This document shows, piece after piece, positions 1-64,000 of a stretch of 64,000 nt of DNA (positions within the stretch are counted from its first letter, which is position 1; each line of letters begins with the position of its first letter). A model generated the notes under the pieces. It saw nothing but the letters and a program-made list of their open reading frames with translations. It made no database searches and was not told where the DNA came from. The DNA comes from Chloropicon primus (taxonomy: Eukaryota; Chlorophyta; Chloropicophyceae; Chloropicales; Chloropicaceae), in assembly GCA_023205875.1 (NCBI GenBank), contig CP060758.1, positions 124,001 to 188,000 on the forward strand. The letters run 5' to 3'. The position numbers and the translations under genes were made by a program.

Positions 1-501
1 GTTTTTGCCGTTATTTATCCATGGACGCGTACACTAAAAATGAGATGTGAGAGATCGGGCGCTTGGAGGAGGACGGGACCGTGCGTGGTTTTGCTCCCAG
101 GGCTTGACCAAGACGGCAACCCCTCACGATGGCGATCCCCTTGTCCCTCACGGGTAGGATCTCCCTCCCCTTTGGTGCGATGCTTGCCCCTTTCAAGCTA
201 GAATTTCCGGACACCAAGCAAGCAGGAGGAAAGAAAGTGGACGAGGGAGAGAGCAGTGGAGGCAAAAGGTAATTGAAATATATTGTACAAGCTTTTATTT
301 GCTTCAATGGATCATACAAGATGAAGCAAAACATGCAACATGCAACATGCAGAGGGGAGCAAGAATCAGGGGGGGTGCGGAGAGAACATGCAGAGGCCAA
401 GGTGTACGTTGGTGTCCACCTTGACCCAAAGAAAAATCAAAGCGAGAGCTCAGAAAGCACAAAGAATGCAAGCAGGCAGGCGATCAAAGTCTTTCTTTGC
501 C

Positions 502-1709
502 TCACTTTCCAGGTCCAGGGAAGGCAATATCCACTGCGGTGAGTGGCAAGGCGCCACCTCCCAATCCTCGAAGAGCATCCTGCACGCCGAACAGGGCGGG
601 CTCCTTGCTGCTTCTTCCGGCTCCAATGCCAGCGCTGGCGCCAACAAAGGTAGGGGTGGAAAGAGCCACGTCGTTACCGGCGGCAACGCGGAAAGGCCTC
701 GACTCGCTGATCGTAGCTCCATCAAAGTAAGAGTTGGCGGTTCCGACAGGCTCGTAGTGGAGGTTGGTCATGTGGCCCTCCGTGGCAGACTCCGCAAAAG
801 TCTGCTTGGGGCTGCTTTGCCTCACGCCAGTCCTCGCCTGAGTTCCAGAGTTGCCGCTGGCCTTGCCGAACAATCCCGAGGACGCCCAGGTGGCGGACTT
901 GGTCAGAGACCAGTCCGTGCCATTCCCCCTCTCTGCCTGAACCCAATGGCACCGTTGGCGGAGGTGATCTCGGCATGTGGTCCCTTGGCCTCGATGTGAG
1001 ATCCACCAGTAGCACTGGCAAACCTCCTGCTTCTTGTCTCCTCCTCCTCGCCCACATCAAGGAGTCTCCTTCCGTGTCCAGGGAAGGCGACATCCACTGC
1101 GGCGAGTGGCAAGACTCCACCTCCAAAGGCTCGAAGAGCATCCTGCGTGCCGAACAGGGCGGGCTCCGTCAGCGCCACTCCGGCTCCAATGCCAGCACTG
1201 GCGCCAGCGAAGAGAGGGGTCGCAAGGGCAACGTCGTTACCGGCGGCAACATCGAGAGGCCTTTCCAAGCTCGATCCAGATCCATCAAAGTAAGAGTTGG
1301 CCGTGCTGTGAGGCTCGTAGTGGAAGTTGCTCATGTGAGCGTCGGTGGCAGACTCTCCGTGGGTGCTGATGTCGTCACCCTTGCCGGTGTCCGCGTACGT
1401 TCCTGAGTTACCATTGGCCTCGCCGTACAATCCGGAGGACACATAGGTGGCGGACTTAGCCAGAGACCAATCGGTCTTGTCCTTCTCTCTGTACGCGATG
1501 GCTGCGTTTCCGGAAGAGACGTGGGCATTGGGCCCCTTGGAAGAGACGTGGGATCCACCAGTAGCCCTGGCGAACTGTCTCGAGGGTGGGATGCCGGTTC
1601 CCTCGTTGTAGAACGAGTTGCTGCAAGCCGCGGAGCTGACCGCGAGTGCGGCCAATGCAAGGTACATGGCCTTCTTGCTCATATTGTTGTTGTTGTTGTT
1701 CGAGTTCAT
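502..1709 (-). CDS. Two-module secreted protein with a frame break (unknown family)
   Basis: I do not recognise the family. The first ATG (1709) gives a polyasparagine leader and a hydrophobic segment (YLALAALAVSSAAC), a likely signal peptide. A module of about 188 codons follows, with phrases such as HYEP, NSYFDG, AAGNDVALATP and AFGGGVLPL. A second module (502-1065) repeats them as HYEP, NSYFDG, AAGNDVALSTP and LGGGALPL and ends in AFPGPGK. The open frame from the start stops at 903, while module 2 is read in another frame from about 930. The module spacing is 563 bp, one short of 564 (188 codons), and the break falls at a run of five G on the sense strand. The gene is therefore either a fresh one-base loss or an assembly error in a homopolymer. 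Role unknown; an extracellular or wall protein is a guess. Confidence 0.72.
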
Positions 1710-1801
1710 GGTTGACTGGTGAGTGATCGTGGGTGTTGCTGGAAGCAAGCAGTTGGCGACAGCCTGATCAAAAATGTGATCCCGTTTTGGGCCGAAGGCC
1801 C

Positions 1802-1809
1802 TATTTATA
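1802..1809 (-). promoter_or_regulatory. TATA box of the first tandem unit
   Basis: TATAAATA on the minus strand, 93 bp upstream of the ATG at 1709, inside a GC-rich segment. The same box at the same distance is kept in the second unit. Position and sequence fit a core promoter; no transcript data. Confidence 0.65.
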
Positions 1810-2481
1810 GGTCGGCCGGGCCGGAGCGGAGGGAGGCGAAAACCGGTTTGCCCCGTGGCAATCGAGTGGACGGCGCTGTCCTCTCCGTTTTGTCCACCCC
1901 TTTGCCGTTGGGATCGGCGTCATTGCCACACTTTGGTCGCCAGGCGGCCATTTTTGCCAGAGCTCGAGGCAAAATCCTCGTGTTTTTGCCGTTATTTATC
2001 CATGGACGCGTACACTAAAAATGAGATGTGAGAGATCGGGCGCTTGGAGGAGGACGGGACCGTGCGTGGTTTTGCTCCCAGGGCTTGACCAAGACGACAA
2101 CCCCTCACGATGGCGATCCCCTTGTCCCTCACGGGTAGGATCTCCCTCCCCTTTGGTGCGATGCTTGCCCCTTTCAAGCTAGAATTTCCCGACACCAAGC
2201 AAGCAGGAGGAAAGAAAGTGGACGAGGGAGAGAGCAGTGGAGGCAAAAGGTAATTGAAATATATTGTACAAGCTTTTATTTGCTTCAATGGATCATACAA
2301 GATGAAGCAAAACATGCAACATGCAACATGCAGAGGGGAACAAGAATCAGGGGGGTGCGGAGAGAACATGCAGAGGCCAAGGTGTACGTTGGTGTCCACC
2401 TTGACCCAAAGAAAAATCAAAGCGAGAGCTCAGAAAGCACAAAGACTGCAAGCAGGCAGGCGATCAAAATCTTTCTTTGCC

Positions 2482-3126
2482 TCACTTTCCAGGTCCAGGG
2501 AAGGCGACATCCACTGCGGCGAGTGGCAAGACTCCACCTCCAAAGGCTCGAAGAGCATCCTGCGTGCCGAACAGGGCAGGCTCCGTCAGCGCCACTCCGG
2601 CTCCAATGCCAGCACTGGCGCCAGCGAAGAGAGGGGTCGCAAGGGCAACGTCGTTACCGGCGGCAACATCGAGAGGCCTTTCCAAGCTCGATCCAGATCC
2701 ATCAAAGTAAGAGTTGGCCGTGCTGTGAGGCTCGTAGTGGAAGTTGCTCATGTGAGCGTCGGTGGCAGACTCTCCGTGGGTGCTGATGTCGTCACCCTTG
2801 CCGGTGTCCGCGTACGTTCCTGAGTTACCATTGGCCTCGCCGTACAATCCGGAGGACGTCCAGGTGGCGGACTTGGTCAGAGACCAATCGGTCTTGTCCT
2901 TCTCTCTGTACGCGATGGCTGCGTTTCCGGAAGAGACGTGGGCATTGGGCCCCTTGGAAGAGACGTGGGATCCACCAGTAGCCCTGCCGAACTGTCTCAA
3001 GGGTGGGATGCCGGTTCCCTCGTTGTAGAACGAGTTGCTGCAAGCCGCGGAGCTGACCGCGAGTGCGGCCAATGCAAGGTACATGGCCTTCTTGCTCATA
3101 TTGTTGTTGTTGTTGTTCGAGTTCAT
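2482..3126 (-). CDS. Single-module secreted protein (unknown family)
   Basis: Intact 214-residue paralogue of the upstream-unit gene, nearly identical in leader and module but with one module only. The ATG at 3126 is chosen because the open frame upstream of it lacks an in-frame ATG and a TATA box lies 93-100 bp upstream. Visible parts are a polyasparagine start, a hydrophobic stretch of about 15 residues ending in AAC (likely signal peptide), then a mature region rich in Gly, Ala, Ser and Asn with no cysteine pattern I can use. I see no catalytic motif. Its recent duplication suggests dosage or variation in a surface or secreted product, which is inference. Confidence 0.8.
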   Translation of the reverse strand: MNSNNNNNNMSKKAMYLALAALAVSSAACSNSFYNEGTGIPPLRQFGRATGGSHVSSKGPNAHVSSGNAAIAYREKDKTDWSLTKSATWTSSGLYGEANGNSGTYADTGKGDDISTHGESATDAHMSNFHYEPHSTANSYFDGSGSSLERPLDVAAGNDVALATPLFAGASAGIGAGVALTEPALFGTQDALRAFGGGVLPLAAVDVAFPGPGK

Positions 3127-4039
3127 GGTTGACTGGTGAGTGATCGTGGGTGTTGCTGGAAGCAAGCAGTTGGCGACAGCCTGATCAAAAATGTGATCCC
3201 GTTTTGGGCCGAAGGCCCTATTTATAGGTCGGCCGGGCCGGAGCGGAGGGAGGCGAAAACCGGTTTGCCCCGTGGCAATCGAGTGGACGGCGCTGTCCTC
3301 TCCGTTTTGTCCACCCCTTTTGCCGTTGGGATCGGCGTCATTGCCACACTTTGGTCGCCAGGCGGCCATTTTTGCCAGAGCTCGAGGCAAAATCCTCGTG
3401 TTTTTGCCGTTATTTATCCATGGACGCGTACACTAAAAATGAGATGTGAGAGATCGGGCGCTTGGAGGAGGACGGGACCGTGCGTGGTTTTGCTCCCAGG
3501 GCTTGACCAAGACGGCAACCCCTCACGATGGCGATCCCCTTGTCCCTCACGGGTAGGATCTCCCTCCCCTTTGGTGCGATGCTTGCCCCTTTCAAGCTAG
3601 AATTTCCCGACACCAAGCAAGCAGGAGGAAAGAAAGTGGACGAGGGAGACGGCGAGGGCAGTGGAGGGCTGGGAGAGAGGTGGGTTCTGACGGAGATAAC
3701 CACCCCTCACGACAGTGGTCTCCTCACCCCTCTTCGCGATCTCCCTCTCCCTTCATGCATGGTATGGATGCCCCTCCCTTCTGACTCCTTCGCGCCAAAG
3801 CGGGGCGTTACGATTCAAAAAAATTTCCCAGCAGGCGATCGATCGATCGATTCTTCATCTTCAGGGGAGGAGGAGCGCCTGGATCGATCGCAGCGGAGAG
3901 GCAGGACAGTGCGAGGGCGAGGACGAGGACGAGGACGGTGCCTGGAGGGGTGGATCGCGAACGGTTTGAGCGCGCGGTGTCGCGTCATTCGCGAATTTAG
4001 CGGAGTGCGCCGCTTCGAGGTGGTACAGACGACGACTCC
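3127..4039. other. Intergenic region upstream of the GATA-finger gene
   Basis: Holds the promoter of the minus-strand secreted-protein gene, the terminal partial repeat unit (to about 3650), a short GATC run near 3838-3853 and a purine-rich GAGGAC run near 3915-3937. No gene seen. Confidence 0.6.
3219..3226 (-). promoter_or_regulatory. TATA box of the second tandem unit
   Basis: TATAAATA on the minus strand, 93 bp upstream of the ATG at 3126, identical in context to the box at 1802. Confidence 0.65.
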
Positions 4040-5356
4040 ATGAAGACTCGAAGCAAGGTGAGGAGGGGCGGGGAGGAGGGCAGTGCGAGGGAAATGGAGG
4101 GGGAGAGCGCGCCGAGGGTCCCGCGGGAGGAGGTGAGGACGGTGGAGGTGGTTTCCAAAAAGGAACCGTCCTGCTGCGATATCTGCGGGGCCACGAGCAC
4201 GCCTCTCTGGAGACAGATCAGGGGTAAGAGCACCTGCAACGCCTGCGGGCTGAGGCACAAGAGGCACGGGTCGTTCTCCTTCAGGAAGAGAATCAAGGGC
4301 GGATCGAAACCGAAGCAAGGCGCCGTGAAGAAGCGGGCTCCCCGCGGTCATCCCGGGGCCATCTTGGCCGAGGCGGGCACCACGAGATTGAGGGCACGCC
4401 GGTGCCCCGTTCCCGGCAAGGTCTGCGAAGAGCCACGACTCACGACAAAGGCGGCGACGACGGTGGGGGGTCGCGCTAGGAAGAGGAAGAAGGATGCCGT
4501 GAAAGTGGACACGATCGAAGAGGTGGTTCCGGCTGCGGACGCGGCGCAGACCTGGAACGGCAACGGCGGTGGACTTTTGGCGGCGGAGCCGATCATCACA
4601 AACTGCCCAAGCGACCTCGCCCTCCTTCCGTGGCTTGCATCAGCTTCAGAGACCCGTTCCTTGCTGGGGCTGCCTTGCTCCTTCGACCCCAGGGCGAGCA
4701 GACCCGTGGGGCCCGAGTCCTCCGGAGAAGGGGCTTTGTCTCAGAATCCCCGTGACGCGGGGAAGGCCGTCGACGCGGCCCAAGCTCTTGTGGAGGACGA
4801 GGATGCGGGTGCCCTGAGTGACAGCGAGAGCTGCGAGACCATCAGCCCGTACAACTCCAAGATAAGAAAGTACACGCGAGGGGACGACGACCAGGGGATC
4901 GGCGTGGAGACCAACGTCGATCACCTGGCCGCCGGGACTTTGGAGGCTCGGGACGACCTTTCCTTCATGAGGCAGCTCGGGATGCCGCCGCCGCAGTACC
5001 ACCACCACTACGGCGGGGCTCTTCAGTACTTCCCCGGGGTTTACAGTGCGCCCCCCGCTGGGTTCGTGGCGTTGCCGCCGGCGAGATGCACGTTCGCGGC
5101 AGCCACCCAGACCAAGAGCTGCAGCCTGTACATGTCTCTGCAGACCCGTTACAACACGTGCAAGACGAACGTGAGGTCCCGCTTGCTGGAGGAGCTCCGC
5201 AGCATCACGGTAGCCCTCCAGAGGATCGACGAGGAGATCATCAGGAGGAAGGAGGCTTACGACAACGAGATTCTCACCCACGTGGAGTCCGTCCCCGTGC
5301 CACTCCCTCTCGTCTTCTCGTTCCCCCCGCTCTCCTCGAGCACGTACTACTTCTAA
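4040..5356 (+). CDS. GATA-type zinc-finger transcription factor
   Basis: Encodes 438 residues from the ATG at 4040. A GATA finger sits at residues 46-69 (C46, C49, C66, C69; core TPLWR and CNACGLRHK), followed by a basic tail. The loop between the cysteine pairs is 16 residues by my count, one or two shorter than the usual 17-18. Families with this finger bind GATA-like DNA sites in the nucleus. The middle is low complexity and acidic. The C-terminus (about residues 350-420) is a predicted helical, possibly coiled-coil segment that could dimerise. No other domain such as CCT or TIFY is apparent. Single exon. Target genes cannot be inferred. Confidence 0.9.
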   Translation: MKTRSKVRRGGEEGSAREMEGESAPRVPREEVRTVEVVSKKEPSCCDICGATSTPLWRQIRGKSTCNACGLRHKRHGSFSFRKRIKGGSKPKQGAVKKRAPRGHPGAILAEAGTTRLRARRCPVPGKVCEEPRLTTKAATTVGGRARKRKKDAVKVDTIEEVVPAADAAQTWNGNGGGLLAAEPIITNCPSDLALLPWLASASETRSLLGLPCSFDPRASRPVGPESSGEGALSQNPRDAGKAVDAAQALVEDEDAGALSDSESCETISPYNSKIRKYTRGDDDQGIGVETNVDHLAAGTLEARDDLSFMRQLGMPPPQYHHHYGGALQYFPGVYSAPPAGFVALPPARCTFAAATQTKSCSLYMSLQTRYNTCKTNVRSRLLEELRSITVALQRIDEEIIRRKEAYDNEILTHVESVPVPLPLVFSFPPLSSSTYYF

Positions 5357-5904
5357 ATAATCCATCCGATGATGTGTCCGTGAAGCTGCGTTACAACAAC
5401 AAACTGGACAAGTCAGTCCATGTAAGAAGACGAACACAAACACAAACCAACCAACAGCAAACGGGAAGATGCCTTTCTTCCTTTTTCCTTCCCCACACCA
5501 TGCAAGCCACTTGTTGGTTGTTGGTTGGGTTGGGTTTGCAACAAAAACAAAACAAAACTTGGTATAAGTCGTCTCCTCTTGTGGATACAATTCGTTATTC
5601 AGCTCCGTATCGTGGCTCTGGCTCCTCCCACGTGAGGAGAGCGGCGTTGCAGTTGCAAGAGCAAACAGCGAACCAACACGAGGATTCCTCCACCTTCACC
5701 ACCTGCTTACGGGCGCAACTCTTGTCTCGTCTCGTCTTGTCTTGTCTCGTGCCGTGCCGTGTCGCATCACACAGAAGCGACCCATCGATCACGACCACGA
5801 GCGAGGGGGTCGTGGTGTGTCGTTGCTAGGGAGGGAAAGGAGTTTGTGCATGTTCTGGGAGGGGGAGCAGGGCTAGGGGAGTGGTCGACGCGTATAGGAG
5901 CGAG
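5357..5904. other. Intergenic region
   Basis: Between two plus-strand genes. Contains AACAAAAC-rich stretches near 5540-5560 and TCTCGTCT-like repeats near 5720-5755. No gene, RNA or clear promoter motif seen. Confidence 0.5.
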
Positions 5905-7037
5905 ATGATCCCGCCCAAGAAGAGACGGATAGATTCGAAGAACAGCAGGATTGGGGAAGTCCTCAAGGAGCACGGACACGTGTTTTCGCTGCACCCGTAC
6001 AAGTTCTTAGTGTCATGGAACGGTGAGTTCGTCAAACGGTGGCCACGCGTCGCGTCCTCGCGTTCTCTAGCCCTCGACTGACCTTGCTTTGCTCGTCTCC
6101 GTCGTGTTTCGCTTCTCTCTTCGCAGGCGTTCTGGTTCTGGCTTTTCGAGGTTTCACAGAGAAGATATTCTCCCTCAAGCTTGCCTTGAATGAGTGCGAC
6201 CTGTTCGCAAGGGAGAACCCAGGATCCATGTGGCCCAAGTGTAAGTGCCTCCTCACTCCGCAATCCCAGAGTCCCTTTCTGTTCCCCTCCCTTGTTCCTC
6301 GTTTACTCGTTCAACACTGTGACCTGACTCCTCTCTCTCCTCCTCCCCTCTTCGCTCGTGACGTGGTTGGGTTTTCCCCAGGTTCTTTGGGGTGCTTGAA
6401 GGAATCAAGGCGCCTCTCCATGGACCAGCTGAAGCTGCTCACAAAGATCTGCAACGATTACAACAGCCAGGTCTTCGGCGGCACCATGGGGGACTTCCAC
6501 GAAGCGTTCAAGGACAACCCAAATTCCATGCTCCCGGTTCTGATGCCGATGCGGGTGAAGAGCCTCTACCTCACTCTGTACGAGTGCAGGAGCCACGAGT
6601 ACGTGGCCTTGAACGAGGAGTTCGTGCTCAAGGAGGAGCAGCCTGTTGGCGAGAATGCTACCGAGGAAGAAAAAGCCGTTGCTACGAAGACCAGCAAAAT
6701 CGATAGAATTGATCCGGACGAGAAGGCCAGGGTGGAGGAAATTTACAACGAGACTCTGGAACCGAACAGTTACTGGTTCTATGCCTCGAAAGACGGCCAC
6801 AGGGAGTCTCATTACAGGGAGAACCATCTTGGGTCGAGCATCGTGGCCTGGGTGAAGGAGCACTTGTTCCTGTCGCAGCCAACTCCTTTCTCTCGCTACA
6901 AGGGCAAGACCATCGAATGGGTGAACACCTTCCAGCTCATAAAGGACTTCTGCGCTTCCATTGAAGAGGCCCTCCCCGACTACTACACATTTTTTGACCA
7001 GGATTCTCTCCACGTGACCATCAGAGCTGTCACTTGA
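5905..7037 (+). CDS. Conserved-looking protein of unknown function, three exons
   Basis: Exons 5905-6022, 6127-6240 and 6382-7037 join to 295 residues. Both introns are GT-AG (GTGAGT...CGCAG and GTAAGT...CCCAG) and the joins keep the frame (..WNG/VLVL.. and ..WPK/CSLG..). The start is the first in-frame ATG. I do not recognise the family with confidence. The protein is mixed charged and hydrophobic with no signal peptide or membrane span. It ends in SLHVTIRAVT; the HVT tripeptide recalls half of a 2H phosphoesterase (HxT) motif, but I cannot find a second one, so that is only a hint. It is convergent with the uS15 gene. Confidence 0.7.
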
Positions 7038-7204
7038 GCACGGCCTGTCAGGCGGTAGGAGCCGCGCTCCGCTGTATATCTATGTCATGCCTGCCACGCT
7101 ACTGATTGATTGATTTTCATATGTAGTCTATAGTAAAGATATTAGTTTAAAATATTCTTCCCAGAACAGAAGGCCTCGCGCTCGCAACGGGTGCATCATC
7201 ATCA

Positions 7205-8114
7205 TCAAGCTCTGTAACTTAGGTTGTCTCTGAGTCCAAGCTTTTGGACAATCCCGATGTAGCGCGCATAGTCCTTCCTGTGCAGGTACTTCAACATCCT
7301 CCTTCTATGGGACAGCCACTTGTACAGCCCTCTTCTGCTGTGCTTGTCTTTCTTGTGTTCGCGGAGGTGCTCCGACATGAGCTTGATCTTCTCGGTCCAC
7401 TGGGCGATCTGGATCTCAGGGCTTCCCGTATCTCGCTTGGACCGGGCGTGGTCCCGTCGCACCTCCACCAGCTTCTCCTGAAGGAGCTCCGACCGAGACT
7501 TGCCCTGGTCCGAAAGGTACTTTTGTTGTTGTGTGTGGAGGGGGATGGGTGTATTTGTCAGTCAGCTGGAAAAACGTTGGGGCTAGGTAGGAGAGGGGAA
7601 AAGCAGATACGGTGTAGCGAGCGAAACAATCGCGGTGCGCGGGGACGTCGTGGCTTACCCTTCGAACAAGGTCCGGCTGCGGACGCTCTCCCTCCTCCCA
7701 GCTTCCAAAGTGGGTCTCCACATCAAAGTCTTCCGGAAGCTCGACCTCCCCCGTCAATATCTCCTCCATGGTCACAGGAAAGTCAATGCCGTTCACGTGA
7801 TACAACCTCTCCTCCCCCCTCCTCCCCGCGAACCCTGAGGTATCCAACACACCCAAATCATCACCACGCCCGTCCTCCCTCTCCTGCCCTTTCCCTTCCG
7901 CCTCACTCCCCGTCGTCGCAAACCCCCTCGCCACAACAGACCTATGCTTCTCCCTCGGCTCGAAGCCGTTCAGCAGCTTGTTCCAAGTCAGAGCGGAGCT
8001 TGCGTCGGCCTTAAGCCCCGCCGCAGTCCATAACGACCTCGCTCCTGCGTTCACCCACACCCGAGACGCAGTCCACGCCACCTCCGCCGCTCCTCTCCTC
8101 AGCGCTCCAAACAT
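7205..8114 (-). CDS. Organellar ribosomal protein uS15
   Basis: Exons 8114-7659 and 7519-7205 give 256 residues; intron 7520-7658 (GTAAGC...AAAAG), phase 0. The last 85 or so residues are a clear S15 domain ([30 protein letters not shown]), which binds 16S-type rRNA early in small-subunit assembly. The N-terminus starts [14 protein letters not shown], rich in Arg and Ala without acids, like a mitochondrial presequence. About 130 further residues of acidic and low-complexity sequence separate it from the S15 core, long for a bacterial-type S15 (about 89 residues) but common in mitoribosomes. Mitochondrion is preferred over plastid, not proven. It shares a 624-bp divergent promoter region with BDP1. 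Confidence 0.9.
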
Positions 8115-8142
8115 GATATACTCTCCTTCGCCCGCCGCCCGT

Positions 8143-8214
8143 CGGTCCAATCAATCCTTAACTCCCGCCGTCCCGGTCAAGCGAGGTATCAAACGAAAGC
8201 TCGTGAGACGCACT
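8143..8214 (+). repeat. Dispersed palindromic element, copy 1
   Basis: Core TCAAGCGAGGTATC then AAACGAAAGCTCGTGAGACG. It is the less conserved member of a pair; the second copy lies 174 bp downstream in the same orientation. Confidence 0.6.
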
Positions 8215-8316
8215 TGCCCTCTCCACCTCTGTCCTCCCTCCCCTCGAAGCAAACCTTCCAGAGCCACAAAAAAAAACAAAAGCACACACACCCACACACA
8301 AAAACGAATCTTCATT

Positions 8317-8390
8317 CAGTCTCCCAATGCCTCACCACGGCGCCGTTCCTTTCAAGCGAGAGCTCATACGAAAGATCACGAGGCGCATCT
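8317..8390 (+). repeat. Dispersed palindromic element, copy 2
   Basis: The upstream arm CAGTCTCCCAATGCCTCACC aligns without gaps to the arm of the copies at 51 kb. The core is TTTCAAGCGAGAGCTC then ATACGAAAGATCACGAGGCG. Confidence 0.72.
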
Positions 8391-8738
8391 TCTCTCCATC
8401 CCCCCTTCTGTCAACCAAGCCCTCGTCCTCGCCGCCCATACCGTCGCCAACTCACCTCGTTCTCGATCTTCGTGGCCGCCTCTTGGAATGGAATGCCTCT
8501 TCCTGGTTTCTGTCGTGGTCAACCCTCCACCCTCACGCCAATCGTTCGACCGACGGATCAATCGAAAGAGGAGAACGATCGCCGTTTTCCTATCGAGCCC
8601 GTTTCCCTACCCAAGACCCTTTTCCTCGTCCTCTTGGGCGTCGAAGTTGGCGCTCTTCCTCTCCTCCTCCTTGGCCGACGCCGTGAAGCGACGAGTGAAG
8701 AGGCGAAGAGCGGAGAGGCGAGGAAGAGGAGGAGCGCG

Positions 8739-10160
8739 ATGAGCTTCCTTCTGAGTTCGTTCTCGTTGCCGAAGCGGGCGAAGAGGAAGGAGGAAGGGAG
8801 GGAAGGAAGCAAGGACGGAGGGAAGGAGGCAAGGGACGCGCCCTCACCGGCGGCGTCGTTAGGGAGGAAGAGAGGGGAGGGAAGGGATGTTCATGTTCAT
8901 GGTGATGTCGATGTCAAGGGAGGGGCAGGGTTGTCATCCAAAGGGAGGGAGGGGAAGGGAGAGGCGAGAGGGAGGAGGGAAGGGGAGGGGGGAGGGGAAG
9001 GGAAGAGCGAGAGGGGTGTTCGGTCCACGCGGTCTTCGGCTAGAAATGCCAAGGTCGTGGAGAAGGATGCAGGAGGAAGTCCCAAGCTTACGAAACAAAC
9101 CTCGGAGGCTGCCAAGCTTGCCAAGCATGCCAAGAGGTCCTCGTCGTCCTCCAAGACAAAGTCTGTCTCCAAGTCTGGCGGTCCGTCGTCCTCGAAGGGC
9201 AAGAAGAAGGGCAGTGGGAGGACTTTGCGCGGAGGGGAGAAGGACAAGTCGAGCGAGAAGAGCGAGGATGTTTCGGCTTCCGCGAAGCAGGCTGCCCCTG
9301 GGAGGGAGGTGACTGGTCGAGCTATCGTGCCCTTGGAGCCCCAGGAAGCGCCGGACGTGTCCAGGGATGATCCCTTGTGGTCTTCCAAGGTGGAGACCCA
9401 GAGGAGGGCCAGCACGGTGCAGAAGGTGGTGAAGAAAGCTTCGAGGATGAACAACAAGAGGCAGAGGGGCACGGGCAGGCAGGTGGAGACGCAGGCCAAG
9501 AAGCCCCTCTCTGCGATGACCTTGAAGGAGATCATCAAGCAGTCCGTCGAGGCGGATCGCACGGAGAACAGGAAGAGGCCTCGAGTGCCCAGGGGATCCG
9601 CCGCAGCAGCACAGGAGGCTGCCAAGGAAGGAGAGGCGGCCGAGGGCGGCAAAGGAAAGGGAGCCTCGAGGGACGGGGGGCGTGCGGAGGGTTCGCACTC
9701 TGGGGTGGCGGGCGCCGGCCCAAGCTCCTCCAAGGACTCGATTGCTCCCCAGGTCCAGGTGGTCGACGGTCAGATCGTCATCAACAGGGAGAGTCTTTCC
9801 GTCAAGGCGCAGGTGGAAACCGTCATGAAGCCCGAGAGGAGGGTGGAGGAGTCGGGCAACAAGCTCAGTGCTTTCAGTTACTCGGGTTACCTCGCTCCAG
9901 AGAAGTGGACGAAGGAGGACACGGACAAGTTCTACAAGGCCCTCGAGCAGTTCGGCACGGACTTTGGCACCATCCAAAAGTTCTTTCCCAAGAGGGAGAG
10001 AAAGCAGATCAAGTCGAAGTTCAGGAGGGAGGAGAAGGGCAACCCGGAAAAGATTGAGAAGGCCCTCGATACGCACAGAGGGATGAGTGCTGAGGTCTGC
10101 GTCGAGAACCTGAAAAAGCTCGTCGAGCTCATGCAACGGGCGGAACAAGATAACTCCTGA
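8739..10160 (+). CDS. BDP1: TFIIIB subunit B'' (BDP1), SANT domain
   Basis: 473 residues from the ATG at 8739; the frame is open further upstream but that part reads as low-complexity leader. Residues about 380-440 are a SANT/Myb domain (APEKWTKEDTDKFYKALEQF, FFPKRERKQIKSKFRREEK) with the R-K-Q-I-K-S-K-F signature of BDP1, the TFIIIB component that helps open RNA polymerase III promoters of tRNA and 5S genes. Residues 1-300 are basic, Ser/Lys/Gly-rich and disordered-looking. A helical segment follows the SANT domain (EVCVENLKKLVELMQRAEQ). Single exon. A generic SANT protein is the alternative, but the domain and its flank fit BDP1 best. Confidence 0.87.
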   Translation: MSFLLSSFSLPKRAKRKEEGREGSKDGGKEARDAPSPAASLGRKRGEGRDVHVHGDVDVKGGAGLSSKGREGKGEARGRREGEGGGEGKSERGVRSTRSSARNAKVVEKDAGGSPKLTKQTSEAAKLAKHAKRSSSSSKTKSVSKSGGPSSSKGKKKGSGRTLRGGEKDKSSEKSEDVSASAKQAAPGREVTGRAIVPLEPQEAPDVSRDDPLWSSKVETQRRASTVQKVVKKASRMNNKRQRGTGRQVETQAKKPLSAMTLKEIIKQSVEADRTENRKRPRVPRGSAAAAQEAAKEGEAAEGGKGKGASRDGGRAEGSHSGVAGAGPSSSKDSIAPQVQVVDGQIVINRESLSVKAQVETVMKPERRVEESGNKLSAFSYSGYLAPEKWTKEDTDKFYKALEQFGTDFGTIQKFFPKRERKQIKSKFRREEKGNPEKIEKALDTHRGMSAEVCVENLKKLVELMQRAEQDNS

Positions 10161-10335
10161 GTAGACCAAGAGAGATAGGTGAGAAGAGGGAGAGGGAGAG
10201 AAGAGGGAGAGAAGAGGGAGAGAAGAGCTCGAACTGTACCATATTTTGTTTCTAAACCCACGATATTTGGTGAAGAAAAATCTACCTTGCTTGTTTACAC
10301 AATAATGAGTTCACTCTTACGTTCATCTCATTTTT

Positions 10336-11386
10336 CTACTGGCTTGGGTTAATGCCAAAAAGCATGTTGTTGCCGCTTGGGAGGTAAGAGACATTCCTGG
10401 ACTTTCCAAGGGAGGCAGCGATTTCCTTGGCGGCTTCGATTCGCCTGAGCTCGATGAGTCCCGTTCCAGCTTGCCTGGTCGCCTCCGAAATCAGGCGCGC
10501 AGACTCACTCTCTCCCTCGGCCTTGACAATGGCGGCCTTCCTCTCCTGGTCACTCTTCAGGACCACGTACTTGGCCCTCTCGGCTTCCTGCTCCGCGACC
10601 TGCTTCTGCTCAATAGCCCTGGAGAACTCCACGCCGAACTGCAAGTGCGTGATGGCAACGTCCTCGATAATGAAGTTGTAGTCCCTCGCTCTCTTTGTCA
10701 GGTTGGCCCTTATCTTTTCCGAAACTTGGTCACGCTTCGTGAGGAGCTCCTCGGCGTTGTACTGGGCGACCACAGCCTTGAGCACCTCGTTTGTAATCGA
10801 TGGGAGCACACGCTCGTCGTAGTCCAAGCCCAAGTTCCTAAATATCGTCTGAAGCATGTTCATGTCTGGCCGAGTCAGAACACGCAAAACGATCTCAACC
10901 TGTTTCACAGTTCAAACAAAACACACAAGACGACGAAAGGAGAAAAGAGGTCAGCGCACGTCACGCGACTGGAAGCGCACAAAGCGCGCGCGGGGGGGGC
11001 ACAACAAGCGGCCGGTTCGGTCCCTCCTTCGCGAACGAACCAACGAATGAATGAATAAATGAATGAATGAATGAATGAAGCCTCGGTGGTGAGTATGAGT
11101 CTTACCATCTGAAGATCCTTTGTTCCGGTGGCGGAGGGTATGAGTCTGGGTCTGATCTTGACATCCATGATGTGAGCGGTCTGCACCCAAGGGACCAAGA
11201 AGTGCGTCCCCTCGTCGGAGGCCACAGGCAAGACACCCCTAAACCTATCAAAAATTACTGCGCGTTCTCCACCGTCCACGTTATAAAGCGACGCGGCGAC
11301 TGCACTGCCGCCGATACCGAGAACGGCCGCGTACTTGGCGAGGCTGCTCAAGCCCCTTGCCAGCATCTCCGCTGCTGCCTTCTGAC

Positions 11387-11390
<4 letters not shown>
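10336..11390 (-). CDS. PHB1: Prohibitin 1-type inner-membrane scaffold protein
   Basis: Exons 11390-11106 and 10899-10336 give 282 residues; intron 10900-11105 (GTAAGA...ACAG), phase 0. The N-terminal hydrophobic anchor ([16 protein letters not shown]) is followed by the hallmark [14 protein letters not shown] and [10 protein letters not shown] of prohibitins, then the PHB (SPFH) domain and the C-terminal coiled coil ([20 protein letters not shown]). PHB1 and PHB2 form ring complexes in the mitochondrial inner membrane that support proteases and respiratory assembly. [17 protein letters not shown] resembles PHB1 more than PHB2. The ATG follows directly on a (GA)n tract on the sense strand. 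The intron carries a GAAT microsatellite. Confidence 0.94.

Positions 11391-11423
<33 letters not shown>
11391..11423. repeat. CT/GA microsatellite abutting the prohibitin start
   Basis: About 16 CT units on the plus strand, read as (GA)n just 5' of the prohibitin ATG on the minus strand, so it lies in the 5' leader or core promoter. Confidence 0.8.
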
Positions 11424-11427
<4 letters not shown>

Positions 11428-11589
11428 GCGCCGCCCTGTTGCTCTCGGAGCCAAGAGAATCAGAAATCGCGAGATGGCGAGGATGGCGAGGATGGCGATG
11501 GCGATGGGAACGAGGGGCTGGCTGGCACGAATCGCTGGCACGAATCGCTGGCAAGGGGGTTGGAAGGTGTCATATATAAGTGGTCGAGC

Positions 11590-12702
11590 TTAAAACTTGA
11601 AGCCCACAGAGTTTCTGCAATCCATGAGGTCGTACAAATCCGCCCTCCTCTGTTTCGACAGCGGCATGTTCTGCCTCCGCTCCTGAACCTCTTTGAGGTC
11701 AATGTCCGCGTACACAATTCCCGGCTTCTCTTCCGTGGACGCGACAACTTCGGCGAAGGGCCCGATCACTTGAGAGTGCCCCCAAGCGGTGTACGATGCC
11801 GTCTCGTCCCTCGCAGGGGAGCAAGAGGCGACGTAGAGCTGGTTGTCCACCGCCCTCGCTTGCTGCAAGAGCTGCCAGTGCACGGGGCCCGTCACCATGT
11901 TGAATGCGCCGGGGTACACGATCATCTGGACCCCTCTGTTGGCATAAATCATGGCCATCTCCGGGAAGCGCATGTCGTAACAGATCCCGATGCCAAACTT
12001 TCCGTATCTCGTGTCCACCACAGTGAGGGCATCCCCACCCGTGAGCGTGTCCGACTCCTTGAAGGTAATCTTCCCAGGTATATCGATGTCGAAGAGGTGG
12101 CACTTGCGGTACTTGGCAACGACCTCGCCCTCAGGGCTGAAGACGCAGCACGTGTTGTAGAGCCTGTCCTTGAGCCTCTCTGGGATGGAGCCGCCTATGA
12201 TGTAGATGGACAGATCTTTCGCGAGCTCGGCCAGGGCTTTCGTCGAGGGCGAGTCCCCCGAGTCAAGCACCTCCGCGTACTTGGGGAAGCTGTCGTTGGA
12301 GTACGGACAGTTCCACATCTCAGGGAGGACGACCACGGCTGCACCGTTGCTCGCGGCCTCCTTCACCGCCTCGACTGCGTTTGCGATGTTCCCCTCCTTG
12401 TCCTCCGTCACCTTGAGCTGGCACAACGCGAGCTTGAAGGGCTCAGCCTCCACACCACTCGCCGCTGAAGACATCGCAGCTCTCAATCCCAACCCACCCC
12501 CTAGTCCCCTTCCCCTCCACTCCAAACACTTGATGCTTCCCAAACGCTTCGTCCAGGACGAGGAGACCGAGGCAGACCGAGGCACGTTTCCAATTCCAGC
12601 AAAGTTTTGAAGGACGAGACGTGGAGTCGTTCTCGGTGCCTTGGAGCTTAACAACCGCTGGCCCAGAATCCTCAAAGCGTTCTCGTTTCCCCTCACAAGC
12701 AT
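11590..12702 (-). CDS. NIT2: Omega-amidase / Nit2-like nitrilase with organelle presequence
   Basis: 370 residues from the ATG at 12702. Residues about 90-370 are a carbon-nitrogen hydrolase domain with the catalytic triad visible: Glu in LPEMWNCPYS, Lys in KYRKCHLFDI and Cys in GIGICYDMRFPE. NCPYSNDSFPKYAE and HLFDIDIPGKITFKES are typical of Nit2/omega-amidase, which hydrolyses alpha-ketoglutaramate and alpha-ketosuccinamate to repair products of glutamine and asparagine transamination. The first 75 or so residues are Arg/Ser/Leu-rich without acids, likely a mitochondrial or plastid presequence; an internal ATG (MSSAASG) could give a cytosolic form. Single exon. A dispersed palindromic element lies about 190 bp upstream in the sense direction. 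Confidence 0.9.
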   Translation of the reverse strand: MLVRGNENALRILGQRLLSSKAPRTTPRLVLQNFAGIGNVPRSASVSSSWTKRLGSIKCLEWRGRGLGGGLGLRAAMSSAASGVEAEPFKLALCQLKVTEDKEGNIANAVEAVKEAASNGAAVVVLPEMWNCPYSNDSFPKYAEVLDSGDSPSTKALAELAKDLSIYIIGGSIPERLKDRLYNTCCVFSPEGEVVAKYRKCHLFDIDIPGKITFKESDTLTGGDALTVVDTRYGKFGIGICYDMRFPEMAMIYANRGVQMIVYPGAFNMVTGPVHWQLLQQARAVDNQLYVASCSPARDETASYTAWGHSQVIGPFAEVVASTEEKPGIVYADIDLKEVQERRQNMPLSKQRRADLYDLMDCRNSVGFKF

Positions 12703-13340
12703 GAGGGCTACGACCGACCGACGACAAGGGCGACGTCTCTGTCTCTGTCTCTGTCTCGTCTCTTCTCTGCGAATGAAAGCGGATGAGATGAAAGCGGAGG
12801 GATGGAGGAGGAGCGCATGGTCAGTGATATGGAGAGTGGATGCCGAGGAGGGGGGGGAGGGGGAGGTGTGGCATGGGTGGGTGGATAGCGTGTCTCTTGC
12901 TCTTTCCAAAGAGCCCTCGCTTGCAAGGAATGACGTGGAGGAAAGGCATTGATGGTGCTGGTGCTGGTGGATAGTGATAGTGGTGATGATAGGGGGTGGG
13001 GGTGGTGGATGGAGGGGAAGAGGGTTTGGAGGCGAGTCAAAGGTGGGACCACGACCTCTTCCCCTTCCCCTTTCTCTTCCTGTTTACAAAGAGCCAGCTC
13101 TCCCTCAAAGAAAGGGATGTTTTGGATGGATGGATGGCTTGAGGATTGTTGGTGGTTTATTGGAAAGCTTTTAGGAGCTTTAGTTGCGTGGCCCCAACTC
13201 ATGGATCCCGTTTTCACTCCGGCTTCAGCAGATGGACGAGTCTCGAGGTGCTGCATTCACCCCTCTCACCGCTCTCTATCGACGACGACGACGACGACGA
13301 CGACGTGCGTTGTGTGCTGCGTTGGTTTGCGCCGCCTCGA
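12703..13340. other. Intergenic region
   Basis: 5' region of the omega-amidase gene and 3' flank of the TLC gene (both minus). Holds a dispersed palindromic element (12890-12950), a TCTGTCTC run near 12736-12758 and a (CGA)n trinucleotide run near 13279-13303. No gene seen. Confidence 0.6.
12890..12950 (-). repeat. Dispersed palindromic element, copy 3
   Basis: On the minus strand the core reads GCAAGCGAGGGCTC then TTTGGAAAGAGCAAGAGACA. GCTCTTT and AAAGAGC form a 7-bp inverted repeat around GG. The upstream arm begins CAATGCCTTTCC. Confidence 0.78.
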
Positions 13341-14225
13341 TCACGTTGTCTTCTTCTTCGTCGATCTCGTCTGGCCGGTGAGCTTCCAGTACATGACTTG
13401 GATGACCTTGAATGACCAGAAGAAGTTGAGGAGCACGAGGAGGGCCCATGCAATGACCAAGGCGGTTGTCCAGTGGCTTTGCCACATGACTGCCTTCCCT
13501 CTCCCCTCGCCGAGAACCTGCCAAACCGCGGGAGGCACCTGGACCTTGAGGTTCTGCTCGAGGCCAATCTCAATGGCGTCTCGCAGAGCTATCTTCACGA
13601 ACGGCATCTGGTTGTAGACCCTCGACACCACAAAGTTGATCGCGAAGGACAGGTTGACCGCGTTCGTGTTGTGCACGAGCCTGGCGTTGGCAAGGAAGTT
13701 CGAGCCCAACATGTAACAGATGGACCTCCACACGAAGAACCAGTACGAGACGTCAAGGTCTGGTATCTGGACCCAAGCGTAAGCAGTAGCGACGGAGAAG
13801 AACATGCAGAGCACGTGGTGGAACATGAAATCCTTCCTGAATCTTCCGTTGTACAAGTACACGAACTCCATGATGAAGGCGTACACCTCGTATCCCATGC
13901 ACATCCCAGCCTCAAACCCCGGAGAGACCAAGTACCTGCCATCGTACATCATCGAGACCCAGCTGGCGAAGAAGTACGTCCCCATCGCCATCATCGCAAA
14001 GGAACTCACTGTTTTCACGTCCTGCTTCGTGATGCGGCCGTACACATAGTGGGACCCAATGCCAAGCAAGGTGGCAAAGACAGCACCTTCAAAGAAGATG
14101 GCCAACTCCCTGTGCCTGTCTGCTGCCTCCGCTCGAGGATACTCACTGATGTGAAGGATCCTCCCGAACACCTCGTGCATGTTCACGTTCGACCTGTCAG
14201 CAACGTCCATCGTGAGCTCAAACAT
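13341..14225 (-). CDS. TLC-domain multipass membrane protein
   Basis: 294 residues from the first ATG (14225). At least five hydrophobic spans can be read (FFEGAVFATLLGIGSHYVYG, SSFAMMAMGTYFFASWVSMM, YEVYAFIMEFVYLY, FHHVLCMFFSVATAYA, ALVIAWALLVLLNFFWSFKV). RKDFMFHHVLCM carries the paired His typical of the TRAM-LAG1-CLN8 (TLC) fold. The layout is closer to TLCD/TMEM56-type proteins than to true ceramide synthases, because I do not see the full Lag1 motif with its acidic residues. The C-terminus is lysine-rich (RSTKKKTT), compatible with an ER-retained membrane protein. A role in membrane lipid composition is inferred from the family. Confidence 0.78.
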   Translation of the reverse strand: MFELTMDVADRSNVNMHEVFGRILHISEYPRAEAADRHRELAIFFEGAVFATLLGIGSHYVYGRITKQDVKTVSSFAMMAMGTYFFASWVSMMYDGRYLVSPGFEAGMCMGYEVYAFIMEFVYLYNGRFRKDFMFHHVLCMFFSVATAYAWVQIPDLDVSYWFFVWRSICYMLGSNFLANARLVHNTNAVNLSFAINFVVSRVYNQMPFVKIALRDAIEIGLEQNLKVQVPPAVWQVLGEGRGKAVMWQSHWTTALVIAWALLVLLNFFWSFKVIQVMYWKLTGQTRSTKKKTT

Positions 14226-14836
14226 CTTGTGCTGACACAAACTTTTCAGGATTGATTGTACCAATCAACCACTCACTCCTCGGATGCCTTTGCGAAGGAA
14301 ACCTTCAATGCGAGTTCCCAATCGTATGGAGTCAAGTGGATGGGAGCCGATACGAATCCCTTGCTGTGTGCTGCCTTCCCAGCTGCAATGGAACCGTCCC
14401 TCAGGTGGATAAGGGAAGCCCCTCGACCTCTTCCCTCCTCTCTCTCTCTCTCTCACACTTTATTCAAATCCTTACAGGGTGACAGACGAGGAGGGACCTA
14501 GGCCTAGGAGCAGGTAAGTGAACCGCCTTGTTGACGAAAGGTGGCATCTTTTGAACGACGGAGGTGACACGAGATGAAAGATCGTCTCGTTCTCTTTCCA
14601 AAGAGCCTTCGCTCGAAAGAAATGGCGTCTTCTCCAAGATGTTCTGACTGGAAACGCTTAGGTGCTTGCCTGCTGGTACAAGACGCAGAGAGCTCAGAAT
14701 AGGGTCTGTCTGCACCGAGGTCCGGAGAGCGGCGGTCGCCCCCGGCAGCGATGCCTGAGAGTGTCGATCGATTGAAGTTGCTTTCCTTGGTTGTTTCACG
14801 CAGGCCGGGTTTCCTTTCGGCAAGAGGTAGAAGAAC
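14226..14836. other. Divergent intergenic region
   Basis: Between the TLC gene (minus) and the next plus-strand gene. Contains a CT run near 14435-14456 and a dispersed palindromic element (14581-14650). A possible acceptor (CACGCAG) near 14797-14803 could belong to an unseen 5' exon of the plus-strand gene. Confidence 0.5.
14581..14650 (-). repeat. Dispersed palindromic element, copy 4
   Basis: On the minus strand the core reads TTTCGAGCGAAGGCTC then TTTGGAAAGAGAACGAGACG. It shares the arm and the spacing with the other copies. Confidence 0.78.
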
Positions 14837-16786
14837 ATGACCGACAACAAGCTGTTGGTCTGGGACACAACTCGGTCAGCTTACAAGCTCACAGAGGCAG
14901 GGAACGATGCCATCGTTAGGATAGAGGACGCCATCCATCGTCACAAGCAAGAGGATCTCTTGCGAAAGCTCCGGGGCAAGGTATCGTCGGGTGACAAGCC
15001 AAGGAGGGACCTGGAGAGCGATGAGGAAGTGGCTCCCCACCTGGTCAGGCTCTTCTTCAACCTGGTGGCAGACGCGAAGAGTGTGAGATCCACGCTTGGG
15101 GAGGTGAAGCAGAACCTTGAGTGCGGTGGAGTGACGCTAGAGGAGAACTTGAACAAGGTCCTGTACTGCATTCGGGTCTCGAACGAGATAGGCAGGCTCT
15201 ACTCGCGCCTGTGTGGCCTCTTTGAGGGCAACCTGGAAACCAGCAAGAACCAGCAGAAAGTTCTTCTGGAGGCCGTGATGGGCGAGAACGAGGAGGAGTT
15301 CTCTAGCGTGGCAGAGCTGTCTGAGAAGATGGTACTCAGCTGCCTTCCGGGTGGCGATTTCGCAGGAAAGCTGCTTTGCATCCTGTACGTTGTCAGTTGT
15401 AGACAAAGCAGTCCCGTTTCACCGCGTCCTCGGCCGCAAGCTTGCAAGGGGATCAAGGACGTGATGGACCGTTACGTGAATCAAAGAGCCAATGACCTTG
15501 TGGAGAGGCTGGAGAGGGATCCCTCTGTGGCCGCATTCGTGCAGGAGCAATACGCGGAGCACACGTCGCTGAAGTTTCTCTTCGACTTCAAGCTGAAGGG
15601 GCACGAAGTAGCTTGGCCAACAGAGGCAGGGACAACGACCCATTCCGTCGGCCAGGTGATATACCACTCCGTCATGGATGCCACCGTCGAGCTTTCTCGG
15701 AAAGGCCAGGGCGCCTTGCCCGCCCTGGTCTGGTCTCACGTTAAAGTGTGCGGCGGGGAGGAGGGGGACCAGGACATGAAGGTTCTCCTCCCGGAAAACG
15801 GAAGCGAGGGCCCTCCCGAGGGGGCTGATGGGGATTTCGACGACGGTCTGAAGCTTCTGAAAGCGGGTCTGGACATGAGTGGTGTGCGAGCAAGGCAGCC
15901 ACTGAAAGTGGATGAGGTGGTGGTTGCCACGGCGCTTGGGAACGCGGTGGATGCGACCAGTGGGGGGGAGTGGGTGAAGCCGAGGCCTGGCTTGCTCTCT
16001 CTCGCTTCCGTCTTCGTTCAAGGCTTGAAGAATTTCAGCAACGGGGTCAACGTGGCTGTCCTCGGGTTCCCTCACTCCACGTCCATGAAGGACCTGTTCG
16101 TCCTCCACAGCAAATCGATGCACCTTTCGGAAAGCGCGGAGACGGTGGCTAAAACGATTCAGAATCTTGCGCAGGCGCAGGAGATCGTGCTGGACGAGGG
16201 CAAGGGCACCAAGGCCTTTGTCGACAGGAGAACGGTTTCGCTGGAGGATGCGACGAGGGACATCAAGTCGGTTCGCAAGGCTCTGATGCTTGTGATCGCA
16301 AAGCTCTCGGACCTTCTGATGGGGGAAATCAAGACGGCCGCGGAGAATTTATTCACTCGGAGGGAGGAGTCCAACCAAGACCTCTTCGAGAATGTGGACC
16401 TGATCTGCAAGACCATGCTGAAGCCAATCTTCGAGACGCTCCAAGTCGCGCACCCAGTGACTCGGGCAAAGTTTTCCTTGCATGGAGTGGTCGCCGTCAT
16501 TCACGGGGTGCTCATGGCGCTGAAGAAGGACAAGAAGACCCCGGACGGAAGTCAGCGGCTTGCGGCTGGATTGAAAAAATCTTTGGATCTCATCGACTCG
16601 TGCATGGACGACGGCCCGGGATCCCCGAGACTCACCGACATGGTCCAGGGCGACAGCAACTACCACCTGTACGAATCATCCGTGATGAGATCGCAACTCG
16701 TGCTGAAAGTATTGAATGACTCGCCGGAAGCTTTGGACGCGAGAGGCCTGTTGCCGGACATCGAAGAATGGAGCCTGAGGAAGTGA
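14837..16786 (+). CDS. Large helical protein of unknown function
   Basis: 649 residues in one open frame, not recognised. The composition is Leu/Lys/Glu/Val-rich with long predicted helices and no signal peptide, membrane span, zinc finger or nucleotide-binding motif that I can see. It could be a scaffold or tether-type helical protein, but I have no specific homology. Residues about 185-205 (SCRQSSPVSPRPRPQAC) are Pro/Arg/Ser-rich and break an otherwise helical run. They could be a loop or a retained small intron (a GTACGT lies near 15390), but the obvious AG sites there do not keep the frame. Convergent with the TLS1-like gene, 106 bp between stops. Confidence 0.7.
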   Translation: MTDNKLLVWDTTRSAYKLTEAGNDAIVRIEDAIHRHKQEDLLRKLRGKVSSGDKPRRDLESDEEVAPHLVRLFFNLVADAKSVRSTLGEVKQNLECGGVTLEENLNKVLYCIRVSNEIGRLYSRLCGLFEGNLETSKNQQKVLLEAVMGENEEEFSSVAELSEKMVLSCLPGGDFAGKLLCILYVVSCRQSSPVSPRPRPQACKGIKDVMDRYVNQRANDLVERLERDPSVAAFVQEQYAEHTSLKFLFDFKLKGHEVAWPTEAGTTTHSVGQVIYHSVMDATVELSRKGQGALPALVWSHVKVCGGEEGDQDMKVLLPENGSEGPPEGADGDFDDGLKLLKAGLDMSGVRARQPLKVDEVVVATALGNAVDATSGGEWVKPRPGLLSLASVFVQGLKNFSNGVNVAVLGFPHSTSMKDLFVLHSKSMHLSESAETVAKTIQNLAQAQEIVLDEGKGTKAFVDRRTVSLEDATRDIKSVRKALMLVIAKLSDLLMGEIKTAAENLFTRREESNQDLFENVDLICKTMLKPIFETLQVAHPVTRAKFSLHGVVAVIHGVLMALKKDKKTPDGSQRLAAGLKKSLDLIDSCMDDGPGSPRLTDMVQGDSNYHLYESSVMRSQLVLKVLNDSPEALDARGLLPDIEEWSLRK

Positions 16787-16892
16787 AGCGATGGAGCGAA
16801 GAAGGCAGGCGAGTCGTTGTAAAAACAGGGTCATAGTGTGGTGGTGATGTACAACATGGAATTCGATGGGTAACCATCCTATTCTACAAGCC

Positions 16893-17779
16893 TCAGAACT
16901 CATGGGCCTTCCTCCTCTTCTGTTCGACCTTCCCAAAGGACGTGGGCAAATCAGCCCGCCTCACCGCGCCCATGCTCCCATCGTCGTAGCGCTGCAGACC
17001 CACGGCCTCGTCAATAATCCTCTGCTTGGCTTTTTCTATCTCCTCTATGTTCTTCAGCTTTGTTTCCAAAGGGACGGGCACTTCGGCAATCCCGCCGCTC
17101 CAGTTGGTATCCTCGTAAGTCAACTGTGCAGCGCAAGGGGAAACGCAAAAGGGGTCAGTCGCGGGGAAGTTTGATGATGATGATGAGATGAGTTGAGTCA
17201 CCTCGTTGAACAACACTCACTTTGGCCCTGTGCTCTGCATTAGCTGCTGCGAGCCTATCGCTTGCGTCGTCCTCCTCGCGCTTCTCCGGTACCGCTGCAG
17301 TCCTGCTGGAGATCCTCTCCTCGACGTACTTTTTCATTCGCTCCTCCTCGTTGCTCTCCTTCTTGGCTCCCCTGTCCTCCGTCGCGAACGCCTGCAAGCC
17401 ATACTTGCTCGCGTCCTCCTCCACTTCAGTGGTCTTCTCCTCCGCTTTCTCTTCCAAAGGTTTTCCTTGCCCGAGAGCGGAGTCCTTCGGAGTGATCCCT
17501 TTGGTCTTCTTCCTCACCGCCTGCAGCGACTGAACCTTCTCCAGTGACGCCAAGCACCTAGCAGTCGATCACCACTCACTCGTCAGCAAGACCAGCACCA
17601 GCGCCATCGAGAGACAGAGACAACGGATGGATGCTTTGCCATTGGGGAAAGGGTGTGCGAAAGAGTTCGATGCTTCGTACTTACACGTCTTCGACGGCTC
17701 CATCGTCTTCCTTGGAAGATGCTCTGGATTTTCTCAACCCAGGCCTAGAGCGTTTTCGCTTCCCCTGCTGGTCCGCCAT
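16893..17779 (-). CDS. TLS1 / C9orf78 (HCA59) family protein
   Basis: Exons 17779-17685, 17557-17221 and 17123-16893 give 220 residues, all introns GT-AG and the frame kept at each join. The basic start (MADQQGKRKRSRPGLRKS), the central acidic region with MKKYVEERI and the AEHRAK block, then KNIEEIEKAKQRIIDEA and a basic C-terminus match the layout of the C9orf78/TLS1 family. These are spliceosome-associated proteins; fission yeast Tls1 affects splicing of shelterin transcripts and so telomere length. Nuclear localisation fits the Lys/Arg clusters. The protein is shorter than the human one (about 290). Family call is by motif order, not search. Confidence 0.75.
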
Positions 17780-17989
17780 CACGGGAGCTGCTGCTTCTCT
17801 GATCATCAGGCGGCAAGGTGATGGAGTTTGAGTTTTGGGGACGATGGAAAAGGGCAAGGGGAAGAGGGGAAGGGAGATCAGTACAAAAGGAAGGACTTGC
17901 TTGCTCTCTCAAGCTTTTGATGGATCAAGAAATGAATGGATCGGACGTTTGATTGCTTTGTAACGTACAAAAAACAAGGAATTTCTTTT

Positions 17990-19765
17990 TCACTTCTTCG
18001 AGGAATTGGGCAGCATCATGCCATAGCCCGGCCTCTCCAAGTCCTTTGCGTAGTCTGGCATGAGGGCATCCCTCTGGAACAGGAGGACAGACTTGGGCGC
18101 CCAAGCTCTGATTTCACACTGACCGGAGACGCCTACTGAGACCCAACCGAGACCAGCGATAGCGATGTCCTCGGAACTCCGTTTCCAGTGGTTCCCCTGA
18201 ACTAGAAAATCCGAGGACACGAGCTGAGGCATGGAAAGCTCGGGGTCCAGTGGGGGGACTAGTGATTTGCCCACGGCTTGCTGCTGCTTCGCCTCCGCAT
18301 TCTCACTCTTCCCAAAGTGTGTGGTGACCTCATCGGAGCACCACAGAGTGATGTAGACCGAGTTGCCGGGAGCCGAGATGAGATCCACGCGGGCAAGACC
18401 CCCGATGCAGATGGAGTAGCCCACTTGGCAACGGAAAGTCCTGGGCTTGAGCTTTCTCTTTGGCAGAAGCATCGAAATTTCCTCGTAGGACAGGGGGCTG
18501 AAGGTGGAGGTGAACTGGTACTTGTGGAGGATGCCCGGGGTGTCAAAAGCCTTGCACCTCGAGCCGGAGAGCAAATTCTCCAAGCGAACGAACCCTATTG
18601 TCGTCCCTGGGAGGGAGGCCTCCGTGAGCTGCGGCACGGGGCCGCCTCCGCCCCTCTTCCCCTTCTTGAAGGACGCCGGCTTCTCCGTTGCGCCTCCCCC
18701 CGAGGCACTGTAACGCCTGAGCGCGTTGATGAGAGAGCTCTTGCCCGCATTTTGGGCCCCGAATACCCACAAGTGGCCATACTGGCCGATTTTTCTCTGC
18801 AATGTCGCAGCCAAGTCTGGGATGCCTTTGCCAGCGGCGGCACTGACCAGTTTGACGGAAACGTCTTCGGGGAGATCCAGCGAAGCGATCTGCCTCTTCG
18901 CCCACGTCCTGAGCCTCTGGTCGCTCGCTATCTTTGGCAGAAGGTCGAGCTTATTGAGCGCAAGGATGACGCTCACGTTCTTCTCCCTGATTTGAGGGTC
19001 CGAGAAGATCCTGTTCAGGGTCTGGTGCGGTATGGACCCGTCAAAATCGGTGATATCCACCACACAAAGCAGCACTTGCCTGATGCCCTTGATGTTCGCA
19101 ATCCTGGTGCACAGCTTAGAGGCCACGTCGAAGGAGGGTAGCTGGTCCTCTATCTCGGGGTTCTTCACTTTCCCGTAATTCCTCAGAGAGAAGCACCTGG
19201 CGCAGAACACGAGGGGCTCCGGCTCGGGTTCAACGACAACCGCTCCAGTCGCGTCTTCCCCCTCTCGCGAGGCGATTCTCGGGTCCCGCTCCTCGCTCTT
19301 CCTCCCCGCTGGCTTCTGGTAAAACCCTGGCGCCTCTTTCGATTTATCTTGCAGCTTTATGCCGCAGCCAGGGCAGTAAGACGTCTTGGTCTCCCCCGCC
19401 TCTTCCCTCTCGCTCTCCAAGGCCCCCCCCGGCAAGGCCGCTGCGCGGAACTCTCTCCCCCTCCTGGCAAAGCCTGAACGGCACGGACCCAGAGGAGCCA
19501 GCCCCATGACTTTCGGACCGCCCCTCGCACCCCTTCGCTCGGTGGCGCCGTGGTGCCCTCCCGAAGCGGCCCCGGCGCCACCGAAGCACGTCGTGGTGGA
19601 TGCCCTGGGCGAGGGTCCTCGCTGGTAATAGGCCCGGGCGCTCAGAGTTGAGCTCACAGGAGCAGAGGGCACTCTCATGGTCGGAAAGTGAATCCGCGGT
19701 GCGCATGAAAAGCACGACGCCGTGGCTCCTGGCGCCCTCCCGGCCTGTCTCAACGTCCAAAACAT
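17990..19765 (-). CDS. Circularly permuted organellar GTPase, BPG2/YqeH type
   Basis: 591 residues. The zinc-binding pairs of the YqeH/NOA1/BPG2 family (CPGCG near residue 130, CARC near 188) precede a GTPase whose motifs come in permuted order: G4 NKLD near 269, then G1 GAQNAGKSS near 337, then G3 DTPG near 407. Such proteins help assemble organellar ribosomal subunits; in plants BPG2 acts on chloroplast 16S/23S rRNA processing and NOA1/RIF1 on plastid translation. The N-terminus (MFWTLRQAGRAPGATASC) lacks acids and looks like a transit peptide. ATG 19765 is the first in frame; MRVPSAP some 30 residues on is an alternative. Plastid is favoured, mitochondrion possible. Single exon. Confidence 0.87.
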   Translation of the reverse strand: MFWTLRQAGRAPGATASCFSCAPRIHFPTMRVPSAPVSSTLSARAYYQRGPSPRASTTTCFGGAGAASGGHHGATERRGARGGPKVMGLAPLGPCRSGFARRGREFRAAALPGGALESEREEAGETKTSYCPGCGIKLQDKSKEAPGFYQKPAGRKSEERDPRIASREGEDATGAVVVEPEPEPLVFCARCFSLRNYGKVKNPEIEDQLPSFDVASKLCTRIANIKGIRQVLLCVVDITDFDGSIPHQTLNRIFSDPQIREKNVSVILALNKLDLLPKIASDQRLRTWAKRQIASLDLPEDVSVKLVSAAAGKGIPDLAATLQRKIGQYGHLWVFGAQNAGKSSLINALRRYSASGGGATEKPASFKKGKRGGGGPVPQLTEASLPGTTIGFVRLENLLSGSRCKAFDTPGILHKYQFTSTFSPLSYEEISMLLPKRKLKPRTFRCQVGYSICIGGLARVDLISAPGNSVYITLWCSDEVTTHFGKSENAEAKQQQAVGKSLVPPLDPELSMPQLVSSDFLVQGNHWKRSSEDIAIAGLGWVSVGVSGQCEIRAWAPKSVLLFQRDALMPDYAKDLERPGYGMMLPNSSKK

Positions 19766-20193
19766 AAAGCAACAATTTCGGCCACCGGGAACCACAACCT
19801 TATCTCAATCGATAGACGCTTTTCCCTCTCCCTCGCAATCCCCTCCGTCAATCCAGAGGCCTGCGGATGAGATCGAGCCACACCGTAACGCCCTCTTTTT
19901 CCCTCTTCCTCCACCGTCCCTCTGCAGCAACGTGCCCCCCTCTCTCCCTCTCCCTCTCTGCAGACCTTTCGCCTTGCTTCGCTACGCTACGCGTCCGGTC
20001 AGTTCTCCGTCAATGCCTCCGTACCGGTTGGAATCCTTCGAGCGAGGGCTCTTTCGAAGCAGCAAGAGATGCCTCTTCGTCCTGTCACGGTCTCCCTCCC
20101 CCCTCGTCTCCCTCCCTCCCGCCACCTGGACGCTTCCCTCTGCCTTCACCCCTGAGGAGAGAGCCGAGTGGCGATCAGTCGAGAGAGAGGACG
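19766..20193. other. Divergent promoter region, BPG2-like and CPSF73
   Basis: CT-rich on the plus strand. Contains a dispersed palindromic element at 20009-20075, about 120-185 bp upstream of the CPSF73 start in the sense direction. No other motif seen. Confidence 0.6.
20009..20075 (+). repeat. Dispersed palindromic element, copy 5
   Basis: Arm TCAATGCCTCCGTACC, core CTTCGAGCGAGGGCTC then TTTCGAAGCAGCAAGAGATG. The left half is perfect; the right half of the palindrome is altered. Confidence 0.75.
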
Positions 20194-22326
20194 ATGGCGG
20201 AGCAGTTGAAGGTGGTCGGGGGAGGGGAGAGAGGAGGGGAGGGGGGAGGGGAGAACTTGATGGAGATAACTCCCCTGGGTGCTGGACAGGAGGTGGGAAG
20301 GTCGTGCCTCGTTCTCAAGTACAAGGGGAAGAACATTATGTTCGATTGTGGTGTGCATCCGGCGTACTCGGGTCTGGTGGCTCTGCCTTACTTCGACAAC
20401 GTGGATCCGTCTGAGATCGATTTGCTTCTGGTGACGCACTTTCACATCGACCACAGCGCGGCGCTTCCTTACTTTTTGTTCAAGACGAACTTCAAGGGGA
20501 GGGTGTTCATGACGCACAGCACGAAAGCCATCTATAGGCTGATGCTGGCGGACTTCGCGAGGGTGGGGAAGGCGGCCACCGAGGAGCAGATCTTCGATGA
20601 GAACGACCTGCAGAGGAGCATGGAGAGGATAGAGGTGCTGGATTACCATCAGGAGGTGGAAGCGTGCGGGGTGAGGTTCTGGAGCTACGCTGCCGGCCAC
20701 GTGCTTGGGGCGGCCATGTTCATGGTGGACATAGCCGGCGTCAAGTTCCTGTACACGGGGGACTACAGCAGGGAGGAGGACAGGCATCTCAAGGGGGCTG
20801 AGATACCGAGCATACCGCCGGATATCATCTGCGTGGAATCGACGTACGGGGTGCAGACGCACCTTCCCTTGTACGAGAGGGAGAAGCTTTACACGGAGGT
20901 CATTGCCAGGTCGCTGCAGAGGGGTGGAAGGGTGTTGTGCCCCGTCTTCGCGCTCGGGAGGACGCAGGAGCTCCTGCTCCTGCTGGAGGAGTACTGGGCG
21001 AGCAACCCGGAGCTGCACAGGTACCCGATCTACTATGCTTCCCCCCTGGCGAAAAGGTGCATGTCCGTGTACCAGACTTATATTAATCAGATGAACGACA
21101 AGATCAAGAACAAGGTCGCTCAAGGGAACCCGTTCGACTTCAAGTACATCCAGAACCTGGCCGGGATATCTGACTTCGACGACACAGGGCCTTGCGTTGT
21201 GTTTGCCAGCCCTGGCATGCTTCAGAGCGGCCTGTCCAGGCAGCTCTTCGACAGGTGGTGTCAAAACTCGAAAAACGCTTTGGTCATTCCCGGGTATTGC
21301 CCCGAGGGAACCCTGGCGAAGCACGTGCTGACGGAGCCCAAGGAAGTCCAGCTCCTCAGCGGTCAGGTTGTGCCTCTGAAGATGTCCGTGCACTACATTT
21401 CCTTCTCGGCGCACGCGGACTACACGCAAACGTCGGAGTTCCTGTCGACCCTGAATCCCGCGAAGATCGTCCTGGTCCACGGGGAAGCGAACGAGATGGG
21501 GAGGATGAAGTCCGCGCTGCAGCGGAGGTTCGAAAACGAGGGAAAGTCGATCGAAATTTTCAACCCAAAGAACTGCCAGACTGTATCGATGGAGTTCAAG
21601 GTGGACAAGCACGTGAGGGCGGTGGGCAAACTTGCGGACAGGATCGAAATGAAGAAGGGCCAGGAAGTGAGCGGCCTGCTCGTGCAAAAGGGGTTCAAGC
21701 ACACGCTGCTGGAGCCGGAGGACCTCCAGACGTACACCCAGCTCTCTGCAGGCACGGTGCTTCAGAAGCAGACTATACCTGTACAAATACCGTTCTTGGC
21801 CCTCAAGGACCAAATGGCGTCCATCTTCTCAAAAGTGAAGCTGGAGCAGAGGAAGGGGAAGGAGGTCATATGCATCGAGCCCGGCGTTGAGCTCCACAGC
21901 CAGGAAGACAGCATGGCCGTGCTGCAGTGGAAGTCGGACCCCATCACCGACACGATTGCGGACTCCATCGTGGCGGTCCTGATGCAGCTTCAGATGAAGC
22001 CAGGCGTCAAGAAGGCTTCCAACGGCGTGCCGTACCGGGTGATGAAGTCCCTGGCGCGAGATCAGGGGGAGGTGGACACGAAGACGGGGGAAAAGTTGTT
22101 CAACCCCGAGGCCACCCTCATAGACGAGGTTCTCGAGTCCATCTTTGGGAAGGTGGAAGTCGACAGCTCGCAGAAGGCCTGGATTGTAAATGTAGGAGAC
22201 GTGAGAGCCACGATCGACATGCAGACGCACAGAGTCGACTGCAAGGACGAGAGAGTGGAGTCGCAAATCAGGGTAGCAATCAAGCGCATCGTGCAGGCTC
22301 TCTACCCCATCGACTGCGGCTGCTGA
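20194..22326 (+). CDS. CPSF3: CPSF73 (CPSF3) pre-mRNA 3'-end endonuclease
   Basis: 710 residues from the ATG at 20194. Metallo-beta-lactamase domain with the zinc ligands HFHIDHSAALPYF (residues about 82-94), AGHVLGAAMFMV and YTGDYSREEDRHL, then the beta-CASP domain (VFALGRTQELLLLL, PGMLQSGLSRQLF, SVHYISFSAHADY) and a C-terminal CPSF73-100 region. This is the nuclease that cuts pre-mRNA at the poly(A) site within the cleavage and polyadenylation complex in the nucleus. All ligand motifs look intact and the length fits the family (about 690). CPSF73 is preferred over CPSF100 because the catalytic ligands are kept. Single exon. Confidence 0.97.
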   Translation: MAEQLKVVGGGERGGEGGGENLMEITPLGAGQEVGRSCLVLKYKGKNIMFDCGVHPAYSGLVALPYFDNVDPSEIDLLLVTHFHIDHSAALPYFLFKTNFKGRVFMTHSTKAIYRLMLADFARVGKAATEEQIFDENDLQRSMERIEVLDYHQEVEACGVRFWSYAAGHVLGAAMFMVDIAGVKFLYTGDYSREEDRHLKGAEIPSIPPDIICVESTYGVQTHLPLYEREKLYTEVIARSLQRGGRVLCPVFALGRTQELLLLLEEYWASNPELHRYPIYYASPLAKRCMSVYQTYINQMNDKIKNKVAQGNPFDFKYIQNLAGISDFDDTGPCVVFASPGMLQSGLSRQLFDRWCQNSKNALVIPGYCPEGTLAKHVLTEPKEVQLLSGQVVPLKMSVHYISFSAHADYTQTSEFLSTLNPAKIVLVHGEANEMGRMKSALQRRFENEGKSIEIFNPKNCQTVSMEFKVDKHVRAVGKLADRIEMKKGQEVSGLLVQKGFKHTLLEPEDLQTYTQLSAGTVLQKQTIPVQIPFLALKDQMASIFSKVKLEQRKGKEVICIEPGVELHSQEDSMAVLQWKSDPITDTIADSIVAVLMQLQMKPGVKKASNGVPYRVMKSLARDQGEVDTKTGEKLFNPEATLIDEVLESIFGKVEVDSSQKAWIVNVGDVRATIDMQTHRVDCKDERVESQIRVAIKRIVQALYPIDCGC

Positions 22327-22534
22327 GGGCGGCGTGCAAAGAGTAAGAGTAATATTGAAGCAAACGCGTCCCTAATATATCAAATAAGTGTATGAAAGTT
22401 GCGTATCGCGTGCGTGGGGCACCCCCTATAACTCGCATTGCTGAACATGCGCCCTGGTTTGTGGCGGGGCTCCTCTCTCTTGGAGATTCCTAGAGTCAAC
22501 TTTCACGCGGCCGCGTCGTCGCTTCCCAGTTCAC

Positions 22535-23227
22535 TCAGTTAAGCTCCTTGATCCAAGGGGTCATCGTTGGCTCCCACTCCACGGCTTCCTCACTTCCGAA
22601 CCACAGGGCGATCTCCCTCGCACCGTTCTCGATGCTGTCGCTTCCGTGGACCAGGTTCCTCCCCACCTCCACGCCGAAATCGCCTCGGATGGTGCCCGGG
22701 GCGGCGTCGGTGGGGTTGGTCACTCCGATGAGGTTCCTTCCGGCCTTCACGACGTCCGTCCCCTCCCAGATCATGCACACCACCGGCCCGGAGCAGATGT
22801 ACTCCACCAAATTCGGGAAGAACGGCTTGCCGGCGAGGTCCTTGTAGTGCTCCTCGGCCTTGGCCTTGTCGCAGATGCACATCTGGAGACCCTTGAGGGT
22901 GTACCCCTTCCTCTCGAAGCGAGATATGATCTCCCCGACCAGGCCGCGCTGCACGCCGTCCGGCTTGACCATAATGTACGTGGACTCGGCGTGAGCCTGG
23001 AGTCGGAGCCTCTTCCCCTCGGCGAACCTCCTTCCCACGCTCGCCACCCCCCTCCTCACCTCCACGCTCGCTGCGTTCAACCTAGAGGCCACATTCCCCC
23101 TCCTTCCGTTCTGGTTCGCCCTCCCTGGCCTCACACTCGCGTGCTGTGCCCCTCCGACACCCCTCGACACCCCCGCCACAACCCTAGCCCTCCCTCCTCT
23201 CGTCACCATCACAGCAGCAGCAGCCAT
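22535..23227 (-). CDS. Nucleoside diphosphate kinase, organelle-targeted
   Basis: 230 residues. The last 150 or so are a full [23 protein letters not shown], then [27 protein letters not shown] and [16 protein letters not shown] with the phosphate-carrying His, ending in [12 protein letters not shown]. It moves the terminal phosphate from ATP to other nucleoside diphosphates. Residues 1-80 are Ala/Arg/Val-rich without acids in the first 60, a plausible plastid (or mitochondrial) transit peptide; plant plastids carry such an NDK2/NDK3. ATG 23227 is the first in-frame ATG. The (CT)n run at 23405-23426 lies in its 5' flank. Single exon. Confidence 0.95.
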
Positions 23228-23747
23228 CTTACACGATATCGATTGCACACAACCACAGAAAGAAAGAAAAACACAAACTTATCGAACCCCGGTATCAATG
23301 AAAAGCTCGAGAGACGTACTCTGCGATGATACCAACGCCAAACGCCCTCTCCCTCTCTCCCCTGCAACTCAACAAAGCTAATGCACAACACACACCGGCC
23401 GTCCTCTCTCTCTCTCTCTCTCTCTCAGCCCCTAGTTCGCGATAAGGTTCGCGCATTGGCACATTTCCCATTAAATGGTAAAGTAATGGTACACTCAAAA
23501 CATGACTCAAGAGAAAAAAGCATTGTCGTGTCGGCTGCTGGGGACCAGGAAAGTTGGTCGTCTAACTTGAATCGCGTCTTGGTCCCAAGGGGGGAAGTTT
23601 GAAGTGTGGACGAGGACGTAGAACGATAGTACGTTTCGAGATCTTTCGATCGATACCTTGGGTTGACTCGTTTGGTCCCAATTTAGGGGAGGACTCCTTC
23701 CTCCAACCTCCATCCTCCATCCTCCAGCGTATCCAGCATAGAGTGTC
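23228..23747. other. Divergent promoter region, NDK and NOC4
   Basis: Holds a degenerate dispersed element (about 23296-23330: GTATCAATGAAAAGCTCGAG then AGACGTACT), a CT microsatellite at 23405-23426 and the CTCCATC-rich leader of NOC4. Confidence 0.55.
23296..23330 (+). repeat. Dispersed palindromic element, degenerate copy
   Basis: Resembles copy 1 over GTATCAA..GAAAGCTCG.GAGACG.ACT but lacks the GAGCGAG half. About 70 bp upstream of the NDK start, antisense to it. Confidence 0.4.
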
Positions 23748-25382
23748 ATGGCTGGCCAGCGAAGTCGTCGGAGCAGCGAGGGGGAGCCGAGGTGGGAGAG
23801 AGCTCGTCGAGACCTTCTGGAAGATCCTGTGAAGAACGCCAACGAGTGCGGCTTCCTGGTGAGCCACCTGGAGGGTCTCGTGGAAGCCGTGTTGAAGAAT
23901 GGCGACGACGACGGCAACAAGGAGGAGGACAAGGGCACGAGGAGCGAGGTGGTGAGCATCGTGGAGACGCTTCAGAAGTACTTTGAGGGGGTCCAGGCTA
24001 ACGAGTTCCTGCGGAAATCGGAGTCGGAGGCCTCGGCCAAGTTCCTGGATTGGAACAAGGAGCAGATCAAGGTGTACCAGAGGACCCTGAGGCGGTGCTG
24101 CGAGAGCAGGTACACCCCGGCGGCCCTGAGGGCGGAGACGATCTTCGCGGTGCTCGATTCGATCAAGCTGGAGCACGGGAAGCGCTTCCAGGTGGAGAAC
24201 CTGGACTTCATTCTGCGCCTCGTGTGCTGCGGCGACCAGCTCTCCCAGCTCCTCCTGGAGATCCTGGGCTCGGAGTACTTCAAGTACGCGGACGTGGCGT
24301 ACTACAGCATGAAGTACCTGGCGCGGCTCTGCTCGGAGCTGAAGACGGAGGAGGACAGGCAGGAGGACGCCATGTGCAACGTCTTCGACCTCCTTCGCAC
24401 GCTGACCGGGGTGGTGAGGAATTTCCTGGACGCGGACGAGGGCAAGGCCTTGGAAGAGCAGCCGTGCCTCACTCGCGGCGGCGCGGGAGGGGAGGGCGGG
24501 GAGGACGGAGAGAAGGAGGACGAGGGCGACGTCGAGGACGGGGGAGAGGGTGCGGAGGGTTTTAGGAAGAAGCTCCCTCTGTACTTGCAGGAGAAGGCGA
24601 TGAAGCACAAGTTCACTCAGGTTTGGCTCTCCTTCCTGAGACTCAACCTTCCGGCGCACATCCTGAAGCGGTCCCTGACCATGCTTCCCGAGGAGATCAT
24701 CCCGTTGATGACCACGCCGATCCTCCTCTCGGACATTCTGACCAACGCCGTGGACCAGAAAGGCCTCGTTGGAATCTTGGCCCTGCACGGGCTCTTCATC
24801 CTGGTCGTCGAGCACGGCTTGGAGTACCCGAACTTTTACAGGAAGCTGTACAACATGCTCACGATCAGCACGTTTCTGACCAAGTACAGGGCGAAGTTCT
24901 ACAGGCTCGTGGACACGTTTCTGTCCACCCCGCTGATACCGGCTTACGTCGTGGCGGCTTTCATCAAGAGGTTTGCGAGGCTGGCCATCCAAGCCCCGCC
25001 CCACGGAGCGCTGCTGGCGATGACCTTCGTCTTCAATCTGGTCAGGAGGCACCCCTCCTGCGTCATCCTGCTCGAGGGCAAGGACGCTTCCGATCCGCAC
25101 CCGGACCCTTACGACGCGGCCGAGCAAGATCCTGCCAAAGCCTGCGCGCTGGAGAGCTCCCTGTGGGAGCTGGAAACCCTTAAGAGCCACTACCACCACG
25201 AGGTCCAGAGGTTCGTCCTGGTTTTCAAGAGGGACTTCACGAAGAGGAACAAGTTCACCGAGATCGACATCGAGAAGTTCGTGGCGAGGAGCTACGACGA
25301 GACTTTCTCCAGGGAGAACACGAAGAGGCTCAAGTTGTGCGGAGTCAGGCTACCAGGGAAGGAAGGGCAGAAATTGTTTTGA
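23748..25382 (+). CDS. NOC4: NOC4-like 40S ribosome-biogenesis factor
   Basis: 544 residues, ATG 23748. The C-terminal half is a CBF/Mak21 (NOC) domain: MKHKFTQVWLSFLRLNLP, ILSDILTNAVDQKG, LALHGLFILVVEHGLEYPNF, YRKLYNMLT and FKRDFTKRNKFTEIDIE-like blocks of NOC4/NOC4L. In yeast Noc4 pairs with Nop14 in the nucleolus for 18S rRNA processing and 40S export. The N-terminal half is helical with an acidic Gly/Glu insert near residues 240-275. Single exon. The stop (25380-25382) directly abuts the last base of the convergent YTH-like gene (25383), so any 3' UTR must run antisense into the neighbour. Confidence 0.9.
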   Translation: MAGQRSRRSSEGEPRWERARRDLLEDPVKNANECGFLVSHLEGLVEAVLKNGDDDGNKEEDKGTRSEVVSIVETLQKYFEGVQANEFLRKSESEASAKFLDWNKEQIKVYQRTLRRCCESRYTPAALRAETIFAVLDSIKLEHGKRFQVENLDFILRLVCCGDQLSQLLLEILGSEYFKYADVAYYSMKYLARLCSELKTEEDRQEDAMCNVFDLLRTLTGVVRNFLDADEGKALEEQPCLTRGGAGGEGGEDGEKEDEGDVEDGGEGAEGFRKKLPLYLQEKAMKHKFTQVWLSFLRLNLPAHILKRSLTMLPEEIIPLMTTPILLSDILTNAVDQKGLVGILALHGLFILVVEHGLEYPNFYRKLYNMLTISTFLTKYRAKFYRLVDTFLSTPLIPAYVVAAFIKRFARLAIQAPPHGALLAMTFVFNLVRRHPSCVILLEGKDASDPHPDPYDAAEQDPAKACALESSLWELETLKSHYHHEVQRFVLVFKRDFTKRNKFTEIDIEKFVARSYDETFSRENTKRLKLCGVRLPGKEGQKLF

Positions 25383-26054
25383 CTACACGCGCCCCTGTTT
25401 GTAATGTACTTTATTATCGTCGTAGAAGTCTACAAGATCCCGCTCCCTCTGTGCGAAGTTCAGGCCGTTCATGTCGCACACGACCCTGCAAACGTCCATG
25501 AAGTCGTCCAAGCTCATCGACTGAGCGATCTCCTCCTTGTCGGACGGGGACAAGTCGTACAGGCTCTCCACCTTCCCGATCTTCTCGCTCACCGCCTTGA
25601 ACTTGTCGAACAGCTTGACGTACCTGTCGTACGACAAGTCTCCGAGGTGGCCGCTCGACGAGAAGTCAAAGTCTTCGTCCTCCGTCCTCCTCCGCTTCAC
25701 TTTCGGCAGCTCACACCGCTGGCCGTTCGCTTTCACCAGCTTGAGGAGGGCTGGACCCGCTCCGCCCTCCACACGACCACCATCCTTCGTCTTCACGCCG
25801 AGGTGCCTCGCCTCGGCGAAGCTAAGCTCGCCGGCGTGAACCCAAGCCATGCAAGCATCCCCTTCCGACCGAGTGACCTCTTGCACCTCCGCCGCGCCCT
25901 GAAAGTGTCCGCTCATCGTCAGCGTGAAGAAGAGGACGTCCCCGACTTGGCAGTGAGCCTTGGAAGAACCTGACCTCCACACCCCCGTCTCAACCAACTC
26001 CTTCCATTGCGACAGCGAAGGATACTTCACCACCACAAACCCGCCTCCGCCCAT
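25383..26054 (-). CDS. YTH-like small protein, divergent
   Basis: 223 residues from the ATG at 26054. Residues about 5-110 resemble a YTH (m6A reader) domain: FVVVKYPSLSQWKELVETGVW opens like the family with its first cage Trp, VLFFTLTMSGHFQGAAEV matches the central strand motif, and AWVHAGELSFAEARHLG matches the W..REL.F....HL block. The usual segment between them with the second cage Trp (around WVLP) is missing or much shortened, so m6A binding is uncertain. Residues 125-223 are a basic patch (KVKRRRTEDEDFDF) and a helical tail. The ATG follows a sense-strand (GA)n tract by about 20 bp. Call by motif, moderate confidence. Confidence 0.6.
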   Translation of the reverse strand: MGGGGFVVVKYPSLSQWKELVETGVWRSGSSKAHCQVGDVLFFTLTMSGHFQGAAEVQEVTRSEGDACMAWVHAGELSFAEARHLGVKTKDGGRVEGGAGPALLKLVKANGQRCELPKVKRRRTEDEDFDFSSSGHLGDLSYDRYVKLFDKFKAVSEKIGKVESLYDLSPSDKEEIAQSMSLDDFMDVCRVVCDMNGLNFAQRERDLVDFYDDNKVHYKQGRV

Positions 26055-26375
26055 GATGATTGACGGCCTCTCTCTCTCTCTCTCTCTCGATTGATGAAAG
26101 GCCAAAGGCCGTTACTTGATGTGGAGGGGAGGGAGGGAGGCCAATGCCGTGCCGGATGGTGGACCAGGGCCCCTTGCCCTTTCATTCGATCCAGCATTAA
26201 TAAAGCTACTTCTCTCTCTCCCCCTTCCTCTCTCTCTCTCTCTCTCTCTCTTGCCATGGTGGACTAAGGAGGGCAGGGGCTTGCCTTTCTCGCTCGCTTG
26301 GAAGCGTTGTCCCAGAAGGAATGAGGTTTTAGCTACTAGAATGAATACTTATTATTATTATACCGCTTGTTGGGC
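26055..26375. other. Intergenic region
   Basis: 5' flank of the YTH-like gene and 3' flank of the LMF-like gene (both minus). Contains CT runs at 26073-26089 and 26231-26251 and an ATT trinucleotide run near 26348-26361. Confidence 0.6.
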
Positions 26376-28499
26376 TCACCGTCTCGGTTTTCTGCCGCCG
26401 TTGAACCAAGTGCCGAGAATTCTCACCAAACTCGGAGCGAAGGCCACGGTGAAGAACGTGCACGCAATTTCGAAGCGACGGGTGACCCAGATCCTACCCA
26501 AAGTCGTCTGCCCTTGCCCCCGTCTCTCGCCTTCTTTTTGAGAGACCCAATCCTCCGCCGTCTCCAAGCTCTCCTTTACCTTGAATCGGTACTGCTTCAG
26601 TATCTCCAGCAGGGACTCGTCGTCCTTGCGCAGGGGTCTCAAGTGAAGGGACGTCTGGAAGTTGTCCTTGTCCTCGGTTCGGTTCCACCAATCGCTGTCC
26701 CCGGGGGTGGTGAAGTTATAATGGTAACGAATCACCCTTATGAACTCAGGCAGGTTCTTCTCAAAGGTTGGGTTGTTCCCCGCGCCCATTAGCCCCAGGA
26801 CGCAGGGCTCGCCGAGAAGGAGCTTGTAGATGAAGTGGATGAACCAAAGGTCGTGCTCCCGATGCAGAGCCGCGAACCACATCTGCCAATCCAAACGAGG
26901 CTGGTGCGGAGCCGCCCAAGGAGGGGGGCGGCCGACGGGGCCTGGCTTGTACGTGAAATTGTAAGGAACCCAAACCTCGCCGTCCAGAGACCCTTGAATC
27001 TCTAGCTCTGGCCGCTCGATCCGGTCGCCTTGCCCCTCCACGTCCCCGACACCCGTCATTCTCCTGAACAAGCCGTACCCAGATACGATGTGCCACTCGG
27101 CAGACAGGTCGTATGCGCTCTTGACGGCTGGCCAAAGCTTCTTCGAGGCTCTTGGCGACAGCTGCGTGATTGGGACGAAACCTGCCGTGAAGACGCAGAC
27201 CACCAAAGCCATTACAGTGGCCTTCCACGCAATGTCCTTGACGTGCTCGGCGACGCCCTTGCCCTTCCTGACCAGCACGGCACCCAGCACGTCGTGAAGC
27301 CCGGCAAGGACGGTGGCGACGCCGTAAAAGGACAGGATCAGAGGAAGGTAGGCGTCAACAAGTCTCTGCAGAGAGCGCTTGGTCACAAGGAGATCGATGC
27401 TCGCATCGCCTGGGCCCAACTGGAAGTGGAACATCAGGTACCCGGTGTACGCAGCGAACGCCAGGCAGAACGTGTAAGACACCAAGTTGCTCTTCTGCAG
27501 CAAGTGGTACACCAGACCCAGGGGGCCCTTCTCATCCAGCGTGTCCAGAAGGGAGCGCTTCGATTCCTTTCCCGCCCGGGTTGCTTGCACCTCGCCCCCC
27601 TTCCCAAGGTCAAGCAGCGTCAAGCACAGCGCCACGGTGAGAAGGTTGAAGAAATTGTAGTTGCCCGTCACCAAGATGAAAGCTTGCAAGGTGATCTGGA
27701 CAACTGCAGCGAACTTCTGGACCGCGACGAAGGGCAGCAGTATCAGAACGGGAGCTGCGATCTCGATCCAGAGCGTTGCCGCAACAGAGAGCTTGAGCAG
27801 CAGCGGCGGCAAGTTGCTGAAGAACCAAGCGAGCGGCGTTGGGATGCACTGTGTCGCGAAGTGGTAGTGGCAGGCCGTCAAATTCAGCCATGTCGGGCAG
27901 TCCGCCTGAATTTTCACCACGCCACTCATCAGCATGAGCTTGAAGAGTATGAACCTGACGAGGAAGAGGGCTGCGAGCGGCGGCCTCTCCCTGCAGTGCC
28001 TTGAGCTCCACCGGGCAGACACCCCCAACCGAGCCAGGAAGATCGACGCAAACCCGATCTCCAGCAGGAGCGCGTCCCACTGGAAGGATAAGAAAGTCTG
28101 TCCCACCCGCATGACGGACAGGTACAGCAGGTACTGGATGAACATCAGCACACTGCCGCACCAACCGTAGCAGACGCTAACAAGGGAAGTGGCCACGCCC
28201 ATCAATACGACCGACTCCAGCACGACGTCGGCGTCGTACCCAAAATGCTTCACGCCCAGGACGACGAGGGAAGGATGCCGCTTCAGCACATCCAGCCCCG
28301 TCTCGAGTCCAGCGGTGTCTACCTGGTGCTCCAGCAGCCTCTCGATGGGAAGAATGCCTTCTCTCGAGTACAATCCTGGCAACTGGGTCCACAGGGAAAC
28401 GAAAGCGAAGAGGTAAACCAGAGATAGGAACCGCAAGAAGACATCCGCAGTGACCTCGTAGGTGGGCATTCCCACCAACCTGCCCCTCGCCTTGGCCAT
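26376..28499 (-). CDS. Lipase maturation factor-like ER membrane protein
   Basis: 707 residues, multipass. The N-terminus after MAKARGRLVGMPTYEV has many hydrophobic spans, and FLSLVYLFAFVSLWTQLPGL, YSREGILPIERLL, FLSFQWDALLLEIGF, LFLVRFILFKLMLMSGVVKI and YHFATQCIPTPLAWFF are signatures of the LMF1/LMF2 family. The C-terminal lumenal part keeps FRRMTGVG, RPELEIQGS, VPYNFTYKPGPVGRPPPW, APHQPRLDWQMWFAALH and FIYKLLLGEP. Animal LMF1 helps lipases fold in the ER; the algal role is unknown and may be broader. The length fits LMF2 (about 700). Single exon; all motifs look intact. Confidence 0.92.
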   Translation of the reverse strand: MAKARGRLVGMPTYEVTADVFLRFLSLVYLFAFVSLWTQLPGLYSREGILPIERLLEHQVDTAGLETGLDVLKRHPSLVVLGVKHFGYDADVVLESVVLMGVATSLVSVCYGWCGSVLMFIQYLLYLSVMRVGQTFLSFQWDALLLEIGFASIFLARLGVSARWSSRHCRERPPLAALFLVRFILFKLMLMSGVVKIQADCPTWLNLTACHYHFATQCIPTPLAWFFSNLPPLLLKLSVAATLWIEIAAPVLILLPFVAVQKFAAVVQITLQAFILVTGNYNFFNLLTVALCLTLLDLGKGGEVQATRAGKESKRSLLDTLDEKGPLGLVYHLLQKSNLVSYTFCLAFAAYTGYLMFHFQLGPGDASIDLLVTKRSLQRLVDAYLPLILSFYGVATVLAGLHDVLGAVLVRKGKGVAEHVKDIAWKATVMALVVCVFTAGFVPITQLSPRASKKLWPAVKSAYDLSAEWHIVSGYGLFRRMTGVGDVEGQGDRIERPELEIQGSLDGEVWVPYNFTYKPGPVGRPPPWAAPHQPRLDWQMWFAALHREHDLWFIHFIYKLLLGEPCVLGLMGAGNNPTFEKNLPEFIRVIRYHYNFTTPGDSDWWNRTEDKDNFQTSLHLRPLRKDDESLLEILKQYRFKVKESLETAEDWVSQKEGERRGQGQTTLGRIWVTRRFEIACTFFTVAFAPSLVRILGTWFNGGRKPRR

Positions 28500-29719
28500 C
28501 CTTCCGACGAACCCCGCATTAATATGTCATCCAAGAGCAGACATGCCGTTCTCGGTCGCCATGGAATGAATGGACGTCGTCTTGGTTTGGTGGTTGGTGT
28601 GCTTGCTTGAATGGGGATCCCTTACGACCTTACGACGACGACGACACCAAGAAGAGCAAAGCAAACATCATCATCATATCGAGTCCTTCACATTCCAAGA
28701 AGAAGAAGAAGAAGAAGAAGAGTCCAAGAATTCACTTCACTTCACTTCAATTCAATTCAATTCAACGAGGAGACAAGCTTGTTGAACAAGGACCGAGAGC
28801 GAAGAAAGCTTGTTGAATGCAATGCAATGCACAAAAGGCCACCACCAAAGCAATCAGTTTTGGACAACTAAAATTAAAACCAACCCAAACCTGAATGGAG
28901 TCGAGTCCTAGCCAAGGTCAAGGGTCGGTCGGTCTGTAAAGGGTAAAGCTCGGTCAAGTTCGATCAAGGTCGTCGTCTTGCCTTCCCTTCGAATCGCTTT
29001 CCTGTTTCATATAATAATAATAGATAAGCTCGCGAGGCGGACCAAGCAGGCAGACAGACAAACTCTGCGATAGTGTGAGCCGCTGCTGCTGCTGCTGCTG
29101 CTGCTGAAAAAGAAGAAGAAGAAAAAAAGTTTTTTTTTTCAGACGGAGTGACGCTTCATGACGAAGAAAAGACCTAATTAAAAACAAAACTTGAGTCAGA
29201 AGAAAGAGAACGAGGACGAACGGAGGACGAACGGAGGAGTGGAAGAGAGAGGAGAGGAGAGAGAGAGAGAGTCTTGGCCAAGATTACGACAACAACGCAA
29301 CGACGACGACGACGACGGACGACGGAGGAAGGAAGAAGGAATTGAAGAGGCGGAAACACGGAAAGAAGAGGCGGAAACACGAACGAATGGATCACGAACG
29401 AATAAATATAATAGAATTTAGAATTAGAATCAATCCTTGAGGATGAGAAGGGAGGAGGACAAGTAACTTGAATGACGCTGGTGCCTTGGCTCGTGGTGAT
29501 GGCAATATAGTGATTGCCGAAGCTTTTGATACTGTTAGCATGAATGATGCGTGAGATTGGTCTTCTCGTCCTGGACCCATGCAGACGGACCGATGCGGCT
29601 CTTTGTCTCTTCCCCCTCCTTCTTCTTCTTCTCCTTTCTTCCCGAGAACTTACTTCTGAGAAACTAACGTCGCATGAAGAATGATGACAACCTCGGCGAG
29701 ACCTGCTCGTGCATGGGAT
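28500..29719. other. Long gene-free, repeat-rich stretch
   Basis: Contains AAG trinucleotide runs (28698-28721), short CACTT and CAATT pentamer runs (28733-28770), a CTG run (29083-29105), poly-T (29129-29139) and GAC/GAG-rich segments (29215-29345). Open frames here are low complexity and I find no gene. The base composition is poorer in GC than in the neighbouring genes. It marks the left flank of the Fanzor neighbourhood. Confidence 0.6.
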
Positions 29720-30400
29720 GCCCGACACCGGCGCCATGTGGGACAGTCTCGCGGCGGCGCTCGTGGCGAAGGGCCACCGCGTGGTCGTGCCCGACATGCT
29801 TGGCTACGGCAAGACCTCCAAGCCGGCGGATCCGAAGCGCTACGCGGGGAGAAGATCTTTCCGGATATTCTCGAGCTGATCTCGAAGCTCGGCCTGCCCA
29901 AGTGCCACGTCGTCGGGCATGACTGGGGCGGCTACGTCGCGTGGGAGCTCGTCATCAACGCCCCGGACCAGTTCAAGAGCCACGTGGCCATCTCCATGAG
30001 CCACCCGCTCGTCTTCTCCACGAGCCTCAACCTCCAGAGCCTCCGCGACAACTGGTACATGTACCTCAACACGCAGGACGACATCGTTGACCTCTACACC
30101 AAGGACGACTGCGCGTTTTACCGGGAGTTCATCATCCCGACCCATCCGGAGGCGGACGAGGTCTGCGCCCGTCTCAAAGACCCGGTGGCCATGAATGGCA
30201 TGCGCAACTGGGATCGCGGCAACCCGCTCGCGTCGCTGTACCTCGCGGCACGTACCCCTGGTGCGCTGACGCCCTACTACACCAAGGTGGCCGTCCCCAC
30301 GATGGGTGTCTGGAGCGCCGGCGACACCTACCTCCTCGAGGAGCACATGCAGCAGTCGGGCGAGCACTGCGCGGACTTCGAGTACCGACGGTTCTCCAGG
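29720..30400 (+). pseudogene. Decayed epoxide hydrolase-like alpha/beta hydrolase
   Basis: Reads as an alpha/beta hydrolase of the epoxide hydrolase/haloalkane dehalogenase type. LLVHGMPDTGAMWDSLAAAL and VVVPDMLGYGKTSKP are in one frame (about 29705-29850). EKIFPDILELISKLGLPKCH, VVGHDWGGYVAWELV (nucleophile Asp) and the cap and core region to about 30390 are in another. There is at least one frameshift near 29850, no start codon before the first strand (a stop lies just upstream), and the C-terminal His loop is not found. It therefore looks 5'- and 3'-truncated and non-functional. High-GC third positions and the bacterial-type motif suggest a gene once acquired or captured; its intact source is not in this window. 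Confidence 0.75.
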
Positions 30401-30439
30401 TCGACCCTGCAGGTTACTACGCGGGTTACCATGCCTCCT

Positions 30440-30600
30440 GCGCTGGAACAAAGGATATCGCTCTTCCTTCGAACTCGACGCGTTACGGCTTGAGCCAGAC
30501 GATCAACGCGCTCCTTAGCACCGCGGACGAGGACGATGAAGAGGGTCCAAAGGTCTTCGACTTTCTCGTGTCGGGAGAGCTGTTACGAGGGGAGGGGAGA
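30440..30600 (+). pseudogene. Fragment resembling the NLE domain of YTM1/WDR12
   Basis: The frame reading IALPSNSTRYGLSQTINALL and then PKVFDFLVSGELLRG matches my memory of the N-terminal NLE domain of the ribosome-biogenesis WD protein YTM1/WDR12 (pattern I.VP..LTRYGLS..IN.LL....PFDFLI.GEL.R). After GELLRG the similarity stops, no WD repeats follow, and the frame ends at 30696. No start codon belongs to it. It is an isolated fragment of about 150 bp, fused in series with the hydrolase relic on the left and the Fanzor on the right. A chance match is unlikely given the order of motifs but cannot be excluded without search. Confidence 0.6.
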
Positions 30601-30782
30601 GGAAAGCCAAGTTTTGACACAATTTTGCAGGCTCTCGCCGATTTTGTAATCCGAGATATTAAGTTTTTGTTTTCAGTTGAATCCCTCCTCACCTGACGCC
30701 TCGCCTCACGTCCTCCTCGATCTCAAGAAAGATCTTATCCAGTGTCCTGCTTGGTTTCAACCTGGATCCATAGCCCTTGCCG

Positions 30783-32831
30783 CTACAGAGGGCGTCGCAG
30801 CGCTGGCGGCCAAATCTCGCGTGGGACAGACCAATTTTGTGCATGGAGGAAAGCACTGGCGATGGCGAGGATGTTGTCCGAGCCGTTATCGTCGCGGGGC
30901 ACTTCCATACTGCATTTGGGGCAGGACAAAACTCCGTACTGGGGACGTCCCTTCTTTGATGGTGGTCCGTTTCCTCGGCTTCTATCACTCTTGTGCACTC
31001 TCCGCAGCGCAGTGGAGATGTTCTTCTGAGAGCATGCTGCGCACATCTTGGAGGTGTTGTATTCATCGACGAAGAAGAATCTCCCTGGTGTGGTCTTCGT
31101 CACCAAAAACCTTTTGAGCCCGATGCAAGGCCCGGGAGGGCGTCCCCTGATGCCAGAGGGGAAGTTTGCGGCTCCGTAGAAGACGATGTGTGACGCCGTC
31201 GGGAAGAGTTTGCTTGCTATGAACTCCATAGTTCGCTGCTTTCGCCCAAAAGTCTCCAACCCTTTTCGACGCCAGCGCCGTTGCCCAAAAAAATCGATGG
31301 CGTTGGAGAGGAAGGTGAGCCGAGTCCCAATCGCCGCCTGGAGGCGATCTACACTTGTGAGCTTCAGAGAAATGGCGCGGTCGTTCAATTTCTGTTGGAG
31401 ATTGTTGGGGGCTCTGCTCAGCCACTGGTGTGCCAAAATATTCCTCTTCGTGAAACCACAGCGGTCGCGGTAAGCGGAGAGGTGAAGAGAAAAGGTCCTC
31501 TTCCTCCCCCTCTCCAGAATGTTCGCGTAGACGACAAAAATTCGGCCGGGATCAACGCCCACGGTGTTCCGGGGATCGAACTGAGAAGGCTTGGTGGCAC
31601 ACCGCTCCCCTTGGCCTATATAGTTGTTGTCGGGACGAGCGAGGATCACCTCTTCGACAACGACCACGACGCTGAGGCCATCGGTTCGAAAGTGCCTAGC
31701 GAATGCCTTGGTACGTCCATTCGTGTGGCCCTTCTTGGCGATGTTGTTCACCTTCTTGGTGAAAATCTTCTCCCACCCACGGCCACCATCATAGCCCCAG
31801 AGTTCCAGGCAAGATCGCGAGACATTGATCATTGGATACTGCACCCGGCAGACAGGCACCAGAGTGAAACGCTTGATCGGAAGGTCCGAGGCCTCTACCG
31901 TTTTGAGCATCATATACCTGAACACGACCATGTTTCTCTCTTGCTCCGCGGGGTCGAGAACGTTGTCGGTGCCGTGCATAAAGTCTGCAACGCCAAAGCC
32001 CTGAACGAGGGCCAGCTCGTTGTGGTAGTGTTGAACGAGGTCGGGGCTCCGGGGCTGCGACTCGCTCAAAAGGGCTGCTCGGAGAGCGGCAGCCTGGGAT
32101 TTGTTCAGTTGGTACTTTGCTCTCAGGTATTGCTTCATGTGATTGAAGGTCCCGTACTTGAGGAAGTTTGACCAATTCGTCCTGAGAACTTGTTCAGCTT
32201 CCGTGATGACATGCGACAGGAGCGCCCGCGATGGCAGACGCAGAGAGGTCTCGGCAGCTGTGGCGGCCTGAACCAACTCCGCCATGGATGCCTGGAGCAA
32301 TGTCCACTCCTCTGACGTTGATTCCCTCGAATTGGGCGTGTGGGAGACGGTGCGGAGGTAGTGACCTATCGAAACCCGATCCATCGCTGGAACACACCTC
32401 CAAAACCTCCTCTTGAGGAGTTGGATGTCCGCCACCGGCCCCCCCTCCCGCTCAGCCCTGAGTTGATTGAGCTCAGTCACCATCTCTCCGCACCGACGGT
32501 GAAAGGTTTCGAGATCAGCAGAAGCCCCGGGCAGTTCCCCAAGCCGACGAGCATGGTGGAGGGCCATCAACACCGTGCCGAGATGGGTTATCAACCCCAT
32601 TCTTCTTGAGGCATCCTCCAATTCGACCCCAAGGCTGTCCCGCAACCTGGGCTGGAGAGCTGAATGGAGAGCCATCTTATACGTCCTAAAAATTTTTTTC
32701 TTCTTCCCCTTCTTCTCCTTCTCCTTCTCCTTCTTCCCCTTCCTCCTCTTTGAATGGGATCGGCGAGGAGAACGCGAACCACGTAGACGCTTGGCAGTAG
32801 GACGTGAGGTCGAAGGGCCGTCGGAGGTCAT
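30783..32831 (-). CDS. Fanzor (eukaryotic TnpB-like RNA-guided nuclease)
   Basis: Intact single-exon frame of 682 residues. Residues about 10-50 are a Lys/Arg-rich nuclear-localisation-like tail (KRLRGSRSPRRSHSKRRKGK). Signatures of the TnpB/Fanzor RuvC nuclease follow: RuvC-I in VGVDPGRIFVVY (Asp427), the zinc ribbon C597xxC600 within DEYNTSKMCAAC and C637xxC640 in CPKC, and RuvC-III in PRDDNGSDNI (Asp647). The block where TnpB has its RuvC-II Glu reads IVFYGAANF with no Glu; Glu590 in DEYNTSK could be the alternative acid, matching the rearranged site reported for Fanzors as I recall. Family members use a guide RNA from the element's end to cut DNA and travel with diverse transposons. No transposase is seen nearby, so it may be a non-autonomous passenger or solitary. 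Confidence 0.9.
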   Translation of the reverse strand: MTSDGPSTSRPTAKRLRGSRSPRRSHSKRRKGKKEKEKEKKGKKKKIFRTYKMALHSALQPRLRDSLGVELEDASRRMGLITHLGTVLMALHHARRLGELPGASADLETFHRRCGEMVTELNQLRAEREGGPVADIQLLKRRFWRCVPAMDRVSIGHYLRTVSHTPNSRESTSEEWTLLQASMAELVQAATAAETSLRLPSRALLSHVITEAEQVLRTNWSNFLKYGTFNHMKQYLRAKYQLNKSQAAALRAALLSESQPRSPDLVQHYHNELALVQGFGVADFMHGTDNVLDPAEQERNMVVFRYMMLKTVEASDLPIKRFTLVPVCRVQYPMINVSRSCLELWGYDGGRGWEKIFTKKVNNIAKKGHTNGRTKAFARHFRTDGLSVVVVVEEVILARPDNNYIGQGERCATKPSQFDPRNTVGVDPGRIFVVYANILERGRKRTFSLHLSAYRDRCGFTKRNILAHQWLSRAPNNLQQKLNDRAISLKLTSVDRLQAAIGTRLTFLSNAIDFFGQRRWRRKGLETFGRKQRTMEFIASKLFPTASHIVFYGAANFPSGIRGRPPGPCIGLKRFLVTKTTPGRFFFVDEYNTSKMCAACSQKNISTALRRVHKSDRSRGNGPPSKKGRPQYGVLSCPKCSMEVPRDDNGSDNILAIASAFLHAQNWSVPREIWPPALRRPL

Positions 32832-33080
32832 GGTGTCGAAGTAGAGTTAATGTGGAAGTGCCCAGCCCCCCTCCCTCCCCCCCTCTCTCCTCTCCTCTCC
32901 TCTCCTCTCTTTTTTTGTGAGATGTTGTGGCTGTGGCTGTGGCTGTGGCTGTGGCTGTGGCTGTGGCTGTGGTTGTGGCTGTGGCTGTGGCTGTGGTTGT
33001 GGCTGTGGTCGTGGAAATTTTGAAAGTGTCATCGGAGACCACGACCCTCACCCTCAGTTGTGAACGTCCGTCGTCGCACC

Positions 33081-33110
33081 AGGCCGGTCGCTTGCCCGAG
33101 CGACCGGCCT
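33081..33110. repeat. Perfect 11-bp inverted repeat (hairpin)
   Basis: AGGCCGGTCGC, an 8-base loop, then GCGACCGGCCT. It is followed by a further GCCCGAGCGACC direct repeat. It lies 250 bp upstream of the Fanzor start. Confidence 0.85.
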
Positions 33111-33721
33111 GCCCGAGCGACCAGCACTTCCCTTGGCGACGCCGTGTGCCCATCACCATGGTGTGCCCAGCCATGATGAAGCTGCGCTTGATTAGTCGAG
33201 ACTGAGAGGGGTTGCGTTCTCGTTTTTTGTTTCCTTGTGTTTCTTTTTTAAGTGAACGCGCCCCCATAGTCGAGGCCACAGCTCGAAGACTCAAAGAGCG
33301 TGCGAACTCGACAGTCCCTGGCATCGGCGGGGTGATTGGTTGTGGACGATGAAAGGAGCAGCCTTGCGTGCCTACATGTTTCAAGACTCTTGATTCTGAA
33401 ACAGCCAACCAACCAAGCCTCGCCACCGCCGGGGTGAGCTCCGACACGCCTGCATGAAAGTGTTTTACACTCGGGGCAGCTCCTTCCTCTTCGGAGTGAG
33501 AGTAGTCCGGATGGCCGCTCCACTCAAGGCGTTTCGATTCGCTGGTGCCGGGCCGCATAGAATACAATCGAAGGTACCTGATGGGAGTAACCCTCCGGGG
33601 TAACTTTTGCGTGATGGTATCGTGTAATCAAATGATGAGAAGCAAACGTAGACGCAGCGCAGGCCGAAGCTAGGGCGAAGCCCTGGTGGAGCCCTGGTGG
33701 AGCCCTGCGGGTGCGTCATGA

Positions 33722-33749
33722 GTGTGATCGCTCTCACCAGCGATCACAC
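33722..33749. repeat. Perfect 11-bp inverted repeat (hairpin)
   Basis: GTGTGATCGCT, a 6-base loop (CTCACC), then AGCGATCACAC. CTGA followed by T occurs 19 bp downstream (33769-33773), a layout seen at some Helitron 3' ends, but this alone is weak evidence. Confidence 0.85.
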
Positions 33750-33934
33750 AAGGATTCATTTGCTAAATCTGATGTAATATGACACGATGATGATGTGGTG
33801 ATGGGGAGGAGGATGGAGAGAGAGTCTGATAACGGACGGACGTCTCGGTCTCGCTCATCACCTCATCACCATGGGGAGGAAGGTCTCGAGCGTTCAAGTC
33901 TGCGCCTTTGGTCATCGGGGATCAGGATCAAGAG

Positions 33935-33968
<34 letters not shown>

Positions 33969-34103
33969 CAGAGACAGACAGACAGAGAGAGTCTCCTCCA
34001 TGTGATGGTGATGGTGATGGTGATGGTGATGTGCTGTGCTTGTGCTGTGCTGGGATACAAACATGTACTGACTTTTGTAACCTTAATAAAGATGGTTGGG
34101 TGT

Positions 34104-36392
34104 TTACCTGTGCTCGTGCTTCAGGAATCGGAGGGCAAGGTAGAAGCACAGGCAGAAGACGGGCAAGTTAGCGGCAACGTAACCCAGGCTCTGCCACTTG
34201 CTCCTTCCGGCCAAGCCGAAGGTGTCGAGGACGCTCTCGCCCTTGACGGAGACGCACAGGTCCTCGCACTGGTTGTTCCCGCCAAGGATGGAGAGGCCAG
34301 CCGACTGCAGGCACATGCTGTCGTACGCGGCGACCTGGCTCACCGAGCAGGCCGTGAGCATGGACCTGTCGAACTCGTGGCCGCTGGAGCAGGTGGCCTC
34401 CATGAGGTCCTGGCCCGTGAGCATGCCATTCCCCAAGCCTTGGGAGAAGATGTTCATCATCACGGCCTGAGAGGAGACCCCGCTCTGGTTCATCTCGTAG
34501 CACTGGGGGAACACCTGCCCCTCGAACTGGTTGACCATCAGGGCGGAGAACCCCCACTGGACGTACGAGACGTTGTAGAGCCACTTCCACCACACCGGGA
34601 TCTTGTCCGCGAGCACCATGAACCCCCCGCAGAAGAAGTTCAAGGTCATCACCAGGGGGACGGCCGCCCCGGCGATCTCCACGTTCGGGGACGCGGAGGC
34701 CACCGCGAGCGTGAGCATCACCGCAGCGAAGTTCAGGGTCCACAGGGCCAGGTTGAAAAAGATGTACGCGTAAATGTGGTCCGACATGTTGCACGACCAG
34801 TACACGACCGGGGAGAACAAAAGGACCGCGAAGATTCCAGTGAACCCCTCGATGATGATCTTGTGGAGGACGTAGGAGATGACCCTGTAACAGGCGTCGT
34901 GCCTCTCTCTAAGGAAAACGGGCCTCTCCTCGATGAGGGTCGGCACGTACACAGAAGTCGTGAAGACGGCGGCCCCGACGGACACGAACAGGAGCGACGC
35001 CTGGGTCATCAGGCCGTGGGTGTCGTTCGTGCTGTTCGCCCAGAAGGTCGCCATGATGACGGCAAATATGAGGGCCAGGCCGATCCTCGTGCCGAGGAAC
35101 TGGGGGTCCTTCCAGGACGCGAACCCCCGGAACCCGACCATGATGCTCACCTCCGAGACGAACGAGTTGGAGTAGGCGCTCTCGGACAGGACGCTCGTGT
35201 CCGAGGTGTCCGACCTGAAGGATCGCATGGAGTCCAGGACCTCGGACCTGGCGGACTTGCCGTGGCTGGCCTCCGCCTCCAGCTGCATGCTTCGGACGCT
35301 GGACATGTCGACGTTGTTCAGGATGTTCTTGGCCCACAGCACGTTCCTTGCGTGGAGCTGGGAGCTCTTGTACGCCGTGATGATGGTGTGGGACTCCGAC
35401 GAGGACCCGGTGGTCACCCTGGGGGTGAAGGCCGCGAGGACCCCGCCCCCCACTGTCTCCAGCAGGTACTCGGCGACGTTGTCGTACCCCTTGTACTCGT
35501 GCCCCTGGGCCACAAAGTAGTCCTTGACCTGGGACCTCCCCTCCCCAAAGTAAGCGACGCTCCCGGCGCGCAGGATGATCGCCGCCCCGAACAGGTCGAA
35601 GATCGCCGCGCTGGGCTGGTGGATGGTGCAGAGCACCGTCCTCCCCTCGTCCGCGAGGGCCTTGACCGCCTCCATGACGTCCAGCGCGATGGCGGAGTCC
35701 AGCCCGGAGGTGGGCTCGTCCAAGAACAGGCACTGGGGGTCGTTGATCAGGCCGATCGCGATGGACACCCTCTTGAGCTCCCCCCCGCTGACCCCCCTGT
35801 TCAGGGGCCCACCGATCTTCGTGTTCATGGCCTTGAAGAGCCCCATCTTCTCGATCACCTCGAGGGCCCGGGACCGCTTGTCGACGTACGCCATGATCTT
35901 GGGCAGCTTGAGCATCGCGGTGAACACGATGCACTCGAAGACCGTGAAGGAGGACAGGAGGGCGTCCTGCTGCTGGACGTACGCCGTGTCCCTCTTCAGC
36001 CTCAGGCTCGTGCGCTCCTTGCCGTCGAACAGAACCTGGCCCGAGATGTTCCCGGTGGTCTTCCTCCCCGAGATGACGTCAAGCAAGCTCGTCTTGCCCG
36101 CGCCGGAGGGCCCCAGCAGGGCGTACATCGACCCCGGCCAGATCACCCCGGTGATCCCCTTGAGCACGTGGCGCTTCGCGCGCTTCTTCCTCCGGGGGCA
36201 GAGGGTGGGCCAACCCCCCTCCTCGATGTCGAGCGAGAGGTCGTGCAGGGAGATGGTGATGCCCGCCGACAAAGACGACGACGGCGCACCATGGGCAATG
36301 ACCCCGCCCCCCTTGCTCGCCACCTCCCCGACGTCGATGCTGAGTTCCCCCCCCTTCCCCTTCCCGTCGACGGCCCCCTCCCCACTCGACAT
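34104..36392 (-). CDS. ABCG half-transporter
   Basis: 762 residues from the ATG at 36392. N-terminal ATPase: Walker A GPSGAGKTS (about 93-101), Q-loop in AYVQQQDALL, signature VSGGELKRVSIAIGL, Walker B CLFLDEPTSGLDS and the switch His in CTIHQPS. The C-terminal half has about six membrane spans with an extracellular loop near the end carrying several Cys. The ATPase-then-membrane order defines the ABCG (WBC) half-size exporters, which dimerise to move lipids, sterols or small organics across the plasma or other membranes. The substrate is not predictable here. A linker of about 100 Ser-rich residues between the domains (SDTSDTSVLSESAYSNSFVS) may be phosphorylated. Single exon. Confidence 0.95.
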   Translation of the reverse strand: MSSGEGAVDGKGKGGELSIDVGEVASKGGGVIAHGAPSSSLSAGITISLHDLSLDIEEGGWPTLCPRRKKRAKRHVLKGITGVIWPGSMYALLGPSGAGKTSLLDVISGRKTTGNISGQVLFDGKERTSLRLKRDTAYVQQQDALLSSFTVFECIVFTAMLKLPKIMAYVDKRSRALEVIEKMGLFKAMNTKIGGPLNRGVSGGELKRVSIAIGLINDPQCLFLDEPTSGLDSAIALDVMEAVKALADEGRTVLCTIHQPSAAIFDLFGAAIILRAGSVAYFGEGRSQVKDYFVAQGHEYKGYDNVAEYLLETVGGGVLAAFTPRVTTGSSSESHTIITAYKSSQLHARNVLWAKNILNNVDMSSVRSMQLEAEASHGKSARSEVLDSMRSFRSDTSDTSVLSESAYSNSFVSEVSIMVGFRGFASWKDPQFLGTRIGLALIFAVIMATFWANSTNDTHGLMTQASLLFVSVGAAVFTTSVYVPTLIEERPVFLRERHDACYRVISYVLHKIIIEGFTGIFAVLLFSPVVYWSCNMSDHIYAYIFFNLALWTLNFAAVMLTLAVASASPNVEIAGAAVPLVMTLNFFCGGFMVLADKIPVWWKWLYNVSYVQWGFSALMVNQFEGQVFPQCYEMNQSGVSSQAVMMNIFSQGLGNGMLTGQDLMEATCSSGHEFDRSMLTACSVSQVAAYDSMCLQSAGLSILGGNNQCEDLCVSVKGESVLDTFGLAGRSKWQSLGYVAANLPVFCLCFYLALRFLKHEHR

Positions 36393-36991
36393 CAAGCTCC
36401 GAAACGTGCGCGCGTGCGTTACGAGGAAACACGACACGGATGGTGGGTGGTCTCGGCGCGCGCGCTTGCTTAAGTCGTGGAATGCCGGATCGAGCAGTCG
36501 AGGACGTCAACGCCGGATGCCGCGCGCGGTCTTCCGTCTCGCCTTTGACCAAGCGACGACCTCCAGCCACGCCTCAGATCCCTTGGATTCCCCGCGAACG
36601 TTTCCTACGAGGAAAGGATTTGGATGGGGGGCGAGCGAACATTCGGTGCAAACGGCGGCCTGAAGTGAATTCTGGAGTGCAAAAGAGAGAGAGAGAGACG
36701 TTCCAAGGGATGGAGGGATGGAGGGATGGATGGAGGGATGGAGGGATGGATGGAGTCGGAGTCCTCCAGTCAGTCGCCCGCTCGGGTCCCTCTCTCTCTC
36801 TTTTGGTGGATGGTTACTCTTTTTTTCTCTAGAGAAAGGGGTGGGAAAAAATAAATAAGTTTTCAGTTAAACTCAAAGAGAATTGTTTGGGCACGCACAA
36901 CGACCCTGCAAAGGCCTCGTGTGCCCGATTCATATAAATTACTTCCGCGCCACCTCTCTCTCTCCTTCGCCACCTCTTCTCTCCACCTCCC
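36393..36991. other. Intergenic region
   Basis: 5' flank of the ABCG gene and 3' flank of the next minus-strand gene. Contains GA (36683-36700) and GGAT-rich tandem runs (36709-36752). An AT-rich CATATAAATT is at about 36931. No gene seen. Confidence 0.55.
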
Positions 36992-37975
36992 CTACTTGAA
37001 GAATCCTGGGAGGACGGCCTCGAGCCTGCGGTGCGTCTCTTCATCGACGTTGTGGATGTCGAACTCGGACTCGAGGCCCCTGCGCTTGAACATCTGCCCC
37101 AGGCGGGGCATCTGGAAGCGGGGGATGTTGGCCATCGCCCCCTGGACCCTGGACTGGACGTTGGAGGCCACTCCCTGGACCCTGGACTGGATGTTGGAGG
37201 CCACCCCCTGGAGGTTGGCCGCCCTCGCCGCCTGCCTCGCCCTCGCCTTGCCCGCCATGTTGCTCATGGCGGCGGAGATCGGGGCGAACCTGCCCGCAAC
37301 CCTGCCGTAGAGGGCGGCCCTGTAGCCGCTGTAGTCGTACGTCTCGCTCCCGCCGTTGTACAGGTCGGCGCTCTCTCCGTGCCCGATCTCCTTGGACTCG
37401 CTCCAGGAGCAGGACTTATCGACGACGGCTCCGCCGGGCTTGGAGGCCCCGACGCCTGGGCCGTTCTTCTGGATCGTGGCGGGGGTCTTCACGATCACGA
37501 TCTGGGGCCTCTGGCACACGAACGTCTTGTTGCCCGCGTCGCTGCACGAGCCCAAGCTGATCTGGACGCCGAGGGTGGGGCCCGTGTAGGAGGTCGTCGT
37601 GTACAGGATGTCCTCCACGTCGATCGAGGGCGGGCTAGGCCTACTGAAGGAAGGCTCCGAGCAGTACTGATCCGTGAAGGACTCGTAGACCTGGGTGTAG
37701 TTCACGGCGGCGAGACTGCCGGCGACTCCGCTGAGGAGAGACCCCACGGTGGAGGGGCGCTTCCTGAGCCTCAGCAGGTGCCTCTTGACCTCGTCCTCGG
37801 TCACGTCATGCTGCTCGTTGATCGCGCCGCCGAGGACGCCGAAGATCTCCGTCATGATCTCGTCGGACTTGGGCATGTCATTGAACGACATGTCGAGCTC
37901 GGCAGAGACCGACACGAGGCACAGCCCCGCGACGGCAATCGCCGCGACAGCAACCGCGCGCCTCATCGAATGCAT
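36992..37975 (-). CDS. Secreted protein of unknown family
   Basis: 327 residues, ATG 37975. The start MHSMRRAVAVAAIAVAGLCL with VSVSA is a classic signal peptide. The mature part has an acidic helical segment (about residues 30-75), a Ser/Thr/Tyr-rich middle with three or four Cys (YCSEP, GSCSDAG, FVCQRP, KSCSWSE) that could form disulfides, and a basic Ala/Arg-rich segment with a short tandem repeat (QGVASNIQSRV then QGVASNVQSRV). The end is RRLEAVLPGFFK. No known domain recognised. The next plus-strand gene also encodes a secreted product and shares its promoter region. A cell-surface or wall role is only inferred from the signal peptide. Confidence 0.75.
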   Translation of the reverse strand: MHSMRRAVAVAAIAVAGLCLVSVSAELDMSFNDMPKSDEIMTEIFGVLGGAINEQHDVTEDEVKRHLLRLRKRPSTVGSLLSGVAGSLAAVNYTQVYESFTDQYCSEPSFSRPSPPSIDVEDILYTTTSYTGPTLGVQISLGSCSDAGNKTFVCQRPQIVIVKTPATIQKNGPGVGASKPGGAVVDKSCSWSESKEIGHGESADLYNGGSETYDYSGYRAALYGRVAGRFAPISAAMSNMAGKARARQAARAANLQGVASNIQSRVQGVASNVQSRVQGAMANIPRFQMPRLGQMFKRRGLESEFDIHNVDEETHRRLEAVLPGFFK

Positions 37976-38465
37976 CCTTCTTCTCACTCTCGCTTCTCTC
38001 GCTCTCTCTCTCGCGTGCGTGCGTGCGTGCGTCGCCCGTGTGCGGAGCCTATTGACGTCGCGGAGGAATCGCTCGGTGTCGTCGTCAAGGGACTCGGTCC
38101 CTCGTAATCCTCGCCATCCTCGCCGAGTCGTTCTCGAGCGTAACGGCTCCCGGCGTCGATGTCCTCGACGATTTTTGTTCTTCATGTGACGTTCTACAGA
38201 AATCTCTTTCCAAGTTCAGATTGCATTTTGGAGGGCGGGAATGTTTCCACAAGGTGAGGTCTCCGAGAGAACGTCTGCTTTAGCTTTTTCCTTCTGATCC
38301 CCACAGAATTTTTTGCCCCTGGATTACTTGACTCGGGACAGCGACGACAAGAAGCACGACGATCGAGTCGGACCCCCACGCGCGCGAGCGAAGCACCTTT
38401 CCTCCTCCTTCCTTCCTCCTTCCTCCTCCTCTCTCTCTCTATAGACAGATAGACACTTGACAAAG
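37976..38465. other. Divergent promoter region of two secreted-protein genes
   Basis: Contains a GTGC run (38017-38031) and a pyrimidine-rich CT tract (38397-38441) just 5' of the small secreted protein. No palindromic element found here. Confidence 0.55.
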
Positions 38466-38720
38466 ATGAAGACGGCACGAATGTTTATCCTCGTCGCGTT
38501 GATGGTGGCCCTCTACGATCTTGCTGTCGCCGTGGCCGTCATGGAGGACTCCAGGCCGGAGGGAAACAGAAAACTCTTGGCCTTCGTGATCCCCTCCGTC
38601 CCAGTGAACCCTATGACGGGATTCATCAACGGCGCCGCGGGAACCGCGAACGGCTTCATCAACACCGCGAACGGCATCGTCGCGGGAGCGTTGGCCCCAG
38701 TCATTGGAGCATGCTTCTGA
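38466..38720 (+). CDS. Small secreted peptide (84 residues)
   Basis: Start ATG 38466 rather than the TTG at 38457. MKTARMFILVALMVALYDLA is a strong signal peptide, probably cut near AVAVA. The mature chain of about 55 residues contains MEDSRPEGNRKLLAF, a hydrophobic PSVPVNP segment and a short internal repeat (GTANGFIN then NTANGIV), ending GACF with a single Cys. No family recognised. A CT-rich leader precedes the ATG. It could be an extracellular signal, wall component or antimicrobial-like peptide; nothing in the sequence decides this. Confidence 0.62.
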   Translation: MKTARMFILVALMVALYDLAVAVAVMEDSRPEGNRKLLAFVIPSVPVNPMTGFINGAAGTANGFINTANGIVAGALAPVIGACF

Positions 38721-38874
38721 GCAAAAAGGAACTCTGTCTGTCTCCTTAAAACGCGTTGCTATTTATTTAATTGGATTGGATTCTCTTCCTTCGTTCGTAT
38801 CCAGTCTAGATGTACACAAGCTTTCGGCAGGCTTCAATTCTCTCTCTCTCTCTCTCTTCTCATCCTTTATCCAT

Positions 38875-40272
38875 TCACGCCGTCTTTGCGGTGGCGCCCA
38901 CGGTGCTCTGCACGAACTCGGTGAAGTCGGCCACGGTGCGTGCCTCGGAGTCGTACTTGACGACCTTCCCGTCGGCGGTCACGACGTTGACCGTCGGGAA
39001 GCTCTCCGTGTTGAGCTCGGCCTGGACGAACTCTCTCTGCTCGTCCCCGCGGAACTTGGCGACCGGGATGCCGAGCTCCTTGGCGAGCTTCTCGTACTCC
39101 TCCTCCATGGCCTGGCAGAACTGGCACCACGGGGCGTAGACCGCCAAGACCGCTGGCCCGGACTTGACGAAGGACTCGACGTCCGAGATCTGGGCCAAGG
39201 CCTGGACGGCGGAGGAGCCATCCTCCCACAGGTCCCTGTCAAAGGTCTTCTCGGCCCCCTCGACGTGGATGCCACACTCGGTCTTCGCGCTGCCGTCCTT
39301 CTTGGTGAGGCCCACGAACCTGCCCTTCCTCTCGCTCGCGTAGTCGAGCCACTGGGCCTTGTCCCCCTGGAACTCGAAGTTCTTGAAGGTGACCGAGCCG
39401 TCCTCCGGGATCGGGATGGTGTCCTTGGCGTCGCCGATGGACGGGTAGCCCTCGGCGTGGAGGGGGTGGTGGGGGATCCTGTACTTGGCGATGTAGTCGA
39501 AGCAGTCCTCGAGGGTCCAGTAGGCCAGGGGGTTGCACTTGGCCAAGCCGCCGCCGATCGGGGCGTTCTCAAAGAGGTCGATCCAGGCGCGCTCGAAACC
39601 CTGCCACCTGGTCCTGCCGTTGATCATGCAGTTGGTCTCCAAGGTCTTCAGGCCCCTCTGGAAGGGCTCCACCTTGCAGACCTTGTCGTACTGCTCGATG
39701 TCCTCCTTCCACAAGTCCGCGCCGTACTTGGCGTCGTAGGCGGCCTTGTCGCCCACCGGGACGCCCTCCGCGCAGAACACCTCGGCCTTGAAGTCGTAAA
39801 AGTCCTCCATCTCCTTCAAGAAGCCCATGGTCTCCGGGAAGAGGTGGAAGGTGTCGACGACCATGACCTTGCACTTCCCGTCCTTGAGGTACCCCAAGCG
39901 GCTCAAGAGGTGGGTGATCACGACGTCTCCGGCGATCATGGCGTTCGGGAACACGGCGTGGTCAAAGTTCTCGCAAGAGATCTTCAACGCGTACATGGCC
40001 TGCTCCTCCAGGTGCTTCAGGCGCATCTCCTTGGACTCGGCGATGAACTGCTCCTGGTCGTAAGATGCGGCGCGAGTCGCCACCACCCTCTCGGCGACCT
40101 CCACCCTTCCGCCGACCTTGGACCCAGCCACCTGCCGGGAGGCCGCCACTCTGCTGGCCACCCCGCCGACCGGCCTCCTGAGGAGAAGGGGGGCTCCCCC
40201 GTTCCCTCTTCCCGTCGCTCCACCCACGACACCTCCCCTCGTTCTCGTCGTCGTCCTCATTGTCGTCCTCAT
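38875..40272 (-). CDS. APR: Plastid APS reductase with thioredoxin domain, Fe-S-less type
   Basis: 465 residues from the ATG at 40272 (a second ATG at 40260). An Arg-rich, acid-free start (MRTTMRTTTRTRGG) looks like a plastid transit peptide. The reductase domain shows VVITHLLSRLG, VMVVDTFHLFPET and the catalytic C-terminal ECGIH (near 333). A thioredoxin-like domain follows with VYAPWCQFCQAMEEEYEKLA (CQFC near 382). Together they reduce adenosine 5'-phosphosulfate to sulfite in sulfate assimilation. The position that usually has paired cysteines (CCRVRKVRPL in plant APR) reads VCKVEPFQRGL, so the [4Fe-4S] cluster ligands are incomplete, as in the cluster-free APR-B form of mosses and some algae. 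Single exon. Confidence 0.92.
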   Translation of the reverse strand: MRTTMRTTTRTRGGVVGGATGRGNGGAPLLLRRPVGGVASRVAASRQVAGSKVGGRVEVAERVVATRAASYDQEQFIAESKEMRLKHLEEQAMYALKISCENFDHAVFPNAMIAGDVVITHLLSRLGYLKDGKCKVMVVDTFHLFPETMGFLKEMEDFYDFKAEVFCAEGVPVGDKAAYDAKYGADLWKEDIEQYDKVCKVEPFQRGLKTLETNCMINGRTRWQGFERAWIDLFENAPIGGGLAKCNPLAYWTLEDCFDYIAKYRIPHHPLHAEGYPSIGDAKDTIPIPEDGSVTFKNFEFQGDKAQWLDYASERKGRFVGLTKKDGSAKTECGIHVEGAEKTFDRDLWEDGSSAVQALAQISDVESFVKSGPAVLAVYAPWCQFCQAMEEEYEKLAKELGIPVAKFRGDEQREFVQAELNTESFPTVNVVTADGKVVKYDSEARTVADFTEFVQSTVGATAKTA

Positions 40273-40940
40273 CCTCAAACACAAAGTCAATCCCCTTCAC
40301 TTGAATCGAATCGCAAACCCACTGGTTGGAAAAAAGCAACACGCACGCGACAAGAACAAACGCACAACACGACCAGGGACGAAACCGAAACGCGAAACGC
40401 GAAAACACAAAGTGAGTCCTCTGTCTTCGTCGCGCTCCTCGACGTCCGTTCCGTTCCAAACCTTTCGGGTCGGCCTTACCTTTGCTTTGGTCCGTCGCCG
40501 CTCGCCGCTCGCCGTCCCTTTTCTGGTTTCCAGCGGATCAGATTTGCGCTGCTTCGCTGTGTCTCGACCGTGGGATTGGGCGAAGGGGACAGAAGGAGGA
40601 AAGGGGATGAATCGCGGGGGTACGACGAGGAAAGAGGAACCCGGGAGGGATCCAATCGGTACCGTTGTCGTTTGGGCTTTCCAGGGACCCCTCACTTGAC
40701 GCCAGGGACGCCCGTGCGGCGCCATGACGGCCGCCTCTCCACTTGGATCGGTTTTTGAGTGTCAAGGCAGGGAGGTCAAGGTCAAGAGAGAGAGCGCGAG
40801 AGAGCAGAGAGAGAGGGAGAGCTGAGCTGAGCTCGGTGGAAGACGGACGGGGGAGGGAGGTGGCTGAGGCTTCGCGTCGTTTGGTTGCGATCGTCCTCCT
40901 CTTCTTCGTTCCGACTTAGCCAAGCCATCCAACACGCACG
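40273..40940. other. Divergent promoter region, APR and SANT/J protein
   Basis: Contains a GA-rich stretch (40783-40820) and ordinary mixed sequence. No TATA box and no palindromic element found. Confidence 0.55.
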
Positions 40941-42155
40941 ATGAGTGGGGAGAAGGAGAAGAAGGCGTGTTGGACGAGGGAGGACGTCAAGTCCTTGCTG
41001 AAAACGATTGGGGAGCACGGGACGGATGATATTGAGGTGATCATGGCAAAGGGGGGAGAGTCTCTCCGCGGCAGGTCGACGACGGACGTGAGGGAGATGT
41101 GCGAAGCGCTGTTCCAGGGGGAGCTGCCCAAGCGGTTCAAGGAGGTGGTGGGGAGCCCGGAACGAGGGGAGGAGGATGAGGTTGAGGAGGGGACGAAGCT
41201 CGAGGGGAAGGAGCAGGCGTCTAGCAACACGTTCGAGAACAGGGCGGCGGGGAAGGCGGGGAGGTCGGCGGAGGCGGAGACGTGCTTCTCGTCCCCGTCG
41301 TCGAAGAGGACCTGCCGTCGCAGGCCGGACGTCATCGAGATATCGTCGGGGAGCGAGGACGAGGCGGGTTCAGTCAACGACGACAGGAACGACGAGTGCG
41401 AGGTCGTGTCCCTCTCCTCGGACGTCAGCGATGTCGTCGTGGCGGAGGAGGTCGGGGGGACGGCGGTGTTTGGGGAGGTGTCGAGCACGCGGAGCGAGTG
41501 CAGCAGCAGCTACTACAGCGAGAGCTCGGAGGAGGCCAGCGGGGGAGGCCAGCGCGCGGTGCCGCGGGGCCGGGGCGGCGGGGAGGGGCAGGAGGCAGAG
41601 GGGCCTGAGGCAGAGGGGCCTTCGGCGTCGCACGGCAAGGAGCACCAGAGCTTCATGTCTCCCCAGGAGAGGATCAAGGAGACGGACGACTACAAGAGGG
41701 CGGACGAGGAGGAGTGGAATCGCAGGAACGAGGTGATTCGCCAGCAGTCCCTCAGGGCCAAGCTCATCCGGGAGAAGAAGAGGGAGCAGAACCTGCGCGT
41801 CGAGAAGCAGAAGGAGAGCAACCTGCGGATCGAAAAGCGCCTGCTAGAGCTGAAGACCCAGCTGAGCGCGTCGAAGAAGCAGGTGGAGGAGGCCGACACG
41901 CTCAGACCGAAGATAAGGAGCCACCTGAACCGGGTCCTGATGGGCTCCAAGTACTTCCCGGTCGTCGCCCAGAGGCTCGGCCTGACGAAAACGTCGGGCC
42001 CCCACTCCGAGGCGGAGCTGACCAAGGTTTACAGGAAGGCGCTCCTCAAGTACCACCCGGACAGGGCGTCGCGGACCTCCACGTTGAAGGAGAAGGTGTA
42101 CAACGAAGAGGTCTTCAAAGTCCTTCAAACGGCTTTCAAAGCTTTCAAGCACTGA
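40941..42155 (+). CDS. SANT-like plus C-terminal J-domain protein
   Basis: 404 residues. Residues about 8-65 read as a Myb/SANT-like helix bundle (ACWTREDVKSLLKTIGEHG). A long acidic Ser-rich region follows with a SUMO-interaction-like core (DVIEISSGSED), then a charged coiled coil (about 260-335, AKLIREKKREQNLRVEKQKE). The C-terminus is an auxilin-like J-domain: SEAELTKVYRKALLKYHPDR with intact HPD, then VFKVLQTAFKAF. J-domains recruit and stimulate Hsp70. ZRF1/DNAJC2 combines J and SANT domains but in the opposite order, so this is not a plain orthologue. Probably nuclear chaperone or chromatin-linked, by inference. Confidence 0.75.
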   Translation: MSGEKEKKACWTREDVKSLLKTIGEHGTDDIEVIMAKGGESLRGRSTTDVREMCEALFQGELPKRFKEVVGSPERGEEDEVEEGTKLEGKEQASSNTFENRAAGKAGRSAEAETCFSSPSSKRTCRRRPDVIEISSGSEDEAGSVNDDRNDECEVVSLSSDVSDVVVAEEVGGTAVFGEVSSTRSECSSSYYSESSEEASGGGQRAVPRGRGGGEGQEAEGPEAEGPSASHGKEHQSFMSPQERIKETDDYKRADEEEWNRRNEVIRQQSLRAKLIREKKREQNLRVEKQKESNLRIEKRLLELKTQLSASKKQVEEADTLRPKIRSHLNRVLMGSKYFPVVAQRLGLTKTSGPHSEAELTKVYRKALLKYHPDRASRTSTLKEKVYNEEVFKVLQTAFKAFKH

Positions 42156-42264
42156 GACAAAGGCTCAATAATTCTTTGTAGTTGTTGTATACTATTCTAT
42201 TTTACTCTTGAATGTGTTTCGCCTCTTCTTCCCCACCCTGACTCTGACGCGCGTTCGGGCGCGC

Positions 42265-42448
42265 TCAGTCGAAGATGTCCTCGTCGTCGTCCTCGTCCTC
42301 CTTGAAGCCTCTCTGCGTGCGGAAGTTCTCTCCGAAGCTCAGCACGGCTTGCACCTGGACCGTGCGGGGTGGAGAAAGGTCGCAGGAAAGCGAACGCGGC
42401 GTCAGAACCAAGGAAGGGCGTTGCTGGAATACTGTCCAAAATCGGAAT

Positions 42449-42483
<35 letters not shown>

Positions 42484-43017
42484 AACACGTGGTGGACTTA
42501 CCGCCACGAACAGAAGGAAGATCTGAAAGATGCTGCCGAAGGGGTTGAAGAAGAAGACCGGTGGAGCGAAGAAGGACCCGAACCCTCTGCCGTAACCGTA
42601 ACCGTAGCCGCCGACCATCGGCGGAGGGGCCACGAAGGTGGTGGACCCGCCCGAGCGCATTCGTGGCGAGGCACGTGGCGAGGCGCGTGGCCTCGGAGCG
42701 GAACGGAAGGCCCTTCCGCCCACTCTCCCTCCAGATCTCGCCGCCCACGAGTCCTCCGGAAGCGCCGTCGAGGTCAGAAGCACCCCACACGCGGCCGCCA
42801 CGAGTGCCTTCTTCACACGCTCTGGCATCCCCGGTCCCGTGGACCAGGGGGTTCCGCTCGCTTGCGCTTCCGCAGTCCCGTCCGCGCGGTCCCCATGCCT
42901 CTCTCCATTCCTCCTCGAGCAAGCCACGACGAGTCCCCTCCTCCTGGGCTGCCCCTTCAACGCCGCGCTCCTCCTCACCGCGCTCCTCCTCGTCACCTTG
43001 GTGGTCGCCATCCTCAT
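42265..43017 (-). CDS. Plastid-type Gly/Arg-rich membrane protein
   Basis: Exons 43017-42502 and 42354-42265 give 201 residues; intron 42355-42501 (GTAAGT...TCCAG) with an AC microsatellite. The basic N-terminus, then MPERVKKALVAAACGVLLTS and ALPEDSWAARSGGRVGGRAF recall a stroma-thylakoid bipartite signal followed by the SGGRVGGR motif of DUF1517-type chloroplast proteins. A Tyr/Gly-rich segment (GGYGYGYGRGFGSF) leads into a hydrophobic span (FFFNPFGSIFQIFLLFVAV). The acidic end is EDEDDDEDIFD. It lacks the long C-terminal domain of full DUF1517 proteins. ATG 43017 or 43011 may start it. Function unknown; the plastid call is moderate. Confidence 0.65.
42452..42480. repeat. AC/GT microsatellite inside an intron
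   Basis: About 14 AC units on the plus strand, within the intron of the minus-strand plastid-type membrane protein. Confidence 0.9.
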
Positions 43018-43199
43018 CCTCCTTCTCCGCCACGAGCCTACAATATCTTCTCCTGCTTGGAGATCAAAGATCTTGAGGCCAAGGGAGGAGCGCTGGCTTT
43101 GCTTGCCTTTGGATGGGGGAGGGCGGCAAGGGGGTGAGGGTAGCCACAAGCCCGGCACGAAACCCTTGGAGGCACCATGGGCCACAGGCACCGTGGACC

Positions 43200-43231
<32 letters not shown>

Positions 43232-43490
43232 AAGAGGTTGAAGAGGTGGAGAGATATCTTCTGATCGACATCTCCCTCGAGAGTGGGGGGCGGACGGGCG
43301 GACGGGTGGAGGGGATGGGGAAGCGAGAGTGCCTGAAGGGGTGGGGAGGAGTCCCCTCTCCCCTCCGTCGCTCTCTCGCCGGCGCGTCTTTCTTCTGTAA
43401 TCAATTTTTCATCACAAGGCAATATAATTATTCGTTTTTGGGGGGGTTGGGAAACACCCCCACGTCTCAGCTGGATTTGTTGGACCAAGA
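43018..43490. other. Intergenic region
   Basis: 5' flank of the plastid-type membrane protein and 3' flank of bL12. Contains a GA run (43201-43226). No gene seen. Confidence 0.6.
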
Positions 43491-44018
43491 TCACTCGACC
43501 TTGATGGTTCCTCCGACCTCCTCGAGCTTCTTTTGGATCTCCTCCGCTTCCTCCTTGGACACCCCGATCTTGACGTCCGAAGGGGCCTTCTCCACCAGCT
43601 CCTTGGCCTCCTTCAGGCCAAGACCCGTGATGGCTCTAACCTCCTTGATCACCTTGAGCTTCTTCGCGGCGTCGAACGCCTCTAGCTTGACATCGAAGGC
43701 GGTCTTTTCCTCCTGCGCGGCCTCGGCCTCACCTCCGGCCGCTGCCCCTCCAGCCATGACGGGCCCGCCGTAGTGAGCGCCCAGCTGCTGCATCATTATC
43801 TCGTCGTTTATCCCCAACTTCTCCTTCAGTACATCCGTGAGCTCGGCAACCTCTATCAGGGAAAGCTGCATGATCTGGTTCGCGATCTTCGCCACGTTCT
43901 GGAGAGAAAAGCAACAGACAACACACACGCAAAGAGGGACAGAGAGAGACGAAGACCAGGAGAGAAAAGCGCTTGTCAGCCAATCACCCTTGGCCTCATC
44001 CCGTGCTAGAAAAAGAAT

Positions 44019-44063
<45 letters not shown>

Positions 44064-44503
44064 AGGGAGGGAGAGAGAGAGGGAGGGAGGACTTCGGACG
44101 CTAGTGCGTCTTCGCCGCCGTCGCCGCCATCCCTGGTCGTTTCGCTTACCTCATTCTGGACCTTGTCGTACTTAATGTTGGGCACCTCGCCTTCTATCGT
44201 CGTCGCCTGGCCCTCCTTGGCCTCGGCACTCGTACTGCTGGTGCACAGCCCCCTCTGCGCGAGGTCGAGAGATTGATGGAGGCACGGCTTCGCCGGCGTC
44301 CCCCACCCTCTCCCTTCCAACACACCCCCTCTCCCCTCTCTCTTCACTCCACCATGGCAAGTGTGATACTGCTGGTGCACCGTGCCGCAGAGCGCCGTCG
44401 TCGCCGGCAAGCAGCTTCCCAACTTCGCGTCCGCAAGCTGGCAGTACACCTGCCTCGCCCTCCTCAGCACCCCCTGTGCCACGTAAACACTGCCTCCTGA
44501 CAT
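43491..44503 (-). CDS. Organellar ribosomal protein bL12 (L7/L12)
   Basis: Exons 44503-44150 and 43898-43491 give 253 residues; intron 43899-44149 (GTAAGC...TCCAG), phase 0, with a long CT/GA microsatellite. The C-terminal domain is classic L7/L12 ([59 protein letters not shown]) and the N-terminal helix [20 protein letters not shown] dimerises on the L10 stalk, which recruits translation GTPases. The long N-terminal extension of about 115 residues includes a targeting sequence ([20 protein letters not shown]). A mitochondrial origin is somewhat favoured. The sense-strand (GA)n tract ends just before the ATG. Confidence 0.93.
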
Positions 44504-45020
44504 CGCTCTCCTCTCTCTCTCTCTCCTCGCCGCTGCGCTGCTCTAGAGCTCCCCTCTCTTTGACGGCGGAAGGCCTTGTTCAGCGTTCCTTTTTGTGACG
44601 TTAATTATATAAGGACAGACGCATCGGCGCATCGCGTCTCTCCAAGGAAGGAAGGGAGAAAGAGGGAGTGGAAAGTGGTCGGGCGTCTGTCTGGCGTCGG
44701 GTTTGACCTTAACTGCCCTTCCCCTTCCTCCCTTCGTTTCCTTTGTTGCTCATCTCCCCTCCATTGCGTTGGCCTTCTCCTTCCTCTCGTTGGTTTCTGG
44801 TGGATTGGATTTTCCCTTCCGCTGCATCGCATCATAACGGCCGAGCACGAGGGCGAACGAGGACGAGAGAGAAACAGAAGAGGCCGGGAGCGCGCGGCGG
44901 AGAAAGAGAGAGACGGAGGATAGGACAGAAGGAGCCTTCGTCTCTTGCTCTTTCGAACGAGCCCTTGCGCGACAAGAAGGACCCGGTGGTGAGGATCATC
45001 TGAGGAGCACGGGCGTGAAG
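44504..45020. other. Divergent promoter region, bL12 and ankyrin-type gene
   Basis: Contains a CT tract abutting the bL12 start, TATATAAGG on the plus strand at about 44606-44614 and a dispersed palindromic element (44936-45001) just before the plus-strand start. Confidence 0.6.
44936..45001 (-). repeat. Dispersed palindromic element, copy 6
   Basis: On the minus strand: arm CCTCACCACCGGGTCCTTCT, core GCGCAAGGGCTC then GTTCGAAAGAGCAAGAGACG. About 20-85 bp upstream of the ankyrin-type gene, antisense to it. Confidence 0.8.
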
Positions 45021-46664
45021 ATGGAGGAGACGAAGGAGAGCAAGAGGCAGAGGAGGGAGGGCAGAAATGCGTTGGAGGTGCTGCCGGAGCGGGCGTGGCT
45101 CCTGGTCTTGAAGAAGCTGAGCCCCTACGACCGGGTCGCTTTCGGGTTGACCTGCAAGACGTTCCTCGCGGCGGTGACGGCGACGGCGAGCCCCGAGTGG
45201 AAGAAGGTTGCTCTTCCTCTGAGGACGGACCTGACGAGAGAGAGGTTGTTCGAGCAGATGCCTTGCTTCAGTTTGGGTTGGTTCCAGTGGGTGTTTCGCT
45301 CGTTCAAAAGGAAAAAGGGAGCACCGGGTGATCGGAGAAGTAAAGAGTACTACGGGCACTTGTACGACTCTGACCTGATGCACCTCGCCGCTTTCCAGGG
45401 CAGCAAGAAGGTGATGGAGTGGTTGGTGTGCCAAGGGATCCCTTTGGATATCATGCTCACGTATCCTCATGGAGTAGTTGCAGCTGCAGGAGCTGCTGCA
45501 GGAGGTCACATTGATGTGCTGGAATGGTTGAGGAGCGAGGGTCCGCCTTGTGGTTGGGACTTTAGGGCTTGTCATGAGGCAGCTGAAGGAGGTCACCTTG
45601 GTGTTCTGCAATGGCTTCGAAGCCAGGACCAGAATCTGAAATGGCGTTGGGACGAGGACACTTGTGCTGGTGCAGCTCGAGGGGGTCACCTTCACGTTCT
45701 GCAGTGGCTTCGAAGTCAGGACCCGCCTTGCCCTTGGGACGTGTGGACTTGTTCTGCTGCAGCTGCAGGAGGTCACCTTCACGTTCTGCAGTGGCTTCGA
45801 AGTCAGGACCCGCCTTGCCCTTGGGACGTGTGGACTTGTTCTGCTGCAGCTGCAGGAGGTCACCTTCACGTTCTGCAGTGGCTTCGAAGCCAGGATCGGC
45901 CTTGCCCTTGGGACTGGAGGACTTGTGCTTATGCAGCTCAAGGAGGCCATCTTGACGTTCTGCAGTGGGCTCGAAGTCAGGAATCGCCTTGTGAGTGGGG
46001 CTACAAGACTTGTTTTGCTGCAGCTGGAGGAGGTCACCTTGATGTTCTGCAGTGGCTCCGAAGCCAGAACCCGCCTTGTGATTGGGACGAGGACACTTGT
46101 AAAGAGGCAGCTCGAGGAGGTAACCTTGATGTTCTGCAGTGGGCTGGAAGCCAGGATCCGCCTTGCCCTTGGAACGAGAGGACATGTTCTAATGCAGCTT
46201 GGGGAGGCCACCTTGGCGTTCTGCAGTGGGTTCGAAGCCAGGATCCGCCTTGTGGTTGGGACAAGTGGACTTGTTCTAATGCAGCTGAAGGAGGTCACCT
46301 TGAAATCTTGCAGGGGGTTCGAAGTCAGGATCCGCCTTGTGAGTGGGACGAGGAGACTTGTCAGCATGCAGCTGCAGGAGGCCACCTTGGTGTTCTGCAG
46401 TGGCTCCGAAGCCAGGACCCACCTTGTGATTGGAACGAGAGGACTTGTTCTTATGCAGCTCAAGAAGGTCACCTTCGCGTTCTGCAGTGGGCTCGAAGCC
46501 AGGACCCGCCTTGTTATTGGGACGAAAAATATTGCGTGTGGAGGGCGCAGGAGAACAATCACGAGGACATCGTCGTGTGGATGATGGAGACTGCTGCTGC
46601 TGAGTGGGAAGAAAGTTCCACCAGTGAGAGTGGTGATAACAATAACGCTATCACCTCCGAATGA
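45021..46664 (+). CDS. F-box-like protein with tandem ankyrin-type repeats
   Basis: 547 residues from the ATG at 45021. Residues about 15-55 (EVLPERAWLLVLKKLSPYDR, FGLTCKTFLAAV) look like an F-box. From about residue 120 a run of some 13 repeats of 32-33 residues follows, each like GGHLHVLQWLRSQDPPCPWD then WTCSAAAA. This is an ankyrin variant with a conserved Cys-Trp loop, found in large families in several algae, protists and giant viruses. Two adjacent repeats are identical in sequence, so the array is still expanding or converting. Such proteins may present substrates to SCF ubiquitin ligases; substrates unknown. It ends in an acidic Ser/Asn tail. Single exon, intact. Confidence 0.85.
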   Translation: MEETKESKRQRREGRNALEVLPERAWLLVLKKLSPYDRVAFGLTCKTFLAAVTATASPEWKKVALPLRTDLTRERLFEQMPCFSLGWFQWVFRSFKRKKGAPGDRRSKEYYGHLYDSDLMHLAAFQGSKKVMEWLVCQGIPLDIMLTYPHGVVAAAGAAAGGHIDVLEWLRSEGPPCGWDFRACHEAAEGGHLGVLQWLRSQDQNLKWRWDEDTCAGAARGGHLHVLQWLRSQDPPCPWDVWTCSAAAAGGHLHVLQWLRSQDPPCPWDVWTCSAAAAGGHLHVLQWLRSQDRPCPWDWRTCAYAAQGGHLDVLQWARSQESPCEWGYKTCFAAAGGGHLDVLQWLRSQNPPCDWDEDTCKEAARGGNLDVLQWAGSQDPPCPWNERTCSNAAWGGHLGVLQWVRSQDPPCGWDKWTCSNAAEGGHLEILQGVRSQDPPCEWDEETCQHAAAGGHLGVLQWLRSQDPPCDWNERTCSYAAQEGHLRVLQWARSQDPPCYWDEKYCVWRAQENNHEDIVVWMMETAAAEWEESSTSESGDNNNAITSE

Positions 46665-46956
46665 GAATTACAATCAACATTAGCTTCGTCTTGCCTCGCC
46701 TCCTTCCTCTCTTCTCCCTCCTCTCTTCCCTCTTGCTCTTTCTCTTTGGTGGATTTCTCCCTTCCGCTGAACCATCATAACGGACGAGCCCGAGGGCGAG
46801 CCCGAGGAGGAACAGAGAGAAACGACAACGACGCGAAGGGACGACGCGAGGACGCACGCGTCGGGGAAGGAGAAAGAGAGTGTCAGGCAGAAGCGCTACC
46901 TCTTCACTTCTTTCGTTTTTCTCGTGCCTCGCGTTGATACGCCAGCCAGCGGCGAG

Positions 46957-48862
46957 ATGGTTGCCTCGGCCTTACCCTGTCGTGGCCTCGGCCTCATCCT
47001 GTTGTTGGGGGTGGCGACCCAGTTGATTCAAGCAGGGGCGGGCGCAAAGCTCGGTCGCCCTTTCCTGTCCGGCGGGGAGCTGTCGCCAGACTCAGACAAG
47101 TGGGCCGTCCTTGTGGCGGGGAGCAACGGCTTCTGGAACTACAGGTGGGTTTGGGTTTGGGTTTGGGTTTGGGTTGGGTTGCGCGCGCGTGGAAGGGGGG
47201 ACTGGGACGGGGCACCGCCGAGAGGTCCTCGTATCGGAGTTTGCTGTGGCTGACACCGCGAGCTTTTGCTTTCTTCTTCCGTCCCCGTGACTTGTTTTGA
47301 TTTGATCTGATTCTTCAGGCACCAGGTGAGTGGCTTCCCGATGGCGTTCTTCCTCTCCTCCTCCTCTCGTCTCTGTCTCTCCCTTTTCGTTTTTTGTTCC
47401 CACCCCAAGCCTCCCTTGTAAGTGAAAGAAAGTTCGACTGACCCTTGTCTCACCACCAGGCGGACGTGTGTCACAGTTACCAAATCCTCAAGAGCAGGGG
47501 GTTCCCGGAGTCCAACATAATCGTCATGAGGTACGACGACATCGAGTTCAACGCCCTGAACCCGATGCCTGGAACGGTGATCAACCGTGCCGACTGCATC
47601 CCAACGGAAAAGGACGAGGCAGGCGATTGGGAGGTGGCCGAGGGGTGTGACGTTCAACGAGGTTGTCGCAAAGATTATTTCGGTGCCGCGGTCTCGCCGG
47701 AGAGCTTCATCAACGTGCTTCGTGGCGATCACGAGGCCCAGAAGCACCTTTGCAAGAAGTTGAATTCTGACCCCCTCAAGTTCGGTGGCTGCAACGGCAA
47801 GGTGCTCAACACCACCGAATCCAGCAAGGTCTTCTTGGCGTTCTTCGACCACGGGGGAACTCACATGATCGGGTTTCCGCCCGAGTGGAAGGTAAGGAGA
47901 GAGGGGCTTTTTCTGTGCTTGCTGTGGCACTAGCAACGGGAGTCTGTGCTGACGCAGTCTTCTCTTTGCGTGTTATGCCAAAGTATGGTCCCATGCGATA
48001 CGTAACGGCAAAGGACTTGATGGTGGCCTTGGAGTACATGTCCGAGAGCAAAATGTACGACGAGATGGTGCTGTACATCGAAGCTTGCGAGTCAGGGTCC
48101 ATGTTCAACGGCTTGCTTCCTCAAAACATGAGTATCTGGGCGACTACGGCTGCAGACCCCTTCCACTCCAGCTACGCCACAGCCTGCGGCATCCCTCTCG
48201 GCGACGTGATCATGCCCTGCCTTGGCGATCTCTACTCCGTGAATTGGATGCAGGACGTGGAGCAGCACATGGACAAAGAGACCTTTGAGGATGACTTCGA
48301 CTTGGTGGAGAAGGAGACCAACTTGAGTCAAGTCTGTGCGTACGGCGACGACAACATCGCCGCGGAGCACATCCGGTCGTACCTCGAGTATCCATCCCAG
48401 GCCACGGTTGTGGGGAGCAAAGGGTCGACATCGTCCAAGATCGCGCGGCCGCGGGGCTTGACGGTGCCCTCCACGGAAGCTTCGGATCTGTTCTTTCGGC
48501 TTGCCCCGCCCAATCCTTCGTTGCAAGAAGAGCACCGCCGGAGGAAGAAGCTGGACCGATACCTGGAGGCAAAGATGCTGGAGCTAGCGGAAGATCTGCA
48601 AGTGCTGGAACCCGCAGCGAGTGGCCTGGACCACATCCGCGTGAAGAAGCTGTGCCACCACAAGCCGAAGCCAGCCTCCTTGGACCAGGCTTACTTTGGC
48701 TGTCTCCGCGAGGCCGTCGACCTCTTTCAGACCCAATGCGCGTCGCTCAGCGAGGCTTCTGCCAAGTACCTGAAGCACCTCTCAGCATTCTGTTCCTCGA
48801 GACCATCCAGCACGGTGACGGGGGCCATCCTCCGCGTCTGCAACGAGGCCACCATTCATTGA
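46957..48862 (+). CDS. Legumain / vacuolar processing enzyme (asparaginyl endopeptidase, C13)
   Basis: Exons 46957-47144, 47319-47325, 47460-47891 and 47984-48862 give 501 residues with all joins in frame and GT-AG introns. The second exon is only 7 nt (GCACCAG): with AG before and GCG after it reads R-H-Q-A, exactly the family's NYRHQADVCHSYQ. A signal peptide (LGLILLLGVATQLIQAGAG) leads to the C13 domain: WAVLVAGSNGFWNYR, catalytic His in FFDHGGTHMIG (about 195), catalytic Cys in EACESGSMFNGLLP (about 243) and CLGDLYSVNWMQD. The C-terminal half is the alpha-helical prodomain. It cleaves after Asn in vacuoles. A GPI8 transamidase is excluded because there is no membrane tail. Confidence 0.94.
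47319..47325 (+). other. 7-nt microexon of the legumain gene
   Basis: Flanked by TTCTTCAG on the left and GTGAGT on the right. Needed to join NYR to ADVCH with the conserved RHQ kept. Skipping it would shift the frame. Confidence 0.85.
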
Positions 48863-48928
48863 GTCCTTCATCCTGTCACCGATCCTCCGCGTCTGCAACG
48901 AGGCCACCATCCATCCATTGGAGTCCAT
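48828..48928 (+). repeat. Short tandem duplication across the legumain stop
   Basis: ATCCTCCGCGTCTGCAACGA and the following bases to GAGTCC occur at 48828-48867 (coding end, with the stop) and again at about 48884-48928 in the 3' flank, with a few differences. Confidence 0.85.
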
Positions 48929-49068
48929 CCCCAATCCCATCTCTGTGATCCATTTTTGAATCTTATATTTTTCCTCGAGCGTTACAGAGCGAGAGCGAGA
49001 GGGTTTTGGTTTTGGGTTCCGTGGTCGAGGTCTGCGAAGAGGGCGGGGGGTGCGGAGGAGAACAGGCC

Positions 49069-50567
49069 ATGTCGAGGAAGAAGGCGTTCTGCGACGACTT
49101 CGCGATGCAACCGCTCAAAGTCCTCGGGGAGGAGAACAGGAGAAAGTCCGCACCTCCGAACGGGTTTTTCACCGTGCTGGGTGATGACAGCAAAGAGTGG
49201 CGCATCGGGGACGAGGAGAACAGGAGGGACAAGTACGTGGACGACGAGGAGAGCATGCAGAGCTTCCTGTCGGGGGACACCGACTCGCTCCTCGACAGGC
49301 AGATGGAGACCTACGCCTACGCCAGTCACAGAGATTCGAGACGCATTGGGCACTGGCAAGGAAAGGTGGAGTACGCGCTTCGCAGGTCCATAGCGCTGGA
49401 TATGCACGACATGGCGATGTCTGCGGTTGACAGGTACGTCCGATCCCACAGTGCGCGACAATTTGCGACAATTTGCGACAATTTGCGACCCCTTCTCCCC
49501 CCCCCCGACTGACACGCCCGTACGTTCGAACCAGTCCCACGAGGAACCCGCCCAGGATTCAACGGAGCCGCAGTCGCAGGCTTCTCCAAAGCATGTCGAT
49601 CGCGGTGGAGAGGAGCAGAGACCTGTCGTTCTACGAGAAGCAGAACCTTAACCAGCTGCTGGGAAGGCAGGGCGAAGACATTCAGGGCCTCAAAGCAAAG
49701 ATGAAAAAAATGGATGATTACATTCACAAGGCAGAGGTTAAGAGCGCTCAAGAGGTCTCGTCCTACCAGGAGAAGCACGGGCAAGCCCTTCGAGCGAACG
49801 CCGAGCTCAGGAGCTTGTTGTCCGATCGCGAGGAGAAAATGAACGCCCTGCTGACGGAAAACGCTGCCCAGGAAGAGAGGTGCAACGAGGCTCTGAGGGA
49901 CAAGGAGCACCTCTACGCCATGCTTCAGGAAAGGGACGAGGAGGCTCAAGCTCTCAAGTCTCAGGCTGCCCAGCACCGGAGTGACCTCCAGCAAGCTCTG
50001 ACGGACAAGGGCAGCCTCGAGGTCCTCCTCCTGAAGAGCGGCGAGGAGATCCAGGCCTTGAAGTCCCAGGCCTCAAAGCACCAGGGGGATCTGCAGCACG
50101 CTTTCTCCGAAAAGGAAGACCTCGGCCGCCTGCTCCTGGAGCTCGAGGAGCAGGTTCAAGCGCTCCAGGCCAACATCGCTGCCCACGAGCAGCAAAGGCA
50201 AGAATCCCTCGAGCAAAAAGGCCAGTTGGACGCCATGCTGAAGGACAGCGACCAGAAAGCGAAAGCGCTAGAATCGCAAAATCAAAGCCACCAGCACGAC
50301 CTCCAGCAAGCCCTCCAGGAGAAGGGTTACCTCAAGAGCCTCCTCCTGAAGCGGGAGGAAGAAATGCAAGGAATGCAAGCAAGGCTCCACGCGCAGGATG
50401 CAACCTTGCAGAACCGAACGGCCGCGGGCTCCGGTGTCGCCCAGACTTGTGCGCTGGCCCTGCTGACCAAGGTCGACACCCTCGTCCAGGAAAAGGACGA
50501 GCTCAGGGCGCTTCTGCACAGTCTGTGGGCCAGGACCCAGGAGCTCATGGACGTCCCGGCCCTTTAA
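49069..50567 (+). CDS. Coiled-coil protein of unknown function
   Basis: Exons 49069-49433 and 49535-50567 give 465 residues; intron 49434-49534 (GTACGT...ACCAG) spliced inside a Ser codon. The N-terminal 120 residues are acidic with a helical segment (RKVEYAL-like, RRSIALDMHDMAMSAVDR). A basic RSRSRRLL patch follows, and then about 280 residues of nearly continuous coiled coil with degenerate repeats of some 23-35 residues (ALKSQAAQHRSDLQQALTDK and ALKSQASKHQGDLQHAFSEK). No motor, kinase or membrane part is seen. A cytoskeletal or tethering structural role is inferred only from the coiled coil. The intron holds GCGACAATTT three times. Only 12 bp separate its stop from that of the convergent small gene. 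Confidence 0.72.
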
Positions 50568-50579
50568 GTTGACCCTCGC

Positions 50580-50922
50580 CTAAGTCTCTTTCTTTGGAGT
50601 GCGAAGCCTTCCCTCCCTGGCGCTGTCCTTGGCATCGATTTGAGCTGCGGCAAACACCCCTCGAGTCAGTTCACGAGAAGCTTCTTGGAACGACACATAA
50701 CTCCATTCCAACGCTGAAAAATACTTTCGCTTTGTATTCGGCCACCACCGCGGGGTAGTGCACCTGCTTACCTTCCCTCATCGCGTGGACGTTCGCTTCG
50801 CGGTCTCTCACCGTCTTGAACGCGAATGGGATGGCGCTCACAGCGAGTCCCAGCAGCGTTCCAAACAGCACCGTGCGCGGGTTCGCGCTCTTAAAATCCT
50901 TGGCTTTCGGCACCGACGTCAT
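50580..50922 (-). CDS. Small single-span membrane protein (about 71 residues)
   Basis: Best model: exons 50922-50772 and 50644-50580; intron 50645-50771 (GTAAGC...CCGCAG). It gives MTSVPKAKDFKSANPRTVLF, one hydrophobic span (GTLLGLAVSAIPFAF), KTVRDREANVHAMRE and a charged tail AQIDAKDSAREGRLRTPKKE. Without splicing the frame would read through to 50671 with an unrelated tail (83 residues). The splice sites are good and the spliced tail is more protein-like, so the spliced form is preferred. The family is not recognised; size and layout resemble small mitochondrial inner-membrane assembly or subunit proteins. It is convergent with the coiled-coil gene, 12 bp apart. Confidence 0.55.
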
Positions 50923-51010
50923 CGAACTCCTCGCCCTCTGCAGTCACCACCAGCAGCAGTTTGAACTCCTCCCCTGCACCACACGAAAACACAAGGAGGT
51001 TCTGTCGTTT

Positions 51011-51080
51011 CAGTCCCTCCCTCGCTCACCATGACGTCATCCGCCTCGAGCGAGTACTCATTCGAAAGAGGACGAGACGA
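51011..51080 (+). repeat. Dispersed palindromic element, copy 7
   Basis: Arm CAGTCCCTCCCTCGCTCACC, core CCTCGAGCGAGTACTC then ATTCGAAAGAGGACGAGACG. Nearly identical to copy 8, 182 bp downstream. Confidence 0.85.
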
Positions 51081-51192
51081 AAAACACCGATCTCACGACC
51101 TTACCTTTCTCTCCGTCCCTCCTCCTCCTCCTTCTCCTCTCACAAACCCACCTGCCTCGCCTTGGTATCCCACCACAGAACACAAGCAAAGT

Positions 51193-51262
51193 CAGTCCCT
51201 CCCTCGCTCACCATGAGGTCATCCTCTTCGAGCGAGTACTCATTCGAAAGAGGACGAGACGA
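51193..51262 (+). repeat. Dispersed palindromic element, copy 8
   Basis: Same arm and core as copy 7 (CTTCGAGCGAGTACTC then ATTCGAAAGAGGACGAGACG). About 440-510 bp upstream of the GPATCH4-like start, sense. Confidence 0.85.
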
Positions 51263-51702
51263 TGGATCTCGATTCGTGTCCCTCTTCGTCCTCCTCTCGC
51301 TTCGTTCCGCGCAATCCAAAGCCTCCCTCACTCACCTCGCCTTCGCCCCTTCAGAAAACTAGAGAGAGAGAAGAGATCTGCAGCCGTCACTCCGCTGGAG
51401 ACGACGACGACGACGAGGAGGAGGAGAGCGCGCGCGAGAGGGCTGAAGGGAGGACCGAGACCGCTCCGGTTGGATCCACGTCCTCATCACGACCGCGTCG
51501 CGGCCCCACGACTCACTCGAGGCGACGTACGTTGTTCTGAAGAACACGGTTTGGTTTGGTTTTCCATCATCAGCATCAACCCACACTATCCATCAGCAAC
51601 AGCAACAGCATCATCATTAGCAGCAGCATCGTGATTGATATCGAACAGCAAGGTCGGTTGGGATTGAGTGCGTTGTGGAGTTTTATTGTTCAGAGGTGAA
51701 GG

Positions 51703-52701
51703 ATGAAGCTCCCGACGTGGCACAGTTCGGGGGACAGGGAGAAGGCATGGCGGAACTCGATGAATGGACTCGGGAGGCGGCTCATGGAGACTATGGGTTG
51801 GAGGGAGGGTCAGACTCTTGGGAGGAACGGTGACGATGACAATGGCCTCGTGAAGTGTCTTCAGCCTGATGTTGAGGATTCTGAGAAGCGGGTCAAGGGC
51901 ATCGGAGCTGACAAGAGCATTCACTCGTCGAACTGGTGGGAGAACGCCTTCAACAGCGCGGCCCTCACGATAGGGAAGGGGACGAAGAAGGGCAAGAAGA
52001 GGAAGGGGAAGGACGTGGAGAAGGAGGAGAAGAAGCAGGCGAGCAAGAGATCCAAAAAATCTGGGGAGACGGCTGGAAAATCGAACAGGGACGGGACTGA
52101 TACCTCGGCGACCGCGGACGAGCTTCGGATCGTGGAGAACCTCTCGAAGCAGAGCTGGGGCTTCACTGGCGGGCGCGAGGGGAAAATGGAGCGCATCCGG
52201 CGGCAGGAGCTCGAGTTCATGTCGAGTCACGCCAAGGCCAGCGAGTCCTTGGGTGCCACGGGCCAAGAAGTCGAAGAAGGGAAGAAGTCGAAGAAGTCGA
52301 AGAAGTCGAAGAAGAAGAAGGAGCCAAAGATGGCGGTGGAGCTCGAGCACTGCGAGGTGAAATCCAAGGAGTACGCGGGCCAGACCTGGTGGGGCTACAA
52401 GATCTTCTCCTTCAGTGGCGTCCTGGGGAGTCTGGAGAGGAAGAGCGACCCGGTCAGCGAGAAGGATCAGGAGAAAGCTTTCTTCAAAGCGAAGGAGAAC
52501 GCCTCTCTCGGTCACGCGGGCATAGGCTCTCAGTTCCTCGACATCACGCTGGGCGACGACTTTGCGGGAAAGAAGTTGACCTTCGGCGAGGACGGGGACG
52601 AGGCGGCTCCCGGGAAGGGCAGCAGCAAGGAGAAGTCGTCCAAAAAGGACAAGAAGAGATCCAAGGACGACAAGAAGAAGAAGAAGAAGAAAAGCAAATA
52701 A
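51703..52701 (+). CDS. G-patch protein, GPATCH4-like
   Basis: 332 residues. N-terminal G-patch-type segment (GRRLMETMGWREGQTLGRNG, then NGLVKCLQ) followed by SSNWWENAFNSAALTIG, matching the WW.ELFN..A.N element of GPATCH4. A basic Lys-rich middle with KKSKKSKK repeats (about residues 190-205) and a very basic tail suggest nucleolar RNA contact. G-patch proteins bind and activate DEAH-box helicases; human GPATCH4 works with DHX15 on rRNA and snRNA maturation. The residues YAGQTWWGYKIFSFSGVLGS form a further conserved-looking block not known to me. PINX1 is an alternative. Single exon. Confidence 0.8.
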   Translation: MKLPTWHSSGDREKAWRNSMNGLGRRLMETMGWREGQTLGRNGDDDNGLVKCLQPDVEDSEKRVKGIGADKSIHSSNWWENAFNSAALTIGKGTKKGKKRKGKDVEKEEKKQASKRSKKSGETAGKSNRDGTDTSATADELRIVENLSKQSWGFTGGREGKMERIRRQELEFMSSHAKASESLGATGQEVEEGKKSKKSKKSKKKKEPKMAVELEHCEVKSKEYAGQTWWGYKIFSFSGVLGSLERKSDPVSEKDQEKAFFKAKENASLGHAGIGSQFLDITLGDDFAGKKLTFGEDGDEAAPGKGSSKEKSSKKDKKRSKDDKKKKKKKSK

Positions 52702-52913
52702 ATGCACCGACGACGCATCCACGATCGATCGATGGAGCGGAGCGGAGCGGAGGGGAGGGGGGGACTCCCCCCAAAGATCCTCCAGTGTCTCACGGAACAA
52801 ATTATTCATTCCTCCTCCTCTTCCTCTTTCCCCTGCCTCCCGTTCCCCTCCCAGAGTGGTCGTCATTCCCTCAGGCTTGCTCTAAAAAAGTGCAAGCAGC
52901 CAGCAGGCAGCAC

Positions 52914-54188
52914 ATGATGGCGTGTTTCGCTTTGGGTTCAAAGGCAGGGGCGAGGGGCGGCGCGCTACGAAGCCACATCGCGGCGTCCCTGCGACCGACC
53001 ACTCCCTCGCTCTACCACCCCTCACCGCACGACGACGGACGGAGGCATCGCCACCTGAATCACCATCATCATCATCATCATCACCATCACCAACACCATG
53101 GTTGTCGAAGATGTTTGACGACGTTTTGCTCGGCGAGGACTCCTCGGTCCAAGGGAGAAGGCAGGAGGCGAGGAGGCAGCGCGCCGAAGAATGGAAGCGA
53201 GGAGACCATGAGGTTGGGCAAGGCTCTTGCTCTTGCCGGCGTGGCGTCGAGGCGGAAGTCCGAGGACGTCGTGTTCTCTGGCCGGGTGGCCGTGAACGGG
53301 GAGGTCGTGATGAAGCCGGAGACGCGAGTGACTTGGGGGAGGGACAAGATCGAGCTGGATGGGGTTCCTCTCCTCACTCCTCCGTCCTCGGCCTCGGCGT
53401 CCTCGTCTGGCGCTGGAGCACGGGAGGCCTTCACTAAGTTTCACTTCATGTTGAACAAACCCAAGGGATACATGTGTTCGAGTGACGAGTCCTGCAAGAA
53501 GTCTGTTCTCGACTTGTTTCGGCCGTGGATAGAGAACTACATGGACAAGCAGGGAAGGGAGGCCGGCAGGAGGAGGTCGAAGGGCAGCCAGGATGGTAGC
53601 ATCGAGGAGGAGGATCAAGCCGAGAGCCTTGCCTTGCCTCCGAGACTCTTCACCGTGGGAAGGCTCGACGTCGCGACGACAGGTTTGCTTCTCGTCACAA
53701 ACGACGGGGCTTGGGCTCAGGAGATATCCCACCCCAAGTACGGCGTCCTGAAAGGTAGGATCAGCCTCGGAGCTCGGCGTTGCCCCGACGACCCAGAGCG
53801 AACTCATTCCAACTTAACTGACTAACTGACCCCTCCTCTCGACGATGGCGACGGTGTTGCAGAGTATGTGGTGACTTGCGCAACCAAGGTCAAGTTAGCC
53901 CAGCTGGAGAAAATCGCAGAGGGCACAGAGGTGGAGAACACGTTCGTGGTTCCCAAGCGAGTGGAAGGCTTTGACTACAGGACCGGGGATCCCAAGTACG
54001 AGTACAAGGTGAAGATTGTGGTGGGGGAGGGAAAGAAGCACGAGGTCAGGGAGCTCGTTGCAAGCGCAGGGCTCAAGGTAACGGCTCTGAAGAGGATTAG
54101 GATCGGCGCACTGAGCCTCAACGACCTACCCATCGGCAAGTTCCGGGGTCTCAAGAAGAAGGAGCTCGAGCTCCCCAAGAAGAACTAG
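52914..54188 (+). CDS. RsuA/RluB-type pseudouridine synthase, organelle-targeted
   Basis: Exons 52914-53754 and 53863-54188 give 388 residues; intron 53755-53862 (GTAGGA...TTGCAG), frame kept (LK/EYVVTC). After a leader with a run of about ten His comes an S4 RNA-binding domain (MRLGKALALAGVASRRKSED, VFSGRVAVNGEVV), then the catalytic domain with HFMLNKPKGYMCSSD and the Asp motif GRLDVATTGLLL, and the end block KIVVGEGKKHEVRELVASAG. It isomerises a uridine in organellar 16S- or 23S-type rRNA. A plastid site is favoured because of bacterial ancestry; the exact target is unknown. An insertion of 30-40 residues rich in Arg, Gly and Glu splits the catalytic domain near 53540-53630. Confidence 0.88.
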
Positions 54189-54227
54189 GAGAGGGACCTC
54201 GGGCGTGGTGATGATATGTAAATACGA

Positions 54228-56237
54228 TTATTGAAGTTTATCATCATCAACCTTTGACGGTGCACCGTCCTTCCTGTGGTCACTGACTGCAACCGCGGTC
54301 CCGTTTTCCATCACTACCATTTGGCAGTTCCCCAGCCCCCCGTTCTCGTGCTTGAGGCGGTGGCCGAAGAGGGGGAGCTGCGTCATGATCTCACGCGAGG
54401 TCTCGTTCTCGTAAAGGAGGTCCTCCGGAAAGAGCTGGTGGTGGAGTCGGGGCTCCTGCAGAGCGTCACTGGGGGAGAGTCTCCTGTCCACGTACCCAAG
54501 GAAAGTTTCCGCGATGGCGGTGATGATTCGGGGACCTCCGCTGCCCCCCAAAACAATCTTCAAGCCCCCGTCGTCCATCCCAGAGGCAATGATCGGGCTC
54601 ATGCTGCTGAGAGGCTTTTTGCCGCCCCTGACGTAGTTCGCCTCCGAGGGGGCCAGCCCATACGTGTTCGGCTGCCCCGGGATCGAAAAGTCGTCCATCT
54701 CGTTGTTCAGGAGGATCCCCGTGGACCGAGACACCAGTTTGCTCCCGAAACCCGTGTTGATGGTCGTGGTCATCGACACCGCGTTCTGATCCGCGTCCAC
54801 AATCGAGAGGTGGCTCGTTCCGTTGTCATCCGGCACGTAAAAGGGCCCGTGGATCCCCCCGTACTCCTCGGCAGGCCTGACCCCGTAGTCCAAGGTCGCG
54901 TCCACCAAGCTCTTCGCGAATTTCGGGGAGACCAAGTCCTCCACCACGCCCTCGATCTTGGCCGCGTCCAAAAAGGGGTCGCTCTTCGTCCCCGGGTCCC
55001 CAAGAGACATTCTCGCCGCAAAGCTGTTCTTCATCGCCTCCACCAGCCAGTGCTTGCCCAGTGCCCCGGACGTCGTCACGGGAAAGCCCCTCGCCTCGAT
55101 CTGCTTCAAGATGGACACGACCACCGCCCCCGAGGAGGGCGGGGGGAGGGTCACCACCCTCATGCCCATCACTTCCGCTTCGAGGACCTCCAGGTTTCGG
55201 GGCTTGGCCTGCTCCAAGTCACCCGTCGTGAGGATTCCGCCGGCCTCCTGCACGTCCCTCGCGAGCCCCCGAGCCAGCTCTCCCTCGTAAAGCACCCGCG
55301 GCCCGTTGATCGCAATCTCCTCCAGCGTCTTGCTCAACCGGGGGCGGCCGCAGCACGTTTCGCCCACTCTCGGGGCCCTGCCGCGGGGCATGAAAATTTT
55401 CCCGAGGTCTGGAAACTTCTCCATGGCGTCCCTGTGGCGCTCCACGCTCCTCACCAAGTACGGGTGGGCGGCGAAGCCCTTGGCGAGCTCCGCCGCCGGC
55501 ATCACCAGATCCTTCCAAGGGAGTCTCCCGTGCCTTTCCCAGGCTCGGTGCAGGCCCAAGATTTCCATGGGGACGGCGACCGCCAGCCCCCCCTCCAGAG
55601 CCTTCTTCGGGTCGCCCACGAACATCCTCTCCGTCGCCAACGCTGGCGCGGGCTCCCTCGCGTCAATGGCCTCCGCGGTCCCGTCCGCGAGCCTGACGAG
55701 GATGAAGGCTCCGCCCCCTATTCCGGATGCAAACGGGTTCTTCACCCCGAGGCAGAACGCCGTCGCCACCGCGGCGTCAACGGCGTGCCCCCCGGCCCTC
55801 AGAGCCCTCGCCCCCTGCTCGGAGCAGTCCCCCTGGTCTGCTGCGACGACCCCGCTCCCCCCCCGCACGACCCTCGACCGGCCCTCGTAGTCCTCGTGCA
55901 GGCTCCTCTCCGGCTCCAGGACGACGCTCCCCCCGCCCCTTCCGCCGTTCACCCCGGCAAAAATTGTCACCACGAGCGTCTCCAGCGCCACCACCACCAG
56001 AAGCGCCAGGCAGAGTCCTGCCAGCGCCGTTCTCGGGTCCCTCCAGGACAACTCCCTCACCCAGTCCCACACCCTTCCTTCCTTCCTCCTCCCGTAAGGG
56101 ACACGTTCCCTCCCCCTCGACCTCGACCTCGATGTCGAGGCCACTCTCCCCTCCTCGTTCCCCTCCTCCTCGTCGTACGACACCTCCCCAAGCTCCACCA
56201 CCTCCTCGTACCTCCCTCTCCCTTCCTGCAGCCCCAT
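54228..56237 (-). CDS. GGT: Gamma-glutamyltransferase, type II membrane form
   Basis: 669 residues from the ATG at 56237. An acidic, basic-patched cytosolic tail, one membrane span (ALAGLCLALLVVVALETLVV, about residues 70-95), then the GGT fold: VVAADQGDCSEQGARALRAG, HAVDAAVATAFCLGVKNPFA, SGIGGGAFILVRL, PPPSSGAVVVSILKQIE, and the autoprocessing nucleophile Thr in DDNGTSHLSIVDADQNAVS (about 472), later LNNEMDDFSIPG, KPLSSMSPIIA and VLGGSGGPRIITA. It cleaves glutathione and transfers the glutamyl group outside the plasma membrane or in the vacuole lumen. All key motifs intact. Single exon. Its stop is 39 bp from that of the convergent pseudouridine synthase gene. Confidence 0.95.
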   Translation of the reverse strand: MGLQEGRGRYEEVVELGEVSYDEEEGNEEGRVASTSRSRSRGRERVPYGRRKEGRVWDWVRELSWRDPRTALAGLCLALLVVVALETLVVTIFAGVNGGRGGGSVVLEPERSLHEDYEGRSRVVRGGSGVVAADQGDCSEQGARALRAGGHAVDAAVATAFCLGVKNPFASGIGGGAFILVRLADGTAEAIDAREPAPALATERMFVGDPKKALEGGLAVAVPMEILGLHRAWERHGRLPWKDLVMPAAELAKGFAAHPYLVRSVERHRDAMEKFPDLGKIFMPRGRAPRVGETCCGRPRLSKTLEEIAINGPRVLYEGELARGLARDVQEAGGILTTGDLEQAKPRNLEVLEAEVMGMRVVTLPPPSSGAVVVSILKQIEARGFPVTTSGALGKHWLVEAMKNSFAARMSLGDPGTKSDPFLDAAKIEGVVEDLVSPKFAKSLVDATLDYGVRPAEEYGGIHGPFYVPDDNGTSHLSIVDADQNAVSMTTTINTGFGSKLVSRSTGILLNNEMDDFSIPGQPNTYGLAPSEANYVRGGKKPLSSMSPIIASGMDDGGLKIVLGGSGGPRIITAIAETFLGYVDRRLSPSDALQEPRLHHQLFPEDLLYENETSREIMTQLPLFGHRLKHENGGLGNCQMVVMENGTAVAVSDHRKDGAPSKVDDDKLQ

Positions 56238-56299
56238 CCTCCACACCACACCACACAACGCAACAGAACAGGACACAGGACACAGGAACGGGAACGCGG

Positions 56300-56335
56300 C
56301 GAGAAAGGGACGAGTGGAAAGCTCGCGAGATGTAG
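56300..56335 (+). repeat. Dispersed palindromic element, degenerate copy
   Basis: Retains GGCGAGAAAG, GGAAAGCTCGCGAGATG only. About 65-100 bp upstream of the GGT start, antisense to it. Confidence 0.35.
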
Positions 56336-56439
56336 TTTGCCCTCGACCCGATGAGCCTGAGCCACCCAGTCGTCGTCGTTGTCGCTCGAGGACCCACGAA
56401 AACGAGTTGGGCTCTCTCTCTCTCTACATTTCCAAACAT

Positions 56440-56496
56440 TTCTGGCGGGAAACTCCCCGCGAAATGTTAAAAAATGGGAGCAAATCTTGGCGGGAA
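56440..56496 (+). promoter_or_regulatory. Possible E2F/DP sites upstream of CDC6
   Basis: CTGGCGGGAAACT near 56442 and TTGGCGGGAACGG near 56487 match the E2F consensus TTTSGCGGGAA. They lie 310-365 bp before the CDC6 ATG. E2F control of CDC6 at G1/S is known in plants and animals, so the match is meaningful but untested. Confidence 0.5.
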
Positions 56497-56805
56497 CGGG
56501 AGTTTTTTGGAACAGGACAGGAAGCGACGGGAGCGCGTGGGTTGGAAGACACGCAAGGCACACACTCACACACACGCAGAGAGAGGGTATTCCTTGGCAT
56601 CTGTCGTGCGCGCTCGGTTATTGGTGTTCGCAGTCGCAAGCCGGCGTTTTTTTATTGTTTTTTTCCTTTATCCGCTTTGTTGTTCAGTTTTGTTTTGATT
56701 GGATCGGTTCACACAACTCGAGGCAAGCAACGGGGGCTCTCGAGATCAATAGAGAAGGAAGGCAGACTCCTCGTGCCCCACTGCCAGCCGACCTTTCAGG
56801 AGACG

Positions 56806-58896
56806 ATGGTTGGAAAGCTTAGAGCCTCCAGAGGAGGTGCGAGGAAAGCGGAGTCTGGCCAAGCTCTGGGTTGCGGCAAGTGCAGGCGCAGTGCCAGGTG
56901 CAAGGCGAGGGTGGCCGCCGGAAAGCCCGCTTGCCCGAATCTAAAACCAGCTGTGGAGAAGAAGGCTGCCGCTGCTGGTGCCCCGAAAGTGAAAGTGGGG
57001 AAGAGGAAGAAGGCTGCTGCTGTTCAGCAGGTGGCTGCTCCATCAACCTCGAAGAGGAACGCCGGGTGCAAGGCGAGGGTGGAGGCCGGCAGGCCCGCCT
57101 GCTCGACACCAAGCCCGGGAGTCCGGGAGAAGAGGAATGCTCCATCAGCAAAGACCAGAAAGTCTTCTGCGATGCCCTCGAAGTTTTACATCCCTCCGCT
57201 CGTCGTGGAGAGTTCTCCAAAGAAGGGAAAGAGCGTCGTCACCAGCAGCACGCCCTCGCCCGAGTGCTCGCCGAGGAAGAGAACTCGCGCCAATCTCCTC
57301 AGCAGCACGCCCTCACCCGAGTGCTCGCCAAGGAAGAGAACTCGCGCCAATGCCATGCGCACTCCAACCAAGAGCAGTGCAGAGGGGAGCAACTCCCCGG
57401 TTCGGGCCGATTCGCCCAAGAGCGTCCTGAACTGGAGTGCCAAGCAATCCCAGGCCCGTAAGCATGGGCAGGAGCGCTGCTTCCCCAAACTTGCCAAGTT
57501 TGTGCGCCCGGTGCACACCCAAATGAAGCCCACGAGCCTCTTTCATAGCAAGGGGGAAGATGCGAGGGCGGTGAGCAGGGCGCCCCCCGGGGGCGTTCTG
57601 GTCGCAAATGCTGCCTCCCCTCCGAGGCAAGAGGACCACGTCTGGAGAAATCCCGATTGGTGGGATTACAAGGACGCCTCCATCTGCAACGCGGCGAAGA
57701 ACGTTCTTCACATGTCCACCTCGTTCGAGACCACCCAGGAGGAGCCAAAGATCAGGAATGAGGAGTGGACAAGCGTCAAGGGCTTTCTGACGGACATGCT
57801 GAGCAAGGCAGAGGCGGGGTCCCTGTACGTGAGTGGGGTTCCCGGTTCCGGGAAGTCCTTCATCGTGCAACAGGCCATCTCCAGCTCCCTCAAGTCCGTT
57901 TTCGGCCAGTCGTCGTCCAAGAAGAGGGCCAGGGTCGTTCACATCAACTGCATGACGCTTCGGGACCCGAGGAGAATATTTGGAATCCTGCTGGAGAAAG
58001 GCTTTGACAGGCAGTGCACCAGCAGCGCCCATGAGAAGGACCCTCGTTACGCGCTCAACCACCTCAGGAAGGCCGCGAGCAGCGGACGCAAGTCGAGGAG
58101 AAACCCGGGGGACATGGTCGTCCTCGTCCTGGACGAGGTGGACCACCTGTATCAGAACCAGGGGGACGTTCTCTACGACCTGTTCTCGCTGGCAGAGATG
58201 AAGAACTCGAACGTCGTCTTTGTCGGCATTGCGAACAGCATCGATTTGACCCTCAGAATGCTCCCTCATCTGCACAACATTGGGGTGGAGCCCACAATGG
58301 TGAACTTCCGAGCCTACACCCACGGCGACCTGTTTGCCCTGATGCAGGAAAGGCTGCACTCCTTGGACGGCCCCGTCTTTGATTCCAAAGCGGTTGAGCT
58401 GTGCTGCAGGAAGATTGCCGCGTCCTCTGGGGACATGCGGCAGTGCCTGAACGCAGCTTATGCTGCGCTCGAGAATTACATTGCGCAGAGGAAGGCGAGC
58501 GAGAATCCAGAGGCCGGGAAGAGGTTCGTTGACCTGCAGCACATGTCCTTGGCCCTGGGAAAGTGTCTGAAAATGCCCATCATCAATGGGATGAGAGCCC
58601 TGCCCCAACACCAGCAGATGATCTTGTGCTCCATCGCTCTGTTGAAAGACGCCGGAGAAGTCCTTCTGACTTCTTTGTTCACCAAGTACACTGACCTGTG
58701 CAAGAGCACCAAAATCTGCGGGCTCGCGTTCAACGAGTTCGAGAACGCGTGCACCTCTCTGCACGACCAGGGCTTGGTGGCCCTGAACAAGAAGAAGAAC
58801 TTGCACTCAAAGACGCTGAAGTTGAAGGTTAAGATGGGCGACATCGTCTTTGCGCTCCAAGGCATCCGCTTCTTTCATAACATTCTGTGTGTTTAG
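56806..58896 (+). CDS. CDC6: CDC6/ORC1-family replication licensing ATPase, CDC6-like
   Basis: 696 residues from the ATG at 56806. AAA+ core: Walker A VSGVPGSGKSFIVQQ (about 344), Walker B LVLDEVDHLYQNQ (about 442), sensor 1 VFVGIANSIDLTLRML, and the IAASSGDMRQCLNAAYAAL lid motif, then a winged helix. There is no BAH domain, so CDC6 is favoured over ORC1. It loads the MCM helicase at origins in G1. The N-terminus has two copies of CKARV(A/E)AG(K/R)PAC after a CGKCRRS start, and a duplicated TPSPECSPRKRTRAN with S/T-P-x-K/R sites plus TPTK and SPKK, likely CDK targets and NLS. Two E2F-like sites lie upstream. Confidence 0.9.
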   Translation: MVGKLRASRGGARKAESGQALGCGKCRRSARCKARVAAGKPACPNLKPAVEKKAAAAGAPKVKVGKRKKAAAVQQVAAPSTSKRNAGCKARVEAGRPACSTPSPGVREKRNAPSAKTRKSSAMPSKFYIPPLVVESSPKKGKSVVTSSTPSPECSPRKRTRANLLSSTPSPECSPRKRTRANAMRTPTKSSAEGSNSPVRADSPKSVLNWSAKQSQARKHGQERCFPKLAKFVRPVHTQMKPTSLFHSKGEDARAVSRAPPGGVLVANAASPPRQEDHVWRNPDWWDYKDASICNAAKNVLHMSTSFETTQEEPKIRNEEWTSVKGFLTDMLSKAEAGSLYVSGVPGSGKSFIVQQAISSSLKSVFGQSSSKKRARVVHINCMTLRDPRRIFGILLEKGFDRQCTSSAHEKDPRYALNHLRKAASSGRKSRRNPGDMVVLVLDEVDHLYQNQGDVLYDLFSLAEMKNSNVVFVGIANSIDLTLRMLPHLHNIGVEPTMVNFRAYTHGDLFALMQERLHSLDGPVFDSKAVELCCRKIAASSGDMRQCLNAAYAALENYIAQRKASENPEAGKRFVDLQHMSLALGKCLKMPIINGMRALPQHQQMILCSIALLKDAGEVLLTSLFTKYTDLCKSTKICGLAFNEFENACTSLHDQGLVALNKKKNLHSKTLKLKVKMGDIVFALQGIRFFHNILCV

Positions 58897-58981
58897 ATAT
58901 TCTGTACCATAATACATTGTTTACTATTTCTTTTTAAGTCAACGTGGTTCAGCTGTTTACGAGCTAGGAGGAGGCAAAGCA

Positions 58982-61900
58982 TCAGCCCTCTGTGCTCAGC
59001 TTCTCCAGATCCCACTTGTTCTCCCTACCCCATTTGTACATCTCTTGCAGCTTTGCTTTCAAGGTGCCAGACTCCTTCAACTCGCAGTACACGTCGTAAA
59101 GCTCTAGGGCAATGTTAGCATCCTCAATCGAGTCGTGGGTCACGCCCTGGATGTCCTTCTTCAACAGGTAAGCCGCCAGGAACCTGAGGGAAAAGTACCT
59201 CTGGTGCGCAAGGCGGAAGAGCTCCACCGTATCAATGATCTGATCCGGGGGGACGGTGATATTTATCATCTTGAAATCATTCTTCAAGCCATGGCCAACA
59301 AAATGGCAGCCCTGGTCGACCAGGTACCTGAGCTTCATGTACGTCTTCTTAAGTGTTGTCAAGTGGTGTTTTGATCGCCCGACATCGAGATCTCCCTCAA
59401 GCAAGCCACTGTATCGGGTCAGGTAATCGTACACAGGCTCCACTGCTCGCACGTAATCGTCAATGAAACACACGTTCTTCAAGGGGCCCTGGCCTCTCAC
59501 TACACTCACCCTGGCAAGGACAAGGCGAGCATTCTTGAGGATGGTCTCGGATCCATCCGGGTGCAGCTGCTTGTCCGTCTTGGACAAGGCTACGAACTCG
59601 CAATCAATTCCAACGATTTTCATACCAGTTACTCCAGGAGACTCCGTTTTGGGGTTCAGCGATGTAAACGTGTTCTTTAGCTGCCTTCCGTACGTAAGGG
59701 GCTTCTCACCGCAAAGGCTGTGGAAGCCGTCCTTTGTCAGATCTGGCGTAGACTTCAAACCCTTCTTCGCGACATCCTGACTACCAGTCTTGGCGAAGAA
59801 AAGCATGCATGGAACCTTCTTGTGGCCGTACATTTGCATGACGTCCTTCATGTCCGTGGGGGTCACACAAAAGTCGTTGAAAAGCATCCACTTTCCTTCC
59901 TTACGGGCGGCATCAGCGGTGTTGTACACAGGGTGGACCTTGACGTGGGCAACGAAGTGCGCATCGGTATCAGTGATGCTGTCCACGTTAGTGTCCGGGT
60001 CAATGTAATCGTTCTTGCCACGCTCGTCAATGAGCATCGAAATCATGGAAATCAGGTCGTACTCGGTCCACTGGTCGTCGTCAACCTGGCCATCATCTCC
60101 TGACATGGCCAGGATGTGGCCTTTGGCCTTATCTGTCTTCAGATAAAACTTGGTCTTGAACCAAGGAGTTCCGTTCTGCGTGGAGCTGAAGAACTTCAAT
60201 TGCTGCAGGTTTTTGACGTTGCAATTGATTGCCAAAACATTAGGCAGCGAGCTCACTATCCTCTTCTGCGTCATGGGCACGTACGCATTGCAAGAATTGC
60301 ACCAGGCTCTGATGCTGCTTTCGGACATGAGGGATTCCTGGAGCAGCTCCACAAACTTCTTCTCCACATTAGTGTCCTTCGGCAGCTGCACGCTAGTCTG
60401 AAAGTAAAGGCTGTCCTTCTTGGTGACATGCCCTTTTGTGCACTTGTTGATGACGCTGTTTGTGAACCCGTACACGCTCTTTGCCAAAGTTTTGCAATCC
60501 GAAGAAGACTTCAGCTTTTTCAATTCGAGCTCCTCCTTGTGCAAGTGCTCACACAAAAATCTGAAAAGTGTCTGGATTCTACGGAACAAGCTCTGCTCCT
60601 TGTTCACATCAGCTTCGATCTCCCTGGTGCTTCTGCAGATTTGGGCGTCCATTGTTGACGACAGAACACCCACGTTCAAGGCGTCTTGGGACTGCATGAG
60701 GGCCCTCATCAAGTTCTGGGCCTGGCAAGGCAGGTCGCCCTGCGCCTGCCTCAGCATGTAGACAAGGAACGACAGCTCATCCCTGATGCAGAACTCAACG
60801 TTTGGGTCCGGAGTGCTCCTCAGAAGCTCGTTGCAGAACGGGTAAGTGAAGTACAGCACCTGGAGCAAGGGGTTGCAATAGCAATTGGGAAGATTGTTCT
60901 CCAGGCCTGCGAATTTCGTGGTGTTGTAGAACTTGAAGTCAAACTCCACAAACTTCTCTTGCGGCCCCCCTCCTTGGATTTGCTTGTAGAGGTACTTGCC
61001 AGGAACGAAAACGTCTTTCGCTTTGCGGTCCCGCCTCCTGTGCTGGCGAGAGATCGGGTTCGAGATCCTGTAATTCAAATTCTTCAAGATTTCCTCATTC
61101 TTGTTCGATATCCGAACAACAGACAACTTGGAGTCCACCATGGTCATCTCCCTCGCCACTTGGGGGTAGAGATCACGGGGCGGGAACCCGACGGCCATGT
61201 CCTGCTGTCCAAAGTCGGACAAGAGGGGCTCACTTGGGTCGTGGCCGTACTGCGGCACGCAGGCCAAGGGCCCGCTCTCGTCCATTTGAAACGTGCTGCA
61301 CGATTCGAAGGACGAATCCGAGGCCGCGGGAAGCGGCATGGACATGATGTTGAGGGTCGACTCCACGTCGTTGCCCCAAAGTTGCAAGTTCCCGATGTTG
61401 TCCCCGAACAGGAACACGTCCCCGGAGTAGGAGATATCTCCGGCAGAGAATTGCACGCCCTCTTGAGCGTAAGGGTTGCTGCTCTGCAGCTGGAACTGCT
61501 GCACGACCTGGCCATGGCCGCCGCTCACATCGGTGAGGGACACGATGCCGGCCTCCGAGAAGGACATGAAACAGTCGCTGAACTTTGGGTGACACGTGAT
61601 GCTGACGGGAGCGAATCCGCAAAGCACCTGCGTCACCGCTCTTACGGCGTACCTCACGTCAAAGACCTTGATGTAAGGGTCTCTAACAAAGCCACCGTCC
61701 GTGCCGTAGCGGCTCTTGCTGTAGCCGCAGCAGACCACGAGGTCCGAGTTCAGCGACTGGGTCTTGATGCATCCGATCGCGCCGCTGAAGCACGAGAGCG
61801 AGGGCTGGATGGCGCAGAGCCTCCTCTCCCTAAAGTCGGTGACGACCATGTTGCCCCCCTTGGGACTGTTCAGGGCGCAGATGACGCCCCTGCGGTAAGG

Positions 61901-62527
61901 GGCCACGCAAGTCACGCCGCTCAGGGGGCTGTTCACCAGAGGAGCAAAGGTTTTGTCAGGCCAGCAGCACGCGACCATCTCGCCCTCCCTCGAAAAGTCC
62001 ACCAGGGAGACCGCGCCCTCGCTGTGCCCGACGCTGATCGTGCTCGATCCCGGATACGTCGCCTCGATGCAAGCCGCCGTCGCCGGTTTCGACTTTCCCT
62101 GCAGCGCCTGGTGCTTGTTCCACTTGAGCGCCTCTATCTTGCGGGAAAATCTCGTGAACCCTCCCACGTCGCTCAGGGTGAGCAGCTCCTTGGTGCAACT
62201 GCCCACCAGGGCCTCGGTGCCCACGGGCGTCAAGTCCAGAACGGCCGGCGTCATCTGCAAGTGGGGCGGCAAGTTCTGAACCTTGTCGGACGCGTTCGCC
62301 CGCCCTGGGTTCCAGCAAGCGTACTGCTCCAGGGTGCTCCCATCCAGGGCGCACACGTCTCCCGTGCTCCCCCCCAGCCAAACCACCTCGCGCCTCGGGT
62401 CCGCCCTCACCACATTGATTCCTCCGTATATCTGCGTCATCCCGAGGCACAGCGGCACACCCGCTTCCCTTTCCTCCCCACCCTCCAGGCCAAGGCCTCC
62501 CAGCTCATCCCCTTCCGCCATCGCCAT
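58982..62527 (-). CDS. PAN2: PAN2, catalytic subunit of the PAN deadenylase
   Basis: 1181 residues from the ATG at 62527 (or 62521). WD40-like N-terminus (GSTGDVCALDGSTLEQYACW, then several blades to about 350), a linker, a UCH-type pseudoprotease domain (FAGLENNLPNCYCNPLLQVL, CNSCNAYVPMTQKRIVSSLP), and a C-terminal DEDDh exonuclease: GIDCEFVALSK, KNARLVLARVSVV, the VGHGLKNDFKMINI block and THDSIEDANIALELY. With PAN3 it shortens poly(A) tails in the cytoplasm. The four acids and the His of the active site are present. Length fits the family (about 1150-1200). Single exon. A clear palindromic element lies 150-220 bp upstream. Confidence 0.96.
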   Translation of the reverse strand: MAMAEGDELGGLGLEGGEEREAGVPLCLGMTQIYGGINVVRADPRREVVWLGGSTGDVCALDGSTLEQYACWNPGRANASDKVQNLPPHLQMTPAVLDLTPVGTEALVGSCTKELLTLSDVGGFTRFSRKIEALKWNKHQALQGKSKPATAACIEATYPGSSTISVGHSEGAVSLVDFSREGEMVACCWPDKTFAPLVNSPLSGVTCVAPYRRGVICALNSPKGGNMVVTDFRERRLCAIQPSLSCFSGAIGCIKTQSLNSDLVVCCGYSKSRYGTDGGFVRDPYIKVFDVRYAVRAVTQVLCGFAPVSITCHPKFSDCFMSFSEAGIVSLTDVSGGHGQVVQQFQLQSSNPYAQEGVQFSAGDISYSGDVFLFGDNIGNLQLWGNDVESTLNIMSMPLPAASDSSFESCSTFQMDESGPLACVPQYGHDPSEPLLSDFGQQDMAVGFPPRDLYPQVAREMTMVDSKLSVVRISNKNEEILKNLNYRISNPISRQHRRRDRKAKDVFVPGKYLYKQIQGGGPQEKFVEFDFKFYNTTKFAGLENNLPNCYCNPLLQVLYFTYPFCNELLRSTPDPNVEFCIRDELSFLVYMLRQAQGDLPCQAQNLMRALMQSQDALNVGVLSSTMDAQICRSTREIEADVNKEQSLFRRIQTLFRFLCEHLHKEELELKKLKSSSDCKTLAKSVYGFTNSVINKCTKGHVTKKDSLYFQTSVQLPKDTNVEKKFVELLQESLMSESSIRAWCNSCNAYVPMTQKRIVSSLPNVLAINCNVKNLQQLKFFSSTQNGTPWFKTKFYLKTDKAKGHILAMSGDDGQVDDDQWTEYDLISMISMLIDERGKNDYIDPDTNVDSITDTDAHFVAHVKVHPVYNTADAARKEGKWMLFNDFCVTPTDMKDVMQMYGHKKVPCMLFFAKTGSQDVAKKGLKSTPDLTKDGFHSLCGEKPLTYGRQLKNTFTSLNPKTESPGVTGMKIVGIDCEFVALSKTDKQLHPDGSETILKNARLVLARVSVVRGQGPLKNVCFIDDYVRAVEPVYDYLTRYSGLLEGDLDVGRSKHHLTTLKKTYMKLRYLVDQGCHFVGHGLKNDFKMINITVPPDQIIDTVELFRLAHQRYFSLRFLAAYLLKKDIQGVTHDSIEDANIALELYDVYCELKESGTLKAKLQEMYKWGRENKWDLEKLSTEG

Positions 62528-63110
62528 CACGACGCACGGGAACTCTTCCCCTTCGCTACCAGACCCTCGCTCTTCCCCTCCCCTCCACCAACGCCTTCGA
62601 GACAACCTCGATGCGGAATCCCTAGCCCCTCTCGTCCCACCCTCTGCCTCTTCCTCTCTCTTCCTCTCTCCCTCGTTTCCCGTCCTCCAATCCTCACCAG
62701 AGCGCCGTTTTCCTCGAGCGAGGGCTCTTTCGAAAGAGCAACACAACACAATCCGATCGATCTTCCTTACAACACTACCTCGATGCCTCTCCTCCTTCCT
62801 AACCCTTCCCCTCTCCTCCCCCCTCCCTCCCCCCCAAGTGATCGCGACGATCGATAGTTTCCCGCTCCTCCGAACGTTCGATGGGAGAAATTAGAGCCGC
62901 CAAGAGCGAGGAAGAGAGCGAAGAGCACACAACAGAAGAGCGCAGCAACTGGAGCCGCTCGACTCAACTTGAACGCGTCGGCGTGAACGAACGCGCGCGC
63001 TCTCTCTCTTGTTGTTGGCGTAACAGAAGCCTTTCGGTTACGGTTCTCTAGTGGAGCGAGTCGGTTCCCTTTTTTTTTTTTTGTGTGTGTGTGTGTTTGT
63101 GTTTTTTGTC
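62528..63110. other. Divergent promoter region, PAN2 and the last gene
   Basis: Contains a dispersed palindromic element (62681-62745), CT-rich leader sequence, and poly-T plus GT runs (63070-63100) just before the next start. Confidence 0.6.
62681..62745 (+). repeat. Dispersed palindromic element, copy 9 (best palindrome)
   Basis: Arm CGTCCTCCAATCCTCACC, core CCTCGAGCGAGGGCTC then TTTCGAAAGAGCAACACAAC. GCTCTTTCGAAAGAGC at 62724-62739 is a perfect 16-bp palindrome. Confidence 0.88.
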
Positions 63111-64000
63111 ATGGGAGGAAAGAGAGTGGAGAGACCACCGGAGGGTGTGGAGTTCCCTTTGGATGAGAGCAACAGGAGGTCGACGTTGGCCCTGAACGCG
63201 GCGGCGTTCGCGGCCTCGGTGGACGGGGTGGATCCAACGCTCGCGGCTAGGATCAGGACGGACGCGCCAAAGTGGAGGAAGAGGTACGCAAAGTACGTCG
63301 TGGAGAACGTGAAGACTTCCGCCAAGAGCGAGAAGAATGCTCTCGACGTTGCCAACGCGGGCTTGGACTACCTTCACGAGAACATGGTGTTCGTCCGGAA
63401 CGAGAGGTCCATGCCGCTGAGGACGGCCATGAGCGAGTTCAAGTCGGACACCTTCGCAACTGGGACGATCAAGGGCAAGGGGAGAGTCAAAGGAAAGCAC
63501 GAGTACGAGGTTCCCTACAAGAACAAAGTTCTCAGAGGGGACGACCTCTTGGTGCAGATCGATAGGTGGGTGAGCCAAGGCGTCATCGAGGTCTCGTGTG
63601 GCCACGCTCTGAACGAGGTGGCGAGAACCGAGTCGTGGCTCGACTTGAGCGGCCTCTACTTTGTGATGCTTGGCGCGTCTTCCGCCATGGGACCGTTTGA
63701 GTTCCTCATGTCTCACGGCGCGAACGTGATCGCCGTGGACATCGACAGGCCGCACATCTGGAAGAAGCTTATCGGCATCGCGAAGAACTCTGCGGGAACC
63801 TTGACCTTTCCTCTCAAGAAGGCCCAGGGGTCTCAGAGCGAGGCCTCCTTGGCGGAGAACGCGGGGTGCAACTTGCTGACCCAAACTCCAGAGATCAGGA
63901 ACTGGTTGCAGGGTATCCACAAGGGCAAGAGCCTCATCATCGGCTCGTACGCCTACCTCGACGGCGCCCTCTTCGTGAAGCTGTCCATGGCCATGGACGC
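63111..64000 (+). CDS. Unrecognised protein, cut by the right edge
   Basis: Open from the ATG at 63111 to the end of the window (296 codons and continuing). No targeting sequence or membrane span is clear. A hydrophobic FVMLGASSAMGPFEFLMSHG followed by ANVIAVDIDRPHIW resembles a Rossmann-type dinucleotide-binding beta-alpha-beta with an acidic residue (Asp) at the end of the second strand. This suggests an NAD-dependent dehydrogenase or reductase-like fold, but I cannot name a family. A second such strand GKSLIIGSYAYLDGALFVKL is near the edge. The Lys-rich N-terminal part has no known motif. Confidence 0.75.
   Translation, partial: MGGKRVERPPEGVEFPLDESNRRSTLALNAAAFAASVDGVDPTLAARIRTDAPKWRKRYAKYVVENVKTSAKSEKNALDVANAGLDYLHENMVFVRNERSMPLRTAMSEFKSDTFATGTIKGKGRVKGKHEYEVPYKNKVLRGDDLLVQIDRWVSQGVIEVSCGHALNEVARTESWLDLSGLYFVMLGASSAMGPFEFLMSHGANVIAVDIDRPHIWKKLIGIAKNSAGTLTFPLKKAQGSQSEASLAENAGCNLLTQTPEIRNWLQGIHKGKSLIIGSYAYLDGALFVKLSMAMD

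Follow-up and report, generated by a model that had tools for sequence, protein, structure and literature searches.

Does the long open frame found in the alga Chloropicon primus encode an intact Fanzor, is the gene still alive, and what kind of element carries it? Fanzors are eukaryotic relatives of RNA-guided DNA-cutting enzymes. The window, i.e., the whole stretch of 64,000 nucleotides under analysis, corresponds to bases 124001–188000 of contig C5, and the genome searched comprised 17,584,162 bp in 20 contigs. A preliminary description of the locus had proposed a Fanzor gene in an algal genome, which agrees with the host. The gene (682 codons and a stop) occupies positions 30783–32831 on the minus strand, with its ATG at 32831. 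An open-frame reading and a scripted residue check confirmed that the frame is uninterrupted and that each residue named in the preliminary description bears the number given to it there. D427 lies within GVDPG and represents RuvC-I, the paired zinc ribbon cysteines C597, C600, C637 and C640 are all in place, and the RuvC-III D647 sits in PRDD, as had been proposed for all three features. The N-terminus, previously called strongly basic, has 22 K/R among residues 1–50. The earlier reading of the catalytic glutamate was correct. E590, located within VDEYNTSKMC, had been named as a candidate substitute for the usual glutamate, and this was upheld, but the apparent replacement at IVFYGAANF (YGAANF starts at residue 552) is not an oddity. 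E590 is the standard Fanzor position, and the glutamate that looked replaced is normal for Fanzors because its relocation is a published hallmark of the family.

The DPG at RuvC-I (D427) and the glutamate six residues ahead of the zinc finger (E590-x6-C597) correspond to Fanzor signatures described in PMC10711439, which also gives TDG as a signature of Fanzor1. The latter motif of the WED domain is formed by T383-D384-G385 and is kept in two remote relatives, P0002 and P0003. The Fanzor/TnpB motif printed in PMC3627910 (D-X125-275-[TS][TS]-X-X-C4 zinc finger-X-RD) was matched in the 682-aa protein by a regular expression written from that paper. A comparison with Fanzor/TnpB profiles had been suggested in the preliminary description, and the Pfam zinc ribbon PF07282 was matched with an E of 6.4e-7 and 29.9 bits (cut-off 26.3). 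The NCBIfam guided_TnpB profile gave a weak match of 16.3 bits, far below its cut-off of 100.

Searches of protein collections returned the protein of the window itself and the two remote relatives. P0003 was found by profile search with an E of 1.3e-8; P0002 had a search E of 0.74, yet it is co-linear, with 22% identity over residues 204–653. An IMG/VR scan gave 46 pattern matches with no relative among them. In a single-sequence phmmer search of the Protein Data Bank, no solved chain was matched at E up to 10. Among solved structures, P0002 alone found nothing, P0003 alone had a single match below E 0.01, to 9b0l, and a three-row profile did not reach SpuFz1. A four-row alignment of two Chloropicon copies with P0002 and P0003 keeps TDG 383–385, D427-P-G, G553, E590, T593-S594, C597, C600, C637, C640 and R646-D647. 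Used as a profile, it retrieved six PDB sequences within an E limit of 10. The best of them was the TnpB-like protein L79 (9b0l), with an E of 0.0004 over the zinc ribbon only, followed by SpuFz1 (8gkh) with an E of 0.0011 over profile positions 416–685, which cover the entire RuvC part. The remaining matches were weak and partly unrelated, with plainly unrelated chains from E 0.067 up. In the SpuFz1 match (chain offset 394), D427/E590/D647 align with D383/E541/D606, which, according to PMC10432273, bind the magnesium ions. Only the four-row profile reached SpuFz1, so this match depends in part on the contribution of P0002 and P0003. When the profile was compared with that of the genome's own Fanzor2 family, the two matched over the zinc ribbon with a probability of 94.7. 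The N-terminal OrfB_IS605 helix-turn-helix of the Fanzor2 type (PF12323) was matched in that second family, unlike in the protein of the window, which gave no PF12323 match at E up to 1. The PF07282 match, the motifs shared with P0002 and P0003 and the profile match to SpuFz1 thus bear out the Fanzor identity and specify it further: judged by its sequence, the 682-codon gene encodes a Fanzor1. The protein's 90% cluster spans three contigs, which may point to a further strain with a copy elsewhere in its genome.

The preliminary description had also placed the gene on a transposon, and it was found to be multi-copy with defined ends. Among four near-full-length copies in the genome, two are intact and two are broken. 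The second open copy (copy B, C5:819733) shows 98% identity to that of the window; the frame of the C2 copy (copy C, C2:358573) at C2:358125–360168 is broken by a one-base indel, and the copy at C13:71780–73756 is decayed. In addition, 5' pieces of Fanzor1 are present on C1 and C19. The core element (30707–33781, minus strand) is common to copies B and C, and BLAST matches among the copies share its end points. In gene sense, its right edge is the GACGTG at about 30707 and its left edge lies at 33778–33781. Close to the latter, fixed terminus, a perfect palindrome with an 11-bp stem, GTGTGATCGCT...AGCGATCACAC, was identified at 33722–33749 on the plus strand. The terminus itself bears an ATG (33779–33781, plus strand), with which the flanking direct repeats of B, C and the locus L035 start. 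The whole insertion in the window is longer than the gene, extending from about 28542 to 33781.

The two ends of the element behave differently. The hairpin end, queried with 319 bases of which 19 lie outside the element, gave 24 matches at 20 places, the window included, vs. four matches, again with the window included, for a query of equal length from the opposite end. The copies stop at many different internal points, so that one-sided truncation and a 3' subterminal hairpin, both of them Helitron/Helitron2 features, are present in this element. Two arrangements of the hairpin end were found outside the common pattern. On C2, a solo hairpin end in inverted orientation (C2:355074–355318) is separated by about 6 kb from that of the Fanzor copy at C2:358125–361134, and among the loci scanned, only a 0.9-kb copy on C19 (L014, 3596–4541) bears the 11-bp terminus in inverted form at its two ends. 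A GCTGTG-type repeat tract occupies 32924–33014 in the leader of the element, upstream of the Fanzor gene. Elsewhere in the window, at 45015–46664, an ankyrin-like repeat gene, labelled by eye, has a long open frame on its opposite strand.

The gene could be a dead passenger, an ordinary relic of a transposable element without nuclease function. We consider this possible but doubtful, and its odds are not exclusive of any reading of how the element moves. Such a state would fit the two broken copies among four and the 17 non-synonymous vs. three synonymous changes between the open copies, a neutral-like ratio (p 0.44), with dN/dS being uninformative between these copies at 1% divergence. Against it, the catalytic residues are intact in both open copies and substitutions are rarer in the frame (20/2048) than in the leader (20/950, p 0.016). 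Indels are in frame in 3/3 cases in the coding part and in 3/9 upstream (p 0.18), which points the same way. Between the open copies, the last 309 codons carry three changes vs. 17 in the first 372 (p 0.004), a difference which either recombination or constraint could explain. The copy data suggest a recent spread of the element, with nuclease function being predicted only.

To characterize the insertion signature, 13 loci were scanned for target repeats with the hairpin end read as the 3' end, and 14 terminus matches were obtained in 12 of them. The constancy of the ATG is partly built in, as the scan pattern included it. Direct repeats starting at the terminal ATG were 14 bp long at C5:819733, 12 bp at L035 (a 238-bp copy) and 8 bp at C2, and the other scanned termini had repeats of 9 bp or less, or none. 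Among the 14 matches, only those at B and L035 had repeats longer than chance, 8–9 bp being within chance for 8 kb; the 8-bp repeat of C2 still counts, because it is positioned at the outer end of a captured piece. No direct repeat was detected in the scan for the window's own copy. A TAATATG occurs both at 28520–28526, just outside the mosaic described below, and at the element end, but was rejected as a target duplication, since 7 bp is too weak.

A source of the movement functions was sought by profile searches. Helitron_like_N (PF14214) had no match in the genome, and the control genomes were equally silent. The sole PIF1-helicase match (C8:497136–497747) falls in a 1316-aa open frame, which could encode either a helicase of the host or a Helitron RepHel. 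The T-rich target and the asymmetric terminal inverted repeats of Helitron2 were not seen when the element ends were read by eye, and because of this target rule and these terminal repeats the element was not assigned to Helitrons. A search with the RVT_1 family for reverse transcriptases gave one match in the genome, in a frame which we take to be telomerase-like from its motifs.

The variable end of the element in the window is joined to DNA from elsewhere. The region 28542–30706, downstream of the gene, is a mosaic of five fragments 98–100% identical to five other loci. The first fragment (30587–30706, 120 bp), which abuts the right edge, is 98% identical to C8:240496–240614, with the query cut at 30706. 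It is followed by fragments matching C7:179377–179518 (30453–30594, 142 bp, 100%) and C15:91143–91219 (30384–30460, 77 bp, 99%). The fourth (29686–30390, plus strand, 705 bp) is 99% identical to C3:813690–814399 and codes for part of an alpha/beta-hydrolase, with a match above the Pfam cut-off, and the fifth (28542–29694, 1153 bp) is 99% identical to C15:117807–118971; all but the fourth are given without strand. From 28541 back to the query end at 28300, no further matches were found. The alpha/beta-hydrolase frame at 29681–30493 was rejected as a native gene, being largely the fragment from C3 joined to others. A part of the fifth fragment, about 29247–29549, resembles many short repeats at 73–91%, and most of the other ~110 BLAST matches are short, 73–91% identical ones to this repeat. 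In a control of 4,497 native flanking bases, 17 other matches were obtained, none at 95% or more, and those of 90–94% span 35–48 bp. Neighbouring fragments overlap by 8, 8, 7 and 9 bp as read from BLAST end points at 98–100% identity, in comparison with a mean of 0.7 bp for random joins if exact matches are assumed. By parsimony, the other loci would be the donors and the mosaic in the window the copy.

Captured DNA was also found in other copies. The first 356 bp of the mosaic in the window recur in the C13 copy with 95% identity, and captured DNA has therefore moved again. Copies B and C instead carry, joined at GACGTG, a piece of about 420 bp from an acetoacetate-decarboxylase-like gene, with a match above the Pfam cut-off; this junction was taken from the alignment with the putative donor. 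On C3, the decarboxylase-like frame runs on across the breakpoint. The captured piece retains a 167-bp GTAAGT...CAG stretch, a putative intron. In the C1 copy, the element breaks off within the Fanzor frame and is followed by 1.65 kb matching C1:832566–834210 at 98% identity, the overlap being 5 bp. This piece is WD40-like in gene sense, with WD40 matches below the Pfam cut-offs. Where orientation is known, two captured genes follow the polarity of the element and one, the WD40-like, runs against it, a small sample. Carriage of the copies' own flanks, considered for the window/C13 and C5:819733/C2 pairs, was ruled out, as the DNA comes from elsewhere. A truncated copy of the element (C3:594653–595402) lies upstream of the decarboxylase-like stretch that copies B and C share with C3, at a distance of about 53 bp, and the captured piece of the C2 copy reaches to about 4 bases from the end of this truncated copy.

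The protein family, the multi-copy state, the fixed and variable ends, the direct repeats at three copies and the mosaics were observed directly. The best explanation for the carrier, to which we give a probability of about 0.75, is a non-autonomous Helitron-like element capturing host DNA, in which the Fanzor1 gene is antisense if the hairpin end is the 3' end. Such an element would keep its hairpin end fixed, while the opposite end would vary by truncation and by the addition of host DNA. Host fragments may join at the variable end by short-homology repair (filler DNA) or by template switching and would then move on with the element. The movement would be of the rolling-circle type, driven by a putative transposase encoded elsewhere. 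The Fanzor protein is predicted to cut under RNA guidance by analogy with solved Fanzor1s, and its role in the life cycle of the element is something that we can only infer.

Movement by LINE/SINE-like reverse transcription, with template switching onto host RNAs as the origin of the mosaics, appears unlikely. A fixed 3' end, 5'-truncated copies and target repeats of 8–14 bp would fit it, the short-homology chimeras look like template jumps, and two captured genes are sense to the element. An RNA route is nevertheless disfavoured, because the decarboxylase-like piece keeps its putative intron, the WD40-like piece runs against the polarity of the element, and the genome's sole RVT_1 match is telomerase-like. 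A cut-and-paste DNA transposon that lost its second terminal repeat is more improbable still: the C19 copy with its inverted termini (CATATTACATC ... GATGTAATATG, 935 bp apart), the second inverted hairpin end on C2 (C2:355074, 6 kb away) and the genome's Fanzor2 family, which is of such a kind with 5-bp duplications, speak for it, but the repeat lengths vary (14, 12 and 8 bp) instead of being fixed, the other scanned loci have no second terminus within one mismatch, and the bases beside the C19 termini differ from each other on visual inspection.

The position of the captured DNA invites a further suggestion, namely that it re-aims the Fanzor, with a candidate guide copied from another locus in each copy. 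The 76 bp from the stop codon to the right edge (30707–30782, minus strand) would be part of the guide RNA scaffold, if one exists, and the right edge is where, by analogy, a TnpB-type guide would start. In both right-edge capture events (window/C13 and C5:819733/C2), foreign DNA starts within a base or two of this edge. The decarboxylase-like gene on C3, still intact and identical next to the edge, would be an example of a candidate guide source. The GACGTG shared, in an adjacent position, by the C3 site and the element edge speaks against this suggestion, as by TnpB logic the site should resemble self. RNA folding was scanned in 120 segments of 120 nt, with copies too alike for covariation. 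The lowest z (-4.1) was obtained for the segment containing the palindrome with the 11-bp stem, and segments starting near the right edge fold unremarkably (z from -1.5 to +1.7). A scan of 29500–34500 against Rfam gave no match. Re-aiming by capture is a highly speculative idea, with odds that we put very low; if true, capture would reprogram an RNA-guided nuclease.

Fanzor2 elements of C. primus are already in print (PMC10711439), and 25 IS605-like genes have been counted in this species (PMC6731263). In the main text of PMC10711439, the mentions of Chloropicon concern Fanzor2. Among the titles and abstract openings returned by searches of largely open-access main texts, none dealt with C. 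primus Fanzor1 or with the capture of genes by an element bearing a Fanzor, and the C. primus Fanzor1 gene may already stand in some published list. In the literature searched, a divergent open Fanzor1 is thus added to a species cited for Fanzor2. One small genome with both Fanzor types on two carriers should be useful for questions of the origin and spread of Fanzor1. The gene-capturing carrier is more interesting than the Fanzor1 gene. It shows that an element with a Fanzor can collect and remobilise other genomic fragments, through which new genes might arise, and new guides as well, should the guide boundary lie where it appears to.

In the genome searched here, 33 zinc-ribbon matches of 66–70 bits (e.g., C2:1703892, C3:125436 and loci L055–L061) belong, judging by the copies read, to the Fanzor2 family. 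Its element is about 2.65 kb long, with TGTTG...CATAACA ends and 5-bp duplications in the seven copies read, and pairwise dN/dS among six copies is 0.46–1.02. This element seems to be the same cut-and-paste Fanzor2 that the literature describes for C. primus. The Fanzor1 described here shares with it the species, the zinc ribbon and the glutamate six residues ahead, but represents a different type of protein and a different carrier. With the Fanzor1s SpuFz1, GtFz1 and PpFz1, it has in common the TDG, the DPG at RuvC-I, the relocated glutamate, the C4 zinc ribbon and the RuvC-III D, as these are described in PMC10432273 and PMC11423790, although it is remote in sequence from the solved proteins, with no phmmer match at E up to 10.

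As in gene-capturing Helitrons, for which the filler-DNA model reports junction homologies of 2–13 bp (PMC6544945), host fragments were acquired with short junction homologies; unlike the captures described there, the fragments in C. primus are located beyond the right edge of the Fanzor-bearing core. The closest known systems in their architecture are CRe-1/2/3, the Fanzor1-bearing Helitron2 elements of Chlamydomonas reinhardtii (PMC3627910). According to that account, they too are non-autonomous, with a hairpin near one, nearly always present end and truncation at the other, target duplications of variable length and extra non-Fanzor DNA at the variable end. They differ from the element of C. 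primus in their T-rich target, their asymmetric terminal repeats and a matching Helitron, none of which was found in C. primus. CRe-1/2/3 are described in PMC3627910 with short segments of such extra DNA, whereas the DNA captured in C. primus is a mosaic of several loci.
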